From: Tumebacillus sp. BK434
GTDB taxonomy: Bacteria > Bacillota > Bacilli > Tumebacillales > Tumebacillaceae
Assembly (NCBI RefSeq): GCF_004340785.1
Contig: NZ_SLXS01000001.1
Location: 62,001-126,000 of the forward strand
Direction: 5' to 3'
Length of the DNA: 64,000 nt
The notes beneath the pieces were generated by a model, which saw only the letters and a list, made by a program, of their open reading frames with translations, did not search any database and was not told where the DNA came from. Positions within the stretch are counted from its first letter, which is position 1. Each line of letters opens with the position of its first letter. Made by a program: the position numbers and the translations under genes. This document shows, in pieces, positions 1 to 64,000 of the stretch.

Positions 1-419
1 ACCCGGAAGTCGATCCGGTCGGCTCTTGCGTCGGTCCGCGCGGCTTGCGCGTGCAGGCGATCGTCAATGAGCTGAAAGGCGAGAAGATCGACATCGTCAA
101 GTGGAGTGAAGATCCGAAGGAACTCGTGGCCAACGCCCTGTCTCCTTCGAAGGTCGTCTCCGTCGAGACCGATGAAGAGAACAAGGTCGCGCGCGTGGTC
201 GTGCCCGACTATCAACTCTCGCTCGCGATCGGCAAGGAAGGCCAAAACGCGCGCCTCGCCGCCAAGCTCACCAACTGGAAGATCGACATCAAGAGCGAAT
301 CGCAGGCGGGCGAAGACGGCGATGTGCTCCCGCAGCATGCAGCTTCTTCCGATCACGAAGAATTTGCGGATGAGAACTACCACGCAGAAGCTGCGGACGC
401 CGAAGAAGTACGCGACTAG
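1..419 (+). CDS. nusA: Transcription termination/antitermination protein NusA (C-terminal part)
   Basis: The frame is open from base 3 and ends at TAG 417-419, so the 5' part lies outside the window. The visible residues are the two KH RNA-binding modules: the GPRG loop of KH1 at the very start and the IGKEG loop of KH2 around 228-243. A short acidic tail follows and there is no further helical repeat domain, as is usual in Firmicutes. NusA binds RNA polymerase and nascent RNA, modulating pausing, termination and antitermination. It is the first visible gene of the nusA-rnpM-ylxQ-infB operon, with rnpM 20 bases downstream. Identification is secure from the KH motifs and context. Confidence 0.95.
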
Positions 420-439
420 GGAAAAGGAGGGGATCCGCC

Positions 440-727
440 TTGCAGAAAAAGATCCCTCTTCGCAAGTGCGTTGGTTGTCAGGAGATGAAGCAGAAGCGCG
501 AATTGATTCGCATCGTCTACAACCAAGCAGAGAGTACGGTAGCGCTTGACCCGACCGGCAAGAAGGCCGGCCGGGGAGCCTACATCTGCCGCAAGGCAGA
601 ATGCTTAACGCCGGCACGCAAGAAAAAAGCGCTGGAGCGCTCGCTGAAAACGTCAGTATCTGAGGAGATCTACGACACCTTGGCCAGAGAGCTGTCTCTG
701 GTGGATGAGGTGGGCCCTGATGAATGA
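440..727 (+). CDS. rnpM: RNase P modulator RnpM (YlxR family)
   Basis: This 95-residue basic protein has the YlxR hallmarks: an N-terminal RKCVGC block followed by a run of charged residues, and the central GRGAYIC motif. The TTG start is chosen because AAAAGGAGGGG (422-432) sits at correct spacing and the family signature begins directly after it. Members are small cytoplasmic RNA-binding proteins; the B. subtilis homologue is reported to bind the RNase P RNA and inhibit its activity, hence RnpM. It sits between nusA and ylxQ as in most Firmicutes and overlaps ylxQ by eight bases, implying translational coupling. Function is taken from the family, not shown here. Confidence 0.9.
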   Translation: MQKKIPLRKCVGCQEMKQKRELIRIVYNQAESTVALDPTGKKAGRGAYICRKAECLTPARKKKALERSLKTSVSEEIYDTLARELSLVDEVGPDE

Positions 728-1046
728 TGGGAAGATCTACAACCTTTTGGGACTGGCGATGCGGGCAGGAGCTCTGACAGCAGGAAACGACGCGTGTATG
801 TCCAGTGTGCGTTCCGGTAAAGCAGCCCTGGCCGTCGTTGCAGGTGATACGGGTGGGAATGCCAAGAAGAAGTATGCTGACAAGTGCAAGCACTACGGGG
901 TACCCCTGGTGGAGCTTGGCACAAAAGAAAGCCTTGGCCACGCGGTCGGGAAGGCGCAAAACGCCATCCTCGTGCTCACAGACCGCGGCTTCGCACACCG
1001 GATTCTGCAATTGACTGGGGAAAACATCGGGGGTGAAGCACATTGA
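720..1046 (+). CDS. ylxQ: L7Ae-family K-turn RNA-binding protein YlxQ
   Basis: A 108-residue protein of the ribosomal L7Ae/L30e/S12e fold, which recognises kink-turns in RNA. The diagnostic stretch is the N-terminal LLGLAMRAG block with the later VPL and GHAVGKA segments. I place the start at ATG 720, with GAGGTG at 707-712 as ribosome binding site; the in-frame ATG at 705 would precede that site. The start overlaps the end of rnpM, and the stop overlaps the TTG of infB (TTGA), so the three genes are translationally coupled. The RNA target of YlxQ proteins is not established; a ribosome or RNase P role is inferred from context. Confidence 0.88.
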
Positions 1047-3493
1047 GCAAACTGCGGATCTATGAATACGCAAAACAGCAAAATATGTCATCCAAAGAGA
1101 TCATTACAATCCTAAACCGCGTGAATGTGCCAGTTACCAACCACATGAGCGTCATGGATCAGGAGATGATCAACAAAGTGGAACAGCATTTCAAAGATGT
1201 GAAAGCGAAAGCAGTACCACAAAAAGGGGATACGTCCTCAAAACAAAATGGAGAACGGAGAAATCAGGGATATATGGCAAATGAGAATTCGAAAGGGACC
1301 CCGTCGCAACAGTCTCCTCAGGCGAAATCTGAGAACGATAAAGACTACGATAACATCGTAGATGACCGCGTGGCTTCCCAGCCGCGCAATGAGCGCATTC
1401 CGAAGAAACCGATTCCGAACAAGCCGGCCGGCGCGAAGCCGAGCACCGGCGGCCAAAGCGCCGGCAACCGCCCGAGCAACACCGGCGGCAACCGTCCGGG
1501 TGGTCAGGGCGGTAACCGTCCGGGCGGTCAGGGCGGTAATCGTCCGGGCGGCCAAGGCGGCAATCGTCCGGGTGGCCAAGGCGGCAACCGCGGCCCGAGC
1601 AACAACAACCGCGGCGGAAACAACAACAATCGCGGCGGCAATCAAAACAACCGTGGCGGGAACAACAACAACCGCGGCGGCGGACGCGGCGGCAACCAGC
1701 AGGGCGGACATCGCCCGGCAGCGCCGAAACAGCCGGAATTGCCGACGAAAATCGAACTGATGGATCCGCTGACCGTCAAGGACTTCGCCAAGCTGGTCAA
1801 GCGCGAGCCGTCTGAGATCATCAAAAAGCTGCTCTTCCTCGGCATCATGGCGACGATCAACAACGAGATCGAAGTCGATGCGATGACGCTGGTCGCCGAA
1901 GACTACGGCATCGAAGTCGAAGTGAAAGAGCCGGTCGATGAAGAAGCGGTCGACATGCTCGTCGAAGAAGAGAACCCGGAAGAGCTCAGCGAACGCTCCC
2001 CGATCGTCACGATCATGGGGCACGTCGACCACGGGAAAACCACGCTGCTCGATGCGATTCGTTCCACGAACGTCACCGCATCGGAGGCAGGCGGCATCAC
2101 CCAGCACATCGGTGCGTACCAAGTGGAGATCAAAGGCAAGAAGATCACCTTCCTCGACACCCCGGGCCACGCTGCGTTCACCACGATGCGTGCGCGCGGT
2201 GCGCAAGTCACCGACATCACCATTCTCGTCGTGGCAGCCGATGACGGCGTCATGCCGCAGACGGTCGAAGCGATCAACCACGCGAAAGCTGCGAACGTGC
2301 CGATCATCGTTGCCGTCAACAAGATGGACAAAGAGAACGCCAATCCGGACCGCGTGAAGCAAGAGCTGACCGAATACGGTCTGGTCGCGGAAGAGTGGGG
2401 CGGCGACACGATCTTCGTGCCGGTGTCCGCACTGAAGCGTGACGGTCTGGAAGACATCTTGGAAATGGTCCTGCTGGTCGCAGAAGTGCAAGAGCTGAAG
2501 GCCAATCCGGATGGCCGCCCGCGCGGTACTGTCATCGAGGCGGAGCTGGACAAAGGCCGCGGTCCGGTTGCGACCGTGCTCGTGCAAAACGGCACCCTGC
2601 GCGTCGGCGATGTCGTCGTAGCGGGCACCACCTATGGGAAAGTGCGCGCGATGGTCAACGATCGCGGCCGCCGCATCAAAGAAGCAGGCCCGGCGATGCC
2701 GGTGGAAATCCTCGGTCTCTCCGACGTGCCGAGCGCAGGCGACCCGTTTGTCGTCTACGATGATGAGCGCAAGGCGAGCAAGCTCGTCGACAAGCGCGTC
2801 TCTAAGGCCCGCCAGGAAGCGATCGGCGCGAGCTCCCGCGTCACGCTGGACGATCTGTTTAAGCAGATCAAAGAAGGCGAGATCAAGGAACTCAACGTCA
2901 TCTTGAAAGCGGACGTGCAAGGCTCTGTGGAAGCGCTGCGCGGCTCGCTGGAAAAGATCGACGTCGAAGGCGTACGAGTTCGCGTCGTGCACCAAGGCGT
3001 CGGCGCGATCAACGAGTCTGACATCATCCTTGCGACCGCATCCAACGCGATCGTCATCGGCTTCAACGTCCGCCCGCAGCCGCAGGCGGAGAAGATGGGC
3101 GAATCCGAAAAGGTTGATGTTCGCCTCTATCGCGTCATCTACAACGCGATCGAAGAGGTCGAAGCAGCTCTCAAAGGGATGCTCGATCCGGAATTCAAAG
3201 AAGTTGTGCTCGGCCGTGCCGAAGTGCGCCAGACCTTCAAAGTATCTAAGGTCGGCACCATCGCCGGCTGCTATGTCACCGACGGCAAGCTCGTTCGCAA
3301 CGCCGAACTGCGCGTCATCCGTGACGGCATCGTCATCTTCGAAGGCGCGTTCGATTCGCTCAAGCGATTCAAAGACGATGCCAAAGAAGTGGCGACCGGC
3401 TTTGAATGCGGCGTGACCATCGAGAAGTTCAATGACCTCAAAGAAGGCGACATCATTGAAGCCTTCCAGATGGAGCAAATTAAGATCGTATAA
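1043..3493 (+). CDS. infB: Translation initiation factor IF-2
   Basis: An 816-residue translational GTPase that brings initiator fMet-tRNA to the 30S subunit and promotes 50S joining. Domains in order: an IF2_N module (about 2-54), a Gly/Asn/Arg-rich low-complexity linker (about 140-228) with near-perfect octapeptide repeats, a second IF2_N module (about 238-290), the G domain, then beta-barrel, linker and C-terminal fMet-tRNA-binding domains. G motifs are visible: GHVDHGKT at 326-333, DTPGH at 372-376 and NKMD at 426-429. The TTG start overlaps the ylxQ stop and is preceded by GGGGGTGA. The following gene in B. subtilis, ylxP, is missing here. Confidence 0.97.
1490..1585 (+). repeat. 24-bp tandem repeat inside infB
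   Basis: Four in-frame copies of a 24-base unit encode the octapeptide NRPGGQGG (residues 150-181 of IF-2). The copies differ only at a few synonymous third positions. They lie in the flexible linker between the two IF2_N modules and are followed by Gly/Asn/Arg-rich sequence to about base 1710. Such a unit can expand or contract by slippage without breaking the frame. Confidence 0.85.
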
Positions 3494-3497
3494 TGAC

Positions 3498-3560
3498 GAC
3501 AGGAGTTGGGTTTCGCAGATGCCGCAGCACGCTTCGGCATCTGCGGGGCGCAACTCCGTC
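3498..3560 (+). other. Long hairpin between infB and rbfA
   Basis: Perfect 11-base arms CGCAGATGCCG (3514-3524) and CGGCATCTGCG (3535-3545) enclose a 10-base loop. The stem extends outward through an asymmetric internal loop by GGAGTTG (3502-3508) pairing with CAACTCC (3551-3557), plus three more pairs beyond one bulged A. It starts five bases after the infB stop codon. No U-run follows, so it is not a typical intrinsic terminator. A processing or stability element, or an attenuator between infB and rbfA, is possible. It occupies the place where ylxP usually lies. Confidence 0.7.
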
Positions 3561-3607
3561 ATGTATACAAAGGCTGTTCACACTCTAACAAGATGAGGTG
3601 ACCATTC

Positions 3608-3994
3608 ATGGCAAAACTCAGAGTCAGCCGTGTGGGAGAACAGATCAAGAAAGAAATCGTCGACATCGTGCGCACCGAGGTCAAAGACCCGCGCGTCGGA
3701 TTCGTGACGATCACCGAAGTAGAAGCATCGGGCGACCTGCAGCATGCGACCGTATACGTGTCGGTTCTCGGCGATGAAGAGCAGCGCAAAGGCACGATGG
3801 AAGCTTTGCAAAAGGCGGCGGGATTCATCCGCGCCGAGGTCGGACGCCGTGTTCGCCTGCGCCGCACGCCGGAATTGCACTTCAAATTGGACACTTCGCT
3901 TGATTACTCCACTCGCATCGGCAAAGTCCTGCGGGATATCAAAGAAGGTGAAAAGCAGGATGAGTCTCAACCTGAAACTGAATCCAGAATATAA
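3608..3994 (+). CDS. rbfA: 30S ribosome-binding factor RbfA
   Basis: This 128-residue protein matches RbfA over its full length: the N-terminal RVGEQIKKE helix, the DPRVGFVTITEVE strand and the VGRRVRLRRTPEL segment of the KH-like fold. RbfA binds helix 1 of immature 16S rRNA and is needed for late maturation of the 30S subunit, especially in the cold. GAGGTGA (3595-3601) precedes the ATG. Its last 35 bases overlap the start of nrnA, so the two are probably translationally coupled. Its position in the infB-truB operon is conserved across Firmicutes. Confidence 0.95.
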   Translation: MAKLRVSRVGEQIKKEIVDIVRTEVKDPRVGFVTITEVEASGDLQHATVYVSVLGDEEQRKGTMEALQKAAGFIRAEVGRRVRLRRTPELHFKLDTSLDYSTRIGKVLRDIKEGEKQDESQPETESRI

Positions 3995-4976
3995 GACGGC
4001 TGCCGACTTTTTTCAGAGTCATGACAACCTGCTGCTCCTCGTCCATGAGAGACCGGACGGGGACGCTCTTGGTTCTGTACTCGGCGCTGCACATCTTCTG
4101 CACCAGCTCGGGAAAACGGTGACCTTGGTCAACGATGATCCGATTCCTGACAAGTTCAAGTTCCTGCCGCTGGCCGACCGCTTCCAACTGCCGGAGGAGG
4201 TCGAAGGGACATTTCACAATGTGATCTCCTTTGACTGCGGGGACCGCAAGCGCCTCGGACGTTCCGGTCAGTTAGTCGCCGAGGGTGCCAACCTGCTGAA
4301 TGTGGACCACCATGTGACCAACGACCGCTTCGGCACGGAGAATCTCGTCGACCTCGACGCAGCAGCAACCTGCCAGATCGTCTTCAAGATCGCGCAGCAG
4401 CTCGGCATGGAGCTCGATCTGGATACGGCGACCTGCCTCTACACAGGTTTGGTCACCGACACGGGCGGTTTCCGCTATTCGAATACTACAGAAGAAGTGC
4501 TGCTGATCGCAGCGAACCTGCTGACTGCAGGCGTCTCGCCGTACAACATCGTCGACCGCGTGATGGAGACGATGACCTGGCCGCAGGTGCTGCTGATCCG
4601 CGCCGCCCTCGACACGCTGGGCCGCGATGACAGCGGGCGCATCGCCTGGGTGACGATCACTCGCGACATGCTGGAAACGGCTGGCGGCTGTGAGGAAGAC
4701 GTGGAAGGGCTGGTCAACTACCCGCGCAACGTCGAAGGCGTAGAAGTCGGCATCTCCTTTCGCGAAGGGCTCCCCGGCAAAGTCAAAGTCAGCTTCCGTT
4801 CGAAGTATGTCGTCGATGTCGGGGCCATCGCGCTGGAATTTGGCGGCGGCGGTCATGCCCGCGCTGCCGGCTGCACGGTCGACGGCGATGTGGAGACGGT
4901 GAAAAGCCAGGTGCTGGACCGCGTGAAAGAAGCGGTCGCCGCAAGCTTTGCAAATACGGAGGCAGGAGCCAAATGA
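3960..4976 (+). CDS. nrnA: Bifunctional oligoribonuclease/pAp phosphatase NrnA (DHH family)
   Basis: A 338-residue DHH/DHHA1 phosphoesterase. Visible motifs: RPDGDALGS with metal ligands D33 and D35, the DHH triad at 116-118, and the C-terminal GGGGHARAAG glycine-rich loop of DHHA1 near 295-304. Family members degrade short oligoribonucleotides from the 5' end and dephosphorylate 3'-phosphoadenosine 5'-phosphate, completing RNA turnover. ATG 3960 is chosen because AAGAAGGTG lies just upstream inside rbfA and the DHH fold begins about 20 residues later; the reading frame extends further upstream only as a shadow of rbfA. The gene sits between rbfA and truB and overlaps both (ATGA junction with truB). 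Confidence 0.9.
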   Translation: MSLNLKLNPEYKTAADFFQSHDNLLLLVHERPDGDALGSVLGAAHLLHQLGKTVTLVNDDPIPDKFKFLPLADRFQLPEEVEGTFHNVISFDCGDRKRLGRSGQLVAEGANLLNVDHHVTNDRFGTENLVDLDAAATCQIVFKIAQQLGMELDLDTATCLYTGLVTDTGGFRYSNTTEEVLLIAANLLTAGVSPYNIVDRVMETMTWPQVLLIRAALDTLGRDDSGRIAWVTITRDMLETAGGCEEDVEGLVNYPRNVEGVEVGISFREGLPGKVKVSFRSKYVVDVGAIALEFGGGGHARAAGCTVDGDVETVKSQVLDRVKEAVAASFANTEAGAK

Positions 4977-5887
4977 ACGGAATTCTCGTCATCAACAAGC
5001 CGGCGGGAATGACTTCCCATCAGGTAGTCGGCAAAGCACGGCGGATCTTGGGCATCAAAAAGATCGGCCACACCGGCACGCTCGACCCGGACGTGCAAGG
5101 CGTCCTGCCGATCTGCATCGGCATGGCGACTCGCGTTGCCGAGTATCTGCTCGACCAGTCCAAAGCATATCGTGGTGAGGTGACGTTCGGTTTCTCAACC
5201 ACGACGCAAGATGCTTCCGGCGAACCGGTTGCGACGGTCGATGATGTCCGTCTGACCGAAGCGGACGTTCGCGAGGCGCTTACATCGTTTCTCGGTCCGA
5301 TCCTTCAGCGGCCGCCCGCGTTTTCGGCGATCAAGATCGACGGCAAGCGGGCGTACGACTTGGCTCGCAAAGGGGAAGAGGTGGAGATCCCGCCGCGCGA
5401 AGTGACGATCTACAAGCTGGAGATCGAAGAGCTGCAGCTAGACCTGCCAAGGCCCAAGGTGCGTTTTTATGTGGAATGTTCCAAAGGCACGTACGTGCGG
5501 ACGCTCTGCCACGATCTGGGGCAGAAGCTGGGCGTGCCGGCGCATATGTCGGATCTTTTGCGCACCAAATCGGGGCCGTTCGACCTGTCGCAAGCGCTGT
5601 CGTTCGAAGCTTTGGAAGAGCATGTGAAAAATGGAACGATTGAGGGAGTGCTGCTGCCGATGCAGGCGGCGCTTCCGCATCTGCCGCAAAACATGATTCC
5701 GGAAGTGTTGGAGCGGCGTGTCAACAACGGGAGAGAGTTGACTATCAAACGCCCGATTCCGGGAGCTGAGGTCGGGTCGCTCGTGCGGATCGAAAGCCGT
5801 GCCGGGAAGCTTCTGGCGCTGTATCGCGTCGCGGAAATCGCAGACGGAGAGCTGCACACACTGCCGGAAAAGGTGTTTAAAGAGTAG
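4973..5887 (+). CDS. truB: tRNA pseudouridine(55) synthase TruB
   Basis: A 304-residue pseudouridine synthase that isomerises U55 in the T-loop of tRNA. The catalytic aspartate is D38 in the GTLDPDVQG motif. The N-terminal GILVINKPAGMTSH block, the RPPAFSAIKIDGKRAY loop and the YVRTLCHDLG segment are all family features, and a C-terminal PUA-like domain closes the protein. The ATG overlaps the nrnA stop codon (ATGA), showing translational coupling. The gene belongs to the rbfA-nrnA-truB-ribF block, where tRNA modification and ribosome maturation genes are co-transcribed. Confidence 0.96.
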   Translation: MNGILVINKPAGMTSHQVVGKARRILGIKKIGHTGTLDPDVQGVLPICIGMATRVAEYLLDQSKAYRGEVTFGFSTTTQDASGEPVATVDDVRLTEADVREALTSFLGPILQRPPAFSAIKIDGKRAYDLARKGEEVEIPPREVTIYKLEIEELQLDLPRPKVRFYVECSKGTYVRTLCHDLGQKLGVPAHMSDLLRTKSGPFDLSQALSFEALEEHVKNGTIEGVLLPMQAALPHLPQNMIPEVLERRVNNGRELTIKRPIPGAEVGSLVRIESRAGKLLALYRVAEIADGELHTLPEKVFKE

Positions 5888-5898
5888 GGGTGAACCTC

Positions 5899-6855
5899 GT
5901 GGAGATCATTCAAATCACCGATCTTCTGGACGGGAATGGGAGTACGGCATTTCGGCCGACTGTCATGGCATTGGGGAATTTTGACGGGCTGCACATCGGC
6001 CATCAGCAGCTGATTGCGCGGGCGAGGGGCTTGGCGGAGTCGAGCGGCCTGCCGGTCAGCTTGCTGACCTTCTATCCGCATCCGCGCCAAGTGCTGGGCA
6101 AAGGCGGCTACACGCACCTGCTCACGCCGTTTGACGAAAAGATGCGCGTGATGCAGGAGCTCGGGGTGGACATCGTCTATGTCGTCAACTTCTCGCTGGA
6201 GTTTGCGGGGATGTCGGCGGAGGACTTTGTGTTCCGCTTCCTCGGCGCGCTGCACCCGCAGACGGTCGTCGTCGGCTTCGACTATGCGTTTGGCCGCGGC
6301 GGCACCGCCGACACGTCGCAGCTCAAGCAGCTCGCCGAACAGATCGGCATCGACGTCGAAATCGTCGGCGCGGTCAACGCGTACGGCGAGAAAGTGTCTT
6401 CCACGCTGATCCGCGAGAAGCTGTCTTACGGCGATGTGCGTCTGGTGCAGGAATTGCTCGGACGTCCATACGGGATCAACGGGATCGTCGTGCATGGCGA
6501 GAAGCGCGGACGGCTGCTCGGGTTCCCGACGGCGAACATCGAACCGAACGATCCGTACTCGTTGCCGAAGAACGGGGTTTATCTGGTGCGGGTGCTGGTG
6601 CAGAATGCATGGTACGCCGGCGTGCTGAACATCGGCACGAAACCGACGTTCCACGACAACCATCGCCGTACGCTTGAAGCACACCTCTTGAACTTTGAAG
6701 GGGACTTGTACGGACAGAATGTGCGGCTGCAGCTGCTCGATTTCTTGCGCGATGAGAAAAAGTTTTTCTCGGTCGACGAACTGATTGCCCAGATCCGTTC
6801 CGACGTGCGGGAAGCAGAGACGCGCCTGCATTCGTTTTCCGGCATATCGTACTAG
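5899..6855 (+). CDS. ribF: Bifunctional riboflavin kinase/FAD synthetase RibF
   Basis: A 318-residue enzyme converting riboflavin to FMN and then FAD. The N-terminal half is the nucleotidyltransferase module (GNFDGLHIGHQQL, followed by TFYPHPRQVLG). The C-terminal half is the flavokinase module beginning at GRPYGINGIVVHGEKRGR and containing the GFPTANIEP motif. I prefer GTG 5899 because AGGGGTGA (5886-5893) then has about five bases of spacing; a GTG at 5890 is in frame but overlaps that site. It follows truB by only 11 bases. No FMN riboswitch is seen, which fits a kinase inside a translation operon. Confidence 0.94.
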   Translation: MEIIQITDLLDGNGSTAFRPTVMALGNFDGLHIGHQQLIARARGLAESSGLPVSLLTFYPHPRQVLGKGGYTHLLTPFDEKMRVMQELGVDIVYVVNFSLEFAGMSAEDFVFRFLGALHPQTVVVGFDYAFGRGGTADTSQLKQLAEQIGIDVEIVGAVNAYGEKVSSTLIREKLSYGDVRLVQELLGRPYGINGIVVHGEKRGRLLGFPTANIEPNDPYSLPKNGVYLVRVLVQNAWYAGVLNIGTKPTFHDNHRRTLEAHLLNFEGDLYGQNVRLQLLDFLRDEKKFFSVDELIAQIRSDVREAETRLHSFSGISY

Positions 6856-6890
6856 TTTCGGTGCATACATTTACAGCACATAGGCTGGTA

Positions 6891-6919
6891 TTGTGGAACA
6901 TGTCCTCGTATGATATACT
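6891..6919 (+). promoter_or_regulatory. Putative sigma-A promoter upstream of the small-gene pair and rpsO
   Basis: TTGTGG (6891-6896) and TATACT (6914-6919) are separated by 17 bases, and TG at 6911-6912 gives an extended -10. It lies in the 142-base gap after ribF and could drive the two small genes and rpsO independently of the upstream operon. Confidence 0.6.
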
Positions 6920-6997
6920 ACTTTAGTGGTTCTTACTAACATTCCAGTGATCCCAGCTCCGGCTCTACTCTGTTCGTGAGCGAGGGGATGGAAGAGC

Positions 6998-7225
6998 GTG
7001 AGATACCCGCATGTCGATGAACGTGACGAACGTCTGATGGAATTGTGTCGCGAAGTCGCTCGCATCTGCATCAGCGATGAGTTTAAACGACTCAACCGCG
7101 ACCTTGTGAAGTTTTACCGCAAGAGCGGCATGCAAGACGCATTTCTGCTCGCATTTCAAGATTCGCTCTTCTCCATGTACACGGAGATGGACGATGACCG
7201 CCAGCTCTCGTTTGAGTATAACTGA
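6998..7225 (+). CDS. Small protein of unknown function, first gene of a pair
   Basis: A 75-residue protein I do not recognise. It is soluble, mixed-charge and probably helical, with a basic centre (KRLNRDLVKFYRK) and an acidic C-terminus (EMDDD). The GTG start has GAGGGG (6982-6987) at suitable spacing. It is followed after only two bases by the next small gene, and both lie between ribF and rpsO, where B. subtilis has no genes. Compact size, tight linkage and a downstream RelE-like partner resemble an antitoxin-toxin pair, but no DNA-binding motif is visible, so this is only a hypothesis. Confidence 0.65.
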   Translation: MRYPHVDERDERLMELCREVARICISDEFKRLNRDLVKFYRKSGMQDAFLLAFQDSLFSMYTEMDDDRQLSFEYN

Positions 7226-7227
7226 GT

Positions 7228-7449
7228 ATGCGAGTCATCGTCACAGATCACGCCAGACAACGGTTGTTTGAAGAACGGCAACGAGGCATCCGCATCGAGG
7301 ATATCTCGAAAGCAGCGCGGCTGATCCCGGGACTGGTCCCGGTGGCCACACGTTTTCGGGGGTTTGTTTCTTTAGGCGGGCGGGCGTTTGATATCGTGGC
7401 GAAAGATATTGCGCAGGGAAGACTTGTCATCACGGTAATCGGCAAATGA
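7228..7449 (+). CDS. DUF4258-like small protein, second gene of a pair
   Basis: A 73-residue protein with the layout of DUF4258 and related RelE/BrnT-like folds: an N-terminal THAR-type segment (DHARQRLFEE), a middle helix (EDISKAARLIPG) and closing beta strands ending LVITVIGK. Such domains occur both in toxins and in uncharacterised proteins. The ATG is two bases after the preceding stop with no clear ribosome binding site, so translation is probably coupled. The downstream 82 bases contain only the rpsO leader. Assignment rests on pattern resemblance; a profile search would be needed to confirm it. Confidence 0.6.
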   Translation: MRVIVTDHARQRLFEERQRGIRIEDISKAARLIPGLVPVATRFRGFVSLGGRAFDIVAKDIAQGRLVITVIGK

Positions 7450-7531
7450 CAGAGCAACCATGAGCGCGGATTGTCCGAGCACACCGACGGCATTCTGGGC
7501 CTTGGGGATAAACTAATGGAGGTGTATTGAG

Positions 7532-7801
7532 ATGGCATTGTCTCAAGACGCAAAAAACCAACTGATCGAATCCTTTAAAGTACACGAGACCGACACCGGT
7601 TCTCCGGAAGTACAAATCGCAATCCTCACCAACAAGATCAACTACCTGAACAACCACCTGCGCACGCACAAGAAGGACCACCACTCCCGTCGCGGCCTGC
7701 TGAAAATGGTTGGTCATCGCCGTAACCTGTTGAACTACCTGCGTAACAAAGACATCAACCGTTACCGCGAAGTAATCGGTAAACTCGGTCTGCGTAAGTA
7801 A
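7532..7801 (+). CDS. rpsO: 30S ribosomal protein S15
   Basis: The 89-residue sequence is typical S15, with the [15 protein letters not shown] loop, the central [15 protein letters not shown] helix and the [10 protein letters not shown] segment that contact helix 22 and the central domain junction of 16S rRNA. TGGAGGTG precedes the ATG at good spacing. It lies upstream of pnp as in most bacteria and is followed by a strong terminator, so pnp is at least partly separately expressed. S15 often represses its own translation by binding the leader; I could not identify a specific leader structure here. Confidence 0.97.
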
Positions 7802-7807
7802 GGAATC

Positions 7808-7840
7808 AAGAAGCGGGAAGAAATTTCCCGCTTCTTCTTT
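7808..7840 (+). terminator. Intrinsic terminator after rpsO
   Basis: Perfect 12-base arms AAGAAGCGGGAA (7808-7819) and TTCCCGCTTCTT (7825-7836) with a five-base loop, followed by CTTT. Confidence 0.88.
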
Positions 7841-7989
7841 GTATGTCTATGATTTTTCTAAGACGAAGAAGGAAATACTGTCCACAGGTGCGAATTACTT
7901 AGAGGTTGTGGGTATAGTTACCACACATCTCTTTTTCATGAATACATAGGATATCAGGCAAAACGCCAAAAGGAGGCAGTTTTTCTTCT

Positions 7990-10227
<2,238 letters not shown>

Positions 10228-10254
10228 GCCTTTTAGATTGACGAAGCAACTACG

Positions 10255-10286
10255 AGGAACAGAGCATCCGCTCTGTTCCTTTTTTT
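10255..10286 (+). terminator. Intrinsic terminator after pnp
   Basis: Perfect 11-base arms AGGAACAGAGC (10255-10265) and GCTCTGTTCCT (10270-10280), four-base loop, then seven T. Confidence 0.92.
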
Positions 10287-10347
10287 CATGAGGTCTAGTC
10301 CTTTTTGAAGTCGCATAGACTGCCATTGAGGTTAGGAGGACAACCAG

Positions 10348-11085
10348 ATGAGAAAAATAACGTACAGGAACAGAAACAGATTGCATTCCGGCAAACTGGT
10401 CGCCGCCTGTGCCGTTTGCCTGTTGATGTTTTCCGGTATCACCGATACGCTGGCCATCAACACGTATGTCCGCGATCTGAAAGGACTGGCGATCCCGGTG
10501 CAGACCTACCGCGTCGAGCATCCGGTGGTGGCACTGACCTTTGATGTGTCGCAGGACAGCGACCCAGTCGCGCAGATTTTGGTCAAACTGCGGACCGAAC
10601 GGGCACGCGCGACCTTTTTCCTGACCGGAGAATGGGTGGAGCGACACCCGCATCTGGCCCGCGCCATCGTCAAAGAAGGGCACGAGGTGGGGCGCAGTCT
10701 GTATAGCAGCCGCACCGCATCCGAACTTTCGCCAGAGCAACTGCGCCAAGAGCTGCAAAAGACGGACGACGCTTGGCGTGCGGCACACCTGCCGGAGGTA
10801 GACCTGTTTCGCGTGCCCGACGGTGAAACGAACGGACAAGTTGCCAAAGAGATCCGCAAACGTCATGAAAATCTGATCGCCTGGTCGGTCACCGCCGTCC
10901 CGGAATCACCGGGAGCTGCTGCCGGCGTCTGGAGCGGGCTGCCGTCTGCGTTGTCGGCCGGAGACATCGTGCGCCTGCGCGCCGACCGGCTCACTTTGGA
11001 GGGGATCAGCACAGTGCTGACAGGAATTCGCGGCGCCGGCTATGACGTGAAGACGATCTCTTCGATGCAGGAGGAGGTAGAGTGA
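10348..11085 (+). CDS. Polysaccharide deacetylase-like protein lacking the metal site
   Basis: A 245-residue protein with an N-terminal signal/membrane segment (about 15-37) and a NodB-like domain. The fold is recognisable from VALTFDVSQ at about 61-69, RARATFFLTGEW and GHEVG near 111-115. However, the first motif reads TFDVS instead of TFDDG, and the second motif, normally a His pair four residues apart, reads RSLYSSR with no histidine. All metal ligands are therefore gone, so catalytic deacetylation is unlikely. The gene overlaps ylxY (GTGA junction), suggesting the two extracytoplasmic proteins act together. A ligand-binding or scaffolding role in cell wall or spore cortex is inference. 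Confidence 0.75.
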   Translation: MRKITYRNRNRLHSGKLVAACAVCLLMFSGITDTLAINTYVRDLKGLAIPVQTYRVEHPVVALTFDVSQDSDPVAQILVKLRTERARATFFLTGEWVERHPHLARAIVKEGHEVGRSLYSSRTASELSPEQLRQELQKTDDAWRAAHLPEVDLFRVPDGETNGQVAKEIRKRHENLIAWSVTAVPESPGAAAGVWSGLPSALSAGDIVRLRADRLTLEGISTVLTGIRGAGYDVKTISSMQEEVE

Positions 11086-12065
11086 CTGTGAAACGACCGT
11101 ATTTGATCGTGACGCTGACCAAACGCCGTCTGTTGCTTTGTGCGGCGGCGTTTTTGTTTTTGGCAGGCGGGCTGGTCTTGAGCGGCAGCCACGAGCAGCA
11201 GGTCGCCGTCGTCAATGTGATGACAGGGGTGAGCCACGATTCGCTCAAACAGCGGATCGAACTGCTCGCCAAAGAGTATGACAAACAACCGATCGACGCC
11301 AAGAACGATCCCGTTTGGCGGGCCATCCCCGGATTGAACGGGCTGAAAGTCGATGTCGATGCCACGTATGAAAAAACGAAAAAAGCGGGCGGCGACCGCA
11401 TCCAGGTGGTGGCGGAGCAGATTCCGCCAAAAGTGCATCTGAAAGACCTCGGCGCTGTGCCGATCTACAAAGCAAATGCGCAAAAAAAGCAAATCGCGCT
11501 TATGATCAACGTTGCTTGGGGGACAGAATATATACCAGAGATGCTCGCCACCTTGGCTGAACACCAGGTGAAAGCGACTTTCTTCCTCGACGGCAGTTGG
11601 ACGAAAAAGAATCCGGACGTCGCGAAGCAGATCGCGGCGGCCGGTCATGAGCTCGGCAACCACGCCTACTCGCACCCCGATATGTCACGGATGGGCGTCT
11701 CCGATCAGCTGCGCCAGATCACCCGCACCAACGAAGTGATCGAGGCGGCGACAGGCATCCGGCCGAAGCTGTTCGCACCGCCGTCCGGTGCGTACGCCGA
11801 TTCCACCGTCTCGACCGCCTACAAGCAGGGCATGTACACGATCCTCTGGTCGCTCGACACGGTCGACTGGAAAAAGCCACCCGCTGCGACGATCGTCAAC
11901 CGCGTGCTGTCCCGCGCGGAAAACGGTTCGATGGTGCTGATGCATCCGACCGAACCAACTCGCAACGCGCTGCGTACGATAGTACCAAGTCTCGTCAAAA
12001 AGGGCTATGGCCTGGTCACCGTTTCCGAACTGCTGGACGAAACGCGCCCTGTGCCATCCTCTTAA
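11082..12065 (+). CDS. ylxY: YlxY-type sporulation polysaccharide deacetylase family protein
   Basis: A 327-residue protein with one N-terminal membrane anchor (about 14-34) and a C-terminal NodB domain. Gene order (pnp-ylxY-mlpA-ymxH-dpaA) and sequence match YlxY, a family restricted to endospore formers. The His pair is kept (HAYSH, H194 and H198), and RPKLFAPPSGAY and LWSLDTVDW resemble later NodB motifs, but the first motif is MINVAWG (about 141-147) instead of TFDDG, so the usual catalytic aspartates are replaced. Its activity is therefore uncertain. GTG 11082 overlaps the preceding stop; a GTG at 11088 is better spaced from GGAGG (11073-11077) and is equally possible. Confidence 0.85.
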   Translation: MTVKRPYLIVTLTKRRLLLCAAAFLFLAGGLVLSGSHEQQVAVVNVMTGVSHDSLKQRIELLAKEYDKQPIDAKNDPVWRAIPGLNGLKVDVDATYEKTKKAGGDRIQVVAEQIPPKVHLKDLGAVPIYKANAQKKQIALMINVAWGTEYIPEMLATLAEHQVKATFFLDGSWTKKNPDVAKQIAAAGHELGNHAYSHPDMSRMGVSDQLRQITRTNEVIEAATGIRPKLFAPPSGAYADSTVSTAYKQGMYTILWSLDTVDWKKPPAATIVNRVLSRAENGSMVLMHPTEPTRNALRTIVPSLVKKGYGLVTVSELLDETRPVPSS

Positions 12066-12068
12066 ATT

Positions 12069-12098
12069 GGTTCGATGTGGCATCGAGCCCGGTTTTTT
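12069..12098 (+). terminator. Intrinsic terminator after ylxY
   Basis: GGTTCGATG (12069-12077) pairs with CATCGAGCC (12081-12089) with one G-T wobble and a three-base loop; six T follow at 12093-12098. Confidence 0.8.
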
Positions 12099-12175
12099 GC
12101 TATAGTAAACCTGATTCAGTCAGATAGAAATCGTCATAGAAGTAAGAGTCTCTCGTTGACAAGAGGAGGATGTTC

Positions 12176-13420
12176 TTGATTTATCGTGAAGTGCTCCAAA
12201 ACGGGATACGAGTGGTCATCGAAGAAATACCATCGGTGCGCTCCGTATCGCTGGGGATCTGGGTCGGGGCTGGCTCCCGCGACGAAAGTCCGCAGAATAA
12301 CGGCGTTACCCATTTTATTGAACACATGATGTTTAAAGGAACGGAGAAGCTGAACGCGCGCCAGATCGCCGAGCTGTTCGACGGCATCGGCGGGCAGGTC
12401 AACGCTTTTACGTCCAAGGAATACACATGCTATTACGCGAAAGTGCTGGACGAACATTTCGGGCTGGCGCTGGAGACGCTCGGCGATATGGTGCTTAACT
12501 CAAAGTTTGCGGAGGAGGAGCTGGCCAAAGAGCGTCGCGTGGTCCTTGAAGAGATCAAGATGTACGAAGATGCTCCGGATGATCTGGTGCATGACATGAT
12601 CGCCGAAGTGGTGTTTCAAAAGCACCCGCTCGGCTACAACATCCTCGGCACGGAAGCCAACCTCAACGCGTTTGTGCCACAGGATCTGTTCTCTTATATG
12701 GAAGAGAAATACACGACCGACAACGTGGTCATCGCGATCGCCGGCAACGTCAAGCGCGACCACGCCGTGGCGCTGGCGAGCAAGCTGTTCGGCCACCTGC
12801 AGCCGTCGCGCATTTCGCGACAGGAAGAGCAGGCGGTGTTCCATGCCGGCAAAGCGATCCGCAACAAGAAGACCGAGCAGGCGCACATCGTGCTGGGCGC
12901 GCCTGGCATCGCGTATGATGATCCGATGATCTACCCGGTGATCCTGTTTAACAACGTGCTGGGCGGGTCGTCCTCGTCGCGCCTGTTCCAGGAGATCCGC
13001 GAAGAGCGCGGTCTGGCCTATTCGATCTACAGCTACCACACCGCGTACAAAGACATCGGCATGTTCGGGCTCTATGTCGGCACCGCTCCGGAGCGGGCGC
13101 AGCACGTGCTCGACCTCTGCGAACAGGTGCTCGGCGGCATCGCGCAACATGGCATCACCGCTGACGAGCTGAACAAAGCGAAAGAGCAGGTGAAAGGCTC
13201 GCTGATGCTCTCCTTGGAGAGCACGTCCTCGCGCATGTCGAGACTTGGCAAAAACGAGCTGCTCGGCCGCCACATCTCGCTTGACGAGATGGTCGACAAG
13301 ATCAAAAACGTGACGCTGGAAGATGTCAAAACGGCGGCGGGCGCGATCCTTGGCGGCAAATTCGCGATGTCGGCCGTCGGACCGCTGGACGATCTGCGGG
13401 CACCGGGCGAAACGAAATAA
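12176..13420 (+). CDS. mlpA: M16-family zinc peptidase (MlpA/YmxG, processing-peptidase-like)
   Basis: A 414-residue pitrilysin-type metallopeptidase. The inverted zinc motif HFIEH is at residues 46-50, and GGSSSSRLFQEIREERGLAYSI is the conserved region of the second M16 half. Homologues cleave peptides and are related to mitochondrial processing peptidase; the B. subtilis gene lies in the same place, upstream of ymxH and dpaA. The start is set at TTG 12176 because GAGGAGG (12163-12169) is six bases upstream; the ATG at 12170 directly abuts that site. Terminators on both sides make it a single-gene unit. The substrate is unknown. Confidence 0.92.
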   Translation: MIYREVLQNGIRVVIEEIPSVRSVSLGIWVGAGSRDESPQNNGVTHFIEHMMFKGTEKLNARQIAELFDGIGGQVNAFTSKEYTCYYAKVLDEHFGLALETLGDMVLNSKFAEEELAKERRVVLEEIKMYEDAPDDLVHDMIAEVVFQKHPLGYNILGTEANLNAFVPQDLFSYMEEKYTTDNVVIAIAGNVKRDHAVALASKLFGHLQPSRISRQEEQAVFHAGKAIRNKKTEQAHIVLGAPGIAYDDPMIYPVILFNNVLGGSSSSRLFQEIREERGLAYSIYSYHTAYKDIGMFGLYVGTAPERAQHVLDLCEQVLGGIAQHGITADELNKAKEQVKGSLMLSLESTSSRMSRLGKNELLGRHISLDEMVDKIKNVTLEDVKTAAGAILGGKFAMSAVGPLDDLRAPGETK

Positions 13421-13431
13421 GCGTTTTCATG

Positions 13432-13470
13432 AAAAGCACCTGATCGCTTCAGGTGCTTTTTCGATTTTTT
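13432..13470 (+). terminator. Intrinsic terminator after mlpA
   Basis: Perfect 12-base arms AAAAGCACCTGA (13432-13443) and TCAGGTGCTTTT (13449-13460), five-base loop, followed by a T-rich tail. Confidence 0.88.
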
Positions 13471-13510
13471 TGCGCATAAGAGGTAACAAAGACAGGAGGG
13501 ATCAGGACAG

Positions 13511-13792
13511 ATGAGACTGAGTGAACTGGCAGGGAAAGAACTGATCGACGTGCGTTCCGGCACCCGGATTGGCATGCTCGGGGGCGCCGATTTGTTTATT
13601 GATGAAGTGAGCGGGCAGATCCATTCGATCGTCATCACCCAAGGCGGATTTTTCAACAAGCGGAAAGACCAGTCGGTCATCCCGTGGGCGGCGATCCACA
13701 AGGTCGGCCCTGACATGATCCTGCTCGATTCGACCCAGGAGGCGCGCGGCGCCTATGCGGTGTTTGGCACCACCGACTCGCCCAGCGCATAG
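13511..13792 (+). CDS. ymxH: YlmC/YmxH family sporulation protein (PRC-barrel)
   Basis: A 93-residue PRC-barrel-like protein. The first strands (MRLSELAGKELIDVRSGTRIG) and the IHSIVI core fit the YlmC/YmxH family, which is conserved among endospore formers and expressed in sporulation, though its molecular role is unknown. Position between mlpA and dpaA matches B. subtilis. A GGAGGG about 13 bases upstream and AGGACAG nearer the start can act as ribosome binding site. A sigma-K-like promoter for the next operon overlaps its 3' end. Confidence 0.85.
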   Translation: MRLSELAGKELIDVRSGTRIGMLGGADLFIDEVSGQIHSIVITQGGFFNKRKDQSVIPWAAIHKVGPDMILLDSTQEARGAYAVFGTTDSPSA

Positions 13793-13796
13793 GATA
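13769..13796 (+). promoter_or_regulatory. Putative sigma-K promoter for dpaAB
   Basis: ACC at 13769-13771 (family -35: AC) is followed after 16 bases by CATAGGATA (13788-13796), an exact match to the sigma-K -10 pattern CATAnnnTA. It overlaps the ymxH stop codon. dpaAB is a mother-cell sigma-K operon in B. subtilis, which supports the assignment. Confidence 0.5.
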
Positions 13797-13876
13797 TCTC
13801 ACCTGCAGCGACCCGCGGCACTGGAGATTCCCCGTTATCTGTGCAGCAAGGTCTCAGGAAGAATTGGCTGTGTGCC

Positions 13877-13904
13877 TTGAATTTTCTTGTGTTTCGCGTA
13901 AAAT
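13877..13904 (+). promoter_or_regulatory. Putative sigma-A promoter upstream of dpaA-dpaB-asd-dapG-dapA
   Basis: TTGAAT (13877-13882) and TAAAAT (13899-13904) are separated by 16 bases, close to the dpaA start. A vegetative promoter here would let the downstream asd, dapG and dapA genes be expressed outside sporulation. Confidence 0.5.
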
Positions 13905-13927
13905 GTTGTGAAAGGGGTAACCGGAGC

Positions 13928-14806
13928 ATGCTGACAGGGATCAAAATGGCGTTCGTCGGCGGCGACGCTCGCATGATTGAAGTGATCAAGTATGCGATCG
14001 AACTCGATGCGAGCATCGTTTTGATCGGCTTCGACCAACTTGAGACCCCCCTCGCAGATACGGTAAAGGCAGAACTTGACCCAGATGCATTCAGAGACGT
14101 AGACGCAATCGTGCTTCCTGTGACCGGGATGGATGATGCTGGCCGCGTGGAATCTCGTTATTCCAAGGAAGAGCTGGTACTGGCGGATCATCACTTTTCC
14201 GCAGTCCGGCAGGGGGCGCTCATCTTTACCGGGATCGCAAGGAAGCGACTGACGGAGGTGTGTCAGACCAAAGGTCTGCGCCTGATCCAACTGATGGAGC
14301 TCGATGAGGTGGCGATCAAGAATTCTGTGCCTTCTGCCGAAGGGGCGATCGCGATGGCGATGGAGCATACGGATATCACGATCCATGGTTCGCGCTCCGT
14401 AGTGCTCGGGTTCGGGCGCTGCGGGATCACCCTGGCCCGGATGCTGAACGGCATCGGGGCGGATGTACGGGTCTGTGCGAGGAAAGAGCCGGACCTCGCC
14501 CGCATTGAAGAGATGGGGCTTGAGGCATACCCGATGAATGAAATCGGAAAGGCGGTAAGCGATGCGGAGCTGATCTTCAACACGATTCCGCATCTTGTGT
14601 TGTCAGCCGAAGTGCTGGCGCGGGTGCCGAAGTCCTGTGTGATTATCGACATCGCGTCCAAGCCGGGCGGCACCGACTTTCGCTATGCAGAAAAACGGGG
14701 AATCAAAGCAATTCTTGCTCCAGGCCTGCCGGGGATCGTTGCCCCGAAGACCGCAGGGCAGATTTTGGCAAGGACGCTCTGCCGGATCCTTTGGGAGTAC
14801 GCATAA
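13928..14806 (+). CDS. dpaA: Dipicolinate synthase subunit A
   Basis: A 292-residue protein matching DpaA (SpoVFA). It has an N-terminal domain (GGDARMIEVIKYAIE) and a Rossmann-type NAD(P)-binding domain with VLGFGRCGITLARML. With DpaB it oxidises dihydrodipicolinate (or its precursor) to dipicolinic acid, the calcium-chelating compound of the spore core. ATG 13928 is chosen from the AAAGGGGT ribosome binding site about ten bases upstream; the frame is open further upstream but without family similarity. It starts the dpaA-dpaB-asd-dapG-dapA cluster, which keeps precursor synthesis and dipicolinate formation together. Confidence 0.95.
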   Translation: MLTGIKMAFVGGDARMIEVIKYAIELDASIVLIGFDQLETPLADTVKAELDPDAFRDVDAIVLPVTGMDDAGRVESRYSKEELVLADHHFSAVRQGALIFTGIARKRLTEVCQTKGLRLIQLMELDEVAIKNSVPSAEGAIAMAMEHTDITIHGSRSVVLGFGRCGITLARMLNGIGADVRVCARKEPDLARIEEMGLEAYPMNEIGKAVSDAELIFNTIPHLVLSAEVLARVPKSCVIIDIASKPGGTDFRYAEKRGIKAILAPGLPGIVAPKTAGQILARTLCRILWEYA

Positions 14807-14822
14807 CCTGGAGGTATCGGCG

Positions 14823-15425
14823 ATGGAATTGAAAGGGAAAACGATTGGTTTTGGTCTTACCGGTTCACATTGCACGTACGCGGAAGTACAGCCGGCGATG
14901 GAAGCGCTGGTAAATGCCGGAGCCCGCGTGATTCCTGTCTTGTCCTATACGGTACAGTCGACTTCCACCCGTTTCGCCGAAGCGGATGAATGGGTGGCGA
15001 CGATTGAGCAGATCACCGGCGAGCAAGCGATCAAGTCGATTCCGGAGGCCGAACCGCTCGGCCCCTCGAAACTGCTCGACTGCATGCTGATCGCACCCTG
15101 CACCGGCAACTCGCTGGCGAAGCTGGCCAACGCGATGAACGAATCGCCCGTGCTGATGGCAGCGAAATCAACGCTGCGCAACGACCGCCCGGTCGTCGTG
15201 TCGATCTCGACCAATGACGGCCTGGGGCTCAATGCGACCAACATCGGGCGGCTGCTGGCGACGAAGAACATTTTCTTTGTCCCGTTTGGGCAAGATGACC
15301 CGTGGAAGAAAATCAATTCGCTGGTCGCGCGAAACGAGCTGATTTTGGAAACGATCGAACAGGCGCTGGAGAAGAAGCAGCTCCAGCCGATGATCGTGGA
15401 GAAGTGGCGCGACCTGCAAAAATAA
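14823..15425 (+). CDS. dpaB: Dipicolinate synthase subunit B
   Basis: A 200-residue flavoprotein-like subunit (SpoVFB). The N-terminal GKTIGFGLTGSHCTY and central LIAPCTGNSLAKLA blocks are typical of the DpaB and phosphopantothenoylcysteine-decarboxylase-like flavoprotein fold. It partners DpaA in forming dipicolinic acid in the mother cell. TGGAGGT lies just before ATG 14823, 16 bases after the dpaA stop; the upstream extension of the frame overlaps dpaA and is not used. asd follows 37 bases later without a terminator, so read-through into the lysine genes is expected. Confidence 0.95.
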   Translation: MELKGKTIGFGLTGSHCTYAEVQPAMEALVNAGARVIPVLSYTVQSTSTRFAEADEWVATIEQITGEQAIKSIPEAEPLGPSKLLDCMLIAPCTGNSLAKLANAMNESPVLMAAKSTLRNDRPVVVSISTNDGLGLNATNIGRLLATKNIFFVPFGQDDPWKKINSLVARNELILETIEQALEKKQLQPMIVEKWRDLQK

Positions 15426-15462
15426 ACAGCAAGCTTACTTGACGAGGAGTTGGACGATCGAA

Positions 15463-16500
15463 ATGGTAAAAAAAGAACGCTACAATGTTGCAGTGGTTGG
15501 AGCCACAGGCGCAGTCGGTCAGAAAATGATTGAAACTCTGGAGAAACGGGATTTCCCCGTTGGCGAACTCCGCTTGCTCGCCTCTCCTCGTTCTGTTGGC
15601 CAGCAAGTGACGTTTAAAGGCCAGACCTATACGGTGGAAGAAGCCCGTCCGGAAGCGTTCGAAGGCATCGACTTCGCGCTGTTCTCGGCGGGCGGTTCCA
15701 TCTCTGAGAAACTGGCTCCGGAAGCGGTGGAGCGCGGTGCGGTCGTCATCGACAACACCAGCGCGTTCCGCATGGTGCCGGAAGTGCCGCTCGTCGTGCC
15801 GGAAGTCAACCCGCACGCGATCTCGCAGCACCAGGGCATCATCGCCAATCCGAACTGCTCGACGATCCAGATGGTCGTCGCGCTCAAGCCGCTCTATGAT
15901 GCTTATGGCATCGAGCGCATCATCGTCTCGACCTACCAGGCGGTGTCCGGCGCCGGGCAAAAAGGCGTCGACGACCTGCTCGACCAGACCCGCGCCGTGC
16001 TGAACGGCGAAGAGGTGGTCGGCACGCATCTGCCGGTCGGCTCACAGCCGAAGAAACACCAGATGGCGTTTAACGCGATCCCGCAGATCGACGTGTTTGA
16101 AGAAAACGGTTTTTCCAAAGAAGAGATGAAGATGGTCAACGAGACGCGCAAGATCTTCGGCGACCAAGAGATCCAAGTCACGCCGACCGCTGTGCGTATT
16201 CCGGTCATGTACGGCCATGCCGAAGCGGTTTACATTGAGACGGAGAAGTCGTTCGACCTCGAAGAGGTGCGCCAACTGCTCGAGCAGGCGCCGGGCGTGA
16301 CGGTGATCGACAACCTGAAAGAACAGGAGTACCCGATGCCGGCGATGGCAGAGGGCACTCATGACGTGTATGTGGGGCGCATCCGCCGCGACCTGTTCCA
16401 TCCGCGCGGCTTGAACTTGTGGGTAGTATCTGACAACGTGCTCAAAGGCGCTGCCTGGAACGCGGTGCAGATTGCGGAATATATGGTGAAATCCAAGTAG
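15463..16500 (+). CDS. asd: Aspartate-semialdehyde dehydrogenase
   Basis: A 345-residue NADPH enzyme reducing aspartyl phosphate to aspartate semialdehyde, the branch point to lysine, threonine and methionine. The nucleotide loop VVGATGAVGQKM is at the N-terminus and the catalytic cysteine is C132 in NPNCSTIQM. Later family blocks include QAVSGAGQKG and RIPVMYGHAE. I use ATG 15463; an in-frame TTG at 15439 would place the GAGGAG ribosome binding site inside the gene. It is followed by dapG after 15 bases. Together with dpaAB this supplies both diaminopimelate and dipicolinate. Confidence 0.95.
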   Translation: MVKKERYNVAVVGATGAVGQKMIETLEKRDFPVGELRLLASPRSVGQQVTFKGQTYTVEEARPEAFEGIDFALFSAGGSISEKLAPEAVERGAVVIDNTSAFRMVPEVPLVVPEVNPHAISQHQGIIANPNCSTIQMVVALKPLYDAYGIERIIVSTYQAVSGAGQKGVDDLLDQTRAVLNGEEVVGTHLPVGSQPKKHQMAFNAIPQIDVFEENGFSKEEMKMVNETRKIFGDQEIQVTPTAVRIPVMYGHAEAVYIETEKSFDLEEVRQLLEQAPGVTVIDNLKEQEYPMPAMAEGTHDVYVGRIRRDLFHPRGLNLWVVSDNVLKGAAWNAVQIAEYMVKSK

Positions 16501-16515
16501 TAAGAAGGGGACTGC

Positions 16516-17733
16516 ATGCGAATACTCGTTCAAAAGTTCGGTGGCACTTCGGTGGCCACGCGAGAGATCAGGGAACAAGCGATCGAACACATCCTGGAGG
16601 CCAAGTCGCTCGGGTACAGCGTCGTGGTCGTCGTCTCGGCGATGGGGCGCAAAGGAGATCCGTACGCGACCGACTCGCTGCTCTCTTTGATCGACGAGCA
16701 GGACAGAACCTCCCGCCGCGAAGTGGATCTCTTGATGTCTTGCGGCGAAGTGATCTCCGGCGTCGTGTTTGCCGCGCAGCTGCGCTCGCACGGCGTGGAG
16801 GCGACCGTCTTGAACGGCGGTCAGGCGGGGATCACGACCAACGATGATTTTTCCCAGGCGCAGATCATGACGATCAACCCGAAGCGGATCTTGCAGGAGC
16901 TCGAGCATGACCGCGTGGTGATCGTGACCGGTTTTCAAGGCTGGACGAAAGACTATGAAACGACGACCCTCGGCCGCGGCGGCAGTGACACGACGGCGAC
17001 CGCGCTCGCCGTGGCGCTCGATGCGGAAGTGGTCGACATCTTCACCGACGTCGCAGGCATCATGACGGCCGACCCCCGCATCGTCGATGACGCGAGACGC
17101 CTGCGCTCCGTCACCTACAGCGAGATCTGCAACCTCGCCTATCAGGGCGCGAAGGTGATCCATCCCCGCGCCGTAGAGATCGCGATGCAAAAAAACATCC
17201 CGATCCGCGTGCGGGCGACTTCTTCGAAAGAGGAAGGAACGCTGGTCACCTCACAGACCGGGACGGACCGCATCGAAGGCGAACTGCGCGATCAGCTGGT
17301 GACCGGCATCACGCAGACGGCGAACGTCACTCAGCTGAAAGTGTTTGCCGAACCCGGCGATAACGGGATGCAGTTGAAAGTGTTTCGGGCGATGGCTGCG
17401 AACGGGATCTCGGTCGATTTCATCAACGTCAATGCGCGCGGCGTCGTCTATACCGTCTCAGACCATGATACGAACAAGGCGATCCATGTGCTGGAAGACC
17501 TCGGCTTCCGTCCGGAAGTGACGCGCGGCTGTGCAAAAGTGTCGGCGGTTGGCGCCGGTATCGCCGGCGTCCCGGGCGTGATGGCGCTGATCCTCGAAGC
17601 GATCACGTCGGAAGGCATCGAGATCCTGCAATCGGCCGACTCGCATACGACGATCTGGTGCCTCGTGCGCGGTGAAGATATGGCACAAGCTGTGCGCGCC
17701 CTGCACAACAAATTCGAACTGCACGCTCTGTAA
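16516..17733 (+). CDS. dapG: Aspartokinase I
   Basis: A 405-residue aspartate kinase, the first step of the aspartate pathway. The N-terminal KFGGTSVA motif, the GRGGSDTTA catalytic loop and two C-terminal ACT domains are visible (VTGITQTANVTQLKVF begins the first). The length and genomic position next to asd and dapA match the B. subtilis dapG isozyme, which is feedback-controlled by diaminopimelate; that regulation is taken from the family. AGAAGGGG precedes the ATG. No lysine riboswitch is seen ahead of the gene, as expected for this isozyme. Confidence 0.93.
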   Translation: MRILVQKFGGTSVATREIREQAIEHILEAKSLGYSVVVVVSAMGRKGDPYATDSLLSLIDEQDRTSRREVDLLMSCGEVISGVVFAAQLRSHGVEATVLNGGQAGITTNDDFSQAQIMTINPKRILQELEHDRVVIVTGFQGWTKDYETTTLGRGGSDTTATALAVALDAEVVDIFTDVAGIMTADPRIVDDARRLRSVTYSEICNLAYQGAKVIHPRAVEIAMQKNIPIRVRATSSKEEGTLVTSQTGTDRIEGELRDQLVTGITQTANVTQLKVFAEPGDNGMQLKVFRAMAANGISVDFINVNARGVVYTVSDHDTNKAIHVLEDLGFRPEVTRGCAKVSAVGAGIAGVPGVMALILEAITSEGIEILQSADSHTTIWCLVRGEDMAQAVRALHNKFELHAL

Positions 17734-17780
17734 TCGGAGCAGAAGATTCAAACTTAATATCCAAGGATGGTGTGTAGACA

Positions 17781-18662
17781 GTGGCAGTGGATTTTGGAAG
17801 ACTCTTGACCGCGATGGTCACTCCGTTTGATGACAATGAGGAGATCGACTACGGGCGTTTGGACCGTCTGATCGATCATCTGATCGCGACCGGTACGACA
17901 ACGCTCGTCGTTTCCGGCACGACCGGCGAATCGCCGACTTTGACACACGATGAGAAGATCTCCCTGTTCAAATATGTGGTGGAAAAAGCGGCCGGCCGTG
18001 TCAAAGTGGTCGCCGGGACGTCGAGCAACAGCACGAAAGCATCGGTCAAACTGTCGCAGGAAGCGGAAGCGGCCGGCGTGGACGGCCTGCTGCTCGTGGT
18101 GCCGTACTACAACAAGCCGTCGCAAGAGGGCATGTACCAGCACTTCAAAGCGATCGCCGAGTCGGTGCAGATTCCCTGCATCCTGTACAACATTCCGGGC
18201 CGCACCGGCGTGAACATGACGTCGGAGACCACTCTGCGCCTCGCCGAGATCGACAACGTGGTGGCGACCAAAGAATCGAGCGGCGACTTCAACCAGATCT
18301 CGGAGATCACAGCAGCCGCGCCGGCCGGATTCAAGGTGTACAGCGGCGACGACTACCTGACCCTGCCGATGCTGTCTGTCGGGGCTTATGGCATCGTCTC
18401 GGTGGCTTCGCACGTCATCGGCAGCGAGATGACCGAGATGATCAATCAGTTTGTGGAAGGCAATGTGGCGGAAGCAGCGCAGATTCACGCCAAGCTGCTG
18501 CCGGTCTTCCAAGGCCTGTTCCTCGCCACCAACCCGACGCTCGTCAAAGCTGCGCTGAACCAGAGCGGCGTCGAAGTCGGTGGCGTGCGCCTGCCGCTTA
18601 CGGCTGCGCCGTTCGAGCTGGTCGAAGAGATTGGCACCCGTTTGAAAAAAGTCAAAGGCTAA
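17781..18662 (+). CDS. dapA: 4-hydroxy-tetrahydrodipicolinate synthase
   Basis: A 293-residue TIM-barrel lyase condensing pyruvate with aspartate semialdehyde, the first step dedicated to lysine and diaminopimelate. The Schiff-base lysine is K164 in VATKESSGD; the GTTGESPTL phosphate/substrate loop and the YNIPGRTGV motif are present. A GTG start follows GGATGGTG. Its product feeds both peptidoglycan synthesis and DpaAB at the head of the cluster. A strong terminator ends the operon. Confidence 0.96.
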   Translation: MAVDFGRLLTAMVTPFDDNEEIDYGRLDRLIDHLIATGTTTLVVSGTTGESPTLTHDEKISLFKYVVEKAAGRVKVVAGTSSNSTKASVKLSQEAEAAGVDGLLLVVPYYNKPSQEGMYQHFKAIAESVQIPCILYNIPGRTGVNMTSETTLRLAEIDNVVATKESSGDFNQISEITAAAPAGFKVYSGDDYLTLPMLSVGAYGIVSVASHVIGSEMTEMINQFVEGNVAEAAQIHAKLLPVFQGLFLATNPTLVKAALNQSGVEVGGVRLPLTAAPFELVEEIGTRLKKVKG

Positions 18663-18673
18663 GACGCTTCGCC

Positions 18674-18716
18674 AAAAGAGGAGCGGCTCTCCCGTGCAGA
18701 GCCTGCTCCTCTTTTT
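18674..18716 (+). terminator. Intrinsic terminator after dapA
   Basis: GAGGAGC-GGCTCT pairs with AGAGCC-GCTCCTC with one bulged T, extended by an A/T base; the right arm runs into five T at 18712-18716. Confidence 0.88.
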
Positions 18717-18766
18717 GTTGTGTAAGCCTGGTTTTCGACGGAAATACTACGCTCAATGGCTCTCTC

Positions 18767-18795
18767 TTGTAACGAAGATATAGTTCATGTATAAT
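18767..18795 (+). promoter_or_regulatory. Sigma-A promoter for the RNase J gene
   Basis: TTGTAA (18767-18772) and a perfect TATAAT (18790-18795) with 17-base spacing, 81 bases before the start codon. Confidence 0.8.
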
Positions 18796-18876
18796 ATTTA
18801 CCAAGTGACTGGTACGGGTTTTTGGTGACACGAACTAGGACAAGCGAATGAATCGGATACTTTTGGAGGTGTAGTT

Positions 18877-20544
18877 TTGAGCAAGAACAACAACAAATTG
18901 TCGATCATCCCGTTGGGCGGCGTTGGGGAAATCGGCAAGAATATGACGGCGTATGTGTATGGCAACGACATCATTGTGGTCGATGCCGGCTTGAAGTTCC
19001 CGGAGGAGGAAATGCTCGGGATTGACATCGTCATCCCGGATATCACCTACCTGATCGAGAACAAGAACAAGATCCGCGGTATGTTTATTACTCACGGACA
19101 CGAAGACCACATCGGAGGTCTTCCGTACTTCCTGAAGCATATCAACGTGCCGGTCTACGGGACACGTTTGACGCTCGGGCTGATCGAAGGCAAACTGCGT
19201 GAACACAATCTTCTTGAGGTCACCAAGCTGATCACCGTCACCAACCAGAACAATATCAAAGCGGGTGCCTTCACGGTTACTCCGTTCTATAACAACCACT
19301 CCATTCCGGACACCGTCGGTTTTGCGATCGACACTCCGGAAGGCATCGTGATCCACACCGGCGACTTCAAATTTGACTTCACGCCGGTCGACAACCGCAA
19401 AGCGGACTTCCATATGCTGTCCGAGTGGGGCGCGAAGGGCGTACTTGCGCTGCTCTCCGACTCCACCAACGCAGAGCGTCCGGGCTACACGATGTCGGAG
19501 CGCGTGGTCGGCGTCACGATCGATGACACCTTCCGTCAGGCGGAGCGCCGCATCATCCTCGCGACATTCGCTTCCAACCTGCACCGGATTCAGCAGGTGT
19601 TTACCGCGGCGGAGCGGCACGGGCGCAAAGTTGCCGTCGTCGGACGCAGCATGGTCAACAACATCAACATCGCGATGGAACTCGGCTACCTGCAGGTGGC
19701 AAAAGGCACCTTGATCGATCCGGACGAAGTGAACAAACTGCCGGCCGACAAGATCGTCGTGCTCTCCACCGGCTCCCAAGGTGAAGCGATGTCTGCCTTG
19801 ACCCGCATGGCGCGCGCGACACACCGCAAAGTGGAGATCCTGCCGGGCGACACCGTCATTATCGCGTCTTCGCCGATCCCGGGCAACGAGAAGTTCATCT
19901 CCCGCACGATCGACCAGCTGTTCCGCATCGGCGCGAACGTCATCTACCAGCAAGTGTCCGGCGTACACGTTTCCGGTCACGGCTCGCAGGAAGAACTGAA
20001 GTTGATGCTCAACCTGGTGCAGCCGAAATACTTCATCCCGGTACACGGTGAGTTCCGGATGCTGAAAAAACACGTTGAACTGGCCGTGGCAACAGGCGTT
20101 GAAGAAGATAACTGCTTCATCGTCGATGTCGGCGATCAGGTAGAATTCCAGAACGGCCGCGCCCGCCTCGGCTCGAAAGTGCCGTCCGGCACCGTGCTGA
20201 TCGACGGTCTCGGCGTCGGCGACGTTGGCAACATCGTCCTGCGCGACCGCAAGCTGCTCTCGCAAGACGGCATCCTCGTCGTTGTGGTTACCTTGTCCAA
20301 GGCGGAAGGCACGATTCTTTCCGGTCCGGACATCATCTCCCGCGGCTTCGTCTACGTGCGCGAGTCGGAACAGTTGCTCGACGAAGCGAACCGCATCGTC
20401 ACGGCGACACTGCAGCGCATGGTGGCAGAGAACGTCAACGAATGGTCGTCCCTGAAGACGGGCGTGCGCGATGCCCTGTCCCGCTTCCTGTACGAACAGA
20501 CCCGCCGCCGTCCGATGATCCTGCCGATCATCATGGAAGTGTAA
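18877..20544 (+). CDS. rnjB: Ribonuclease J
   Basis: A 555-residue metallo-beta-lactamase/beta-CASP ribonuclease with endonuclease and 5'-3' exonuclease activity. The metal motif HGHEDH is intact at 73-78, GDFKFD and SDSTNAERPG follow, and the SGHGSQEELKLM and IPVHGE motifs mark the beta-CASP and later metal residues; the C-terminus ends RRPMILPIIMEV. The location downstream of dapA and upstream of tepA matches rnjB of B. subtilis, and the RnjB-like ILIDGLGVGD-type segment agrees, but the complete HGHEDH site is more like RnjA. The symbol is therefore by synteny. The TTG start is preceded by GGAGGTG. Confidence 0.9.
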   Translation: MSKNNNKLSIIPLGGVGEIGKNMTAYVYGNDIIVVDAGLKFPEEEMLGIDIVIPDITYLIENKNKIRGMFITHGHEDHIGGLPYFLKHINVPVYGTRLTLGLIEGKLREHNLLEVTKLITVTNQNNIKAGAFTVTPFYNNHSIPDTVGFAIDTPEGIVIHTGDFKFDFTPVDNRKADFHMLSEWGAKGVLALLSDSTNAERPGYTMSERVVGVTIDDTFRQAERRIILATFASNLHRIQQVFTAAERHGRKVAVVGRSMVNNINIAMELGYLQVAKGTLIDPDEVNKLPADKIVVLSTGSQGEAMSALTRMARATHRKVEILPGDTVIIASSPIPGNEKFISRTIDQLFRIGANVIYQQVSGVHVSGHGSQEELKLMLNLVQPKYFIPVHGEFRMLKKHVELAVATGVEEDNCFIVDVGDQVEFQNGRARLGSKVPSGTVLIDGLGVGDVGNIVLRDRKLLSQDGILVVVVTLSKAEGTILSGPDIISRGFVYVRESEQLLDEANRIVTATLQRMVAENVNEWSSLKTGVRDALSRFLYEQTRRRPMILPIIMEV

Positions 20545-20554
20545 TGCAACGATC

Positions 20555-20587
20555 AAGCCTTGGTTTCTTCCGAAACCAAGGCTTTTT
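20555..20587 (+). terminator. Intrinsic terminator after the RNase J gene
   Basis: Perfect 13-base arms AAGCCTTGGTTTC (20555-20567) and GAAACCAAGGCTT (20572-20584), four-base loop, T-run to 20587. Confidence 0.92.
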
Positions 20588-20646
20588 GCATGTTTTGGCG
20601 GGCGTTGCTTCATACTACATCCGAGAACTTAGAGGAGAGTGGTACG

Positions 20647-21435
20647 ATGCAAGAATGGAGAAACGGGCGGATGGACATGCCGCCAACGATAACGCCCCCA
20701 CAACCGCCAGGCGCCCAGCCTTCGACTCCGCCCGGAATGCCGCTTGACATGCCGAGCCGCGGTCCTGTGGATACGATTCAGGCGCTGGGCACGACCAACG
20801 TGCCGTCCACCGAGCAGTCAAATATCTATTGCATCAGCGTGATCGGGCAGGTGGAAGGTCATGTTGTCCTGCCGCCGCAAAACAAGACCACCAAATACGA
20901 ACACATCATTCCGCAACTGGTTGCGGTCGAGCAAAACAATTCGGTCGAAGGCGTGCTGATCATTTTGAATACGGTGGGCGGGGATGTGGAGGCAGGGTTG
21001 GCGTTGGCAGAGATGATCTCCTCCTTGTCCAAGCCGACCGTCACCTTGGTGCTGGGCGGCGGCCACTCGATCGGAGTGCCGATCGCCACCGCGTCCGACT
21101 ACAGCTTTATCGCCGACACGGCCACGATGACGATTCACCCGATCCGCCTGACCGGTCTGGTCATCGGGGTGCCGCAATCGTTCGAATATCTGGAAAAGAT
21201 GCAGGAGCGCGTGGTCAGCTTCGTCACCACCCACTCGAACATCACCGAAGACAAATTCCGCGAGCTGATGCTGAAGACGGGGGAACTGGCGCGTGACATC
21301 GGCACCACCGTCGTCGGCCGCGATGCGGTCAAATACGGATTGATCAATGAGCTCGGCGGTTTGGGCCAGGCGATTGGCAAACTGAACGAAATGATCGCGG
21401 AACGCCGCACCCGCGGAACCGAGGTGCTGCAATGA
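20647..21435 (+). CDS. tepA: ClpP-like serine protease TepA (YlfB family)
   Basis: A 262-residue protein of the ClpP/crotonase fold. A Pro-rich N-terminal segment of about 60 residues precedes the protease core. The nucleophile is S141 in GHSIG, and H164 in MTIHPIR fits the catalytic histidine; [15 protein letters not shown] is the conserved oligomer region. B. subtilis TepA has been linked to protein secretion (translocation-enhancing protein); the exact substrate is unclear. AGAGGAGAG precedes ATG 20647. The next gene, ylzJ, overlaps its stop, as in other Bacilli. Confidence 0.9.
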
Positions 21436-21659
21436 TGCTCTGGTCGGTCGTGCCGGAAGAGCTCATCCTCGAAAATTATGACAAGCAGACGTACAATTGG
21501 GTGGAAGCGGAAGTAAGCGGCGTGAAAATGCTGGTCGAACCGGCCGAAGGACAGCCTGGCTACGGCCGCATCATCCGGCTGCTCTGTCCGAACCCGTCCA
21601 ACTACTTAAACCCGAAATATCAGCCCGGCCAAACGATCTGCTTGACCGGCGGGAACTAA
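21432..21659 (+). CDS. ylzJ: YlzJ-like protein
   Basis: A 75-residue soluble protein. It begins with the family-like segment [13 protein letters not shown] and ends with PGQTICLTG. YlzJ proteins are found between tepA and spoIIIE in Bacilli; no function is known. The ATG overlaps the tepA stop (ATGA), so it is translated from the same mRNA, and a terminator follows directly. Confidence 0.8.
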
Positions 21660-21676
21660 AAATACGCAGAAGTAGG

Positions 21677-21709
21677 GCCACTTCCAGACCGGGCGGGAGT
21701 GGCTTTTTT
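21677..21709 (+). terminator. Intrinsic terminator after ylzJ
   Basis: GCCACTTCC (21677-21685) pairs with GGGAGTGGC (21695-21703) with one wobble pair; six T follow. Confidence 0.85.
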
Positions 21710-21763
21710 GCTGGGCACTGAAGGAAATGGTGCAAAAAAGGAGAAACTTTCATAGAGCAAGAT

Positions 21764-24361
21764 TTGGCAAGAACGGAGCGAAAGCAAGCGATGGCGAGAG
21801 CAAAAGGGAAAGGCAAAGGCGCGAAAGGCGCCGGCAAAATGGAACAGACCAAGCAGTTTCTGAAGTTCGAACTTCTCGGCCTCTCCCTGATCGCCCTGGC
21901 GATGCTGGGGCTCGCCGCGCAAGGCTGGGTGGGCAAGACGATCGACTATTTGTTCATCCTGCTCGGCGGCAATTGGGATTGGCTGCTCGAATGGTATCTC
22001 ATCTATGTGGCGGTCTATCTGATGATCAAGCGGCAGCGCTTGAAGCTGACCGCGCGGCAGTGGGGGCTGATCGTGTTTTTGATCGTGATGCTCACCTGGT
22101 CGCACATGAACCTGTATGACACCATCACCCGCGGGCACGCCAACGTGGCCCCCGACCTGTTTGATGTGACGATGGAACGCATCTCGGCGCAGTCTGAATA
22201 CAACACGACAATACCGCTGCAAAACGGCCAGCCGGTCGCAAAACCGTCGGCTGGCGGCGGCTTGACCGGATTTTTGGTCTTTTCGCTGACCCACTACCTG
22301 TTCGATACGGCCGGCACCTTGTTTGTGCTGGTGATGGCCGGCATCATGGCGGTGATCTTAATCACGAAAAAGTCGCTCGTCACCACACTTGGCAACGGGC
22401 GCGATAAGATGGCGATACGAATGTCCGGCCTGTATGACGCCTTGCGCGAATGGCCGGGCCTGCTCCGGGAGAAGCGCGCGAAGTCGAAGCAGGAGAAGCA
22501 GCAGGCGCAGAGCCGGGCGGCCGATGAGGTATCCCCATTGTGGGACCTCGAGGACGACGAGTTCGCCGCGGTGTCCGAAGCGTCTGCGAAGCCGAAACAG
22601 GCGGCCAAGCACCCCGAGCCGCAATTTCTGCCGCAGGAACAGGAGCCAGGAGGCGACCTGCCCTTCACGGTGCGCTCCTTCGCCGATCAGCTGCATGCTG
22701 AGCAGCAGACGGACGGGGGGGCAGCAGCGGACGAACAGCTTGACGTGCCGCGCTTTGTGCAAGGCGCCGATTCGCCGCAGATCAAGATCCAGTTTCCGGT
22801 CAAGCCGGCCCAGACGCCGCTCGACGCGCCGCAAGCTCAGCAGGCCCTGCCGACGATGCCGCTCAAAGGCATTCCGAAGTTGGAAGAGCCGGTTGAACTG
22901 CAGCTCGATTTCCAACCGGTGCAGGAAGATTTTTATGAAGTTCCGCCGCTCTCCTTGCTCGACGTGCCGAAGTCGGGGCAAAAGGGCATGGGCATCGCCT
23001 CGGTCAAAGCGAACGCCAAGAAGTTGGAGCAGACGTTCGAAAGCTTTGGCGTCTCCGTCAAAGTCGTCAACGCGCAGATCGGACCGACCGTCACCCAATA
23101 CGAAGTCCAGCCGGCCGTCGGGGTCAAAGTCTCGAAAATCGTCAACCTCTCCGACGACATCGCGCTGGCGCTGGCAGCGAAAGATATCCGCATCGAAGCA
23201 CCGATCCCCGGCAAATCGGCGATCGGCATCGAGGTGCCCAACACGGAAGTGGCGGTCGTCACGCTGCGCGAGGTGCTGGAGGCGGGCGAATTTGCCGCCA
23301 ATGAGTCCAACTTGGCGATCGCACTCGGCCGCGACATCTCCGGTCTGCCGATCGTCGGCACCCTCTCGAAGATGCCGCATCTCTTGGTAGCCGGCGCGAC
23401 CGGCTCCGGGAAATCGGTCTGCGTCAACGGGATCATCACGTCGATCCTGTACAAGGCCAAGCCGTCCGAAGTCAAGTTCATCATGGTCGACCCGAAGATG
23501 GTCGAATTGAACGTCTACAACGGCATTCCGCACCTGATGGCGCCGGTTGTCACCGACCCGCGCCGCGCCGCGTACGCCTTGAAAAAAGTCGTGGCGGAGA
23601 TGGAGCACCGCTATGAGCTGTTCTCCAAGACCGGCTGCCGCAACATCGACGGCTACAATGCGCTGATGAACGAAAAAGGAGCCCAGCCGCTCCCGTACAT
23701 CGTCGTCATCGTCGACGAATTGGCCGACCTGATGATGGTGGCGCCGGGCGATGTGGAAGATGCGATCTGCCGACTGGCACAGATGGCGCGCGCCGCCGGC
23801 ATCCACATGATCATCGCCACACAGCGCCCGTCGGTCGACGTGATCACCGGCGTGATCAAAGCGAACATCCCGTCGCGGATCGCGTTTGCCGTCTCTTCGC
23901 AAGTTGACTCGCGGACGATCCTCGACTCCGGGGGCGCGGAAAAGCTGCTCGGGCGCGGGGACATGCTCTACCTGCCCGTCGGCGCTTCCAAGCCGGTGCG
24001 CGTGCAAGGCGCGTTCCTCTCCGACGCGGAAGTGGAGCGGGTCGTCACCTACGCCAAGTCGCAGGGCGAAGCGAACTACACGGTCGACCTCACCTCGCCG
24101 CAAGCGGACGAAGCTGGCGGCGCGGGCGACGACGATCTCGACGATCTGTTCTACGACGCTGTCTCGCTGATCGTCGACGCGCAGCAGGCGTCGGTGTCGC
24201 TTCTGCAGCGCAAGTTAAAAGTCGGCTATGCGCGGGCCGCCCGCCTCGTCGATCAGATGGAAGACCGCGGCTTTGTCGGACCGTTTGAAGGCAGCAAACC
24301 GCGGGAGGTGAAGATCACCCGCGATCAATGGATCATGATGCAGCAGACCGCCTCTGAGTAA
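21764..24361 (+). CDS. spoIIIE: DNA translocase SpoIIIE/FtsK
   Basis: An 865-residue DNA pump. A basic N-terminal tail is followed by about four membrane segments (residues 30-200), a Gln/Pro/acid-rich linker (220-400), and the FtsK motor with Walker A GATGSGKS (544-551) and Walker [13 protein letters not shown] winged-helix gamma domain ([19 protein letters not shown]) ends the protein and reads polar DNA motifs. In Bacilli this protein moves the chromosome into the forespore and clears DNA trapped at septa. The start is uncertain: TTG 21764 has its only strong ribosome binding site (AAAGGAG) about 20 bases away, while ATG 21791 has a GGAG 12 bases away. Confidence 0.94.
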
Positions 24362-24378
24362 ATTCAGGGCGGTTTTTT
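24347..24378 (+). terminator. Intrinsic terminator overlapping the spoIIIE stop
   Basis: ACCGCC-CTGA (24347-24357, one bulged T) pairs with TCAGGGCGGT (24364-24373), followed by T to 24378. The stop codon TAA lies in the loop. Confidence 0.8.
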
Positions 24379-24492
24379 ATTGACAGAATGTGCCGAAAAC
24401 GATAAACCTTGTATGTTCTGTTTATCTTTTTTGTAAATGAGGAAAAATATCTCTAGCACTCCACAGGCGAAGTATGTAGAATAAGAAATGGT

Positions 24493-24506
24493 GTCAGACA
24501 TCTGAC
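24493..24506 (+). promoter_or_regulatory. Palindromic operator upstream of the GntR gene
   Basis: A perfect palindrome GTCAGA-CA-TCTGAC lies 22 bases before the GTG start and about ten bases after a TAGAAT (24477-24482) that could be a -10 element. Its position fits autorepression by the GntR protein. A related site lies ahead of the next operon at 25308-25318. Confidence 0.55.
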
Positions 24507-24527
24507 TGACTATCCAAGGAGGTACTC

Positions 24528-25259
24528 GTGAATCAATTACGACCGGACACACGTCCTTTGTACATGCTGGTCATCGATCGCATCAAAGCGATGGCGGCAG
24601 GCGGCGAATGGCCGCCCGGAACGCGGCTTCCCTCCGAGTTCGAACTCGCCAAGTTGTTTGGCGTGAGCAGAGCGACACTGCGGGAGGCGCTTCGCGTGCT
24701 GGAGGAAGAGGGCGCGGTCGTGCGCAGACACGGCATCGGAACGTTTATCGCAGAGCGTTCGCTTGTGCAGGCTGGCATCGAGCAGCTGTTTTCCGTCACC
24801 GAATGGATCGAGCGGGCGGGCCGGACTCCCGGCACGACCGGCTTTTCGATCGGGGAAGTGGAAGCGGAGCAGGAAGATCGGGAAGCGTTCGGCTTGACAG
24901 GGCCGGAGAGCCTCTATCTCATCCACCGCATCCGCACCGCGGACGATGATCCGGTGGTGTACTGCGAAGACCGCGTGCCCAAGTCGGTGCTGCCGGACGG
25001 CCTTGACGGGTTTGACGGTTCGATCTTCAACCACTTGGAAGCGGCAGGGCGTCCGATCACCTATGCACGGACTGTGATCAAGCCGATCGCCCGGCACCCG
25101 GAAGTGTTTCCGGCGCTCGATGTGAAAGAGGGGCAGGCCCTGCTTTTGCTGGAGCAGATGCACTTTGATGCAAGCGACAGCCCCGTTTTGCTGTCGGCCA
25201 ACTATTTCCGCACCGACACGTTCCACTTTCATGTGCTAAGACGCAGACCGAAAGAATAA
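24528..25259 (+). CDS. GntR family transcriptional regulator (HutC/UTRA type)
   Basis: A 243-residue repressor-like protein. The N-terminal winged helix is standard GntR (LPSEFELAKLFGVSRATLREALRVLEEEG, about 34-64 in two blocks), and the C-terminal part is a UTRA ligand-binding domain (residues about 90-235, with the YLIHRIRTAD strand). Such proteins release DNA on binding a small metabolite. AAGGAGGT precedes the GTG. It is followed directly by a nucleoside-type ABC importer and shares a palindrome with it, so control of that importer by a nucleoside or related ligand is likely but inferred. Confidence 0.88.
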   Translation: MNQLRPDTRPLYMLVIDRIKAMAAGGEWPPGTRLPSEFELAKLFGVSRATLREALRVLEEEGAVVRRHGIGTFIAERSLVQAGIEQLFSVTEWIERAGRTPGTTGFSIGEVEAEQEDREAFGLTGPESLYLIHRIRTADDDPVVYCEDRVPKSVLPDGLDGFDGSIFNHLEAAGRPITYARTVIKPIARHPEVFPALDVKEGQALLLLEQMHFDASDSPVLLSANYFRTDTFHFHVLRRRPKE

Positions 25260-25307
25260 CGATGCAAGTTCGTGGGGCAAATGGGAAAGGCTAGTATCAG
25301 TACATAC

Positions 25308-25318
25308 CAGATGATCTG
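25308..25318 (+). promoter_or_regulatory. Palindromic site upstream of nupN, related to the GntR operator
   Basis: CAGA-TGA-TCTG shares both half-sites with the CAGA-CA-TCTG core ahead of the GntR gene, with one extra central base. It sits about ten bases after TAGTAT (25292-25297), a possible -10 with a weak TTCGTG at 17-base spacing. A repressor bound here would overlap the transcription start. Confidence 0.45.
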
Positions 25319-25356
25319 TTACACCATGTGAATCTATGAGAGTGAGGGACAACACA

Positions 25357-26412
25357 ATGAAAGCAAAGAAGTTTTTGAGCTTGGCGCTCACCGGCGTGCT
25401 CGCAGCATCCCTGCTTGCAGGCTGCGGCACTGATAACAACGCGAATAAAGGCGGCAACAACGCAGGCGGCGACAACGCGAAAAAGCTGACGATCGGCATG
25501 GTTACCGACGTTGGCGGCGTGCACGACAACTCCTTCAACCAAGCAGCTTGGGAAGGCTTGACCCGCGCGAAAAACGAACTCGGCATCACCCCGAAAGTAT
25601 CGGAGTCCAAGCGCGCAGAAGACTACACCCCGAACCTGAACGGTTACGTGAAAGACTCGAACGTCAGCATGACCTGGGGCATCGGCTTCCTGATGGAAAA
25701 AGACATCAAGACGGTTGCTACCGCGAACCCGGATGCAAAACTTGGGATCATCGACTCCGACCTCGGCGGCGACATTCCGAAAAACGTGACGGCTGTCACC
25801 TTCAAAGAGGAAGAAGGCTCCTTCCTGATGGGCGTTATGGCCGGCAAGATGACCAAGTCGAACAAAATCGGCTTCGTTGGCGGCGTGAAGTTCGCGCTGA
25901 TCGAGAAGTTCGAGTACGGTTTCAAAGCAGGCGTGAAATCGGTCAACCCGAACGCGACGGTAACCGCAGTTTACGCTGACGCATTCGACAAGCCGGACAA
26001 AGGCAAGCTGCTGGCTGCTCAGCTGTACCAGCAAGGCGCTGACATCATCTTCCACGCTTCCGGTCTGACCGGCGACGGCGTCTTCGCAGAAGCGAAAGAG
26101 CGCGGCGCAGGCCACTGGGTCATCGGCGTTGACCGCGACCAGTCCGAACTCGCTCCGGCCAACACCCTGTCCTCGATGGTTAAGCGTGTCGACAACGCGA
26201 TCTTCGCGATCACCAAAGATCTGAACGAAGGCAAATACGACGGCGGCCACATCGTCTACGGCCTGAAGGAAGACGGCGTAGGCTATGCACCGACCACCAA
26301 GAACAACGTTCCGGAAGACGTGATCAAGCTGATGGACGACTACAAAAAGCAGATCATCGACGGGAAGATCACCGCTCCGGCTACTGCGGACGCTTTCAAA
26401 AACTTCAAGTAA
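25357..26412 (+). CDS. nupN: BMP-family nucleoside-binding lipoprotein
   Basis: A 351-residue lipoprotein with a signal peptide and lipobox LLAGC (C23), then an Asn/Gly-rich spacer and a Bmp/PnrA-like substrate-binding domain (GMVTDVGGVHDNSFNQAAWEG, later GADIIFHASGLTGDG). Family members bind purine nucleosides for an ABC importer. ATG 25357 is chosen because GTGAGGG lies eight bases upstream and the signal peptide starts there. The following nupO, nupP and nupQ complete the transporter; the set matches NupNOPQ (guanosine uptake) of B. subtilis. Substrate specificity is inferred. A hairpin after the gene probably lowers expression of the downstream components. Confidence 0.9.
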   Translation: MKAKKFLSLALTGVLAASLLAGCGTDNNANKGGNNAGGDNAKKLTIGMVTDVGGVHDNSFNQAAWEGLTRAKNELGITPKVSESKRAEDYTPNLNGYVKDSNVSMTWGIGFLMEKDIKTVATANPDAKLGIIDSDLGGDIPKNVTAVTFKEEEGSFLMGVMAGKMTKSNKIGFVGGVKFALIEKFEYGFKAGVKSVNPNATVTAVYADAFDKPDKGKLLAAQLYQQGADIIFHASGLTGDGVFAEAKERGAGHWVIGVDRDQSELAPANTLSSMVKRVDNAIFAITKDLNEGKYDGGHIVYGLKEDGVGYAPTTKNNVPEDVIKLMDDYKKQIIDGKITAPATADAFKNFK

Positions 26413-26440
26413 GACCAAGCACCGATTATAGTTTCGACTG

Positions 26441-26474
26441 ACAAGGCTAGTGCTGACCCACTGGCCTTGTTTTT
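26441..26474 (+). terminator. Hairpin with short T-run between nupN and nupO
   Basis: ACAAGGCTAGTG (26441-26452) pairs with CACTGGCCTTGT (26459-26470) with one wobble, then five T ending at 26474. Located inside an operon, it probably acts as a partial terminator or 3' stabiliser giving more binding protein than ABC subunits. Confidence 0.75.
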
Positions 26475-26506
26475 GGATTCAACCTCTAGTATGGGGAGGG
26501 AATGCT

Positions 26507-28033
26507 GTGCCGGCAGTCGTTGAAATGCTGGGGATCACAAAGCGGTTTGCAGGTTTTACCGCGAATGACAACATCAATCTGGTTGTAGAAAAAGGCGAGA
26601 TCCATGCGCTGCTCGGGGAGAACGGCGCGGGGAAATCGACCTTGATGAATATCTTGTTCGGTCTGTATCAGCCTGATCTGGGCGAGATTCGCATCCGGGA
26701 GAAGCCGGTGAAGATCAACGACCCGAACATGGCGAACAATCTCGGCATCGGCATGGTGCATCAGCACTTCATGCTCGTGGACAAGTTTTCCGTCACCGAA
26801 AACATCATCCTTGGCGCCGAACCGAAAAAAGGTGTGAAGATCGACATCAAGCGTGCGGAGCGCGAGGTGCAGGAGCTGTCCGACCGCTACGGTCTGAAAG
26901 TCGACCCGAGCGCGAAAGTTGCGGAGATTTCGGTCGGGATGCAGCAACGGGTCGAGATTTTGAAAACGCTTTACCGGGGCGCGGAGATCATCATTTTTGA
27001 CGAGCCGACGGCCGTGTTGACGCCGCAGGAAATCAAAGAGCTGATGGAGATCATGCAGAACCTCGTCGCGGAAGGCAAATCGATCATCTTCATCACGCAC
27101 AAACTGAAAGAGATCATGGCCGTCGCCGACCGCTGCACGATCATCCGCCGCGGGAAGCACATCGACACCGTTTCGATCAGCGAAACGAATGTCGATGACC
27201 TCGCCGCCAAGATGGTCGGGCGTCACGTCTCGTTTGAAGTGCATAAAAAGCCGGCCGAGCCCAAAGGGCCGGTGCTGCAAATCCAAGACCTCGTCGTCGC
27301 CGGCAACCGCGGCGTCGATGCGCTGCGCGGCTTGAATCTCGAAGTGCGCGCCGGCGAGATCCTCGGCGTGGCCGGGATCGAAGGCAACGGGCAGTCGGAG
27401 CTGATCGAAGCGATTACGGGTCTGCGCAAAGTCAAATCGGGCTCGATCAAGCTGAACGGCAACGAACTGCAAAACCGCCGCCCGCGCGAGATCATCGAAT
27501 CGGGCGTCGGGCACATCCCGGAAGACCGCCACAAGCGCGGGCTGGTCCTCGACTACTCGATCGGGGAGAACATGGTGCTGCAGACGTACTACAAGTCCCC
27601 GTTTGCCAAACGCGGGGTGATGCGCTATAACGCGATCTATGAGTATGCGCGCAAGCTGATCAAGCAGTTTGACGTGCGCACGCCGAGCGAATATACGGAA
27701 GCGCGCGCGCTGTCGGGCGGCAACCAGCAAAAAGGCATCATCGCCCGCGAAGTGGATCGCAACCCGGACCTCTTGATCGCCGCTCAACCGACACGGGGCC
27801 TCGACGTTGGTGCGATCGAGTTTATCCACCAAAAGCTGGTCGAGCAGCGCGATGCGGGGAAAGCAGTTCTGCTGCTGTCGCTCGAATTGGACGAAATCTT
27901 GAATGTGAGCGACCGCATCGCTGTCATCTATGAAGGCGAGATCGTCGGCATCGTCGATCCGCAAGCGACCGACCATGACGAACTGGGTCTGATGATGGCC
28001 GGCGGCGCAGAGAAAGGGGGAGCGCAGGCATGA
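26507..28033 (+). CDS. nupO: Nucleoside ABC transporter ATP-binding protein
   Basis: A 508-residue protein with two fused ABC ATPase domains, as in sugar and nucleoside importers of the RbsA/NupO class. The first has Walker A GENGAGKST (37-45), signature ISVGMQQR and IIIFDEPTAVL. The second has a degenerate Walker A (GIEGNGQSE) and signature LSGGNQQKG. This asymmetry is normal for the class. GTG 26507 follows GGGGAGGG at six bases; the frame extends upstream into the hairpin only. The gene overlaps nupP by four bases. Confidence 0.93.
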   Translation: MPAVVEMLGITKRFAGFTANDNINLVVEKGEIHALLGENGAGKSTLMNILFGLYQPDLGEIRIREKPVKINDPNMANNLGIGMVHQHFMLVDKFSVTENIILGAEPKKGVKIDIKRAEREVQELSDRYGLKVDPSAKVAEISVGMQQRVEILKTLYRGAEIIIFDEPTAVLTPQEIKELMEIMQNLVAEGKSIIFITHKLKEIMAVADRCTIIRRGKHIDTVSISETNVDDLAAKMVGRHVSFEVHKKPAEPKGPVLQIQDLVVAGNRGVDALRGLNLEVRAGEILGVAGIEGNGQSELIEAITGLRKVKSGSIKLNGNELQNRRPREIIESGVGHIPEDRHKRGLVLDYSIGENMVLQTYYKSPFAKRGVMRYNAIYEYARKLIKQFDVRTPSEYTEARALSGGNQQKGIIAREVDRNPDLLIAAQPTRGLDVGAIEFIHQKLVEQRDAGKAVLLLSLELDEILNVSDRIAVIYEGEIVGIVDPQATDHDELGLMMAGGAEKGGAQA

Positions 28034-29091
28034 ACAGCAACTCGAAACTGAATGCGTTTCTCATCCCTGTGCTGGCTGTCATCCTTGGGATGATCATCGG
28101 GGCGATCGTGATGTTTGCGATGGGCTACAACCCGCTACAGGCGTACTCGCTGATGTTCCAAGGCATTTTTGCAAATCCGTATTACATGGGCGAGACTTTA
28201 CGCTCGGTGACGCCGCTGATCTTTGCCGGTCTGGCTGTCGCGTTTGCTTTTCGCACCGGTCTGTTTAACATCGGCGTCGAAGGCCAGTTCATCATCGGCC
28301 AGTTGACCGCCGCATACGTCGGCATCATGTGGGATCTGCCGCCGGTGCTCCACGCGATCGTCGCGGTGGGGGTCGCTATGGTGGCGGCAGGCCTCTATGC
28401 AGGCATCGCCGGCTGGCTGAAAGCGCGTCTTGGCGTACATGAAGTCATCACGACGATCATGCTCAACTACATCGCGCTGTTCAGCGCCAACTACATCATC
28501 CGCACGTTCCTGAAAGGCGCGTCGGAAGGCACGAAAGACATTCTGCCGTCGGCAGCGCTGACCTCGCAGTTCCTCGCCAACCTGTTCGATGGGGCGCGCG
28601 TCAACTTCGGCCTGTTCCTGGCACTGGGCTTGACCTTGCTGATGTATTGGCTGCTTTGGAAGACGACGACCGGCTACGAACTGCGCGCTGTCGGGCTCAA
28701 TCCGCACGCGTCCGAGTACGCCGGGATGAGCGTTTCGAAAAACGTCGTGCTGTCAATGGTGATCTCCGGCATGCTCGCCGGTGCGGGCGGCGCGGTGGAA
28801 ACGCTTGGCGTCTACGGCTACATGGCGATCTCCGCCGGCTTTACCGGCATCGGCTTTGACGGCATCGCCGTCGCGCTGATCGGGGCGAACAACCCGTTTG
28901 GGGTCGTGCTTGGTGCTCTCTTGTTTGGCGGTTTCTCCTTTGGCGCGGACAACATGCAGCGCACCGAAGGGATCCCGACCGAATCGATTCAGATCGTCAT
29001 CTCGATGATCATCTACTTCGTGGCGGCGTCCTCGATCATCTACCGTTTGCTCGGTGTGTTCCGTCGTCGTCGTGAGGAGGTGCAGAGCTGA
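28030..29091 (+). CDS. nupP: Nucleoside ABC transporter permease
   Basis: A 353-residue membrane protein of the branched-chain/nucleoside permease family (BPD_transp_2), with about nine hydrophobic segments and the conserved loop TTGYELRAVGLNPHASEYAGM followed by GAGGAVETLG. It forms the channel heterodimer with NupQ. The ATG overlaps the nupO stop, and its own TGA overlaps the nupQ ATG, so synthesis of the complex is coupled. Confidence 0.92.
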   Translation: MNSNSKLNAFLIPVLAVILGMIIGAIVMFAMGYNPLQAYSLMFQGIFANPYYMGETLRSVTPLIFAGLAVAFAFRTGLFNIGVEGQFIIGQLTAAYVGIMWDLPPVLHAIVAVGVAMVAAGLYAGIAGWLKARLGVHEVITTIMLNYIALFSANYIIRTFLKGASEGTKDILPSAALTSQFLANLFDGARVNFGLFLALGLTLLMYWLLWKTTTGYELRAVGLNPHASEYAGMSVSKNVVLSMVISGMLAGAGGAVETLGVYGYMAISAGFTGIGFDGIAVALIGANNPFGVVLGALLFGGFSFGADNMQRTEGIPTESIQIVISMIIYFVAASSIIYRLLGVFRRRREEVQS

Positions 29092-30059
29092 TGAATATTG
29101 CAGATATTTTGGTTACGATCATCAACGGTTCGATCATCTTTGCGACACCTTTGATTCTGGCAGCGCTTGGCGGCGTATTCTCAGAGCGCTCCGGCGTCGT
29201 CAACATCGCGCTGGAAGGCTTGATGGTCATCGGCGCGTTCACCGCAGCTGTGATCACGATCTTCGCCGGCGAACAGTGGGGCGTGCCGGGCTGGCTGGCT
29301 CCGTGGCTTGGGATGCTCGCTGCGATGGTGGCCGGCATCATCTTCTCGCTGCCGCATGCGGTGGCGTCGATCGATTTCAAAGCCGACCAGACGGTCAGCG
29401 GCGTGGCGCTCAATTTCTTGGCAGCAGGTTTTGCTCTGTTCTTGGTCAAGAAGATTTTTGAAGGGGCAGGTCAGACCACGACCGTGCAAAACGTGTTCAC
29501 TAAGATTGCCATTCCGGGCCTGTATGAGATTCCGATTATCGGCCCAGGGGTCTTTAACGTGTACGGCATCTCCTATCTGGCATTGATCCTCGTTGGGGTC
29601 TCGTATTTTGTGCTGTACAAGACGTCGTTCGGCCTGCGCCTGCGCGCTGTCGGCGAACATCCGCGCGCAGCCGATACGCTGGGCGTCAACGTGCGCAAGA
29701 TGCGCTATCTGGCGGTGATGATTTCAGGCGCGCTGGCCGGGCTTGGCGGCAGTGCGCTGTCGATCGCGATCTCGTCGAACTTCCAGCATGCGACCGTCTC
29801 CGGTCACGGCTTTATGGCGCTGGCGGCGATGATCTTCGGCAAATGGCATCCGGCCGGCGCGATGGGCGCAGCGCTGTTCTTCGGCTTTGCGACCGCGCTG
29901 TCCGTCTCCGGCCAGGTGCTGGGGCTGACCGCCTACGTGCCGAGCGAATTTTTGAATGCGCTGCCGTACCTGCTGACGATCCTCGCACTCGCCGGGGTGG
30001 TTGGACGGGCGGAAGCGCCGGCCGCATCGGGCAAGCCGTACGAAAAAGGCAGCCGATAA
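29091..30059 (+). CDS. nupQ: Nucleoside ABC transporter permease
   Basis: A 322-residue membrane protein, partner of NupP. Conserved features are the N-terminal LILAALGGVFSERSGVVNIALEG block and FGLRLRAVGEHPRAADTLGVNV, the coupling-loop region that contacts the ATPase. It has about eight hydrophobic segments. TGATG couples it to nupP. The operon ends with an intrinsic terminator 15 bases after its stop codon. Confidence 0.92.
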   Translation: MNIADILVTIINGSIIFATPLILAALGGVFSERSGVVNIALEGLMVIGAFTAAVITIFAGEQWGVPGWLAPWLGMLAAMVAGIIFSLPHAVASIDFKADQTVSGVALNFLAAGFALFLVKKIFEGAGQTTTVQNVFTKIAIPGLYEIPIIGPGVFNVYGISYLALILVGVSYFVLYKTSFGLRLRAVGEHPRAADTLGVNVRKMRYLAVMISGALAGLGGSALSIAISSNFQHATVSGHGFMALAAMIFGKWHPAGAMGAALFFGFATALSVSGQVLGLTAYVPSEFLNALPYLLTILALAGVVGRAEAPAASGKPYEKGSR

Positions 30060-30073
30060 ACGGTCAATACTTC

Positions 30074-30105
30074 AGAGGGACGGGTCGAACCCCGTTCCTC
30101 TTTTT
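30074..30105 (+). terminator. Intrinsic terminator after nupQ
   Basis: AGAGGGACGGG (30074-30084) pairs with CCCGTTCCTCT (30091-30101) with one G-T wobble; T-run to 30105. Confidence 0.88.
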
Positions 30106-30114
30106 CATTTTCTC

Positions 30115-30123
30115 TGGTATAAT
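30115..30123 (+). promoter_or_regulatory. Extended -10 promoter for the HD-GYP gene
   Basis: TGG followed by a perfect TATAAT (30118-30123). No good -35 is present; its place is taken by the upstream terminator tail. Confidence 0.6.
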
Positions 30124-30155
30124 TTTCACACACAATTCATGCGGGGGAAACAGGT

Positions 30156-31199
30156 ATGCCGACAAACGAGCGTAAAGTGCAAACATCTGAATGGCAGAGC
30201 GAACTGGTCCTGGCCCGTGACATCATCGGGGAGCGGGGGCAATTGGTGCTGCCGCGCAAGACGGTGCTGACTCAAGCACAGTTGACCCGGCTGAAACAGC
30301 TTGGCATCTTAGAAGTCTGGGTGCGGGAGATCGACCCGGTGGTGGCGCCGCTGTTTAACGATGTGATCGTGCAGGTCTATGAAGAAGCGGCCATCTGTGT
30401 GGAAGACCTGTTTGCTCAGGCGTCTGCCGCCCGCCAGCTCGACTTGGCGGACATGCCCGACGTGCTGCAACAGTTTTGGTGCGTCTGCAAAGAAGAAACT
30501 AATTTTTTGAACTTAATTCTGAATCTTCGCACGCTAGATGACTATACGTTTCAACATTCGCTGGGGGTCGGTCTGCTCTCAGCGCAGATCGGAGAGTGGA
30601 TGGGCCTTACTGAGGAGCAGTGCGACGAGCTGCTGCTTGCCGGCACCTTGCACGACATCGGCAAGAGCCTGGTCGACCAGGACGTGCTGCTGAAGCCGGA
30701 CCGACTGACACCGGAAGAGTATGAGCATATCAAAGCGCATACGACGCTCGGCTACATGGTGCTGCGCAATTCGGAAGTCAGGGAGGCGGTCGCGCTGACG
30801 GCGCTCAACCACCACGAGCGCTTGGACGGCAGCGGGTATCCGCGCGGGTTGCGGCGAGGCGAGATCGACCTGTACAGCCGCATCGTCGCCGTCTCAGATG
30901 TGTTTAATGCGATGACGTCGCGCCGCGTCTACCGCGATGCCGCTTCCTATTACCGCGTGCTCGATGAACTGCTCAGCGATTCGTATGGCGCGCTCGACCC
31001 GGAGGTCGTGCTGGTCTTCGCCCGGCACATGGCCGGTTTTTTCGTTGGCAACGTGGTGCGGCTGACTGACGGCAGCACAGGCAAAGTGGTGATGATCCCG
31101 AAGGACCGCCCGACGCGGCCGCTGTTGATGACAGAAGCAGGGGTGGTCGATTTGCAGAAGCACCCCGAGCTGTTCATCGAAAAAGTGCTGGAAGTATGA
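30156..31199 (+). CDS. HD-GYP domain protein (probable c-di-GMP phosphodiesterase)
   Basis: A 347-residue cytoplasmic protein. The N-terminal 110 residues have no recognised sensor domain; the C-terminal HD-GYP domain carries LHDIGKS (H166, D167), the HHERLDGSGYP motif with GYP at 227-229, and VSDVFNAMTS. Active HD-GYP proteins hydrolyse cyclic di-GMP to pGpG or GMP. All recognised catalytic signatures are intact. The gene has its own extended -10 promoter and is followed by small regulatory and housekeeping genes with no obvious functional tie. The signal it responds to cannot be told. Confidence 0.9.
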   Translation: MPTNERKVQTSEWQSELVLARDIIGERGQLVLPRKTVLTQAQLTRLKQLGILEVWVREIDPVVAPLFNDVIVQVYEEAAICVEDLFAQASAARQLDLADMPDVLQQFWCVCKEETNFLNLILNLRTLDDYTFQHSLGVGLLSAQIGEWMGLTEEQCDELLLAGTLHDIGKSLVDQDVLLKPDRLTPEEYEHIKAHTTLGYMVLRNSEVREAVALTALNHHERLDGSGYPRGLRRGEIDLYSRIVAVSDVFNAMTSRRVYRDAASYYRVLDELLSDSYGALDPEVVLVFARHMAGFFVGNVVRLTDGSTGKVVMIPKDRPTRPLLMTEAGVVDLQKHPELFIEKVLEV

Positions 31200-31240
31200 T
31201 ACAATGGTCGCAGTTTTGATGTGCGAAGGAGACTTGCCCG

Positions 31241-31444
31241 ATGAGCGCAACCCAATCGTTTGAGCAACTGTTGAAAGAGAAGAAGCTGACTATACAGAAA
31301 ATTGCTGATGAGACGGGCGTCTCGACGCTCGCTTTGGAATTTCTGATCTACAAACAACACCAGCCGAAGCCGCACATCGCCCAAAAGATCGCCAAAGTGC
31401 TGGAGATGAAAGTCGGAGAGATCTGGCCGGAACTGAAACCATAA
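31241..31444 (+). CDS. Small XRE/Cro-like helix-turn-helix protein
   Basis: A 67-residue protein consisting almost entirely of one HTH_3-type domain (LTIQKIADETGVSTLALEFL as helices 2-3, then IAQKIAKVLEMKVGEIWP). GAAGGAGA precedes the ATG. It overlaps the next gene by one base (TAATG), forming a two-gene unit with a gamma-glutamylcyclotransferase-like protein. Single-domain HTH proteins often act as local regulators; the target is unknown. Confidence 0.8.
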   Translation: MSATQSFEQLLKEKKLTIQKIADETGVSTLALEFLIYKQHQPKPHIAQKIAKVLEMKVGEIWPELKP

Positions 31445-31824
31445 TGCAGAAGAAGATCTTTGTCTATGGCACGCTGCTCAGCGGCGAGCGCAATCATCAT
31501 GTCGCCGCGCCATTTTTGCTGCAGATCGAGCCCGGCCGCGTGCGGGGCCGCTTGTATGATGCGGCAGAAGGGCGGTACCCGGCGCTGGTGCTCGCGGCTG
31601 ACGGTGAGTGGATCGAAGGGGAATGGTTCCTCGTGACGCCAGAGGGCGTGGCGAAGATGGATGAGCTGGAAGCGTATTTTGGCCCGGGGCATCCTGACAA
31701 TCTGTACGAGCGCGTGACGGTGCGCGATGCGGACAGCGGGCAGGCAGGCGACATCTATGTGTGGCACAATCCGCGCGGATGCCCGCCGATCCCCGGCGGT
31801 TCGTGGCGGGCGTATCGCAAATGA
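31444..31824 (+). CDS. Gamma-glutamylcyclotransferase-like protein (AIG2/GGCT fold)
   Basis: A 126-residue GGCT-fold protein. The substrate loop FVYGTLLSGERNHH is at residues 6-19, and the acidic MDELEAYFG segment near 72-80 supplies the candidate catalytic glutamate. Family enzymes release 5-oxoproline from gamma-glutamyl amines or amino acids; bacterial members are poorly characterised. It is translated together with the preceding HTH gene and ended by a strong terminator. Confidence 0.85.
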   Translation: MQKKIFVYGTLLSGERNHHVAAPFLLQIEPGRVRGRLYDAAEGRYPALVLAADGEWIEGEWFLVTPEGVAKMDELEAYFGPGHPDNLYERVTVRDADSGQAGDIYVWHNPRGCPPIPGGSWRAYRK

Positions 31825-31837
31825 CATAGGAACGAAT

Positions 31838-31880
31838 AAGAGAAAGCGACCTCTCAGGCAGAGGTCGCTTTCTCTTGTTG
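31838..31880 (+). terminator. Intrinsic terminator after the GGCT-like gene
   Basis: Perfect 17-base arms AAGAGAAAGCGACCTCT (31838-31854) and AGAGGTCGCTTTCTCTT (31860-31876), five-base loop, followed by GTTGTTG. It also lies 3' of the oppositely oriented SASP gene and may serve both. Confidence 0.88.
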
Positions 31881-31909
31881 TTGTCCCTATGTAGCAAAGG
31901 AAATGAAAA

Positions 31910-32122
31910 TTAGCGGCGCATGCCCATCGTGCCCATGCCGGACATCGACTGTTCGGCAAAAGCGACCAGGCGCTTCGTCATTTCACCGCCAACCGAACCG
32001 TTCATGCGGGAGGGGGTGTCACCACTGAGGTTTACACCGAATTCATTCGCAATTTCGTACTTCATCCGATCCAGCGCGTTTTCTGCGCCGTTCACCAGCA
32101 CTCGATTGGAATTGCGTGCCAT
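31910..32122 (-). CDS. Alpha/beta-type small acid-soluble spore protein
   Basis: A 70-residue alpha/beta SASP. It has the conserved [15 protein letters not shown] segment, with the germination-protease site between E and I, and the DNA-binding block [21 protein letters not shown]. These proteins coat forespore DNA, giving UV and heat resistance, and are degraded by GPR at germination. ATG 32122 is chosen because AAGGAGGTG lies just upstream on the minus strand; the frame extends further without similarity. I found no convincing sigma-G promoter. The C-terminus is Met/Gly-rich ([12 protein letters not shown]), common in related genera. Confidence 0.95.
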
Positions 32123-32242
32123 TGCTATCACCTCCTTGTATTGAATACCTTTCCTTGGCATCTTCGTTCTTATACATGGGATGGTATCCTATTTTTCGGT
32201 CATCCTAAGCGGTAAAGACCGATCTGAAGGGGAGGTGTCCCT

Positions 32243-32425
32243 GTGCGCTCCGACAGCTTAAAAATGATCAATCTGTATGAGATCCCGGTCCGTGATGCCA
32301 AAAGCATCGTCGATGTGCTGCAAAACGATCTCAAGGAATACGAGCAGCTCGACGCTGATTTTGGTCCAGGCACGGAACAGGCCTTGAAACAATTTGTTGA
32401 GGAGATGTCCCGCCACCTCGAGTAG
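32243..32425 (+). CDS. Small protein of unknown function
   Basis: A 60-residue acidic protein, probably helical, with the repeated hydrophobic spacing of a coiled-coil or helical bundle (IVDVLQNDLKEYEQLDADFG). I do not recognise the family. GGGGAGGTG precedes the GTG start. A 37-codon membrane peptide gene follows 16 bases later, and both end at a shared terminator, so they probably form one transcript divergent from the SASP gene. Confidence 0.6.
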   Translation: MRSDSLKMINLYEIPVRDAKSIVDVLQNDLKEYEQLDADFGPGTEQALKQFVEEMSRHLE

Positions 32426-32441
32426 AAAGGAGTGCACATCC

Positions 32442-32555
32442 ATGCCGCCGTCTCTCTGGTTTACCGCAAATTGGATCGGGGTGCTGACCATTCTTGCCAC
32501 GGTCGGTGTTCTGGTCTGGCTGATGGCCTACCGCCGCAAAAGCAAGCGCAGATAA
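32442..32555 (+). CDS. Single-span membrane peptide
   Basis: A 37-residue peptide with a short N-terminus, one hydrophobic span (WIGVLTILATVGVLVWLMAY) and a basic C-terminal tail (RRKSKRR). AAAGGAG lies ten bases before the ATG. The layout (N-out, positive cytoplasmic tail) is common in small regulatory or sporulation membrane peptides. No homologue is recognised. It lies between a small cytoplasmic protein and a bidirectional terminator. Confidence 0.6.
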   Translation: MPPSLWFTANWIGVLTILATVGVLVWLMAYRRKSKRR

Positions 32556-32558
32556 CTC

Positions 32559-32602
32559 AAAAAGCCGCCTGCCCCACACAGCTGCATGGGCAAGCGGCTT
32601 TT
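32559..32602. terminator. Bidirectional terminator
   Basis: AAAAGCCGC-TGCCC pairs with GGGCA-GCGGCTTTT across a 13-base loop; A-run on the left and T-run on the right give U-tracts on both strands. It separates the small membrane peptide gene from the convergent gene at 32605-32949. Confidence 0.8.
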
Positions 32603-32604
32603 CG

Positions 32605-32949
32605 CTATTTCCATTTTTCGATGCCGATGATATAAGCTTGCGTAAAACCGATTCCGAGGTTGCGCGTTTCTCGGAGCAGCGCCCGGATGACCGATTCGTG
32701 TCCGTTTTTCATCAGTGTCTCAATGATCGTCTTGGCAGTAAACGGCTCGCTCATCGCTTCCTGCACGTCCGGATCGTTTTCGAGATCGTCCAGCCATTCA
32801 TCGCTGTAATGCGGGCCGAGTCGCTCTGCATACGCCTTTTTGTACAGGTCTTTCACCGAAAAGGGCAGATTGAGTGCCTTGAGATAGAAGTCCAACTGAT
32901 ACAAGGCCTGGTCCGTCGTATACTCCGTATGATGAAATTCTTGTGCCAC
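32605..32949 (-). CDS. Conserved small protein of unknown function, paralogue of 37336-37704
   Basis: A 114-residue soluble, acidic, helical protein. It is clearly related to the product of 37336-37704: both share a QL-x-Y start, PF-x-x-x-DLY-x-x-AY, W-L-x-x-L-x-x-DP-x-V, a TL-x-x-NG segment and an E-T-x-R-LGIG ending. I do not recognise the family. GGGGAGA precedes the GTG start. It is a monocistronic minus-strand gene converging with a small membrane peptide gene. Having two diverged copies within 5 kb suggests a lineage-specific family. Confidence 0.75.
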   Translation of the reverse strand: MAQEFHHTEYTTDQALYQLDFYLKALNLPFSVKDLYKKAYAERLGPHYSDEWLDDLENDPDVQEAMSEPFTAKTIIETLMKNGHESVIRALLRETRNLGIGFTQAYIIGIEKWK

Positions 32950-33027
32950 CTTGACATCTCCCCTTTTCCTGTGACCTTCGAATCCTTTTTCTATATATAT
33001 TCAAAATCAGAAAAAGTGATGATTTTT

Positions 33028-33036
33028 TGGTACAAT
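33028..33036 (+). promoter_or_regulatory. Extended -10 promoter for a tiny membrane peptide
   Basis: TGG followed by TACAAT (33031-33036), 32 bases before the GTG start at 33068. Confidence 0.5.
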
Positions 33037-33067
33037 ATGATGGAGTTGAAATGAGGAGGAAGACATC

Positions 33068-33157
33068 GTGGATTTCTTTATGGCTGTAGCGTTTGTGCTC
33101 GTGGGGTTTCTCACGTTTGGATTAATGATGATCTTTGCGCGGAAGAAAAAGAAATAA
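33068..33157 (+). CDS. 29-residue membrane peptide
   Basis: The frame encodes a hydrophobic span (FFMAVAFVLVGFLTFGLMMIF) followed by a basic ARKKKK tail. GAGGAGG lies eight bases before the GTG, and an extended -10 promoter is upstream, so the short gene looks real. Its stop codon is embedded in the left arm of a perfect 18-base hairpin shared with the convergent MFS gene. Function is unknown; such peptides often associate with larger membrane proteins. Confidence 0.6.
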   Translation: MDFFMAVAFVLVGFLTFGLMMIFARKKKK

Positions 33158-33192
33158 GGATGGAACTTCGAGGGTCGAAGTTCCATCCTTAT
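33154..33192. terminator. Perfect 18-base hairpin containing both convergent stop codons
   Basis: The 18-base arms 33154-33171 (beginning ATAAGGATGG) and 33175-33192 are perfect complements around a GGG loop. TAA of the 29-codon gene (33155-33157) and TAA of the MFS gene (33189-33191, minus strand) lie at the base of the stem. No long U-track follows, so it may stabilise 3' ends as well as, or instead of, terminating. Confidence 0.75.
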
Positions 33193-34412
33193 ACGCGCAA
33201 GGACTCGCGCAAGGACTGACAGGTGCGCCGGAAGAAAAACAAGGCGACGAGCGGGGACAGGCCGACCAGCAGGAAGGTCAGTTTCAGCGACAAGCTTTGC
33301 GAAACTTGCCATTGCAACAGGATCAAGGCGAGGATCGACAAGCAGCGCCCTGTGTTGACCACCGCTTCCCGGATGACGATGTATTCGACTTTGCGGTGCA
33401 CCGCTTCCGGAAGCTGCCCCATCACGTCGTAGGTGAGGCAGGAATAAGGGATGACCAAGAGCGGCGTGAACAAAGCATTGGCAATCCCAAAGACAAACAG
33501 GGAGACTTTGTTCACTTCAAATAACAACAGCAGGACGGAGAGTCCCAGCATCATCGCGGCGGTCGTGACAAACGTCATGCGCCGCGCGTTGGTCAGAAAT
33601 TTCTTGACCACATAATAGGCGAGCAGCGACCCGGCCGATGTGAACAGCAGATAGCGCGAGGCGGTCAGCTCGTCCTGTGTGATGACAAAGACCAGCAAAA
33701 ACGGCAAAAAGGCGAGCGTGCCTTCCCGAAATCCCATCGAGAAGGACATGGTGAGCATTTTTCTCCAGACATTCTTGTGTTCTTGCGGTGAAAATCCGGC
33801 GTACAAATCGTAAGAGGGCGGTCCTGCTCTGGGACTGAGCTTCCATGTGATCAGCACGGCGGTCAGGAACAAAGCGAACGAGACGGTAAAGATGATCGTA
33901 TAGCCTTTCATCGGCAAGGTGGAAAGAATGCGACCGGCGAGCAGCGGCGCGGCCATCGTGGCCACAGCGAACAAAAAGCCGTTGGCGCCGTTGTATTCGT
34001 CCCGCGTCTCCGGTTCGGTCACTTCAAACACAAGCACGTTGTAGGACAGCCAAAAAAAGCCGGTGCCCAAGCCCTGCAGTACTCCGAGCAGCACGTACAG
34101 GCTCACCGCCCGCGAGCCGAAGCTGATGATCAGGATGTAGAACAGGGCGAGGATGGCGACGCCGATGCGCAGCGTGTACAAGCGATCGCTTTTTTTGGCA
34201 ATCCAGCCGGCGATCGTGTACCCGATCGCAGAAAACAAAAAGATATAGAAGTTGTAGATGGCAATCTGCTCGACGCTCTGCAGGAACTTCCAGAGGTAGA
34301 TGTTGAGGAAAGTGTTCGATAAGGCGCTCGCTCCCGCAAAAAGGGTGTTGATCGAAAGCAGCCATTTGGAGCTTGGTGGCAAAAGCTGCCGAGTGGCTTC
34401 TGTCGTGTTCAT
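33189..34412 (-). CDS. MFS transporter
   Basis: A 407-residue membrane protein with ten to twelve hydrophobic segments, a basic loop between the two halves (WKLSPRAGPPS) and the cytoplasmic AKKSDRLYTLR loop typical of the major facilitator superfamily A-motif region. GGAGGAGG precedes the ATG. The substrate cannot be told; no regulator is adjacent. The gene is divergent from a Med-like lipoprotein gene and converges on a 29-codon membrane peptide gene with a shared hairpin. Confidence 0.85.
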   Translation of the reverse strand: MNTTEATRQLLPPSSKWLLSINTLFAGASALSNTFLNIYLWKFLQSVEQIAIYNFYIFLFSAIGYTIAGWIAKKSDRLYTLRIGVAILALFYILIISFGSRAVSLYVLLGVLQGLGTGFFWLSYNVLVFEVTEPETRDEYNGANGFLFAVATMAAPLLAGRILSTLPMKGYTIIFTVSFALFLTAVLITWKLSPRAGPPSYDLYAGFSPQEHKNVWRKMLTMSFSMGFREGTLAFLPFLLVFVITQDELTASRYLLFTSAGSLLAYYVVKKFLTNARRMTFVTTAAMMLGLSVLLLLFEVNKVSLFVFGIANALFTPLLVIPYSCLTYDVMGQLPEAVHRKVEYIVIREAVVNTGRCLSILALILLQWQVSQSLSLKLTFLLVGLSPLVALFFFRRTCQSLRESLRV

Positions 34413-34527
34413 GGACCTCCTCCTTTTTGTGAGATAGACATCCTTCAGCTTTCCCGCCGCATCGCAGGGTTACTTCTGGAAAAATTCGCAAAGGACGAGG
34501 CTCTGCTCGAACCTGAACGGAACTCTG

Positions 34528-34536
34528 TGTTATACT
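34528..34536 (+). promoter_or_regulatory. Extended -10 promoter for the Med-like lipoprotein gene
   Basis: TGT followed by TATACT (34531-34536), 62 bases before the ATG; no clear -35 element. Confidence 0.5.
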
Positions 34537-34597
34537 AGCAGGGAGTACCGTTTTTTCGCATCTCAGGCAATCTACAGGCAGGAGCGTTCCTTTCCAC

Positions 34598-35617
34598 ATG
34601 AAACAGAGAATCGTACAACTCATTGCAGCAGGCTGTCTGACCGCTGTGTTTGTCAGCGGTTGTCATAAACCAACGTTTGACCACATGGAACCAAGCTCGA
34701 TCAAATGGTCGATGAGCGTCGTCTCCGGCGCAGAGAGCGAAGCGGAGCAGCAGGCCGCCGATGTGCTCGCTCAGGAAGTGGCGGGCAAGCACGGACTGTC
34801 CGCCGAGGTGCTGTACACAGCGAAGGGGGGCAATGTCTCCCAGCTCGCCTCTTTAAAAGGGCTGGATCTCGTGCTGGCTGCTGCCGATACGCCGAAGATT
34901 CAGGAACTGGCCAAGGCGCATCCGGAACTGCGCTTTTCATTGCTCGGCGACACGTCCGACCCGACGCTTAGCAATGTCCGCCATCTCGTGCATCAGCGGG
35001 CAAGGATACTGTTCCTGGCCGGTTTCCTGGCGGCGGAAGCGAACCGCACGTCGAGCCAGCCGTTTACGGTGGTCGTAAAGGAACTGCGCACCCCGGACGA
35101 TCCGGACTGGAAGATGATCATGGCAGGTCTCCATTATGCCGGACGCAAAGATGTGCCGGTGCAAGTGCCGGTCTCGCAGCTCGACGGAACGGCCGGAGCG
35201 GGAACGGATGCAAGTGCCGGGCAGACGGCGGCGAACCGGAACACGCCGAAGCTGCAAGGCTTGTTGGCCGTCCTGCTCGATCCCGTTTCCGAGGCGGCGT
35301 GGGAGCAGCTCCGAGCGGGCGGCCAATGGCTCGTTCGCACCGATGAACGGGCGGCTGCCGTGCCGCTGCAAGATCGCGTCATCGCCCAGCCGGCCTCGCT
35401 GTATGAAGCGGCGCTGGAGCAGGAGGCGGCGCTGCTGGTGTCCGGAAAGTGGACAGGTCAGCAGAAGGCTGTGGTGGAAGGCAAGCAGACCTACCGCATC
35501 GCCAACCCGTCCGCCTTCGCCGATGCACAGATCGGCGTGCGTCTCGAACTGATCGAACAACAAGTGAAATCCGGTGCGATCAAGCCGGACGAATATGTGG
35601 CAGGAGTCGTGCAATAA
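34598..35617 (+). CDS. BMP/Med-like lipoprotein
   Basis: A 339-residue lipoprotein with signal peptide and lipobox FVSGC (C22). The rest has the two-lobed layout of BMP-family binding proteins (LDLVLAAADTPKIQELAKAHPELRFSLLG in two strands, then ILFLAGFLAAEANR), but conservation is weak, with a Thr/Gly/Ala-rich insert (about 197-214). It resembles Med, the B. subtilis positive regulator of competence, more than a transporter component, and no ABC genes are adjacent. An extended -10 promoter lies upstream. ymfK follows after 27 bases. Assignment to the Med group is tentative. Confidence 0.65.
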   Translation: MKQRIVQLIAAGCLTAVFVSGCHKPTFDHMEPSSIKWSMSVVSGAESEAEQQAADVLAQEVAGKHGLSAEVLYTAKGGNVSQLASLKGLDLVLAAADTPKIQELAKAHPELRFSLLGDTSDPTLSNVRHLVHQRARILFLAGFLAAEANRTSSQPFTVVVKELRTPDDPDWKMIMAGLHYAGRKDVPVQVPVSQLDGTAGAGTDASAGQTAANRNTPKLQGLLAVLLDPVSEAAWEQLRAGGQWLVRTDERAAAVPLQDRVIAQPASLYEAALEQEAALLVSGKWTGQQKAVVEGKQTYRIANPSAFADAQIGVRLELIEQQVKSGAIKPDEYVAGVVQ

Positions 35618-35644
35618 GCTGACCCTGATGGCAAAAGGGGATGA

Positions 35645-36424
35645 ATGGTGTTGGAGGATTGGTATCTGGAATATCACATCCACAAGGACAGGCCGGGTCT
35701 GCTCGGTGACATCGCCTCTCTGCTCGGGATGCTGTCGATCAACATCCTGACCGTGAACGGCGTCGAAAACAAAAACCGCGGTTTTCTGCTGCAGACAGAC
35801 GACCGTCAAAAGATCTCGGCTCTGCGCTCGATGCTGCGCAAAGTCGAAAATATCACCGTGACCGCCCTGCGCCAGCCGACGGTGATCGACCGTCTGGCCT
35901 TGCGCCATGGCATGTTCATCGAGCGAGAATCGAACGAAAATGTCAAAACGTATAAATTCACCCGTGCCCAACTTGGAATTCTTGTGGACTTTTTGGGGGA
36001 ATTACTAAAAAAAGAAGGAAATCAGGTGATCGGCATCAGAGGGATGCCGCGCGTCGGCAAAACGGAGTCGATCGTCGCCGCCAGCGTCTATGCCAACAAG
36101 CGATGGTCGTTCGTGTCCTCCACGCTCTTGCGCCAGACGATCCGCTATCGGCTGGAAGAGGATGAGCTGGCGACAGACAACATGGTCTACCTGATCGACG
36201 GCATCGTGTCGACATTGCGCTCCAACGAGCAGCACCACTCGCTCGTCCGCGAAATCATGCGGCTGCCGGCGCCGAAGGTGATTGAACACCCTGATATCTT
36301 TGTTCGGGAGACAGAGTTTGGCTGGGAGCATTTCGACCGGATTATCGAGCTGCGCAACTCGCCGGAAGAAGAGATCTCCTACCAGATGATTCAGACCGGA
36401 TTTTCATCCTTCGATATCAGTTAG
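35645..36424 (+). CDS. ymfK: YmfK-like protein (DUF3388)
   Basis: A 259-residue protein matching YmfK. Residues 1-75 look like an ACT-type regulatory domain (YHIHKDRPGLLGDIASLLGML), and about 133-142 form a P-loop-like GMPRVGKTES, followed by a segment with a possible Walker B (NMVYLIDGIV). This suggests ligand-sensing joined to nucleotide binding. In B. subtilis the gene also precedes rodZ (ymfM); function is unknown. The start is ambiguous among ATG 35645, GTG 35648 and TTG 35651 after AAAAGGGG. Confidence 0.8.
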   Translation: MVLEDWYLEYHIHKDRPGLLGDIASLLGMLSINILTVNGVENKNRGFLLQTDDRQKISALRSMLRKVENITVTALRQPTVIDRLALRHGMFIERESNENVKTYKFTRAQLGILVDFLGELLKKEGNQVIGIRGMPRVGKTESIVAASVYANKRWSFVSSTLLRQTIRYRLEEDELATDNMVYLIDGIVSTLRSNEQHHSLVREIMRLPAPKVIEHPDIFVRETEFGWEHFDRIIELRNSPEEEISYQMIQTGFSSFDIS

Positions 36425-36462
36425 CAAGGAAAGGGCAGCATAGTCTCGAAGGAGGTAACAAC

Positions 36463-37281
36463 GTGCAGGAACTCGGAGCTGAGCTCAAACGAATCCGCGA
36501 GGAAAAAGGCTATCAGCTGAATGATGTCCAGCAGGCGACCAAGATCCGCACCCGCTATCTCGAAGCGATCGAAGCGGGCGATCTGTCGGCAATGCCGGGT
36601 GTAGTCTATGTTCGCGGCTTTATCAAAAGCTATTGTGATTTCCTGGAGGTGGACGGCCAGGAGATGCTCGACCGCTACGGACTGTCTGCAGAGAAAAGCG
36701 ATGCGCAGGTCGAACCGGTGCGCGTCGCGCAAAAGAGCAGGAGCCTCGGCAAGCCCGCTTCGTTCAATCCGCGCCTGCTTCCGCAGGTGGCGATCGCCGT
36801 CGCGATCCTCGTGGCGCTGTCGGCTGCGTACGCCCTGTACGTGAACCGAGACGACCAGCAGCAGGTCAGCAACGAAAAGGCGGATGTCAAGACGGCTGAA
36901 CAGCAAAAGCCGCCAGCGAATCCGCAGACGCCCGCTACGACGCCGACCACTCCGCCGAAAGAGGAGCCGCCAAAGCAGACGACGGTGGTACAGCAGGTGC
37001 AAAAAGCCGGGACGCAGACCACCTATCAGGTATCCGGCACCAACGAAATGACGGTGGTGCTCGCCGCATCGAACGACTGCTGGATGCAAGTCACAGCAGA
37101 TGGCAAGGTGCTGGAGTCGGGCATCGTCAAAAAGGGTGAGACCCGCACCTGGAAGGCGAAACAAGCGATCTCGATGCAGACGGGGGCATCCAAGTACCTC
37201 ACCGTCAAAGTCAACGAGCAGCCGGTGCAGATCGAACAGATCCTCGGCGGCTATACGTTCTTGTTCAACCTGAAGTCGTAA
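36463..37281 (+). CDS. rodZ: Cell-shape/cytoskeleton protein RodZ
   Basis: A 272-residue bitopic membrane protein. An N-terminal HTH_25 domain (GAELKRIREEKGYQLNDVQQ, residues about 4-70) binds MreB in other bacteria; a membrane span covers about 105-128; a Pro/Thr/Gln-rich linker follows; and the C-terminal DUF4115 beta-domain lies outside the membrane. RodZ links the MreB cytoskeleton to wall synthesis. AAGGAGGT precedes the GTG. ymfK-rodZ-pgsA order is conserved, although here several genes separate rodZ from pgsA. Confidence 0.92.
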   Translation: MQELGAELKRIREEKGYQLNDVQQATKIRTRYLEAIEAGDLSAMPGVVYVRGFIKSYCDFLEVDGQEMLDRYGLSAEKSDAQVEPVRVAQKSRSLGKPASFNPRLLPQVAIAVAILVALSAAYALYVNRDDQQQVSNEKADVKTAEQQKPPANPQTPATTPTTPPKEEPPKQTTVVQQVQKAGTQTTYQVSGTNEMTVVLAASNDCWMQVTADGKVLESGIVKKGETRTWKAKQAISMQTGASKYLTVKVNEQPVQIEQILGGYTFLFNLKS

Positions 37282-37335
37282 CCAGACGAGTCCTTACAAA
37301 ACCGGAAAGGCAGAAGAAAAGGGGATTCGGCCGCA

Positions 37336-37704
37336 TCAGGATTCGTCCTCTCCGCCGTCATCGAGACGGGGAGGACGGCCTGTATTGCGCCCGGGCTTGA
37401 GGATGCCCATGCCGATCCCCAGCCGTTCTGTCTCCTCAGCGATCACGTCGAGCAGCTTGGTGAGCCCGTTGTCGTCGAGCGTCTTGAAGATCGTCAGCAG
37501 CGAATAAAATTCATCCCGCCCGGCCCGAACCTGCGGGTCATCGGCCAAAAACTCCAGCCACAGCGCACCCGGCATCTCCTCCCATGCCGCACCATAGGCT
37601 AACCGGTACAGATCGACCAGCGTAAACGGCACGCCGATCGCGTAAAAGTACACGCTGAGCTGATCGAGCGCACGGGCCAATTGCAAGTCTTCTTTTCCTT
37701 TCAT
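37336..37704 (-). CDS. Conserved small protein of unknown function, paralogue of 32605-32949
   Basis: A 122-residue soluble protein, paralogous to the gene at 32605-32949 through PFTLVDLYRLAYG, the W-L-x-x-L-x-DDP-x-V block, the TLDDNG segment and ETERLGIGM. It carries an extra charged C-terminal tail (PGRNTGRPPRLDDGGEDES). ATG 37704 is chosen from GGGAGG eight bases upstream; further upstream starts overlap that site. It follows the gene at 37710-38063 by five bases on the same strand, so the two form an operon. No known domain is recognised. Confidence 0.75.
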   Translation of the reverse strand: MKGKEDLQLARALDQLSVYFYAIGVPFTLVDLYRLAYGAAWEEMPGALWLEFLADDPQVRAGRDEFYSLLTIFKTLDDNGLTKLLDVIAEETERLGIGMGILKPGRNTGRPPRLDDGGEDES

Positions 37705-37709
37705 CCTCA

Positions 37710-38063
37710 TCACCTCCCACCCCAAAAATCCAGCAAAAACCGCTCTTGGCTTTCCGCATACAAGGTTGCCAGCAGAAAGCAGTGCCTGATTTCATATCCC
37801 CGCTCCACGTAGGTGATCTGAAAATCCAGACTGCTTTTTTCCTGTTGGATCACGCGCACGCCATGTCGTTTCAAGAGCCGCTTCGCGTCGCCAATCCGCT
37901 TGAGCAGGCCGGCATGGTACGCTTCCAGCCGTTCGACATAAGCCTTGCCCAGATGAAGCGCCAAGGCGCGGATTCTGCCGAGGTCTGCTTCGACATGCTG
38001 GCGGAGCAGATGGAGGATGAGGATTTCCTTTACCGTGGAGAGCGGATCAAATCCGTCGGTCAT
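37710..38063 (-). CDS. Small protein of unknown function, operon partner
   Basis: A 117-residue protein with a helical, Leu- and Arg-rich N-terminal half (KEILILHLLRQHVEADLGRIRALAL), probably a coiled coil, and a beta-like C-terminal half (LDFQITYVERGYEIRHCFL). GAGGAGG lies well placed before the ATG. It is divergent from yajQ and heads a two-gene operon with the paralogous family member at 37336-37704. I do not recognise the family. Confidence 0.7.
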   Translation of the reverse strand: MTDGFDPLSTVKEILILHLLRQHVEADLGRIRALALHLGKAYVERLEAYHAGLLKRIGDAKRLLKRHGVRVIQQEKSSLDFQITYVERGYEIRHCFLLATLYAESQERFLLDFWGGR

Positions 38064-38199
38064 CGCATCGGCCTCCTCAAAATCAGAACAAACGTTCCGG
38101 GAATATATGTTCGTATTCTAACACCGTGTTCGCCATTTTAAAAGCGCGAAGTCGAATTTTTGTTATGGGATTTTTTGGCGCTTAATGTGCGGCGCTTTG

Positions 38200-38208
38200 T
38201 GTTATAAT
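38200..38208 (+). promoter_or_regulatory. Extended -10 promoter for yajQ
   Basis: TGT followed by perfect TATAAT (38203-38208), 37 bases before the ATG; the -35 region is poor. Confidence 0.65.
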
Positions 38209-38245
38209 TGGGGAGATAGATTGTTGGGACAGGAGGTACCTACAG

Positions 38246-38737
38246 ATGGCGAAAGACGCGTCTTTTGACGTTGTGTCTAAAGTGGACATGCAAGAGCTGG
38301 ACAACGCAGTCAACCAAGCGAGCAAGGAGATGACCTCCCGCTTTGACTTTAAAGGCAGCAAGAGCTCGATCGAGTTGAAAGAGGAAGAGATCGTGCTCGC
38401 ATCTGATGATGAAGGCAAGCTGAGAAGCGTTGTTGACATCCTCGAAAGCAAGATCATCAAGCGCGGCATCTCGCTGAAGTCGCTCAACTACGGCAAGGTG
38501 GAGCCGGCTGCTGCCGGCACCGTGCGCCAGTCTGTCAAGATCAAGCAAGGCATCGATCAGGACAACGCGAAGAAGATCGTCAAGCTGATCAAGGACTCGA
38601 AGATCAAAGTTCAGGCGTCCGTTCAAGGCGATGCGGTTCGCGTCTCCGGCAAGAGCCGCGATGATCTGCAAGCGGTGATCCAACTGCTGAAAGAGGCGGA
38701 TGTTCCGGTCGACCTGCAGTTTAACAACTACCGCTAA
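38246..38737 (+). CDS. yajQ: YajQ family cyclic di-GMP-binding/nucleotide-binding protein
   Basis: A 163-residue protein of the YajQ family, full length. The N-terminal [20 protein letters not shown] block (in two parts), SRFDFKGS and the [21 protein letters not shown] segment are characteristic. The fold has two ferredoxin-like halves; members bind nucleic acids or nucleotides, and a Xanthomonas homologue binds cyclic di-GMP. A role in this organism is unknown, though an HD-GYP protein is encoded 7 kb upstream. GGAGGT precedes the ATG and a terminator ends it as a single gene. Confidence 0.93.
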
Positions 38738-38759
38738 CATCCGGCTTCAAACCGATGAG

Positions 38760-38798
38760 GAAGACTCTGCCCGCTGCGGAGTCTTCTTCCTTTACTTT
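38760..38798 (+). terminator. Intrinsic terminator after yajQ
   Basis: GAAGACTCTGC (38760-38770) pairs with GCGGAGTCTTC (38776-38786) with one wobble, five-base loop, T-rich tail. Confidence 0.8.
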
Positions 38799-38826
38799 TG
38801 ACACCATTTCCGCATTCGTTTATACT
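38798..38826 (+). promoter_or_regulatory. Near-consensus sigma-A promoter for rimO-pgsA
   Basis: Perfect TTGACA (38798-38803), 17-base spacer, TATACT (38821-38826), 47 bases before the rimO start. Confidence 0.85.
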
Positions 38827-38872
38827 TGAGTGCAGAATGCCAAGCTTCGCTTAGGCTCTGGAGGATAGGCTA

Positions 38873-40219
38873 GTGACACAGAAAACCATACAAAAAGTAC
38901 ACTTCGTGACGCTCGGTTGTGAAAAAAATCTCGTAGATTCGGAAGTCATGATGGGGATTGTCAAAGGCAAAGAGTATGAAATTGTCGACTCCCCGGATGA
39001 TGCAGATGTCGTTGTCGTCAACACTTGCGGCTTTATCGACAATGCCAAGGCTGAATCGGTCGAGACGATTCTGACCATGGCGCAATTGAAAGAAACACAC
39101 CATGTAAAATCTGTTCTGGTCGCCGGCTGCATGGCTCAGCGCTATCAGGATGAATTGATGACCGAAATTCCGGAGATTGACGGGATCGTCGGCACCCAGG
39201 ATCTGATCCGGATCGACGAGCTGATCGAAGAGGCGCAGACCGGCAACCGCCCGCGCTACTTCTCGGCGGAGAACCCGATCTACCTCTATGACGAATCCAC
39301 CCCGCGCGTGCATACGACAGGAGGCTCTTCTGCGTATATCAAGATCGCGGAAGGCTGCAACCACTCCTGCACGTTCTGCATCATTCCGAAGATGCGCGGC
39401 AAATTCCGCTCGCGTCCGATCGAGTCGATCGTCAGTGAAGCGGAGATGCTCGTCGCGCAAGGCGTGAAAGAGATCGTGCTGATCGCACAGGATTCGACCG
39501 ACTACGGCATCGACATCTATAAAAAGCGCCGTCTGAACGACCTGCTCGAAGCGTTGAACGGCGTGGAAGGCCTCGAATGGATCCGCTTGCACTATGCGTA
39601 TCCGGGCTTCTTCACCGATGAAGTGATCGATGCGATGGCGCGCCTCGACAAAGTGGCGAAATACATCGACATGCCGCTTCAGCATTCGGAGAACCACATT
39701 CTGAAAGCGATGCAGCGTCCGGGCCACCAGGCCGGCGTCAAGAAACTGGTGCAAAAGATCCGCGACCGCGTGCCGAACGTGGCGCTGCGCACTTCGTTTA
39801 TCGTCGGCTTCCCGGGCGAGACGGACGAAGATTTTGAGAACCTCTGCAACTTCGTGCGCGAAGTCGCATTTGACCATATCGGCGTCTTTACCTACTCGCC
39901 GGAAGAGGGTACGCCGTCTGCCGAATTCGGTGCGCAGGTGCCGGATGATCTCAAAGAGCGCCGCTCGAACATCCTGATGGAAGTGGCCCGCGAAGTGGCT
40001 GCCGAGCGCCAGGCCCGCCATGTCGGCACCGTGCTCGACGTGTTGGTTGAGAAGTATGATGAAGAAGACGAAACGATTCGTGTGGGACGAACGCAGTACG
40101 ATGCGAAAGACATCGACGGTATGGTCTTCGTTGCCAACAGCGATGCCAACGTCGGCGACATGATCAAAGTCCGCATCACCCATGCGTACGATTTCGACCT
40201 CTCGGGGGAGGCGGTCTAA
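38873..40219 (+). CDS. rimO: Ribosomal protein S12 methylthiotransferase RimO
   Basis: A 448-residue radical-SAM methylthiotransferase that modifies the conserved aspartate of ribosomal protein S12. The UPF0004 domain has its three cluster cysteines (VTLGCEKN, VVNTCGF, VAGCMAQ). The radical SAM motif is CNHSCTFC (C162, C166, C169), and a TRAM domain closes the protein. LGCEKNLVDSE distinguishes RimO from the tRNA enzyme MiaB. GTG 38873 follows GGAGG. The pgsA ATG directly follows its stop codon. Confidence 0.95.
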   Translation: MTQKTIQKVHFVTLGCEKNLVDSEVMMGIVKGKEYEIVDSPDDADVVVVNTCGFIDNAKAESVETILTMAQLKETHHVKSVLVAGCMAQRYQDELMTEIPEIDGIVGTQDLIRIDELIEEAQTGNRPRYFSAENPIYLYDESTPRVHTTGGSSAYIKIAEGCNHSCTFCIIPKMRGKFRSRPIESIVSEAEMLVAQGVKEIVLIAQDSTDYGIDIYKKRRLNDLLEALNGVEGLEWIRLHYAYPGFFTDEVIDAMARLDKVAKYIDMPLQHSENHILKAMQRPGHQAGVKKLVQKIRDRVPNVALRTSFIVGFPGETDEDFENLCNFVREVAFDHIGVFTYSPEEGTPSAEFGAQVPDDLKERRSNILMEVAREVAAERQARHVGTVLDVLVEKYDEEDETIRVGRTQYDAKDIDGMVFVANSDANVGDMIKVRITHAYDFDLSGEAV

Positions 40220-40798
40220 ATGAAATTCAATCTGGCTAACCGCATAACATTAGTCAGGATTTCATTGGTACCGATCGTCATGTTTTTCCTCTTGGTGCGA
40301 CTTGATTTGGGGAAATTTACGTTGTTCGGTCATACAGCCTCATGGTCTGACATGATCGCCGCGCTGATCTTTATCATCGCGGCGGTCACGGACGGCCTTG
40401 ACGGCTACATCGCGCGCAGCCGCAAAATGATTACAGATTTCGGCAAGTTTCTCGATCCGCTCGCCGACAAGCTGCTGGTCTCCGCCGTGCTGATCTCGCT
40501 CGTCGAACTGGATCGTCTCGACGCGTGGGTGGCGATTATCATCATCTCCCGCGAATTCGCTGTGACCGGCCTGCGCCTCGTCGCGGCGGCGAACGGCACG
40601 GTGATCGCCGCTTCCAAGCTGGCGAAATGGAAGACGACTTTTCAGATCGTCGCCATCGTCGCGTTGATCCTCAACAATTTCCCGTTCTCCACGCTCGACA
40701 TCCGCTTCGATCTGTGGATGGTCTGGGCGATGGTCGTCATCACCGTCTGGTCGGGTGTTGACTATTTTGTGAAAAACAAACAAGCGATACAAGAATGA
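40220..40798 (+). CDS. pgsA: CDP-diacylglycerol--glycerol-3-phosphate 3-phosphatidyltransferase
   Basis: A 192-residue membrane enzyme that makes phosphatidylglycerophosphate, the committed step to phosphatidylglycerol and cardiolipin. The CDP-alcohol phosphatidyltransferase signature is complete: DGLDGYIARSRKMITDFGKFLDPLADK read as D-G-x2-G-x2-AR then G-x3-D-x3-D. Several hydrophobic segments surround it. The start immediately follows the rimO stop, with GGGGGAGG inside the end of rimO. cinA follows 82 bases later. Confidence 0.95.
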   Translation: MKFNLANRITLVRISLVPIVMFFLLVRLDLGKFTLFGHTASWSDMIAALIFIIAAVTDGLDGYIARSRKMITDFGKFLDPLADKLLVSAVLISLVELDRLDAWVAIIIISREFAVTGLRLVAAANGTVIAASKLAKWKTTFQIVAIVALILNNFPFSTLDIRFDLWMVWAMVVITVWSGVDYFVKNKQAIQE

Positions 40799-40880
40799 TG
40801 CGTGTACGGTAGCCGAGTGGAATTATCCCTTGGCTACTTTGTTTCTTTCCTAATCATCGAATCGGAAGGGCTGAGACTTG

Positions 40881-42134
40881 ATGAGAGCTGAGATTCTTGC
40901 GGTCGGCACCGAGCTTTTGATGGGTCAGATCGCCAACACCAACGCGCAATACCTGTCGCAGCGCCTGGCGGAGATCGGCGTCGGCGTCTACCACCACACC
41001 GTGGTCGGTGACAACTTCGACCGCGCCGTGCAAGCGCTGCAAACGGCAAAGGAACGCGGGGCGAACGTGGTGATTTTAACGGGCGGCCTCGGGCCGACGG
41101 AAGACGATCTGACACGGGAAGTCGTCGCTTCATTTGTCGGCAGAAGTCTGAAATTGTCAAACGAAATAGTAGAATATATTCGCAGCTTTTATACATATCG
41201 TGGACTTGAGATGCCCGAAAACAACAAACAGCAGGCGATGGTGATCGAGGGCGCGGAAGTGCTGCACAATCCGCGGGGCACGGCGCCCGGCATGTACCTT
41301 AAGCAGGACGGTGTGCACTTCTTCCTGCTGCCGGGCCCGCCGACCGAGATGCGCCCGATGTACGAAGAGCAGGTGCAGGCGATTCTCAAGCGTCTGCAAG
41401 GGGCGGCGTCGCTCGTCTTCGCCTCCCGCTTCCTGCGCATCTTCGGCCTTGGCGAATCGGCGATGGAAGAGCAGATCCGCGACATCATCCAGAACCAGTC
41501 CAATCCGACGGTGGCGCCGTATGCTTCGGAAGGGGAAGTGAAGATCCGCCTGACTGCCAGCGCCGCCGCGGAAGCGGAGGCGCTGGCCCTGATCCTGCCG
41601 GTGGAAACGGCGATCCGCGAGCGCATCGGCCGCTTTATCTACGGGATCGATGACGAGTCGCTGGAAGTGAAGGCGGGGCAGCTCTTGCAAGCGGCCGGGC
41701 AGACCTTTGGCACGGCGGAAAGCTGCACGGGTGGTCTGATCGGCAAGATGATGACCGATCTGCCGGGCAGTTCGGCGTATTATTACGGCGGTGTGGTCTC
41801 GTACCACAACGACGTGAAACAGCATGTGCTCGGCGTGGAAGAAGCGGTGCTGAAGCAGCATGGCGCCGTCTCGGCCGAATGCGCGGTGGAGATGGCAGAC
41901 GGCGCGAGACGCCTGCTCGGCACCGACTGGGCCCTATCGGTGACAGGCATCGCCGGCCCCGGCGGCGGATCGGAGGAGAAACCGGTCGGGCTGGTCTACA
42001 TCGCCGTCGCCGGTCCGGACGGCACAACCGTCAAGCAACACCAATGGAAACACGGGGATCGCACGCAGATCCGTTTGCGGGCTGCCAAAACGGCGCTCTA
42101 CAGCTTGATCCAACGTCTCCAGAACGAAAGGTGA
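40881..42134 (+). CDS. cinA: CinA family competence/damage-inducible protein
   Basis: A 417-residue two-domain protein: an N-terminal MoCF/COG1058 domain (AEILAVGTELLMGQ, later LTGGLGPTEDDLTRE) active as ADP-ribose pyrophosphatase in homologues, and a C-terminal nicotinamide-mononucleotide deamidase-like domain (GTAESCTGGLIGKM, GGVVSYHNDVK). Both catalytic regions look intact. It probably salvages pyridine nucleotides. In Gram-positive bacteria it is commonly near recA, as here, with a helicase gene between. ATG 40881 is preferred to TTG 40878 for spacing from GGAAGGG. Confidence 0.93.
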   Translation: MRAEILAVGTELLMGQIANTNAQYLSQRLAEIGVGVYHHTVVGDNFDRAVQALQTAKERGANVVILTGGLGPTEDDLTREVVASFVGRSLKLSNEIVEYIRSFYTYRGLEMPENNKQQAMVIEGAEVLHNPRGTAPGMYLKQDGVHFFLLPGPPTEMRPMYEEQVQAILKRLQGAASLVFASRFLRIFGLGESAMEEQIRDIIQNQSNPTVAPYASEGEVKIRLTASAAAEAEALALILPVETAIRERIGRFIYGIDDESLEVKAGQLLQAAGQTFGTAESCTGGLIGKMMTDLPGSSAYYYGGVVSYHNDVKQHVLGVEEAVLKQHGAVSAECAVEMADGARRLLGTDWALSVTGIAGPGGGSEEKPVGLVYIAVAGPDGTTVKQHQWKHGDRTQIRLRAAKTALYSLIQRLQNER

Positions 42135-42144
42135 TCATACGCAT

Positions 42145-43725
42145 ATGACGACATTTTTGGAACTGAACCTTGGCAAGAAGATTCAACAGGCGATCAGCGA
42201 CATGGGCTTCGAGGAGCCGTCACCGATCCAGGCGCAGTGCATTCCGGTCGTGTTGACCGGCAGCGACGTGATCGGTCAGGCGCAGACCGGCACGGGCAAG
42301 ACGGCGGCGTTTGGCATCCCCCTGCTGGAGATGGCAGGTCCGAGCAAGCACGTGCAGGCGCTGATCCTGACCCCGACCCGGGAACTGGCGATCCAAGTGG
42401 CGGGCGAGCTGCGCAAGATCGCCAAATACAAGCGCACCCGCACGTTGCCGATCTACGGCGGACAGTCGATCGGCTCGCAGATCCGCGCGCTGCAGCAAGG
42501 CGTGCAGATCGTCATCGGCACGCCGGGCCGGATTCTCGACCACCTGCGCCGCGGCACGCTCAAGCTCGACAAGTTGAAGACGCTGGTGCTCGACGAAGCG
42601 GATGAAATGCTCGACATGGGCTTTATCGAGGATATCGAAGCGATCTTGAAAGAGACGCCCTCCGAACGTCAGACGCTGCTCTTCTCGGCGACGATGCCGC
42701 CGGAGGTGAAGAGCCTCTCCAAGCGCTACATGACCGATCCGCAGAACGTGACGATCAACCGCGGCGATGTGACCGTGCCGCTGATCGAGCAGGTCTACTA
42801 CAAAGTGCTGGAGCGCACGAAGCTGGAAAGCCTCTCGCGGATCATCGACTCCGAAGAGGTGGAGCTCGGCATCATCTTCTGCCGCACCAAGCGCGGCGTC
42901 GATGAGTTGACCGACGCGTTGATGAGCCGGGGCTACCTGGCCGACGGGCTGCACGGCGACCTGTCGCAGGCGCAGCGCGACCGCGTGATGCGCAAGTTCC
43001 GCCACACCGAGATCGAGCTGCTGGTGGCGACAGACGTGGCAGCGCGGGGGATCGACGTGGAGAACGTGACGCACGTCATCAACTTCGACATCCCGCAGGA
43101 CCCGGAGTCGTACGTGCACCGCATCGGCCGCACCGGGCGCGCCGGCAAGCGCGGCCTCGCGTTGACGCTGGTCACGCCGCCCGAGTTCAAACTGCTCAAG
43201 CAGATCGAGAAGGAGACCAAGGCGAAGCTGGTCGCCAAAGAGGTTCCGACGCTCGCCGACGTGGCGGAGCGGCAGACGGAGATCTGGCGCGATCGTCTCG
43301 TGCGCACGATGCAGGACGGCAAGCTGGCGACCTACCGCGCGATCCTCTCCGGTCTGGTCGACGAGTTCGATCCGCTCGATCTGGCGGCGGCCGCCTTGAA
43401 GCTGGCCAGCGGCGAGGACTTCGAAGCGCAGGAGGCAGATTACAACTTTGGCGAGACGGGCGGAGCGCCGGGGATGGTGCGCTTCTTCCTGAACATCGGC
43501 CGCAGCGCGAAGATCGGCCCGAGCGACCTCGTCAAACACATCTCCGAAGAGGCGGGCATCCCCGGCGGTGCGATCGGCAAGATCGACATCTTCGAGAAGT
43601 TCACTTTCGTCGAAGTGCAGGAGGAGTCGGCGCCGTTCGTGTTCGAGGCGCTGCGCAAGTCCCGCATCAACGGCTCCCGCATCAATCTCGAACCGGCGCG
43701 TCCGCGCGAACGCCAGCGCCGCTAG
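42145..43725 (+). CDS. DEAD-box ATP-dependent RNA helicase with DbpA-type RNA-binding domain
   Basis: A 526-residue helicase. Core motifs are intact: Q-motif region PSPIQAQ, AQTGTGKTAA, PTRELA, LVLDEADEMLDMG, FSATMP and HRIGRTGRAG. Residues about 430-515 form a C-terminal DbpA/CsdA-type RRM (MVRFFLNIGRSAKIGPSDLV, KIDIFEKFTFVEV), which in B. subtilis DeaD/YxiN binds a 23S rRNA hairpin. This suggests 50S assembly or mRNA unwinding. The gene lies between cinA and recA, an unusual position compared with B. subtilis, and ends at a terminator directly ahead of the recA promoter. Confidence 0.92.
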   Translation: MTTFLELNLGKKIQQAISDMGFEEPSPIQAQCIPVVLTGSDVIGQAQTGTGKTAAFGIPLLEMAGPSKHVQALILTPTRELAIQVAGELRKIAKYKRTRTLPIYGGQSIGSQIRALQQGVQIVIGTPGRILDHLRRGTLKLDKLKTLVLDEADEMLDMGFIEDIEAILKETPSERQTLLFSATMPPEVKSLSKRYMTDPQNVTINRGDVTVPLIEQVYYKVLERTKLESLSRIIDSEEVELGIIFCRTKRGVDELTDALMSRGYLADGLHGDLSQAQRDRVMRKFRHTEIELLVATDVAARGIDVENVTHVINFDIPQDPESYVHRIGRTGRAGKRGLALTLVTPPEFKLLKQIEKETKAKLVAKEVPTLADVAERQTEIWRDRLVRTMQDGKLATYRAILSGLVDEFDPLDLAAAALKLASGEDFEAQEADYNFGETGGAPGMVRFFLNIGRSAKIGPSDLVKHISEEAGIPGGAIGKIDIFEKFTFVEVQEESAPFVFEALRKSRINGSRINLEPARPRERQRR

Positions 43726-43731
43726 CCCTCG

Positions 43732-43763
43732 AACAGTCCCTGCTCATGCAGGGGCTGTTTTTT
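43732..43763 (+). terminator. Intrinsic terminator before recA
   Basis: AACAGTCCCTGC (43732-43743) pairs with GCAGGGGCTGTT (43748-43759) with one wobble, four-base loop, T-run to 43763. Confidence 0.88.
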
Positions 43764-43774
43764 GAAAAAAGAGG

Positions 43775-43788
43775 AGAACAAACGTTTG
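43775..43788 (+). promoter_or_regulatory. LexA/DinR (SOS) box on recA
   Basis: AGAACAAACGTTTG matches the Bacillus LexA consensus CGAAC-N4-GTTYC at all but the two outer bases and contains the perfect palindrome CAAACGTTTG. It overlaps the recA -35 element, so LexA binding would block transcription. Confidence 0.8.
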
Positions 43789-43814
43789 CTTTTTCTCTCC
43801 AGATGAAGTACAAT
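43786..43814 (+). promoter_or_regulatory. Sigma-A promoter of recA
   Basis: TTGCTT (43786-43791) and TACAAT (43809-43814) with 17-base spacing, 76 bases upstream of the start codon. Confidence 0.75.
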
Positions 43815-43890
43815 AAAAGCAGGGATTGAGGAAACGAACGCGAATCTAATGAAGATTCGTGAGAGGAATAGAATAAGGGGAGTGTAACCA

Positions 43891-44964
43891 TTGTCTAACG
43901 ATCGTAAAGCGGCTTTGGATATGGCGTTGCGCCAGATTGAGAAACAGTTCGGGAAAGGCTCTGTCATGCGTCTTGGGGAAGCGGCTTCCAACTTCAACGT
44001 GGAAACTGTTTCGACCGGTTCGCTGGCTGTAGATATTGCACTCGGCGTCGGCGGGTTCCCGCGCGGCCGGATCATCGAAGTATACGGACCGGAATCCTCC
44101 GGTAAAACGACCGTCACCCTGCACGCGATCGCCGAGGTGCAGCGCACCGGCGGTCAGGCGGCGTTCATCGACGCCGAGCACGCGCTCGACCCGGTGTATG
44201 CGCAGAAGCTGGGCGTCAACATCGACGAGCTCCTGATCGCTCAGCCTGACACCGGCGAACAGGCGCTGGAGATCGCGGAGGCGCTCGTCCGCTCCGGCGC
44301 GGTTGACATGATCGTCGTCGACTCCGTTGCGGCGCTCGTGCCGAAAGCGGAGATCGAAGGCGACATGGGCGACTCCCACGTCGGTCTGCAAGCCCGCCTG
44401 ATGTCGCAGGCGCTGCGCAAGCTGGCCGGCGCGATCAACAAGTCGAAGACGATTGCGATCTTCATCAACCAGATCCGTGAGAAAGTCGGCGTGATGTTCG
44501 GCAACCCGGAGACCACCACCGGCGGCCGTGCGCTGAAGTTTTACTCCACCGTCCGTCTAGAAGTCCGCCGTGCCGAAGTGCTCAAGCAAGGCAACGACAT
44601 GGTCGGCAGCCGCACCCGCATCAAGGTCGTCAAGAACAAGGTGGCGCCGCCGTTCAAGCAGGCGGAAGTCGACCTGATGTTTGGCGAAGGCATCTCCCGC
44701 GAAGGCACGCTCGTCGACATGGGCACCGAGCTCGACATCATCAACAAGTCGGGCGCCTGGTACTCCTACGAAGGCGAACGCCTCGGCCAGGGCCGTGAGA
44801 ACGCGAAGCAGTTCCTGAAAGACCATCCGGAGCTGGCGGCGAAGGTCGACGGGCTGATCCGCGAACACTTCCAGGTCGGCAAAGCGGCCGCGCCGGAGTT
44901 CAAAGCGACTGCCGAAGAGCAGGCCGATCAAGAAGCGGACGAACTGCTCGGTCTCGACCTGTAA
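43891..44964 (+). CDS. recA: Recombinase RecA
   Basis: A 357-residue strand-exchange ATPase. Walker A is GPESSGKT at 66-73; the MAW region [13 protein letters not shown], Walker [13 protein letters not shown], and the L2 loop with [23 protein letters not shown] in two blocks are all standard. The acidic C-terminal tail ([16 protein letters not shown]) is present. RecA drives homologous recombination and LexA cleavage in the SOS response. The TTG start follows AAGGGGAG. A LexA box overlaps its promoter. recX follows ten bases later and is probably co-transcribed. Confidence 0.98.
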
Positions 44965-44974
44965 GGCGTATCCT

Positions 44975-45667
44975 ATGCAAGAGAAGAAAAAGCAGCAAGA
45001 GCAACCGGAATTTCGGGGCGGTCAATTGACCGCCCTTTCTGTGCAGAAAGCAAGTCCCGACCGGCTGAACGTGTTTGTGGACGATGAGTTCCTGATGGGG
45101 GTCTACCGCGAAGTGGCGCTCAAGCACCGCTTGAAAAAGGGGCTGCAAGTCACGGTAGAGCTGCTCGAGGCGGTGTGGCGGGACGAGGTCGTGTACAAGG
45201 CGAAGGAAGCGGCCGTGCATTACCTGTCCTTTCGTCACCGCTCAAAAAAGGAGATGGCCGACTATCTGTCCGGCAAAGACCTGTTCGACGAAGCGGTCGT
45301 CAACATGACGCTCGAATGGCTCGTCGAAAGCGGCTACCTCAACGACAACGACTTCGCCCGGCAGTGGGTGGAGAACCGCATGCGGAGCCGTCCGCGCGGC
45401 AAAGCGATGCTGAAGTGGGAGTTGAAGCAAAAGGGGATCGAGTCGGATCACATCGCTGAAGCGCTGGACGAAGTGTTCGATGACGAACTGGAAGTGGAAG
45501 GCGCGATTCGTCTGCTGGAGAAAAAAGTTGGCCGCAAAACGCTGCAATTCACATTCGAAGAACAGCGGAAACTGGCGCAACATCTGGCGAGACGGGGCTT
45601 TTCCTCGTCTGTGATCAAGGACGCCCTGCGCCGTTTCATATCTCTCGCCAATCTTGACAATGATTGA
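44975..45667 (+). CDS. recX: Regulatory protein RecX
   Basis: A 230-residue helical protein made of three-helix RecX repeats (AVHYLSFRHRSKKEMADYL; WLVESGYLNDNDFARQWVE; QKGIESDHIAEALDEV). The N-terminal 70 residues form a beta-rich extension common in Firmicutes. RecX binds the RecA filament and modulates its assembly. It lies ten bases after recA with only a weak ribosome binding site (TAAGGCG). A consensus-like promoter for rny begins inside its 3' end. Confidence 0.92.
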   Translation: MQEKKKQQEQPEFRGGQLTALSVQKASPDRLNVFVDDEFLMGVYREVALKHRLKKGLQVTVELLEAVWRDEVVYKAKEAAVHYLSFRHRSKKEMADYLSGKDLFDEAVVNMTLEWLVESGYLNDNDFARQWVENRMRSRPRGKAMLKWELKQKGIESDHIAEALDEVFDDELEVEGAIRLLEKKVGRKTLQFTFEEQRKLAQHLARRGFSSSVIKDALRRFISLANLDND

Positions 45668-45682
45668 CACAGACGATAGAAT
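45654..45682 (+). promoter_or_regulatory. Sigma-A promoter for rny
   Basis: Perfect TTGACA (45654-45659), 17-base spacer, TAGAAT (45677-45682), overlapping the recX stop codon. Confidence 0.75.
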
Positions 45683-45791
45683 TAATATTGCGTATAAACA
45701 GCTTGATCATTCTCTCGTGGAAGTAGCTTCGCATACCGGGATTGCGTCAGACATGCTTGGAATTATTTGAACTGAGCAAGGAGGCGCCACC

Positions 45792-47333
45792 ATGGATTCC
45801 TTACTCCCGATCTTGTTATCGGTGATCTTCTTGGCAGTCGGTCTTGTTGGAGGCTATCTGGTTCGCCGCAACATCGCAGAGGGCAAATTGGCCGCTGCTG
45901 AGCTGCGCGCAGAGCAGATCTTGGACACTGCAGCAAAAGAAGCCGAGGCGAAGAAGAAGGAAGCAATTTTAGAGGCGAAAGAAGAAGTACACAAGCTACG
46001 TTCCGAAGCTGAAAAAGACACTCGCGAGCGCCGCAATGAGATCCAGCGGCTCGAACGTCGCCTGTTGCAAAAAGAGGAGACGCTCGACCGCAAGACCGAA
46101 TCCATTGAGAAGCGCGGGGAAGTCTTATCGAATAAAGAACGTATGATTGAGGAGACCAAGGAGCGCGCAGATGCGATGCTCCGCGAGCAGGTCGCCGAGC
46201 TGGAGCGGATTTCCGGACTGACTCGCGATGATGCCCGTCAATTGATCCTCACCAATGTGGAAAATGAATGCCGTCACGAAGCGGCAATCATGATGAAAGA
46301 GATCGAGCAGCAAGCGAAAGAAGAAGCTGAAAAGAAGGCGAAGGAAATCATCGCAACCTCCATTCAGCGTTGCGCTGCCGACCATGTCGCCGAAACGACC
46401 GTCTCCGTCGTCGCTTTGCCGAACGACGAGATGAAAGGTCGCATCATCGGCCGCGAAGGCCGAAACATTCGTGCGCTGGAGACGCTCACCGGGATCGATC
46501 TGATCATCGACGATACGCCGGAAGCGGTCATCCTCTCCGGTTTCGACCCGGTACGCCGGGAGATCGCACGCGTTGCTTTAGAGAAGTTGGTTGCTGACGG
46601 GCGGATCCACCCGGCCCGCATCGAGGAAATGGTGGAAAAGGCTCGCCGCGAAATCGACGAGCGCATCCGCGAAGAGGGCGAACAAGCCACCTTCGAAACA
46701 GGGGTGCATGGAATTCACCCCGACCTGATCAAAGTTCTTGGACGTCTCAAGTATCGTACAAGCTACGGTCAAAACGTTCTCAAACACTCGATCGAAGTGG
46801 CCCATCTCGCCGGTCTCATGGCTGCCGAGCTGGGGCTCGATGTACAACTTGCGAAACGTGCTGGCTTGATCCACGACATTGGCAAAGCGATCACTCATGA
46901 GGTGGAAGGCTCCCATGTCGAGATCGGTGTGGAACTTGCGAAGAAGTACAAGGAACACCCGATTGTGGTCAACGCGATTGGAGCGCATCACGGTGATATC
47001 GAATTCACATCGCCGATCTCCATGCTGGTAGCAGCGGCTGACGCATTGTCGGCTGCACGTCCGGGGGCACGCCGTGAAACGCTTGACATTTACATCAAGC
47101 GTCTTGAAAAATTGGAAGAAATCGCCGAGTCCTTTGACGGCGTAGAAAAGTCATATGCCATTCAGGCTGGACGTGAAGTACGAATTATTGTCAAACCTGA
47201 GCAAATTGACGACGCAGAATCGGTACGCGTTGCACGTGAGATTTCCAAACGAATCGAGAATGAACTCGATTACCCTGGACAAATCAAAGTTACGGTCATC
47301 CGGGAGACCCGAGCCGTCGAATACGCAAAATAA
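45792..47333 (+). CDS. rny: Ribonuclease Y
   Basis: A 513-residue membrane-anchored endoribonuclease that initiates bulk mRNA decay in Bacilli. An N-terminal hydrophobic anchor (about 3-22) is followed by a long charged coiled coil (30-190), a KH domain ([15 protein letters not shown]) and an HD domain with LIHDIGKA (H361, D362). The length is typical of the family. AAGGAGGCG precedes the ATG. It has its own promoter within recX and a terminator overlapping its stop codon, so it is a single-gene unit. Confidence 0.97.
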
Positions 47334-47362
47334 AGTAGCCCTTATGGCTACTTTATTTTTTT
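47328..47362 (+). terminator. Intrinsic terminator overlapping the rny stop
   Basis: Perfect 13-base arms AAATAAAGTAGCC (47328-47340) and GGCTACTTTATTT (47346-47358), five-base loop, T-run to 47362. Confidence 0.9.
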
Positions 47363-47442
47363 CTGCTCAATTTTTACCTGAAGGAATTTGCCGAAGGGTA
47401 AGCGAATAGGTGGAAGGTGACATCTTGACTTGAAGGGTTGGA

Positions 47443-47955
47443 TTGCGATTGGCAAAACTTCGATTGAAGGAAACGCCGGGCACGAATCTGCTCGTTTCGA
47501 TGCTGATTCGTTATCCCGAGCTCTCCTCACTCCGTTTGAACGCGCGAGCAGGCATGCTCACGTTTACCATATTGGTCAAAGGCGAAGTGGCGGACGACAA
47601 GGGCCGTGAATTCGCAGCGACTTGCACCGATTATTTCCTGGCTTGCCGCGAGCTGGAGCCGGGGTTTGCTCCGCTCGGCAAGATCGGCCATGCGCTGATG
47701 GAGGGCGTGACGATCTTAACGTACGAACAGCAGGTGGACGCCTTGCACCTGAGCGAACTGTCTTTATTCACGCAACTCGTGCGCGAGTTTTATGCCGGGA
47801 TGGTCGGCAGCGATCTGCTTCCGCTGCAGGAGGCGGAACTTGATGCGCAAGAAGAGATCATTGCGGGTATCTTAGGAGAAAAGGAGACCTTGCGCCACGA
47901 GGATTCGATCGTTGCTTACCGTGATGGCGGGAAGGTGTTCGTCTACAACAAGTAA
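47443..47955 (+). CDS. Protein of unknown function between rny and ymdB
   Basis: A 170-residue soluble, acidic protein I do not recognise. The first 60 residues look beta-rich (LRLNARAGMLTFTILVKGEV) and the rest helical (TYEQQVDALHLSELSLFTQLV), ending with a short strand (IVAYRDGGKVFVYNK). The TTG start has GAAGGG five bases upstream; a second in-frame TTG lies at 47449. It is followed by ymdB after 46 bases. B. subtilis has no gene here, so this is a candidate lineage-specific insertion in a conserved region. Confidence 0.65.
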   Translation: MRLAKLRLKETPGTNLLVSMLIRYPELSSLRLNARAGMLTFTILVKGEVADDKGREFAATCTDYFLACRELEPGFAPLGKIGHALMEGVTILTYEQQVDALHLSELSLFTQLVREFYAGMVGSDLLPLQEAELDAQEEIIAGILGEKETLRHEDSIVAYRDGGKVFVYNK

Positions 47956-48001
47956 CAAATGCAGAAACAAGAAGAATGGAACATAGACCGGAGGAAATGC
48001 T

Positions 48002-48814
48002 GTGCGCATTTTGTTTTTAGGAGACATCGTTGGACACCCGGGCAAGCAGATGGTGGAGCAGTGGATGCCGAAGCTGATGAAACGCTTCCAACCTGACATC
48101 ACCATCGCCAATGCCGAAAATATCGCACCGAATGGACGGGGCATCACCGAACGGCTGGCCGAAGCGCTGTTCGATGTGGAAGTCGACATTTTGACGCTGG
48201 GCAACCACGCGTTTGATCAAAAGGAATCCTTGCAGTTGATCGGCACGGACCGCCGCATCGTCCGCCCGGCGAACTATCCGGACGGCGCGCCCGGCCAAGG
48301 CTACACGCTGTGCAAGGCGGGCAACTCACAGGTGGCGATCATCTCGCTGCTCGGACGCTCGTTCATGGGCGATTATGACGACCCGTTTCGCAAGGCAGAC
48401 CAGATCCTCGCCGAGATCGGCGACAAGACGAAACATATCTTCCTCGACCTCCATGCCGAAGCGACGGCGGAAAAAGCCGCGCTGGCGACCTATCTGTCCG
48501 GTCGCGTCTCGGCGGTCGTCGGCACCCATACGCACGTGCAGACGGCCGATGAGCGGATTCTGGCCGGCGGTACGGCCTTCTTGACCGATGTCGGGATGTG
48601 CGGACCGTACGAGTCGATCATCGGGTTCCACAAAGACGGCGTCATCCAAAAGTTTTTGATGCAAATGCCGTCCCGTTTTGAAGTTCCACAAGGAGATGCA
48701 CAGCTGCACGGCGTATTTATAGAAACAAACGAGCTTGGACGCGCTGTCTCCATCGAGCGCATTTCGATCACCCCGGATCGTCCGTGGGGCGATTCAAACT
48801 TCAGTTTAAAATAA
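48002..48814 (+). CDS. ymdB: YmdB family metallophosphoesterase
   Basis: A 270-residue phosphodiesterase. Metal-binding motifs are LFLGDIVGHPG at the start, NAENIAPNGRG, LTLGNHAFDQ and GTHTHVQTADE, matching the YmdB calcineurin-like fold. B. subtilis YmdB hydrolyses 2',3'-cyclic nucleotides and influences biofilm and motility switching. The GTG start is preceded by CGGAGG. rny-ymdB-spoVS order is conserved in Bacilli. Confidence 0.95.
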   Translation: MRILFLGDIVGHPGKQMVEQWMPKLMKRFQPDITIANAENIAPNGRGITERLAEALFDVEVDILTLGNHAFDQKESLQLIGTDRRIVRPANYPDGAPGQGYTLCKAGNSQVAIISLLGRSFMGDYDDPFRKADQILAEIGDKTKHIFLDLHAEATAEKAALATYLSGRVSAVVGTHTHVQTADERILAGGTAFLTDVGMCGPYESIIGFHKDGVIQKFLMQMPSRFEVPQGDAQLHGVFIETNELGRAVSIERISITPDRPWGDSNFSLK

Positions 48815-48883
48815 AATTAAATACCCACTTCTTTCTCCTTTAAGGATCGCTGGTGGAATTTTGAGAAAATTTCACGCATTTCA

Positions 48884-48910
48884 GAAGGAATTAATTTGGT
48901 CTGCGCGAAT
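48884..48910 (+). promoter_or_regulatory. Sigma-H promoter of spoVS
   Basis: GAAGGAATT (48884-48892) matches the sigma-H -35 consensus RnAGGAwWW fully; after 11 bases CGCGAAT (48904-48910) matches the -10 RnnGAAT except the first base. spoVS is a sigma-H gene in B. subtilis. Confidence 0.75.
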
Positions 48911-48961
48911 ATAGATAACAGTGTCCTAACCTAACGATCCAATCTAAAGGAGGTACTTGAA

Positions 48962-49222
48962 GTGGATGTATTAAAAGTTTCAGCAAAATCCAACCCTAAT
49001 TCTGTAGCTGGAGCATTGGCAGGTGTCCTTCGCGAACGGGGCAATGCTGAGATCCAAGCGATCGGGGCGGGCGCACTCAATCAGGCCGTGAAGGCGGTGG
49101 CGATTGCACGGGGCTTTGTCGCACCTAGCGGCGTTGACCTGATCTGCATCCCTGCTTTTACTGATATCATTATTGATGGCGAAGAACGCACCGCGATCAA
49201 ACTGATTGTTGAACCCAGGTAA
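48962..49222 (+). CDS. spoVS: Stage V sporulation protein S
   Basis: An 86-residue Alba-like protein, almost identical in layout to B. subtilis SpoVS: LKVSAKSNPNSVAGALAG, QAIGAGALNQAVKAVAIARG and the PAFTDIIIDGEERTAIK end. SpoVS affects septation and spore coat/cortex completion; the Alba fold suggests nucleic-acid binding. AAAGGAGGT precedes the GTG, and a near-consensus sigma-H promoter lies 52-78 bases upstream. A terminator follows. Confidence 0.97.
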   Translation: MDVLKVSAKSNPNSVAGALAGVLRERGNAEIQAIGAGALNQAVKAVAIARGFVAPSGVDLICIPAFTDIIIDGEERTAIKLIVEPR

Positions 49223-49257
49223 GAGAGAACTTATTGCTCTTATACATTTTACGACCT

Positions 49258-49287
49258 CCTGTTTATCACCCGATAAGCAGGTTTTTT
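49258..49287 (+). terminator. Intrinsic terminator after spoVS
   Basis: CCTGTTTATC (49258-49267) pairs with GATAAGCAGG (49272-49281) with one wobble; six T follow. Confidence 0.85.
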
Positions 49288-49340
49288 CATATTTATAAGC
49301 GAATCAGTAACGACTACATACGTTGAGGGGAGTTCTGCAG

Positions 49341-50288
49341 ATGAGTACGAAACCATTGATTATTGACGGACATGCCGATATTCTCTACCGCATGGAAACG
49401 GAAGGGCTGCGTTTTCAAGACACGACCGGCCAACTGCATCTGAGCAAAGACCGCATCGCCAAGGCGGGCATCGACCTGCAGTTTTTCGTCCTGTTCGTGG
49501 AGCCGAAACATGATCCGGCCGCGCAGTTGAAGATCCATTTGAGTATGATTGAACAGTTTTATGACGAAGTGGTCGCTGGAGCCAACTTCCGCCCGGTCTT
49601 GAAAAAAGGCGATTTGGAGCGCAACCTGGCGGACGGCGCAACCTCCGGCCTGTTGTCGATCGAAGGCGGCGACTGTATCCAGTCCGACCTGCGCATCCTG
49701 CGGGCGATGTACCGCTTGGGCGTGCGTGCCATGGGGCTGACCTGGAACCATGGCAACTGCATCGCCGACGGCTGCGGGGAGCGGGTCGACCGCGGTTTGA
49801 CGGCGTTTGGCCGCGAGGTGGTGGGCGAGATGAACCGGCTTGGCATGATCGTCGATGTCGCTCACCTCGGGGAGAAAGGGTTCTGGGACGTGATGGAGAT
49901 CGCCCAAGCGCCGGTGATCGCGTCGCACGCCAATGCCCGGGCGATCTATGACCATCGCCGCAACCTGTACGATGACCAGCTGAAGGCGCTGTTTGCCACC
50001 GGCGGGCTGGTTGGCGTGACCTTTGTGCCGATGTTTGTCGGCGAGGGCACGGTGTCGATCGACGATCTGCTGCGCCATGTTGACCACATTTTAAAGCTCG
50101 GCGGCGAAGACCACCTCGGCATCGGCTCGGACTTTGACGGCATTGAGCGCACGCTGACCGACCTGCGCCATGGAGGAGACCTGCCCAACCTGCAGGAGCG
50201 CCTGCTGCGGGAATATGGCGAGACGGTGATGCGAAAGATAATGGGTGGAAACTTTAAGCGCGTGATCGACAGCGTGTTGAAGGGGTAG
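49341..50288 (+). CDS. Membrane dipeptidase family protein (peptidase M19)
   Basis: A 315-residue TIM-barrel metallopeptidase of the renal dipeptidase family. Metal motifs are IDGHADI at the N-terminus, a central GGD segment, IVDVAHLGEKGFWDV, SHANARAIYDHRRN and GSDFDGIER. No signal peptide is present, so it is cytoplasmic. Bacterial members hydrolyse dipeptides, sometimes D-amino-acid containing, such as peptidoglycan fragments. ATG 49341 follows GAGGGGAG by eight bases. It forms a short operon with the PHP gene starting three bases after its stop. Confidence 0.9.
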   Translation: MSTKPLIIDGHADILYRMETEGLRFQDTTGQLHLSKDRIAKAGIDLQFFVLFVEPKHDPAAQLKIHLSMIEQFYDEVVAGANFRPVLKKGDLERNLADGATSGLLSIEGGDCIQSDLRILRAMYRLGVRAMGLTWNHGNCIADGCGERVDRGLTAFGREVVGEMNRLGMIVDVAHLGEKGFWDVMEIAQAPVIASHANARAIYDHRRNLYDDQLKALFATGGLVGVTFVPMFVGEGTVSIDDLLRHVDHILKLGGEDHLGIGSDFDGIERTLTDLRHGGDLPNLQERLLREYGETVMRKIMGGNFKRVIDSVLKG

Positions 50289-50291
50289 AGG

Positions 50292-51125
50292 ATGATGCAA
50301 CTGGCAGATTTGCATGCGCATACGACCGCCAGCGACGGCACGTTCACACCGCGTCAACTGGTCGAACTGGCCAAGCAAAACGGCTTGGCTGCCGTCGCAG
50401 TCACCGACCATGATACGACAGACGGACTGGCCGCAGCATGGGCAGCCGGACGCGAACTCGGCGTCGACGTGGTGCCGGGCATCGAGCTGAGCACGACGTT
50501 CGAAGGTCGGGAAGTTCATGTGCTGGGCTATTATTACGACCCGGAGCATGAGGAGCTGCGCGACTTGACTGCGCGGATGCGCGAAGACCGCCTGAACCGC
50601 CTCGACAAGATGATCGGCCGCCTGCAGGACGCGGGTGTCTCGATCAACAAGCAGGAGGTGCTGGAAGAAGCGCAAGGCGCGGTCGGACGTCCGCATATCG
50701 CGCGCGTCTTGATCAAGAAAGGATATGTCCGGGACATTCCGGAAGCGTTTGAACAATACCTCGGCTCCGGCAAGATCGGCTATGTCGAGCGGTTGAAAGT
50801 ATCGCCTGCCGAAGCGGTGCCATTGATCTTGCGCGCCGGCGGCGTGCCGGTGATCGCCCATCCGGGGCTAGTCGGCAAAGATTATCTGTTCGACACGCTG
50901 GTGCCGCTCGGGCTGGTCGGCTTGGAAGCGCATCATCCCGATCATCCGGCGGAGCAGCGAAAGCATTACGAACAGCTCGCCCGCCACCACGGGCTGCTGG
51001 CGACGGGCGGTTCCGATTTTCACGGCAGCGGCGCGGAGCATCGCGGGGCGCTGGGATCAGTGCATGTGCCGTACACGGTCGTCGAAACACTGCGCGAGAA
51101 AGCTGCGTACAAAGGCTGGACATAA
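50292..51125 (+). CDS. PHP domain phosphoesterase (RNase AM/YciV-like)
   Basis: A 277-residue PHP-domain protein. Metal motifs are DLHAHTTASDG, VTDHDTTDGL, PGIELSTTFEGREVHVLGY and late GGSDFHG. Architecture and length match the TrpH/YciV family; E. coli YciV (RNase AM) is a 5'-3' exoribonuclease that also acts on 3',5'-bisnucleotides. Activity here is inferred. AAGGGG and AGAGG precede two adjacent ATG codons (50292, 50295), and either may start it. It is likely co-transcribed with the dipeptidase. Confidence 0.9.
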   Translation: MMQLADLHAHTTASDGTFTPRQLVELAKQNGLAAVAVTDHDTTDGLAAAWAAGRELGVDVVPGIELSTTFEGREVHVLGYYYDPEHEELRDLTARMREDRLNRLDKMIGRLQDAGVSINKQEVLEEAQGAVGRPHIARVLIKKGYVRDIPEAFEQYLGSGKIGYVERLKVSPAEAVPLILRAGGVPVIAHPGLVGKDYLFDTLVPLGLVGLEAHHPDHPAEQRKHYEQLARHHGLLATGGSDFHGSGAEHRGALGSVHVPYTVVETLREKAAYKGWT

Positions 51126-51130
51126 CTCTC

Positions 51131-51161
51131 AAGGCCGCCTGTTATTACAGGCGGCCTTTTT
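51131..51161 (+). terminator. Intrinsic terminator after the PHP gene
   Basis: Perfect 12-base arms AAGGCCGCCTGT (51131-51142) and ACAGGCGGCCTT (51147-51158), loop TATT, T-run to 51161. Confidence 0.92.
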
Positions 51162-51200
51162 GCGTGGCGGGGTGGCCTGGCGGGCACGATAAGTTTGAAA

Positions 51201-51229
51201 TTGTCGCTCGAACAGGACTTCGCTATAAT
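51201..51229 (+). promoter_or_regulatory. Sigma-A promoter very close to the pduL start
   Basis: TTGTCG (51201-51206) and perfect TATAAT (51224-51229), 17-base spacing. Predicted initiation near 51236 leaves a leader of only about eight bases before ATG 51244, cutting through the GAGGGGG that looks like the ribosome binding site. Confidence 0.6.
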
Positions 51230-51243
51230 GAGGGGGTATCTGG

Positions 51244-51906
51244 ATGAATATACCGGTCGGTGTTTCGGCAAGGCATGTGCATGTCAGCCAGCAGGATCTC
51301 GAAGCGTTGTTTGGGCCGGGTGCTGCCTTGCACCCGAAAAAAGAGCTGTCGCAGCCAGGGCAGTTTGCCTCCGAAGAGACGGTGGATCTGCAAGGCCCGC
51401 GCGGCACGATCGAAAAGGTGCGCATCTTAGGTCCGGTGCGCCCGCAGACGCAAGTGGAAATATCCAAAACGGATGCGGTCAAGCTTGGCGTGGAAGCGCC
51501 CGTCCGCGAGTCCGGTGATATACAAGGCAGTGCAGGGCTCTTGCTGATCGGTCCGCAAGGCCATCTGGAACTGCAGACCGGCGTGATCGTCGCCGCGCGC
51601 CATGTGCATTTTTCGGTAGAGGATGCACGGAAGTTCGGGGTGCACAACGGTGATGAGCTCGACTTGCAGGTGCAAGGGGAGCGCGGTCTGATCTTCAACC
51701 ATGTGGCGGCACGGGTGAGCAAAGCGTACCAGCTCGATTTCCATCTCGACACCGATGAAGCGAATGCAGCCGGCCTGCATACTGGTGACGAGGTGGAGCT
51801 TGTCGAGGTGCATGATCTGCACGCCGACGTAGATTTCCGCGGAAATGAAGAAAAACGTGACATTTCGACGCCTGTCGCCGCTGAGCGCCAGCGCGTCATG
51901 AAGTGA
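51244..51906 (+). CDS. pduL: Phosphate propanoyltransferase (PduL-type phosphotransacylase)
   Basis: A 220-residue PduL-family enzyme exchanging CoA and phosphate on short acyl groups (acetyl or propionyl). The two beta-barrel repeats each start with the zinc-binding SARHVHVSQ / AARHVHFSVEDA motif, and HNGDELDLQV is typical. No microcompartment encapsulation peptide or shell genes are nearby, so it is likely a cytosolic acetate/propionate enzyme substituting for Pta. It has its own promoter. mnmH follows after 15 bases. Confidence 0.92.
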   Translation: MNIPVGVSARHVHVSQQDLEALFGPGAALHPKKELSQPGQFASEETVDLQGPRGTIEKVRILGPVRPQTQVEISKTDAVKLGVEAPVRESGDIQGSAGLLLIGPQGHLELQTGVIVAARHVHFSVEDARKFGVHNGDELDLQVQGERGLIFNHVAARVSKAYQLDFHLDTDEANAAGLHTGDEVELVEVHDLHADVDFRGNEEKRDISTPVAAERQRVMK

Positions 51907-51921
51907 TGGAGAGGAACAAGT

Positions 51922-53010
51922 ATGGCGTTTAAAGAGATTGGAATCGAGCGGCTGTATGAAGTGCCGGGGCGCGTGCTGATCGATGTGCGCTCCCCGGGCG
52001 AATTTTTGGAAGGGACGATCCCGGGCAGTGTCAATGTGCCGCTGTTTACCGATGAAGAGCGGGCGCTGATCGGCACCGTCTACAAGCGGGAAAGTCCGGC
52101 GGCGGCGCGACGACTGGCGATGTTGACCGTCTCGTCGAAGATCCCGCAGATCGTCGAACAGATGGAAAGGCTGATGCAGCAAGGTGAGCTGGTGATTTAT
52201 TGCTGGCGCGGCGGGATGCGCAGCTATGCGGCCTGCACGTTCATGGATCTGCTCAAATATCCGATCGTGCGCTTGAAGGGCGGTTACCGCGCTTACCGCC
52301 AGCTGGTGATGACCGAGCTTGGCGCCTACGCGGGCCTGCAAAGTCAGGTGATCGTCCTGCACGGTCTGACCGGGGTCGGGAAGACCCGCGCGCTGCTGAT
52401 GCTCAAAGAGCACGGGCACCAGGTGCTCGACCTCGAAGGCATGGCCAACCACCGCGGATCGGTGTTCGGCTCGATCGGGCTTGGCGAGTCACACAACCAA
52501 AAGACGTTCGATTCGCACCTGTGGGAAGCGTTGCGCGAGCTCGACCCGACCCGGCCGGTGTTTATGGAAGCGGAGAGCCGCCGCATCGGCCGCTCGGTGA
52601 TGCCGGAGTGGCTGGAGCGGGACAAAAAGTCGGGCTGCCACGTACTGCTCGAAGCGTCGATGGAACAGCGGGTGCAGCGGTTGCTGGAAGACTATCTGCC
52701 GCATGAAGACGAGCTGATCAAGAGTCAGCTTGGCGAAGCGCTGGCAGCGATCCAACGCCGCATCTCCCGCGAGGAGTATGACTGGCTGGAAACGCAGCTG
52801 AGCAACCACGCCTACGACCGTTTCTGCGGCCGGCTGCTGGAGCTGTACTACGACCCGAAGTACAAGCACAAACTCGCCAGCTATCAGGCGGAGATGCTCC
52901 GGATCGACGGTGATGATCTGGAAGACGCAGTGTACAAGCTGGAAGCGCTGGCAACCGAGCTTGGAGAATCTCGTGCTGAAGCGGTCATCGCGGGAAGAAA
53001 TGGAATATAA
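51922..53010 (+). CDS. mnmH: tRNA 2-selenouridine synthase MnmH (SelU)
   Basis: A 362-residue two-domain protein: an N-terminal rhodanese domain with the catalytic cysteine C94 in YCWRGGMRS, and a C-terminal P-loop domain with GLTGVGKT near 147-154. MnmH replaces the sulfur of 2-thiouridine at the tRNA wobble position with selenium, via a geranylated intermediate. The reaction needs selenophosphate from SelD; no selD is in this window. The ATG follows GGAGAGGAAC. It follows pduL closely, without an evident functional link. Confidence 0.92.
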   Translation: MAFKEIGIERLYEVPGRVLIDVRSPGEFLEGTIPGSVNVPLFTDEERALIGTVYKRESPAAARRLAMLTVSSKIPQIVEQMERLMQQGELVIYCWRGGMRSYAACTFMDLLKYPIVRLKGGYRAYRQLVMTELGAYAGLQSQVIVLHGLTGVGKTRALLMLKEHGHQVLDLEGMANHRGSVFGSIGLGESHNQKTFDSHLWEALRELDPTRPVFMEAESRRIGRSVMPEWLERDKKSGCHVLLEASMEQRVQRLLEDYLPHEDELIKSQLGEALAAIQRRISREEYDWLETQLSNHAYDRFCGRLLELYYDPKYKHKLASYQAEMLRIDGDDLEDAVYKLEALATELGESRAEAVIAGRNGI

Positions 53011-53126
53011 AACAGCTCGTTTTACGTCACGAGGATCGTCAGGGCGTAACGAGATGGAAGAAAAGACAGTACGGAGTACGCCATGCTACCTGTTGCGCAT
53101 GGCGGGAACTTGAAGGAGTGTATACG

Positions 53127-53870
53127 ATGACGATGAAACTGCGCGTATTGGGCGAGACGGGCCCGTATCCGGCTCCGGGCGGGGCGACGACCGGATTTTT
53201 GCTGTCGACGGAGCATGGCAATGTGTTGATCGACGCCGGGAGCGGCGTGATGTCTGAACTGACCAAGCATGTGGCGATCAAAGACCTGCATGCGATCATC
53301 ATCACGCACCACCATGCCGATCACACCAGCGATCTGAATGTCCTGCAGTACGGGGTGATGATCCATCGCCTGCAAGGACTGCGCCAAGATCCGATCACCG
53401 TCTACGCCAACGGCGAGCCGGCGGAAGAGTTTGCAAAAGTCGGCTTGGACGGCCATGTGCAGGCTGTGCCGCTGTCGAAGGACAGCAAGATCGAGCTGTG
53501 CGGCATGACCTTTACGTTTGCCGACACGGTGCACGCCATTCCGTGCCTCGCGGTGTCGGCCGAGTACCAAGGCAAGCGCTTCGTCTTCTCCGGCGACTCC
53601 GGTCCTTCGGAGAGCCTGGAGCGCTTGGCGGCTGAAGCGGACTTTTTCCTCTGCGAAGCTTCGTGGCTGGAGAAAGACAAAGGCCCGGCCCACATCGGCC
53701 ACCTGACCTCGAAAGAAGTTGGCGAGATCGGCAAGCGCGTCGGCGTGAAACAACTCTGCCTGACCCACTTCTACCCGGAGTATGACCGCGCGCTGCTGAA
53801 AGCGGAGGCAGAAGCGGAATTTGGCCGCGAAGTGCTGATCGCAACGCAAGGCGCCGTTTTTGAAATTTAG
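53127..53870 (+). CDS. Metallo-beta-lactamase fold hydrolase
   Basis: A 247-residue MBL-fold protein. The metal motif THHHADH (H61, H63, D65, H66) is complete, and FSGDSGPSESL carries the later aspartate. It resembles YhfI and RNase-Z-like hydrolases but lacks their extra domains, so the substrate is unknown. ATG 53127 lies eight bases after AAGGAG; the GTG at 53118 overlaps that site. The 116-base gap before it holds an imperfect hairpin (53016-53026 with 53045-53053, two-base bulge) without a U-run. A terminator follows. Confidence 0.85.
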   Translation: MTMKLRVLGETGPYPAPGGATTGFLLSTEHGNVLIDAGSGVMSELTKHVAIKDLHAIIITHHHADHTSDLNVLQYGVMIHRLQGLRQDPITVYANGEPAEEFAKVGLDGHVQAVPLSKDSKIELCGMTFTFADTVHAIPCLAVSAEYQGKRFVFSGDSGPSESLERLAAEADFFLCEASWLEKDKGPAHIGHLTSKEVGEIGKRVGVKQLCLTHFYPEYDRALLKAEAEAEFGREVLIATQGAVFEI

Positions 53871-53881
53871 TTGCAGCAACT

Positions 53882-53920
53882 AAAAGACCCGCGTGTCCGA
53901 ATGAGGAACGCGGGTCTTTT
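53882..53920. terminator. Intrinsic terminator after the MBL gene, probably bidirectional
   Basis: Perfect 13-base arms AAAAGACCCGCGT (53882-53894) and ACGCGGGTCTTTT (53908-53920) with a 13-base loop; the A/T ends give a short U-run on either strand. The convergent small gene ends at 53941. Confidence 0.88.
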
Positions 53921-53940
53921 GTCAAAACTGCGGGAGACGC

Positions 53941-54135
53941 TTAGTGATCGCCGCCTACCTTCGACTGCATCGAGCGTTTGCTCGACTTGTGCGTCAGCTG
54001 GTGCTGGCCGTACTGGCCTTGCTGCGACTTGCGTTCCCGCCCGCGCGGATGCCCTTGCGGTTTGTACAGCTCGGTGGCGAACTCTTCACGGGCAAAGTCG
54101 ACTTTGTTGCGGAAGATATTCTTATGGTTCGGCAT
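53941..54135 (-). CDS. Small basic Gln-rich protein, possible gamma-type SASP relative
   Basis: A 64-residue basic, Gln-, His- and Lys-rich protein with no hydrophobic core. The segment AREEFATEL resembles the EFA(S/T)E germination-protease site of gamma-type SASPs, and SQQGQYGQHQ resembles their Gln-rich repeats, but there is only one copy and the N-terminus differs. AAAGGTGGGG precedes the ATG. A CATACTA -10 element typical of sigma-G/sigma-F lies about 33 bases upstream on the minus strand. A forespore storage protein is a reasonable guess, not a firm call. Confidence 0.5.
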   Translation of the reverse strand: MPNHKNIFRNKVDFAREEFATELYKPQGHPRGRERKSQQGQYGQHQLTHKSSKRSMQSKVGGDH

Positions 54136-54167
54136 CTAAACCCCACCTTTCGTCTGTACTTCGTATG

Positions 54168-54174
54168 TAGTATG
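54168..54174 (-). promoter_or_regulatory. Possible sigma-G/sigma-F -10 element
   Basis: Minus-strand CATACTA matches the forespore -10 consensus. The expected -35 position reads GTAAC, a poor match, so the call is weak. Confidence 0.35.
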
Positions 54175-54274
54175 GCTAAATAAAATATTTTTAGTTACGG
54201 TGAAACAATCCTCTGTTCCCAAGCGTCTATATATAAGGATGTCGCTTTTTGTCGGAATAGGAGGAGAGCGCACA

Positions 54275-54439
54275 ATGTATTATTGTTTGGCTTGTCAGGA
54301 CAGCCATCATCCCGAAGCGAAGGCGGGCAAGCTGTTCCGCACCGGGTTTCGGACATTCCCGAACGGGGAGAAACTGCCGCTTGGCGTCTGTGGGAAACGG
54401 ACGGAGCAGGAGTCGGCATCGAATAAAAAAGTATCGTAA
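54275..54439 (+). CDS. Small cysteine-containing protein of unknown function
   Basis: A 54-residue protein starting MYYCLACQ, with one C-x-x-C pair and a later GVCGK cysteine, plus a HH pair (DSHHPEAKAG), so metal binding is possible. GGAGGAGA lies well placed before the ATG; the upstream in-frame extension has no ribosome binding site. It is divergent from the Gln-rich small gene. A terminator follows directly. No family is recognised. Confidence 0.6.
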   Translation: MYYCLACQDSHHPEAKAGKLFRTGFRTFPNGEKLPLGVCGKRTEQESASNKKVS

Positions 54440-54443
54440 GGTA

Positions 54444-54487
54444 AAAGATTCCACTTGAGACGATGTTCTCAGCTGGGATCTTTTTTT
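54444..54487 (+). terminator. Intrinsic terminator after the small cysteine protein gene
   Basis: Arms 54444-54460 (AAAGATTCCACTTGAGA) and 54467-54483 pair at 16 of 17 positions including two wobbles; T-run to 54487. Confidence 0.75.
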
Positions 54488-54546
54488 GATTCGGACAGAC
54501 CTTTTGTGATCCCTGCAGATTTGATAAGATGAGAGAGGTATTTTCA

Positions 54547-54957
54547 ATGGAGAAATCTCGAACACGTCATGCAGGTATGGTCGCAATGATTTTGTGTTTG
54601 CTCATGACCGCGCTCAGCGGGTGCAGCCGCAGCGACGGCAGCACCGCGGAGGCGGCAGAAGCGCTGCAGGTCGTCGTGAAGACGGTGCCTGCGGTGCCGC
54701 GCGCCGGGCAGAAGGCCGATATTGTGGTCAGCATCATGGAAGCAGGCCGCCCGGTACAGCAGGCCGGGGTCTCCCTGTACTTGGAGATGCGGGAGATGGA
54801 TCACGGCGAGCATGTGGTCGCGCTGCGGGAGACGAAGCCGGGCGAATATCGCGGCAAAGGGTCGTTTCCGATGGGTGGAGACTGGGTCGCGCACGTCCGG
54901 GTGGAGCGCGCGCGCGGCACAGAATCGGCCAACGCCGAACTGGTCGTGAGCGAATAG
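54547..54957 (+). CDS. FixH/YtkA-like lipoprotein
   Basis: A 136-residue lipoprotein with signal peptide and lipobox ALSGC (C26). The C-terminal part is a beta-sandwich of the FixH/YtkA type (VPRAGQKADIVVSIMEAGRPVQQAGVSLYLEM in strands, ending GDWVAHVRVE). FixH domains occur with cytochrome oxidase and copper-handling systems, but none is adjacent. GAGAGGT precedes the ATG, and TGATAAGAT (54522-54530) is a possible extended -10. thyX follows after 31 bases. Confidence 0.8.
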   Translation: MEKSRTRHAGMVAMILCLLMTALSGCSRSDGSTAEAAEALQVVVKTVPAVPRAGQKADIVVSIMEAGRPVQQAGVSLYLEMREMDHGEHVVALRETKPGEYRGKGSFPMGGDWVAHVRVERARGTESANAELVVSE

Positions 54958-54988
54958 ACGTTTGGCAGATGCGGGGGAGGAGAATCAC

Positions 54989-55795
54989 ATGGCGGTACGT
55001 TTTGCGTATAAAGGGGTCGAGTATCCAACGGCGCTCAAGCTGTCCAAAGAGCTGCCGATGCTGGCATCGGTACTCGTGCAGTGGTCGGAGGATGCCGACT
55101 GGTTTGCGGCGAATGTGGCGAGCTTGTGCTATGACACCGATCTGTACAAGCCGGGTTCGAAAGTGGCGGCGCGAGTCGTCGAACACTGCCGCGATTCCGG
55201 GCATAACACGGTGCTGGAGCACAACGTGTTTTCGTTTGTAAAAAAGGTGCCGATCTTTGTGGCGCGCCAAGACCTGCGCGCCCGTCACGCTTCGTTTGAC
55301 GAGCGCAGCCTGCGCTACTGCCGGGCGGACGACGGCAGCCTGGTCTACTACACGCCCAAAGAGCTGACCCAGCCAGGGCGGGAGGAAGAGCTGAAGCAAT
55401 GGCAGTATGTTCATGAAAAGGCGATCGAGCTGTACAGCAAGCTGACCGATGAGCAGATCCTCGAAGGGGAAAAAGCACGCGCGGTACTGCCGGTCGGGAT
55501 TGCGACGACGTACACCGACACCCGCAACGCATGGGCGTGGCGTCACCACTCGATGAAGCGACTCTGCCTGCGCGCACAGGAGGAGATCCGTCTGGTCAGA
55601 CGCCAAGAGGTCAACCAACTGATCAAAGTGGCGCCTTTGCTGTTCGGCGACCTGAACATGCCGTGCTACATGCAAAACCAAGGCTGCCCGGAGACGAAGA
55701 CGTGCGGCGTGATCGAACTGAACGAAACGAGCGGATTGGCGACGGCGTACGAGCGCATGCTGGCCCGCAAACAAGAAAAACATCCCGTCGGTTAA
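54989..55795 (+). CDS. thyX: FAD-dependent thymidylate synthase ThyX (variant signature)
   Basis: A 268-residue ThyX-like protein. ThyX makes dTMP from dUMP with methylenetetrahydrofolate and FAD. The signature normally reads RHRxxSxNExSxR; here residues 97-109 read RARHASFDERSLR, with Ala for His and Asp for Asn. The upstream HNTVLEHNVFSFVKK and downstream ARAVLPVGIATTY regions fit the family. ATG 54989 follows GGGGGAGGAG by six bases. Its stop codon overlaps the convergent transporter stop in a shared hairpin. Whether the changed signature alters activity is unknown. Confidence 0.85.
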   Translation: MAVRFAYKGVEYPTALKLSKELPMLASVLVQWSEDADWFAANVASLCYDTDLYKPGSKVAARVVEHCRDSGHNTVLEHNVFSFVKKVPIFVARQDLRARHASFDERSLRYCRADDGSLVYYTPKELTQPGREEELKQWQYVHEKAIELYSKLTDEQILEGEKARAVLPVGIATTYTDTRNAWAWRHHSMKRLCLRAQEEIRLVRRQEVNQLIKVAPLLFGDLNMPCYMQNQGCPETKTCGVIELNETSGLATAYERMLARKQEKHPVG

Positions 55796-55808
55796 CGGGA
55801 TGTTTTTT
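55776..55808. terminator. Bidirectional terminator with both stop codons in the loop
   Basis: AACATCCCGT (55779-55788) pairs with ACGGGATGTT (55795-55804). The loop contains the overlapping stop codons of thyX (TAA 55793-55795) and the convergent permease (55792-55794). A-run and T-run flanks give U-tracts on both strands. Confidence 0.88.
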
Positions 55809-57054
55809 TCATGCGCTCCGCCAAAAAGAGCAGGAGCATGATCAGGAGCGGGTACAGCACCGCCCAGCCGACAAACGGGAAGATCAGCGCGGTGAGCACA
55901 AAGCTCAGCCAGGACAGCCCGACGCCCCACCTGTTACCTTTCAAGAGCCGGATCGCCGCCGCACAGCCGCCGAGGTAGGTCAGGATGAACGTGGCGTTGG
56001 GAAACTGGATCAAGGTGCTGAGCGACATGGCGCCACTGGCGTACAAGGTGAGCACGACCGCGAAGCAGAGGGCGAGAAAGCCCAGTCCGCCCAGCGGCGT
56101 ACCGTGTTTTTCTGAGCGGATGGCGAGCGGCCGCGGCGCTTCACCTTTGCTCGCCAAAGCGTAGGCGAGGCGGGAAGTCGCTCCGACGTAGGCGATGATC
56201 GTCGCCGTGCAGATAAACACGCCGGTGAACCCGGCGACGTAGACGCCGCTTTTGCCGAGGATGCCTTCGATGACGAGGGCGAGCGACGCTTCGGAGAGCC
56301 CGGCCGAGCCGTACGTGTGCGTGCCGACAGCGGCGAGAGCGGTGCAAAAGTACAGCACGCCGACGATGACGGCGGCGATCGTCACGCCTTTGACCGCTTC
56401 CCGCTCCGGGTCGACAAACTCTTCCGACAGGTGCGAAACGGCCTCCCAGCCGATGAAGCACCAGAACAGGATCGCGGCGGCCTGCCCGACGCTGATCCAG
56501 CCGTTGGGCAGGAACGGTGTGAAATGGCGTGCTTCGATGTTCGGTGCCGCACCGGCGATGGCGAGCACCAGAACGGCAATGATCGCTGCGACGACCGCCA
56601 CTTGCACCCCGCCGGCGATTTTCATGCCGAGCAGGTTGGTGAGGAGCCCGGCGAGCAGCATCAGCACGGCAATCCCGATCCGCGCTGTTTCGCCCCAGCC
56701 CATCGCGACGGTGAGGTAGCCCGCTCCGGTCAAGGCGGCGACAGGAGCGCCGATCGGCACCGACATCAGGAAGAACCAGCCGATCACCGTGCCGGCCCGC
56801 TCGCCAAACGCCCGTGACACAAAATGCGAAACGCCGCCCGCGCTGGGAAATTTGGCGGCGAGCAGTCCCATCGTAAGCGCCATCGGCAGGACGAGCAGGG
56901 TCATCAGCCCCCAGGCGAGCAAGGACGCCGGCCCGGCGATTTCGGCGGCGAGGCCCGGCACGAGCAGGACGCCTGAGCCCAGCACCGCACCGATGTACAA
57001 CGCGACCGCTTGCGGCAAGCCGATGGTCGCTTTTAACGTTTTGGTTTTTTCCAT
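55792..57054 (-). CDS. APC-superfamily amino acid transporter (YjeH-like)
   Basis: A 420-residue membrane protein with about twelve hydrophobic segments. The first helices (LPQAVALYIGAVLGSGVLLVPGLAA; FPSAGGVSHFVSRAFG) match the APC family, closest in pattern to E. coli YjeH, an exporter of methionine and branched-chain amino acids. ATG 57054 is chosen from GGAG eight bases upstream; the frame extends further without similarity. A LysR-type gene is divergent across a 155-base gap and is the likely regulator. Direction and substrate are inferred. Confidence 0.85.
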   Translation of the reverse strand: MEKTKTLKATIGLPQAVALYIGAVLGSGVLLVPGLAAEIAGPASLLAWGLMTLLVLPMALTMGLLAAKFPSAGGVSHFVSRAFGERAGTVIGWFFLMSVPIGAPVAALTGAGYLTVAMGWGETARIGIAVLMLLAGLLTNLLGMKIAGGVQVAVVAAIIAVLVLAIAGAAPNIEARHFTPFLPNGWISVGQAAAILFWCFIGWEAVSHLSEEFVDPEREAVKGVTIAAVIVGVLYFCTALAAVGTHTYGSAGLSEASLALVIEGILGKSGVYVAGFTGVFICTATIIAYVGATSRLAYALASKGEAPRPLAIRSEKHGTPLGGLGFLALCFAVVLTLYASGAMSLSTLIQFPNATFILTYLGGCAAAIRLLKGNRWGVGLSWLSFVLTALIFPFVGWAVLYPLLIMLLLFLAERMKKTSR

Positions 57055-57209
57055 CCCCACAACTCCATTTCCAGTTGATCTCTCTGCCAAGAAGCGTACC
57101 AGAGAGGAATGGAATCAGTAAAATGAATCATATTGATGAAAAGAATCGGATTTGACGATGGAAGGCTGGGAGCAGGTGGTGTACAATCAAGGCAAAAGGG
57201 GGAGCGGCC

Positions 57210-58106
57210 ATGGAGATCCGACAGCTGAACACGTTTAAAGTCGTTGCCGAAGTGCGGGGCTTCACCAAAGCGGCCGAGCAGCTCGGCTATGCGCAGTCGA
57301 GCGTGACGGCGCAGATTCAGGCTTTGGAGGAGGAACTGGGCACGCCGCTTTTCGACCGCTTGGGCAAGAAGATCCTGCTGACCGAGGCCGGTGCGCGCCT
57401 GCTGCCGTTCGCGGCGGAGATGGTGCGGATGCATGATGCGGCCAAAGAAGCGCTGCAAAGCGATGCCACGCCGTCCGGGACGCTGACGATCGGCGCGCCG
57501 GAGTCGCTGGCGGCGTACCGTCTGCCGGAGATCGTGCGCGAGTACCGCAGGCTCTATCCGCAGGTGAAGTTCGTGCTCCGGCCGGGCATGTGCTTCGAGC
57601 TGCGCCAAGGCGTGCGCGCCGGGCAGCTCGATTTTGCTTTCTTGCTGGAGCCGCAAGGAGAAGCGACCGATCTGCACCTGGAGACCTTGGTTGAGGAGCG
57701 GATGGCGATGATCGCGCCGCCCGACCACCCGTTTGCCGCCAAAGAGCGGGTGCAGCCGGAAGACCTGGCGCAGGAGTCGTTCTTGCACACCGAGCCAGGC
57801 TGCAGCTACCGCGGGCAGTTCGAGCAGTACCTGCAGCGCCACGGCGTGACGCCGGCGAACTCGCTGGAATTCTGGAACATCGAAGCGATCAAAAACTGTG
57901 TGATGGCCGGGCTCGGCCTGTCTTTTTTACCGCTGATCGCCGTGGAGTCGGAGCTTCGCGAAGGGAAGCTGGCCGTGCTGCCGTGGCAGGAACCGGCGAT
58001 CCGTGTCGCGACACAGCTGATCCATCACAAAAGCAAATGGCTGTCTCCCGCACACCGCGAATTTATGCGGCTCGTCCGCGAGCACGCGCAGAAATGGAAG
58101 GAGTGA
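57210..58106 (+). CDS. LysR family transcriptional regulator
   Basis: A 298-residue LysR-type protein. The N-terminal winged helix (MEIRQLNTFKVVAEVRGFTKAAEQLGYAQSSVTAQI in the usual order) is followed by a periplasmic-binding-like effector domain (LTIGAPESLAAYRLPEIV, later GLGLSFLPLIAVE). AAAAGGGGGAG precedes the ATG. Divergence from the APC transporter suggests it senses an amino acid and controls export, the common ArgP/LysE-type arrangement. I could not pick a clear T-N11-A box in the gap. The next gene follows closely on the same strand. Confidence 0.9.
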   Translation: MEIRQLNTFKVVAEVRGFTKAAEQLGYAQSSVTAQIQALEEELGTPLFDRLGKKILLTEAGARLLPFAAEMVRMHDAAKEALQSDATPSGTLTIGAPESLAAYRLPEIVREYRRLYPQVKFVLRPGMCFELRQGVRAGQLDFAFLLEPQGEATDLHLETLVEERMAMIAPPDHPFAAKERVQPEDLAQESFLHTEPGCSYRGQFEQYLQRHGVTPANSLEFWNIEAIKNCVMAGLGLSFLPLIAVESELREGKLAVLPWQEPAIRVATQLIHHKSKWLSPAHREFMRLVREHAQKWKE

Positions 58107-58117
58107 GTAAGCTGTTG

Positions 58118-58900
58118 ATGCCCATGCTGGAAACTTACAACCGGCTGCTTCAGGCAGCATCGTTTGCCGAGGCGGTTCACGGCGTCTATCTCTACGGCTC
58201 GATCGCGCTGGGGGCGTATGAGGCGGCGACGAGCGATATCGACTTCATCACCGTGCTCAAGCGCGAATTCACATCTCCCGAACGCGAGGAGCTGGAACGG
58301 CTCCATCACCGCTTGCAAACTGCGCATCCCCTCGCGTCGCGCATGGATGGAATGTACATCGCGCTGCCTTATCTCGGCCGACTCAATCCGGACATCCCGG
58401 CCTACTGCTTCACGCACGCAGGCGAGTTCCACCGCGCCGGGCACTGGGACATCAACCACGTGACGTGGTGGCTCCTGCAGCATCGCGGGATCACCATCGC
58501 CGGCCCGGACGCGTCCACGCTGCCCTTGGCGGTGCGCGGTGACGACCTGCACGCTGCGATGATGTACAACCTGCACAGCTACTGGCCGCGCCGCCTGCAA
58601 CTGCTCGAAGGGATGGAAGCGGCCGACCCGGCCGACATCGCCGACGCCGTGCTCACGCTTTGCCGCATCGCCTACACGCTGGCGCACCGCGACATCCTCT
58701 CCAAACCGCAGGCTCTGCAGCATGCCCTCGACACCGCCGACGAAAAATGGCATGGGCTGCTGCGCGACACGATGCGCATCCAGAGCGGTGGGGAAGTGGC
58801 CGAATTTTCATCGGCAGACGGTTACGCGCAGACGGCTGCCGCTTTCATCCGCGCGGTGATCGACGCGCATCCGCCGACACAGGGAGGTGGCTTGGCATGA
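58118..58900 (+). CDS. Aminoglycoside adenylyltransferase-like nucleotidyltransferase
   Basis: A 260-residue protein of the ANT(3'')/ANT(9)-like family (NTP_transf_2 plus DUF4111). The nucleotidyltransferase motif is YGSIALGAYEAATSDIDF with the GS and DxD pairs; the C-terminal domain has VLTLCRIAYTLA and KPQALQHAL. Such chromosomal copies may modify aminoglycosides or an unknown substrate; resistance cannot be claimed from sequence. The start is uncertain: AAGGAG at 58098-58103 favours TTG 58115 or ATG 58118. It overlaps the NUDIX gene by four bases. Confidence 0.8.
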   Translation: MPMLETYNRLLQAASFAEAVHGVYLYGSIALGAYEAATSDIDFITVLKREFTSPEREELERLHHRLQTAHPLASRMDGMYIALPYLGRLNPDIPAYCFTHAGEFHRAGHWDINHVTWWLLQHRGITIAGPDASTLPLAVRGDDLHAAMMYNLHSYWPRRLQLLEGMEAADPADIADAVLTLCRIAYTLAHRDILSKPQALQHALDTADEKWHGLLRDTMRIQSGGEVAEFSSADGYAQTAAAFIRAVIDAHPPTQGGGLA

Positions 58901-59388
58901 CGATCAAAGTCCAAGTCTCCTGCATCGCCATCCGCGACAATCGGGTCGCCATGATCAAAAAGATCAACAATCCGCACCAGGCGACCTATCAAAAACTGAT
59001 CCCGCCCGGCGGCCATGTCGAGCTGCGCGAAACGCTCGAGGAAGCCTGCATCCGCGAAATGCAGGAAGAGACCGGCCTCACGGTGGCCAACCTGCAGCTG
59101 CGCGGCGTCGTCACTTACATCGGCCATGGCCCCGGTTACCACTCGGTGTGTTTTTACTTCCTCACTCATGAGGTCAGCGGCGAACTCTCTGCCACAGAGC
59201 CGGACATTCTGCTCCCGTTCTGGGTCGCTCTCGACTCGTACCGCTCCAACCCGGACATCCCCGACTACCACCGCGCCTTTCTGCAGCACTTCCTCGAAAC
59301 GGACGATTTGCTGAACGCCCGCGTCGAATGGCTGCTCCCCGACAACCGCCTTCACTGGTCGATTCAAGAAAAAATACCCCGCGTCTAA
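58897..59388 (+). CDS. NUDIX hydrolase
   Basis: A 163-residue hydrolase with a complete NUDIX box, G-x5-E-x7-RE-x2-EE-x-G (GGHVELRETLEEACIREM, then QEETG, residues 39-60). Members hydrolyse nucleoside diphosphates linked to another group; substrate unknown. ATG 58897 lies after GGGAGGTGG and overlaps the stop of the nucleotidyltransferase gene. Its stop overlaps the convergent CobW gene stop inside a hairpin loop. Confidence 0.9.
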   Translation: MTIKVQVSCIAIRDNRVAMIKKINNPHQATYQKLIPPGGHVELRETLEEACIREMQEETGLTVANLQLRGVVTYIGHGPGYHSVCFYFLTHEVSGELSATEPDILLPFWVALDSYRSNPDIPDYHRAFLQHFLETDDLLNARVEWLLPDNRLHWSIQEKIPRV

Positions 59389-59400
59389 CGCGGGGTATTT
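59372..59400. terminator. Bidirectional hairpin with both stop codons in the loop
   Basis: Perfect 13-base arms AAATACCCCGCGT (59372-59384) and ACGCGGGGTATTT (59388-59400) with loop CTA. TAA of the NUDIX gene (59386-59388) and TAG of the CobW gene (59387-59385, minus) are in or next to the loop. A/T ends provide short U-runs. Confidence 0.88.
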
Positions 59401-60386
59401 GCCACTTCACACGCTTGCAGTTTTCGCATCAGTTCCCGTTCCTGCAGCCCTTCGCCGATCAACACGGCAAAAGCCGGCACTTCGCCGTCCGCCGGGGCGG
59501 TCATCGGCGCATAGGGCGTAAAGTGAAACTGATACATCCGCCCGTTCTCCGCATCGCGGTAAAAGCCCTTCCCCCGCGCCACGCTTTCCGGCAAGCCGTA
59601 CAAAAACTCGTACAGCTTGTCAGCGTCCACACCGGCTGTGAACTCATAATGCAGCGTTTGCAGCCCTCCGAAACTCGTCTTCTCCGGCACGCGAGCTTCC
59701 GGCTTCACCCGGCCCGTCCCTTGCCGCATCTTGAACCGCTTCGGCTGCACAGCCCGTGCGCGTCCCGACGCCTCGGCGCGCACCGAAAGCAGCGCTTCGG
59801 CATCGACCTGCCCGTTGAGGACGCGCAGGAGCGGCGACGAAGGGTTGTGCTGCCGCAGCGCCGCTTCCAGCGCAAATCTGCGGTCAGGCTGGATCAGGTC
59901 GGTCTTGGTGATGAGCAGCACGTCGGCATGCATCACCTGCTGCACCATCGTCTGCTGCAGCGGCGTCTGTTCAAACACGGACGGCAACTGCAGCGGGAAG
60001 CGGGTCGCATCGACGCAGGAATAGACGCCTGCGATGCGCACTTCATCTTTCAAGGGGGGATCGAGCAGCGAATCGACGATCTCCAGCGGCAGCGCCACCC
60101 CGGACGCTTCCAAAAAGATCAGGTCCGGGCGATGCTCCTCGACCAGTTGCTTCATCGCGCCGGTCAAACTGCCGCGCACGGTGCAGCAGACGCAGCCTTC
60201 GATCAGATCGACCGTCGGCACGGCCGCCCCTTTCAATAGCAGAGTGTCCACGCTCTGTTTGCCAAATTCGTTCATCAGCACAGCCGGTTTTCTCCCCTGC
60301 GCTTTCACCGCCTGCAACAGCGTCTTCAAGATCGTCGTCTTCCCGCTGCCGAGAAAGCCTGTTAACAGATAGACCGGTACTTGCAT
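59385..60386 (-). CDS. CobW/COG0523 family GTPase (putative metal chaperone)
   Basis: A 333-residue G3E GTPase. Walker A is GFLGSGKT (10-17), the metal-binding CxCC motif is GCVCC (C65, C67, C68), and TKTDLIQ is the guanine-specificity loop; a CobW_C domain follows (about 230-320). Family members deliver zinc or cobalt to client enzymes. There is no His-rich tail and no obvious Zur box upstream. GGAGGG precedes the ATG. Possible minus-strand TTGACA repeats lie at 60458-60470. Metal and client are unknown. Confidence 0.9.
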   Translation of the reverse strand: MQVPVYLLTGFLGSGKTTILKTLLQAVKAQGRKPAVLMNEFGKQSVDTLLLKGAAVPTVDLIEGCVCCTVRGSLTGAMKQLVEEHRPDLIFLEASGVALPLEIVDSLLDPPLKDEVRIAGVYSCVDATRFPLQLPSVFEQTPLQQTMVQQVMHADVLLITKTDLIQPDRRFALEAALRQHNPSSPLLRVLNGQVDAEALLSVRAEASGRARAVQPKRFKMRQGTGRVKPEARVPEKTSFGGLQTLHYEFTAGVDADKLYEFLYGLPESVARGKGFYRDAENGRMYQFHFTPYAPMTAPADGEVPAFAVLIGEGLQERELMRKLQACEVANTPR

Positions 60387-60698
60387 GTCACGTTCCCTCC
60401 ACGTCAGAAATCACGTCAATTTGCAATGCCCTTACCCTAGCGAACCCGTCCCGCCTTTGTCAAGTGTCAAGATTTGAGGGCGGGCGAATACACCTAATAA
60501 AGAAGGGATTGCCGAACTCGAGGATGGGCGTTCCGACCTGCACACTTCGCCTATCCGCTCCATACGATATAGGGACAGTTGACCCACATGTTGTGAGCAG
60601 ACAGCAGGAATGCAGCTGCCGGCGGGACAGATGCACAGGCGGCAGACGTCCCGCATAGAATGGCCTGCAGCACCTGAACTGAAAGAGGAGGTAGCTAG
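60387..60698. other. 312-base divergent intergenic region between cobW-like gene and cotE
   Basis: No convincing gene is present. It holds two minus-strand TTGACA elements (60458-60463 and 60465-60470) that may belong to the GTPase promoter, a sigma-K/sigma-E-like -10 for cotE at 60561-60569, and an inverted repeat GCGGGAC/GTCCCGC (60622-60628 and 60648-60654) in the cotE leader. An open frame at 60464-60658 lacks a ribosome binding site and family similarity. Confidence 0.6.
60561..60569 (+). promoter_or_regulatory. Putative mother-cell promoter -10 for cotE
   Basis: CATACGATA matches the sigma-K -10 CATAnnnTA exactly and the sigma-E -10 closely. B. subtilis cotE is transcribed by sigma-E and sigma-K. 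The -35 region is only loosely matched, and the leader would be about 125 bases. Confidence 0.45.
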
Positions 60699-61235
60699 AT
60701 GGCACGCACAGACAAAGATTACCGCGCCCGGGAGATCATCACCAACGCAGTCTGCGGCAGTGGCAGCAAGTACTCGCAGACCACGTACACGATCCGGCCG
60801 GCGAACCGCCCGACGACCATCGGGGGCTGCTGGGTGATGAACCACTCGTACGAAGCGGAACTGGTCGGCGACGTGGTGGAAGTACACGGCCGTTTTGACG
60901 TGAACGTCTGGTATTCGTACCATGGCAACTCGGAGACGGCGGTTGCGAAAGACACCGTTACCTATACCGAAACGATTCCGCTGCGCGAGCTGGACCCGCA
61001 TTGCTCCCGCGACAACATCAAAGTCTCCGTAAAAGTGCTGCAGCAGCCGAACTGCCTCGACGCAACGGTTGTAGACAGCGGCCATGAGATTTTGGTCCGC
61101 GTGGAAAAAGAGCTGGCCACCGAAATCGTCGGCGAAACCAAAGTGTGGGTGCTCACCGTTGACCAACCGCACTTCAAAGACGACGAAGACATCGAAGATG
61201 AGGTCTTCGAAGACGACGATGATTTTGAAGATTAA
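60699..61235 (+). CDS. cotE: Outer spore coat morphogenetic protein CotE
   Basis: A 178-residue protein matching CotE in length (181 in B. subtilis) and sequence: REIITNAVCGSG, the central GCWVMNHSYEAELVGD and VEVHGRFDVNVWYSY blocks. The C-terminus is strongly acidic (EDIEDEVFEDDDDFED), as usual. CotE forms the layer on which the outer coat assembles. GAGGAGGT precedes the ATG, with a mother-cell-type promoter upstream. A terminator overlaps its stop, and two coat-associated ATP-grasp genes follow. Confidence 0.95.
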   Translation: MARTDKDYRAREIITNAVCGSGSKYSQTTYTIRPANRPTTIGGCWVMNHSYEAELVGDVVEVHGRFDVNVWYSYHGNSETAVAKDTVTYTETIPLRELDPHCSRDNIKVSVKVLQQPNCLDATVVDSGHEILVRVEKELATEIVGETKVWVLTVDQPHFKDDEDIEDEVFEDDDDFED

Positions 61236-61263
61236 AGGCTGAGGGCTGCCCTCAGCCTTTTTT
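61234..61263 (+). terminator. Intrinsic terminator overlapping the cotE stop
   Basis: Perfect 12-base arms AAAGGCTGAGGG (61234-61245) and CCCTCAGCCTTT (61249-61260), loop CTG, T-run to 61263. Confidence 0.92.
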
Positions 61264-61287
61264 CTTTCACAAGAAAGGAGCCATCGT

Positions 61288-62649
61288 ATGAAAGGCATCT
61301 GCGAGATTCAAAACTGGCCCGGCAGCAGCGAGCTCGTCGTCACCTTGCCCGGCGATTGGGGGCCGCATCTCGCGTCGAACCGACAGGACCAAGTGACACT
61401 GCGCGCGGGCAATCGCAAAGCGGCTGCGCACGTGGTCTATACGGACGAAGCGGAGGTGCAGATGACTCAAGCGCTGCGCAGCGAGCTGTGTCTGCCGCTC
61501 GGCAAGATCTCGGTGAAAGCGGTGAACGGCGAGCTGCGTTTCGGCCCGTTCGTCGGGCTGTACGCGCTGCCTGCGAAGACGCCCGGCAAGCCGTTTGGCG
61601 AATTGACCGCGCTGTTCCAAGACATGATGCCGCTCGCCGAGCAGGCCGGCGTCAGCGTGTTCGTCTTCGTCCCCGGCGAGATCAACTGGGGGGACGGCAT
61701 CGTGAGCTGCTACGTCTACAAACCCCGCGAGAAGCATTGGGTGCGCACCAAGCGCCCTTTGCCCGATCTCGTCATGCCGAAGATCATGGGCCAGCCGCCG
61801 CAGTGGCGCGACCTCATCCGCCGCGACCTCCTGCAGATCGCCAAGCAGGTGCCCTATGGCAACTTCAGCAATGCCACCGGGCACAAATGGGAGGTTCACC
61901 TCACGCTGGAGCAAAATGAGGCCACCCGCCGCTTCTTGCCGGAGACGATCCTCGTCCGCACCCCGCGCGATGTTGACGACCTGCTGGAGCGCCATCGCAT
62001 CGTCTATCTCAAGCCGAGCTACGGCACGCAGGGCAAACGCATCTATCGCCTGAGCTTGCCGGGGCAGGGGCAGGGCGTCCGCATCCAGTACATGCAAAAC
62101 GGGCGCACGCTGCACCGCCGCCTGCAGCGTCCGGGCAGCACCTGGCAGCGTTTTTTGCAACAGCGTTTCTGTGCCGGGCGCGCCTATCTCGCTCAGCAGG
62201 GGATCGACCTGCTCGCCGACCGCGGTGTGCGGCCGGTCGATTTTCGCTGGCTGATGCAAAAGGACGGGGCGAACGTTTGGCACGTTACCGCCCGCATCGC
62301 CCGCGTCGGCGGCTCGGGCTCGATCACGACCAACCTGCACACCGGCGGCCGTGCCGTGCTCGCCGATGATCTGCTCCAGAGCAACGGCTTTGCCGACGCT
62401 GCGGTGCGCAGCAAACTGTTGGACTCGCTCGATGAGGCGGCGCACAGCATCTGTCGCGTGCTGGAAGCGAAGGCCGGGCGCATCGGTGAGCTCGGGATCG
62501 ATTTTGGCGTGACGGCGGAAGGCAGGATCTATCTGATCGAAGTCAACCCGCGCCCGGGCAGGCAGATGCTAAAACAGACCTCGCCGGGGGTACGTGCGTT
62601 GTCACTCTTGCGCAATCTTGAATATGCTAAGTACACAACAGGTTTCTGA
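61288..62649 (+). CDS. YheC/YheD family endospore coat-associated protein
   Basis: A 453-residue protein with an N-terminal beta-rich domain (about 1-95) and a C-terminal ATP-grasp-like domain (about 190-440: IVYLKPSYGTQGKRIY, later GELGIDFGVTAEGRIYLIEVNPRPG). The final strand has the metal-binding E-x-N pattern of ATP-grasp enzymes, so a ligase activity is possible. B. subtilis YheC and YheD are coat-associated; their reaction is unknown. AAAGGAG precedes the ATG. It is followed by a paralogue 28 bases later, both downstream of cotE. Confidence 0.88.
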   Translation: MKGICEIQNWPGSSELVVTLPGDWGPHLASNRQDQVTLRAGNRKAAAHVVYTDEAEVQMTQALRSELCLPLGKISVKAVNGELRFGPFVGLYALPAKTPGKPFGELTALFQDMMPLAEQAGVSVFVFVPGEINWGDGIVSCYVYKPREKHWVRTKRPLPDLVMPKIMGQPPQWRDLIRRDLLQIAKQVPYGNFSNATGHKWEVHLTLEQNEATRRFLPETILVRTPRDVDDLLERHRIVYLKPSYGTQGKRIYRLSLPGQGQGVRIQYMQNGRTLHRRLQRPGSTWQRFLQQRFCAGRAYLAQQGIDLLADRGVRPVDFRWLMQKDGANVWHVTARIARVGGSGSITTNLHTGGRAVLADDLLQSNGFADAAVRSKLLDSLDEAAHSICRVLEAKAGRIGELGIDFGVTAEGRIYLIEVNPRPGRQMLKQTSPGVRALSLLRNLEYAKYTTGF

Positions 62650-62677
62650 CTATCCACGACGAGAGGAGGGACGGGTG

Positions 62678-64000
62678 ATGGCGAGTTCGAAAGCGATTCG
62701 TATCGCGCCCTCTTCTCTCGCGCACAGTGGTGTGCTGGCCTTGCCGCGCGGCTATCTCAAAGAATTGTCGCTCCAGCCGGGCGATCTGCAGCTGTTTTTT
62801 GGTGCCAAACAAGCCCGTATCCAATTGCGCCCGTCAGAAAAAGGGGCGGCAGACACCGCGTATGTAAGCGCCGATCTCCTCCGCGAGCTGCACCTGCCGA
62901 CGGGGGGCAAACTCACGCTGCACAAGACGGGAGCCGGGCTGCGCTTCGGCTGGCTGCTCGGGATTCTCGCCAATGTGAAGACGGAGCACGGCCAGCCGAC
63001 CGGCCAGCAGAAGCAGGTGTTTAAAAATCTGCTCAACGCGGCGGCCGGGGAGAACCTGTACGCGTATGTGTTTTCGGCAGCCGACATCGACTGGGCAGAG
63101 GCGACGGTGACCGGCTACCACTTGGAAGGCAAAGCGGGCTGGGCCTGGCGCAAACTTCCGCTGCCCGATGTGGTCTATGATCAGATCATCTCACGCGCCT
63201 ACAGCAACCGGCCCGATGTGGCCGAGGCGCGGGAACGCTTGAAAAGCCTGCTCGGCAAGCGGTTTTTCAACCCCGGCTATTTTAACAAATGGCAGGTTCA
63301 CCAGTGGCTGCAGAGCGACCGGCGCATGCTGGAGCACGTGCCGGACGCGATCTGCTTTGAAAGCGTGGCGCAGGCGGCCCCGTTTCTGTACCAGCATCCT
63401 GACGTGTATGTGAAACCGGTGCACGGATCGCTTGGGATCGGCATCATCCGGGCCCGGCGACGCCCTGATGGCCGGATGTTTTACCAGATCAAGACAAAGG
63501 ACGGCAGCCTGCGTCAACAGTACGCCGGTTCCGTCTCCGTGTTTTTGAAAAAGTTCGAGAAACGCCTGAAAAAAGGTCCTTATCTGATCCAGCGCACTTT
63601 GCGGTTGAAAAGCTGGCAAGGCCGCCCGTTCGACATCCGCATCCTGTTGCAAAAAGACGGTGCGGGCGTCTGGAACCGCACCAAGATGTTCTGCCGCATC
63701 GCGCAGCAGGGCCAGATCACGTCCAACCTCTCGACCGGCGGCGATGCGCTCGCCGTCAAACAGCTGCTCCACGAGATGTACGATGACACGAAAGTCAGGC
63801 GCATCATGAAGCAGCTGAAAGACATCTCCTCCGCGGTACCGCAGGTGATCGAGCAGCAGAACGGCGGCACGGTCGGCGAGCTGGGTCTGGATCTCGGGCT
63901 GGATGAAAACGGGAACATCTGGGTGATCGAAGTGAACGCCAAACCTTGGAAAAAGCCGAACATCGAGGAAGGGGAATGGCGCGACCTCGCCTTGCTCGCG
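62678..64000 (+). CDS. YheC/YheD family protein, second copy (3' end outside window)
   Basis: The frame is open from ATG 62678 to the last base (441 codons). It is paralogous to the preceding gene: N-terminal beta domain (SLQPGDLQLFFGAKQARIQL), then an ATP-grasp domain with VYVKPVHGSLGIGI, FDIRILLQKDG, and GELGLDLGLDENGNIWVIEVNAKPW. AGGAGGG lies seven bases before the ATG; GTG 62675 is an alternative. Alignment with the first copy suggests only a short C-terminal tail is missing. Tandem copies beside cotE support a coat role. Confidence 0.88.
   Translation, partial: MASSKAIRIAPSSLAHSGVLALPRGYLKELSLQPGDLQLFFGAKQARIQLRPSEKGAADTAYVSADLLRELHLPTGGKLTLHKTGAGLRFGWLLGILANVKTEHGQPTGQQKQVFKNLLNAAAGENLYAYVFSAADIDWAEATVTGYHLEGKAGWAWRKLPLPDVVYDQIISRAYSNRPDVAEARERLKSLLGKRFFNPGYFNKWQVHQWLQSDRRMLEHVPDAICFESVAQAAPFLYQHPDVYVKPVHGSLGIGIIRARRRPDGRMFYQIKTKDGSLRQQYAGSVSVFLKKFEKRLKKGPYLIQRTLRLKSWQGRPFDIRILLQKDGAGVWNRTKMFCRIAQQGQITSNLSTGGDALAVKQLLHEMYDDTKVRRIMKQLKDISSAVPQVIEQQNGGTVGELGLDLGLDENGNIWVIEVNAKPWKKPNIEEGEWRDLALLA

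Follow-up and report, generated by a model that had tools for sequence, protein, structure and literature searches.

A conserved putative NodB-fold pseudoenzyme genetically coupled to ylxY (swsB) in Tumebacillaceae

Genes and signals at the ORF1-ylxY locus

We analyzed a window of 64,000 nucleotides from Tumebacillus sp. BK434, in which two adjacent genes for NodB-domain proteins lie in the order pnp, terminator, ORF1, ylxY, terminator-like hairpin, and a gene for an M16-type protease (Table 1). The genes past the protease gene are presumably ymxH and the dipicolinate synthase gene, judging from the B. subtilis gene order and from the translations. The corresponding locus of T. avium (NZ_CP021434) is 85% identical to that of the window, and in the alignment the hairpin with its T-run upstream of ORF1 is also seen in the other six genomes of the family. 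A first-pass annotation of this DNA had the two genes overlapping by four bases, which is correct if ylxY starts with the GTG at 11082; with the GTG at 11088, there is a 2-base gap instead. In 7/7 family genomes, the stop codon of ORF1 shares bases with a potential ylxY start codon, as GTGA or ATGA, and we infer that ORF1 and ylxY are co-transcribed. Our search of the open-licence literature found no paper on this gene pair.

Table 1. Features of the ORF1-ylxY locus (positions in the window)
Feature	Position	Strand	Remarks
Terminator-like hairpin and T-run after pnp	10254-10281	+	12-pair stem; separates pnp from ORF1-ylxY
Promoter-like element GGTCTAG-N14-GCATAnA	10292-10319	+	Same spacing in 7/7 upstream regions
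AGGAGG, ribosome-binding site of ORF1	10334-10339	+	From the sequence
ORF1	10348-11085	+	245 aa, predicted NodB-fold pseudoenzyme; N-terminal membrane/signal segment
ORF1 codons 15-52	10390-10503	+	Membrane/juxtamembrane segment, best-conserved part of ORF1
ORF1 codons D66 and V67	10543-10548	+	Catalytic base kept (D66), metal Asp lost (V67)
ORF1 codons S117 to S121	10696-10710	+	Both metal-His positions lost
ORF1 codon R155	10810-10812	+	Motif-3 Arg kept
ORF1 codon R211	10978-10980	+	Arg replacing the motif-5 His needed by PdaA and SwsB
GGAGGAGG, ribosome-binding site of ylxY	11070-11077	+	Within the ORF1 3′ end; from the sequence
GTGA	11082-11085	+	Overlap of the ORF1 stop with the earliest candidate start of ylxY
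ylxY/swsB	11082-12065	+	327 aa, predicted muramic-delta-lactam cyclase; alternative start 11088
Terminator-like hairpin 3′ of ylxY	12069-12089	+	

The promoter-like element upstream of ORF1 has a single match in the window, compared to 0.08 expected, and genome-wide the spaced pattern gave 10 matches and was rarer than its backward control (28). Of 101 regions upstream of ylxY or of its NodB neighbor, 35 contain CATAnA, the fraction in simple letter shuffles being 0.23. The weight of the element thus comes solely from its conservation in 7/7 orthologues. Its right half is similar to the -10 sequence recognized by mother-cell sigma factors; control by the sporulation sigma factor sigma-E is a guess, and the likeness to a sigma-E promoter is weak. 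The ylxY gene of B. subtilis is cited as sigma-E dependent, and for C. perfringens the same source reports that ylxY is not induced during sporulation (PMC9332280).

Fold, active-site motifs, and conservation of ORF1

Both proteins matched the NodB domain PF01522 well above its cut-off of 23.1 bits (ORF1, 77.8; YlxY, 114.7). An AlphaFold2 model of ORF1 (mean pLDDT 86.6) shows a single helix spanning residues 9-45, of which 38-44 are modeled with low confidence, followed by the NodB fold; instead of anchoring the protein, the N-terminal segment may be a signal peptide that is cleaved off. Among solved structures the best match of the model was the PdaB protein BA0150 (4M1B; Z 29.1, rmsd 1.8 over 195 residues), and several active CE4 enzymes matched with Z of 24-26. 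The kinship of ORF1 to NodB proteins is far greater than chance.

Where the active NodB paralogues of this genome have TFDDG and NHxxxH, ORF1 has TFDVS and GHEVGRSLYSSR. The annotation had stated that the metal aspartate and both metal histidines were missing, and our alignment with the active paralogues bears this out for 7/7 orthologues: Val is found at the metal-Asp position, and S/T and S/N/Y at the two metal-His positions, with no His pair. The motif-4 Asp is likewise replaced by Pro (motif 4 is lost) and the motif-5 His by Arg in all seven. Two positions are retained in all: D66, the Asp that is the catalytic base, and R155, the Arg of motif 3. Loss of the metal Asp alone says little, since PdaA, an active enzyme, has Asn there (TFDNG, 5/5 sequences). 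The telling losses, as read from these motifs, are both metal His and the motif-5 His; with these gone, ORF1 lacks residues that are needed for deacetylation and for cyclization of the PdaA/SwsB type, and it is without even the His that is essential to the SwsB cyclase. Besides D66 and R155, the residues R209, R211, D213, H112, and H173 are invariant in the seven orthologues, and no replacement His pair was found among the invariant residues.

Orthologues of ORF1, all intact and 51 to 86% identical, are present in 7/7 Tumebacillaceae genomes examined, but at E 1e-28 no match was found in the seven other genomes of the order. A search of 84,980 named species, which may omit the window's own genome and its near kin, gave four Tumebacillus loci at least 51% identical to ORF1; the next best matches were 42% identical over a short segment and 30% over most of the length. 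As far as searched, the pseudoenzyme is confined to Tumebacillaceae. ORF1 is under purifying selection, with within-genus dN/dS of 0.134-0.141 (ylxY, 0.079-0.089) and, over all pairs, many of them near saturation, 0.13-0.33 (ylxY, 0.08-0.24). Taken together, these data support the view that ORF1 encodes a conserved NodB-fold pseudoenzyme that is genetically coupled to ylxY, as judged from sequence comparison.

The conservation of ORF1 is inverted, the membrane/juxtamembrane segment being more conserved than the NodB domain, opposite to what is seen in YlxY and PdaB from these genomes. Of the residues preceding the NodB core and of those within it, 45% and 31% were invariant across the seven genomes in ORF1 (28/62 and 57/183), compared to 32% and 53% in YlxY and 24% and 73% in PdaB, for which the G004 sequence entered the alignment with too long an N terminus. 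Residues 15-52 of ORF1 are invariant at 26/38 positions versus 59/189 for residues 57-245 (Fisher p 3e-5); the limits of this segment were set after the data had been seen, and the whole N-terminal part compared to the core goes in the same direction.

PdaB (YbaN; TIGR02764) is the closest known family, not only by structure but also as the best NCBIfam model of ORF1, at 109.5 bits, which is far below the cut-off of 237.4; the genome has a separate PdaB of its own that scores 238.9 bits, above the cut-off. Most PdaB proteins keep the His pair and 31/31 keep the motif-5 His, whereas ORF1 has neither. The PdaB structure 4M1B has itself been termed a pseudoenzyme and metal-free (PMC10967932, PMC6115787). 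PdaA (TIGR02884), an active deacetylase and cyclase (PMC12444981), has the NodB fold and the missing metal Asp in common with ORF1 but retains the His pair as well as the motif-5 His, and ORF1 scored 47.4 bits with its model against a cut-off of 298. YlxY/SwsB (TIGR02873; structures 7BKF, 6HPA, and 6HM9 of BA3943) is similar to ORF1 in having a NodB fold without the canonical motif 1; SwsB, however, is a lactam cyclase with the motif-5 His, and ORF1 lacks both that His and the N-terminal domain.

In a genome of the same order but another family (G010), a 196-amino-acid shortened NodB relic is located between pnp and ylxY (L083:767-1354). The relic is an open frame with a 4-base overlap with ylxY and a PF01522 score of 28.2 bits, and it represents either erosion that has gone further than in ORF1 or an erosion that took place independently.

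YlxY, SwsB, and the NodB-ylxY tandems

The annotation had also counted YlxY as an eroded enzyme, on the grounds that it keeps its His pair (HAYSH) but has MINVAWG in place of TFDDG. The motifs are as described, but the erosion reading does not hold, since Asn is found at the catalytic base in every YlxY protein sampled and SwsB is an active cyclase. Among 99 distinct YlxY proteins of at least 295 amino acids, chosen by profile score and length with no motif filter, all had Asn at the catalytic base and Val or Ile at the metal-Asp position, and all kept the first His and the motif-5 His; the second His was His in 70 and Asp in 29, and the latter fits a metal-independent cyclase. B. subtilis SwsB (P50850, IPR014228) was reported in 2025 to be not a deacetylase but a muramic-delta-lactam cyclase that requires no transition metal, for which H282 is essential and which is active alone in vitro; no partner protein is named in the sections consulted (PMC12444981). 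In the 319-amino-acid YlxY of one locus (L198), L135, N137, A226, and H282 have the same numbers as in the SwsB paper, and therefore SwsB is YlxY. In the YlxY of the window, N143, A232, and H288 are found at the same motifs (Asn catalytic base, non-Arg motif 3, and motif-5 His).

The window YlxY has both the N-terminal and the NodB domain, with 7BKF aligned over residues 53-322. Its TIGR02873 score of 325.4 bits covers the full model (1-268 of 268) and is below the cut-off of 391.5, which must be regarded as strict because just 3/61 genomes of our relatives set pass it. The solved structures of a YlxY relative (BA3943) carry the title CE4 pseudoenzyme, a label that looks too strong after the cyclase work. 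Taken together, these data suggest one pseudoenzyme beside one repurposed enzyme rather than two eroded ones; the window YlxY is presumably active. What holds of the annotation's proposal is an ORF1 pseudoenzyme coupled to ylxY (7/7 genomes), with a non-catalytic partner acting on cortex glycans as the explanation that we favor, and not a pair of eroded enzymes. At L220, L223, L224, L225, and L191 we saw short YlxY-like proteins that lack the N-terminal domain and carry NVDWG, NVAWG, or NVVWG; three of them are encoded directly after pnp.

We next consider what lies directly upstream of ylxY, with PNP, NodB, and other labels taken from profiles built in this analysis. Loci comprised the 30 given plus further places, among the matches listed, that cover the N-terminal domain; duplicates (6 and 4 loci) and one non-YlxY locus were left out. 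For the relatives set, with 43 distinct loci, the upstream gene was PNP in 29, NodB in 7, and other in 3, with no gene called in 3 and too little sequence in 1; G005 is not among these, though its tandem is visible in the orthologue alignment. In a Bacillota sample of 56 distinct loci among the matches listed, four of which (L220, L223, L224, and L225) encode the short YlxY-like proteins, the corresponding numbers were PNP 29, NodB 22, other 2, no gene called 2, and too little sequence 1. The 22/56 leaves out L186-L190, which entered via NodB similarity (27/61 with them), and L191-L197, which are NodB matches of other kinds; at L191, the tandem partner is one of the short YlxY-like proteins.

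The gene before these 22 tandems was pnp in 5, LpxB-like in 7, LysM-type in 5, DinG-like in 3, an ABC permease in 1, and undetermined in 1, giving at least five gene neighborhoods in all; the LpxB-, DinG-, and LysM-type labels are motif reads, Pfam-checked for L229, L234, L251, L187, and L244 only. Since NodB precedes ylxY in 22/56 loci and in several neighborhoods, the NodB-YlxY pairing recurs. In clostridial loci such as L234 and L251, the gene directly upstream of the tandem encodes LysM together with Hydrolase_2 (SleB/CwlJ-type), with both domains confirmed by Pfam in two of the five LysM-type genes; such a neighbor ties the NodB-ylxY pair to cortex breakdown.

The NodB neighbors of ylxY fall into two sets. 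The first comprises 16 sequences, 15 from the sample, in which motif 1 is of the SFDAxWG type and all other catalytic residues are present. In the second (12 sequences, 7 from the sample), Glu replaces the catalytic Asp in 10/12, the metal Asp is absent in 12/12, and Arg or Lys takes the place of the motif-5 His in 6/12, namely the clostridial neighbors at L186, L188, L190, L230, L244, and L253, which resemble ORF1 at this position.

In both a quick and a careful tree, the ORF1 family lies among PdaB, YlxY, and clostridial groups but is set apart by a long branch. In the first tree, which gave a long-branch warning, ORF1 grouped with the G010 relic at a support of 82. In the second, careful tree, made without that relic and three distant paralogues, ORF1 joins PdaB with a support of 47/0, and the second set of NodB neighbors forms a group (99/92). 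Forced unions of ORF1 with the pnp-type neighbors (p-AU 0.226), YlxY (0.0747), or the other clostridial group (0.5) were not rejected, so that the trees neither join ORF1 to the clostridial ylxY-neighbor groups nor reject it from them.

Possible roles of ORF1 beside a lactam cyclase

Muramic-delta-lactam is required for spore germination. We tentatively favor the reading, a serious possibility on the sequence evidence, that ORF1 is a membrane-anchored, non-catalytic candidate partner for the SwsB cyclase while the cortex is assembled. The two proteins would be made together, most likely during sporulation, and the N-terminal helix of ORF1 would sit in the membrane with the NodB domain outside. 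There ORF1 may bind the cyclase, the cortex glycan, or both, and could place or tune SwsB while the latter closes muramic acid to muramic-delta-lactam. This is favored because the active site is lost and the gene retained in 7/7 genomes, with low dN/dS, a conserved promoter-like element behind the pnp terminator, and conserved coupling to ylxY, and because of the inverted conservation, the identity of YlxY as SwsB, and the recurring NodB-YlxY pairing. We count against it the unsettled tree placement, the weak sigma-E likeness, the lack of ylxY induction reported for C. perfringens, the possible cleaved signal peptide, and the low model confidence at residues 38-44. Since SwsB is active alone in vitro and pnp precedes ylxY in 29/43 loci of relatives, a partner is not generally needed. 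Non-catalytic partners of a spore former's deacetylase, PdaN, have been described, the inhibitor IpdA and the cofactor PdcF; unlike ORF1 they are described not as NodB proteins but as, respectively, an IseA homologue and a four-helix YkyA lipoprotein (PMC12700454), and they regulate PdaN, whereas the partner enzyme of ORF1 would be SwsB. With its inverted conservation, ORF1 would be a concrete, testable candidate for a SwsB partner, at a locus where an odd CE4 motif goes with a new reaction in one gene, ylxY, and with lost function in its neighbor.

It is also conceivable, if rather unlikely, that ORF1 serves the wall in its own right, as a structural component or by binding glycan, and that it is co-transcribed with ylxY for timing only and makes no contact with YlxY. 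Its intact NodB fold would suit such a role, and the CE4-family proteins BA0330 and BA0331, reported to be without deacetylase activity, can stabilize the wall (PMC4505593); these differ from ORF1 in being lipoproteins not tied to ylxY, and they carry an extra Fn3-like domain (PMC6115787). Speaking against this reading, the NodB domain, which would bind the glycan, is the less conserved part of ORF1, and the NodB-ylxY pairing recurs in other lineages and several neighborhoods. The five invariant residues D66, R155, R209, R211, and D213 might instead belong to an enzyme with changed, metal-free chemistry, its new site formed from Arg211, Arg155, and Asp66; YlxY itself is a case in which an unusual CE4 motif goes with a new reaction that needs no metal, and an Arg or Lys at the motif-5 His recurs in half of the second set of neighbors. 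We consider this quite improbable, as the His of the known metal-free and metal-dependent reactions (H222/H282) is missing and a core that is 31% invariant holds few such residues for an enzyme. A deacetylase with alternative metal ligands, which the annotation had named as the finding that would overturn its view, appears very improbable: H112 and H173 are invariant in the seven orthologues, but H112 is common to most NodB proteins of other groups, H173 aligns with Gly in those groups, before a strand and off the motif positions, and no His pair substitutes. We give equally little credence to the idea that ORF1 is a duplicate gene in the course of being lost. The missing active site would agree with this, as would G010, where only the shortened relic occupies the same place, but ORF1 is intact in 7/7 genomes with within-genus dN/dS of ∼0.14 and blocks of invariant residues, and even the relic has kept its reading frame and its 4-base overlap with ylxY.

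Gene order and the pattern of PdaA absence suggest a further reading, one that we regard as unlikely, in which the NodB-ylxY tandem is a split PdaA: where canonical PdaA is missing, NodB would deacetylate MurNAc and SwsB would cyclize the product, as a complex, with the deacetylase half dead in Tumebacillaceae. On this reading ORF1 would survive, with similarly low probability, as a subunit of SwsB that is anchored in the membrane and acts in targeting or allosterically, Arg having replaced its catalytic His. Hints in its favor are the 22/56 tandems, the LysM-Hydrolase_2 genes beside some of them, and the distribution of PdaA and CwlD. Canonical PdaA was not found at E 1e-60 in the seven Tumebacillaceae genomes (G000-G006), where CwlD-type and Hydrolase_2 proteins are present. 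We compared 60 hand-chosen genomes, 35 with the tandem (7 Tumebacillaceae, G010, and 27 of clostridial type; the genome of L191 is outside the 60) and 25 without. Canonical PdaA scored above its cut-off in 0/35 tandem genomes versus 8/25 others (Fisher p 0.0004), a test that takes no account of relatedness or incomplete assemblies, 4/8 of the PdaA genomes being of one family. The recurring NodB-SwsB pair is a candidate route to the lactam in spore formers without canonical PdaA. CwlD-type amidase matches were found in 58/60 of these genomes, and Hydrolase_2 proteins in 10/10 genomes tested.
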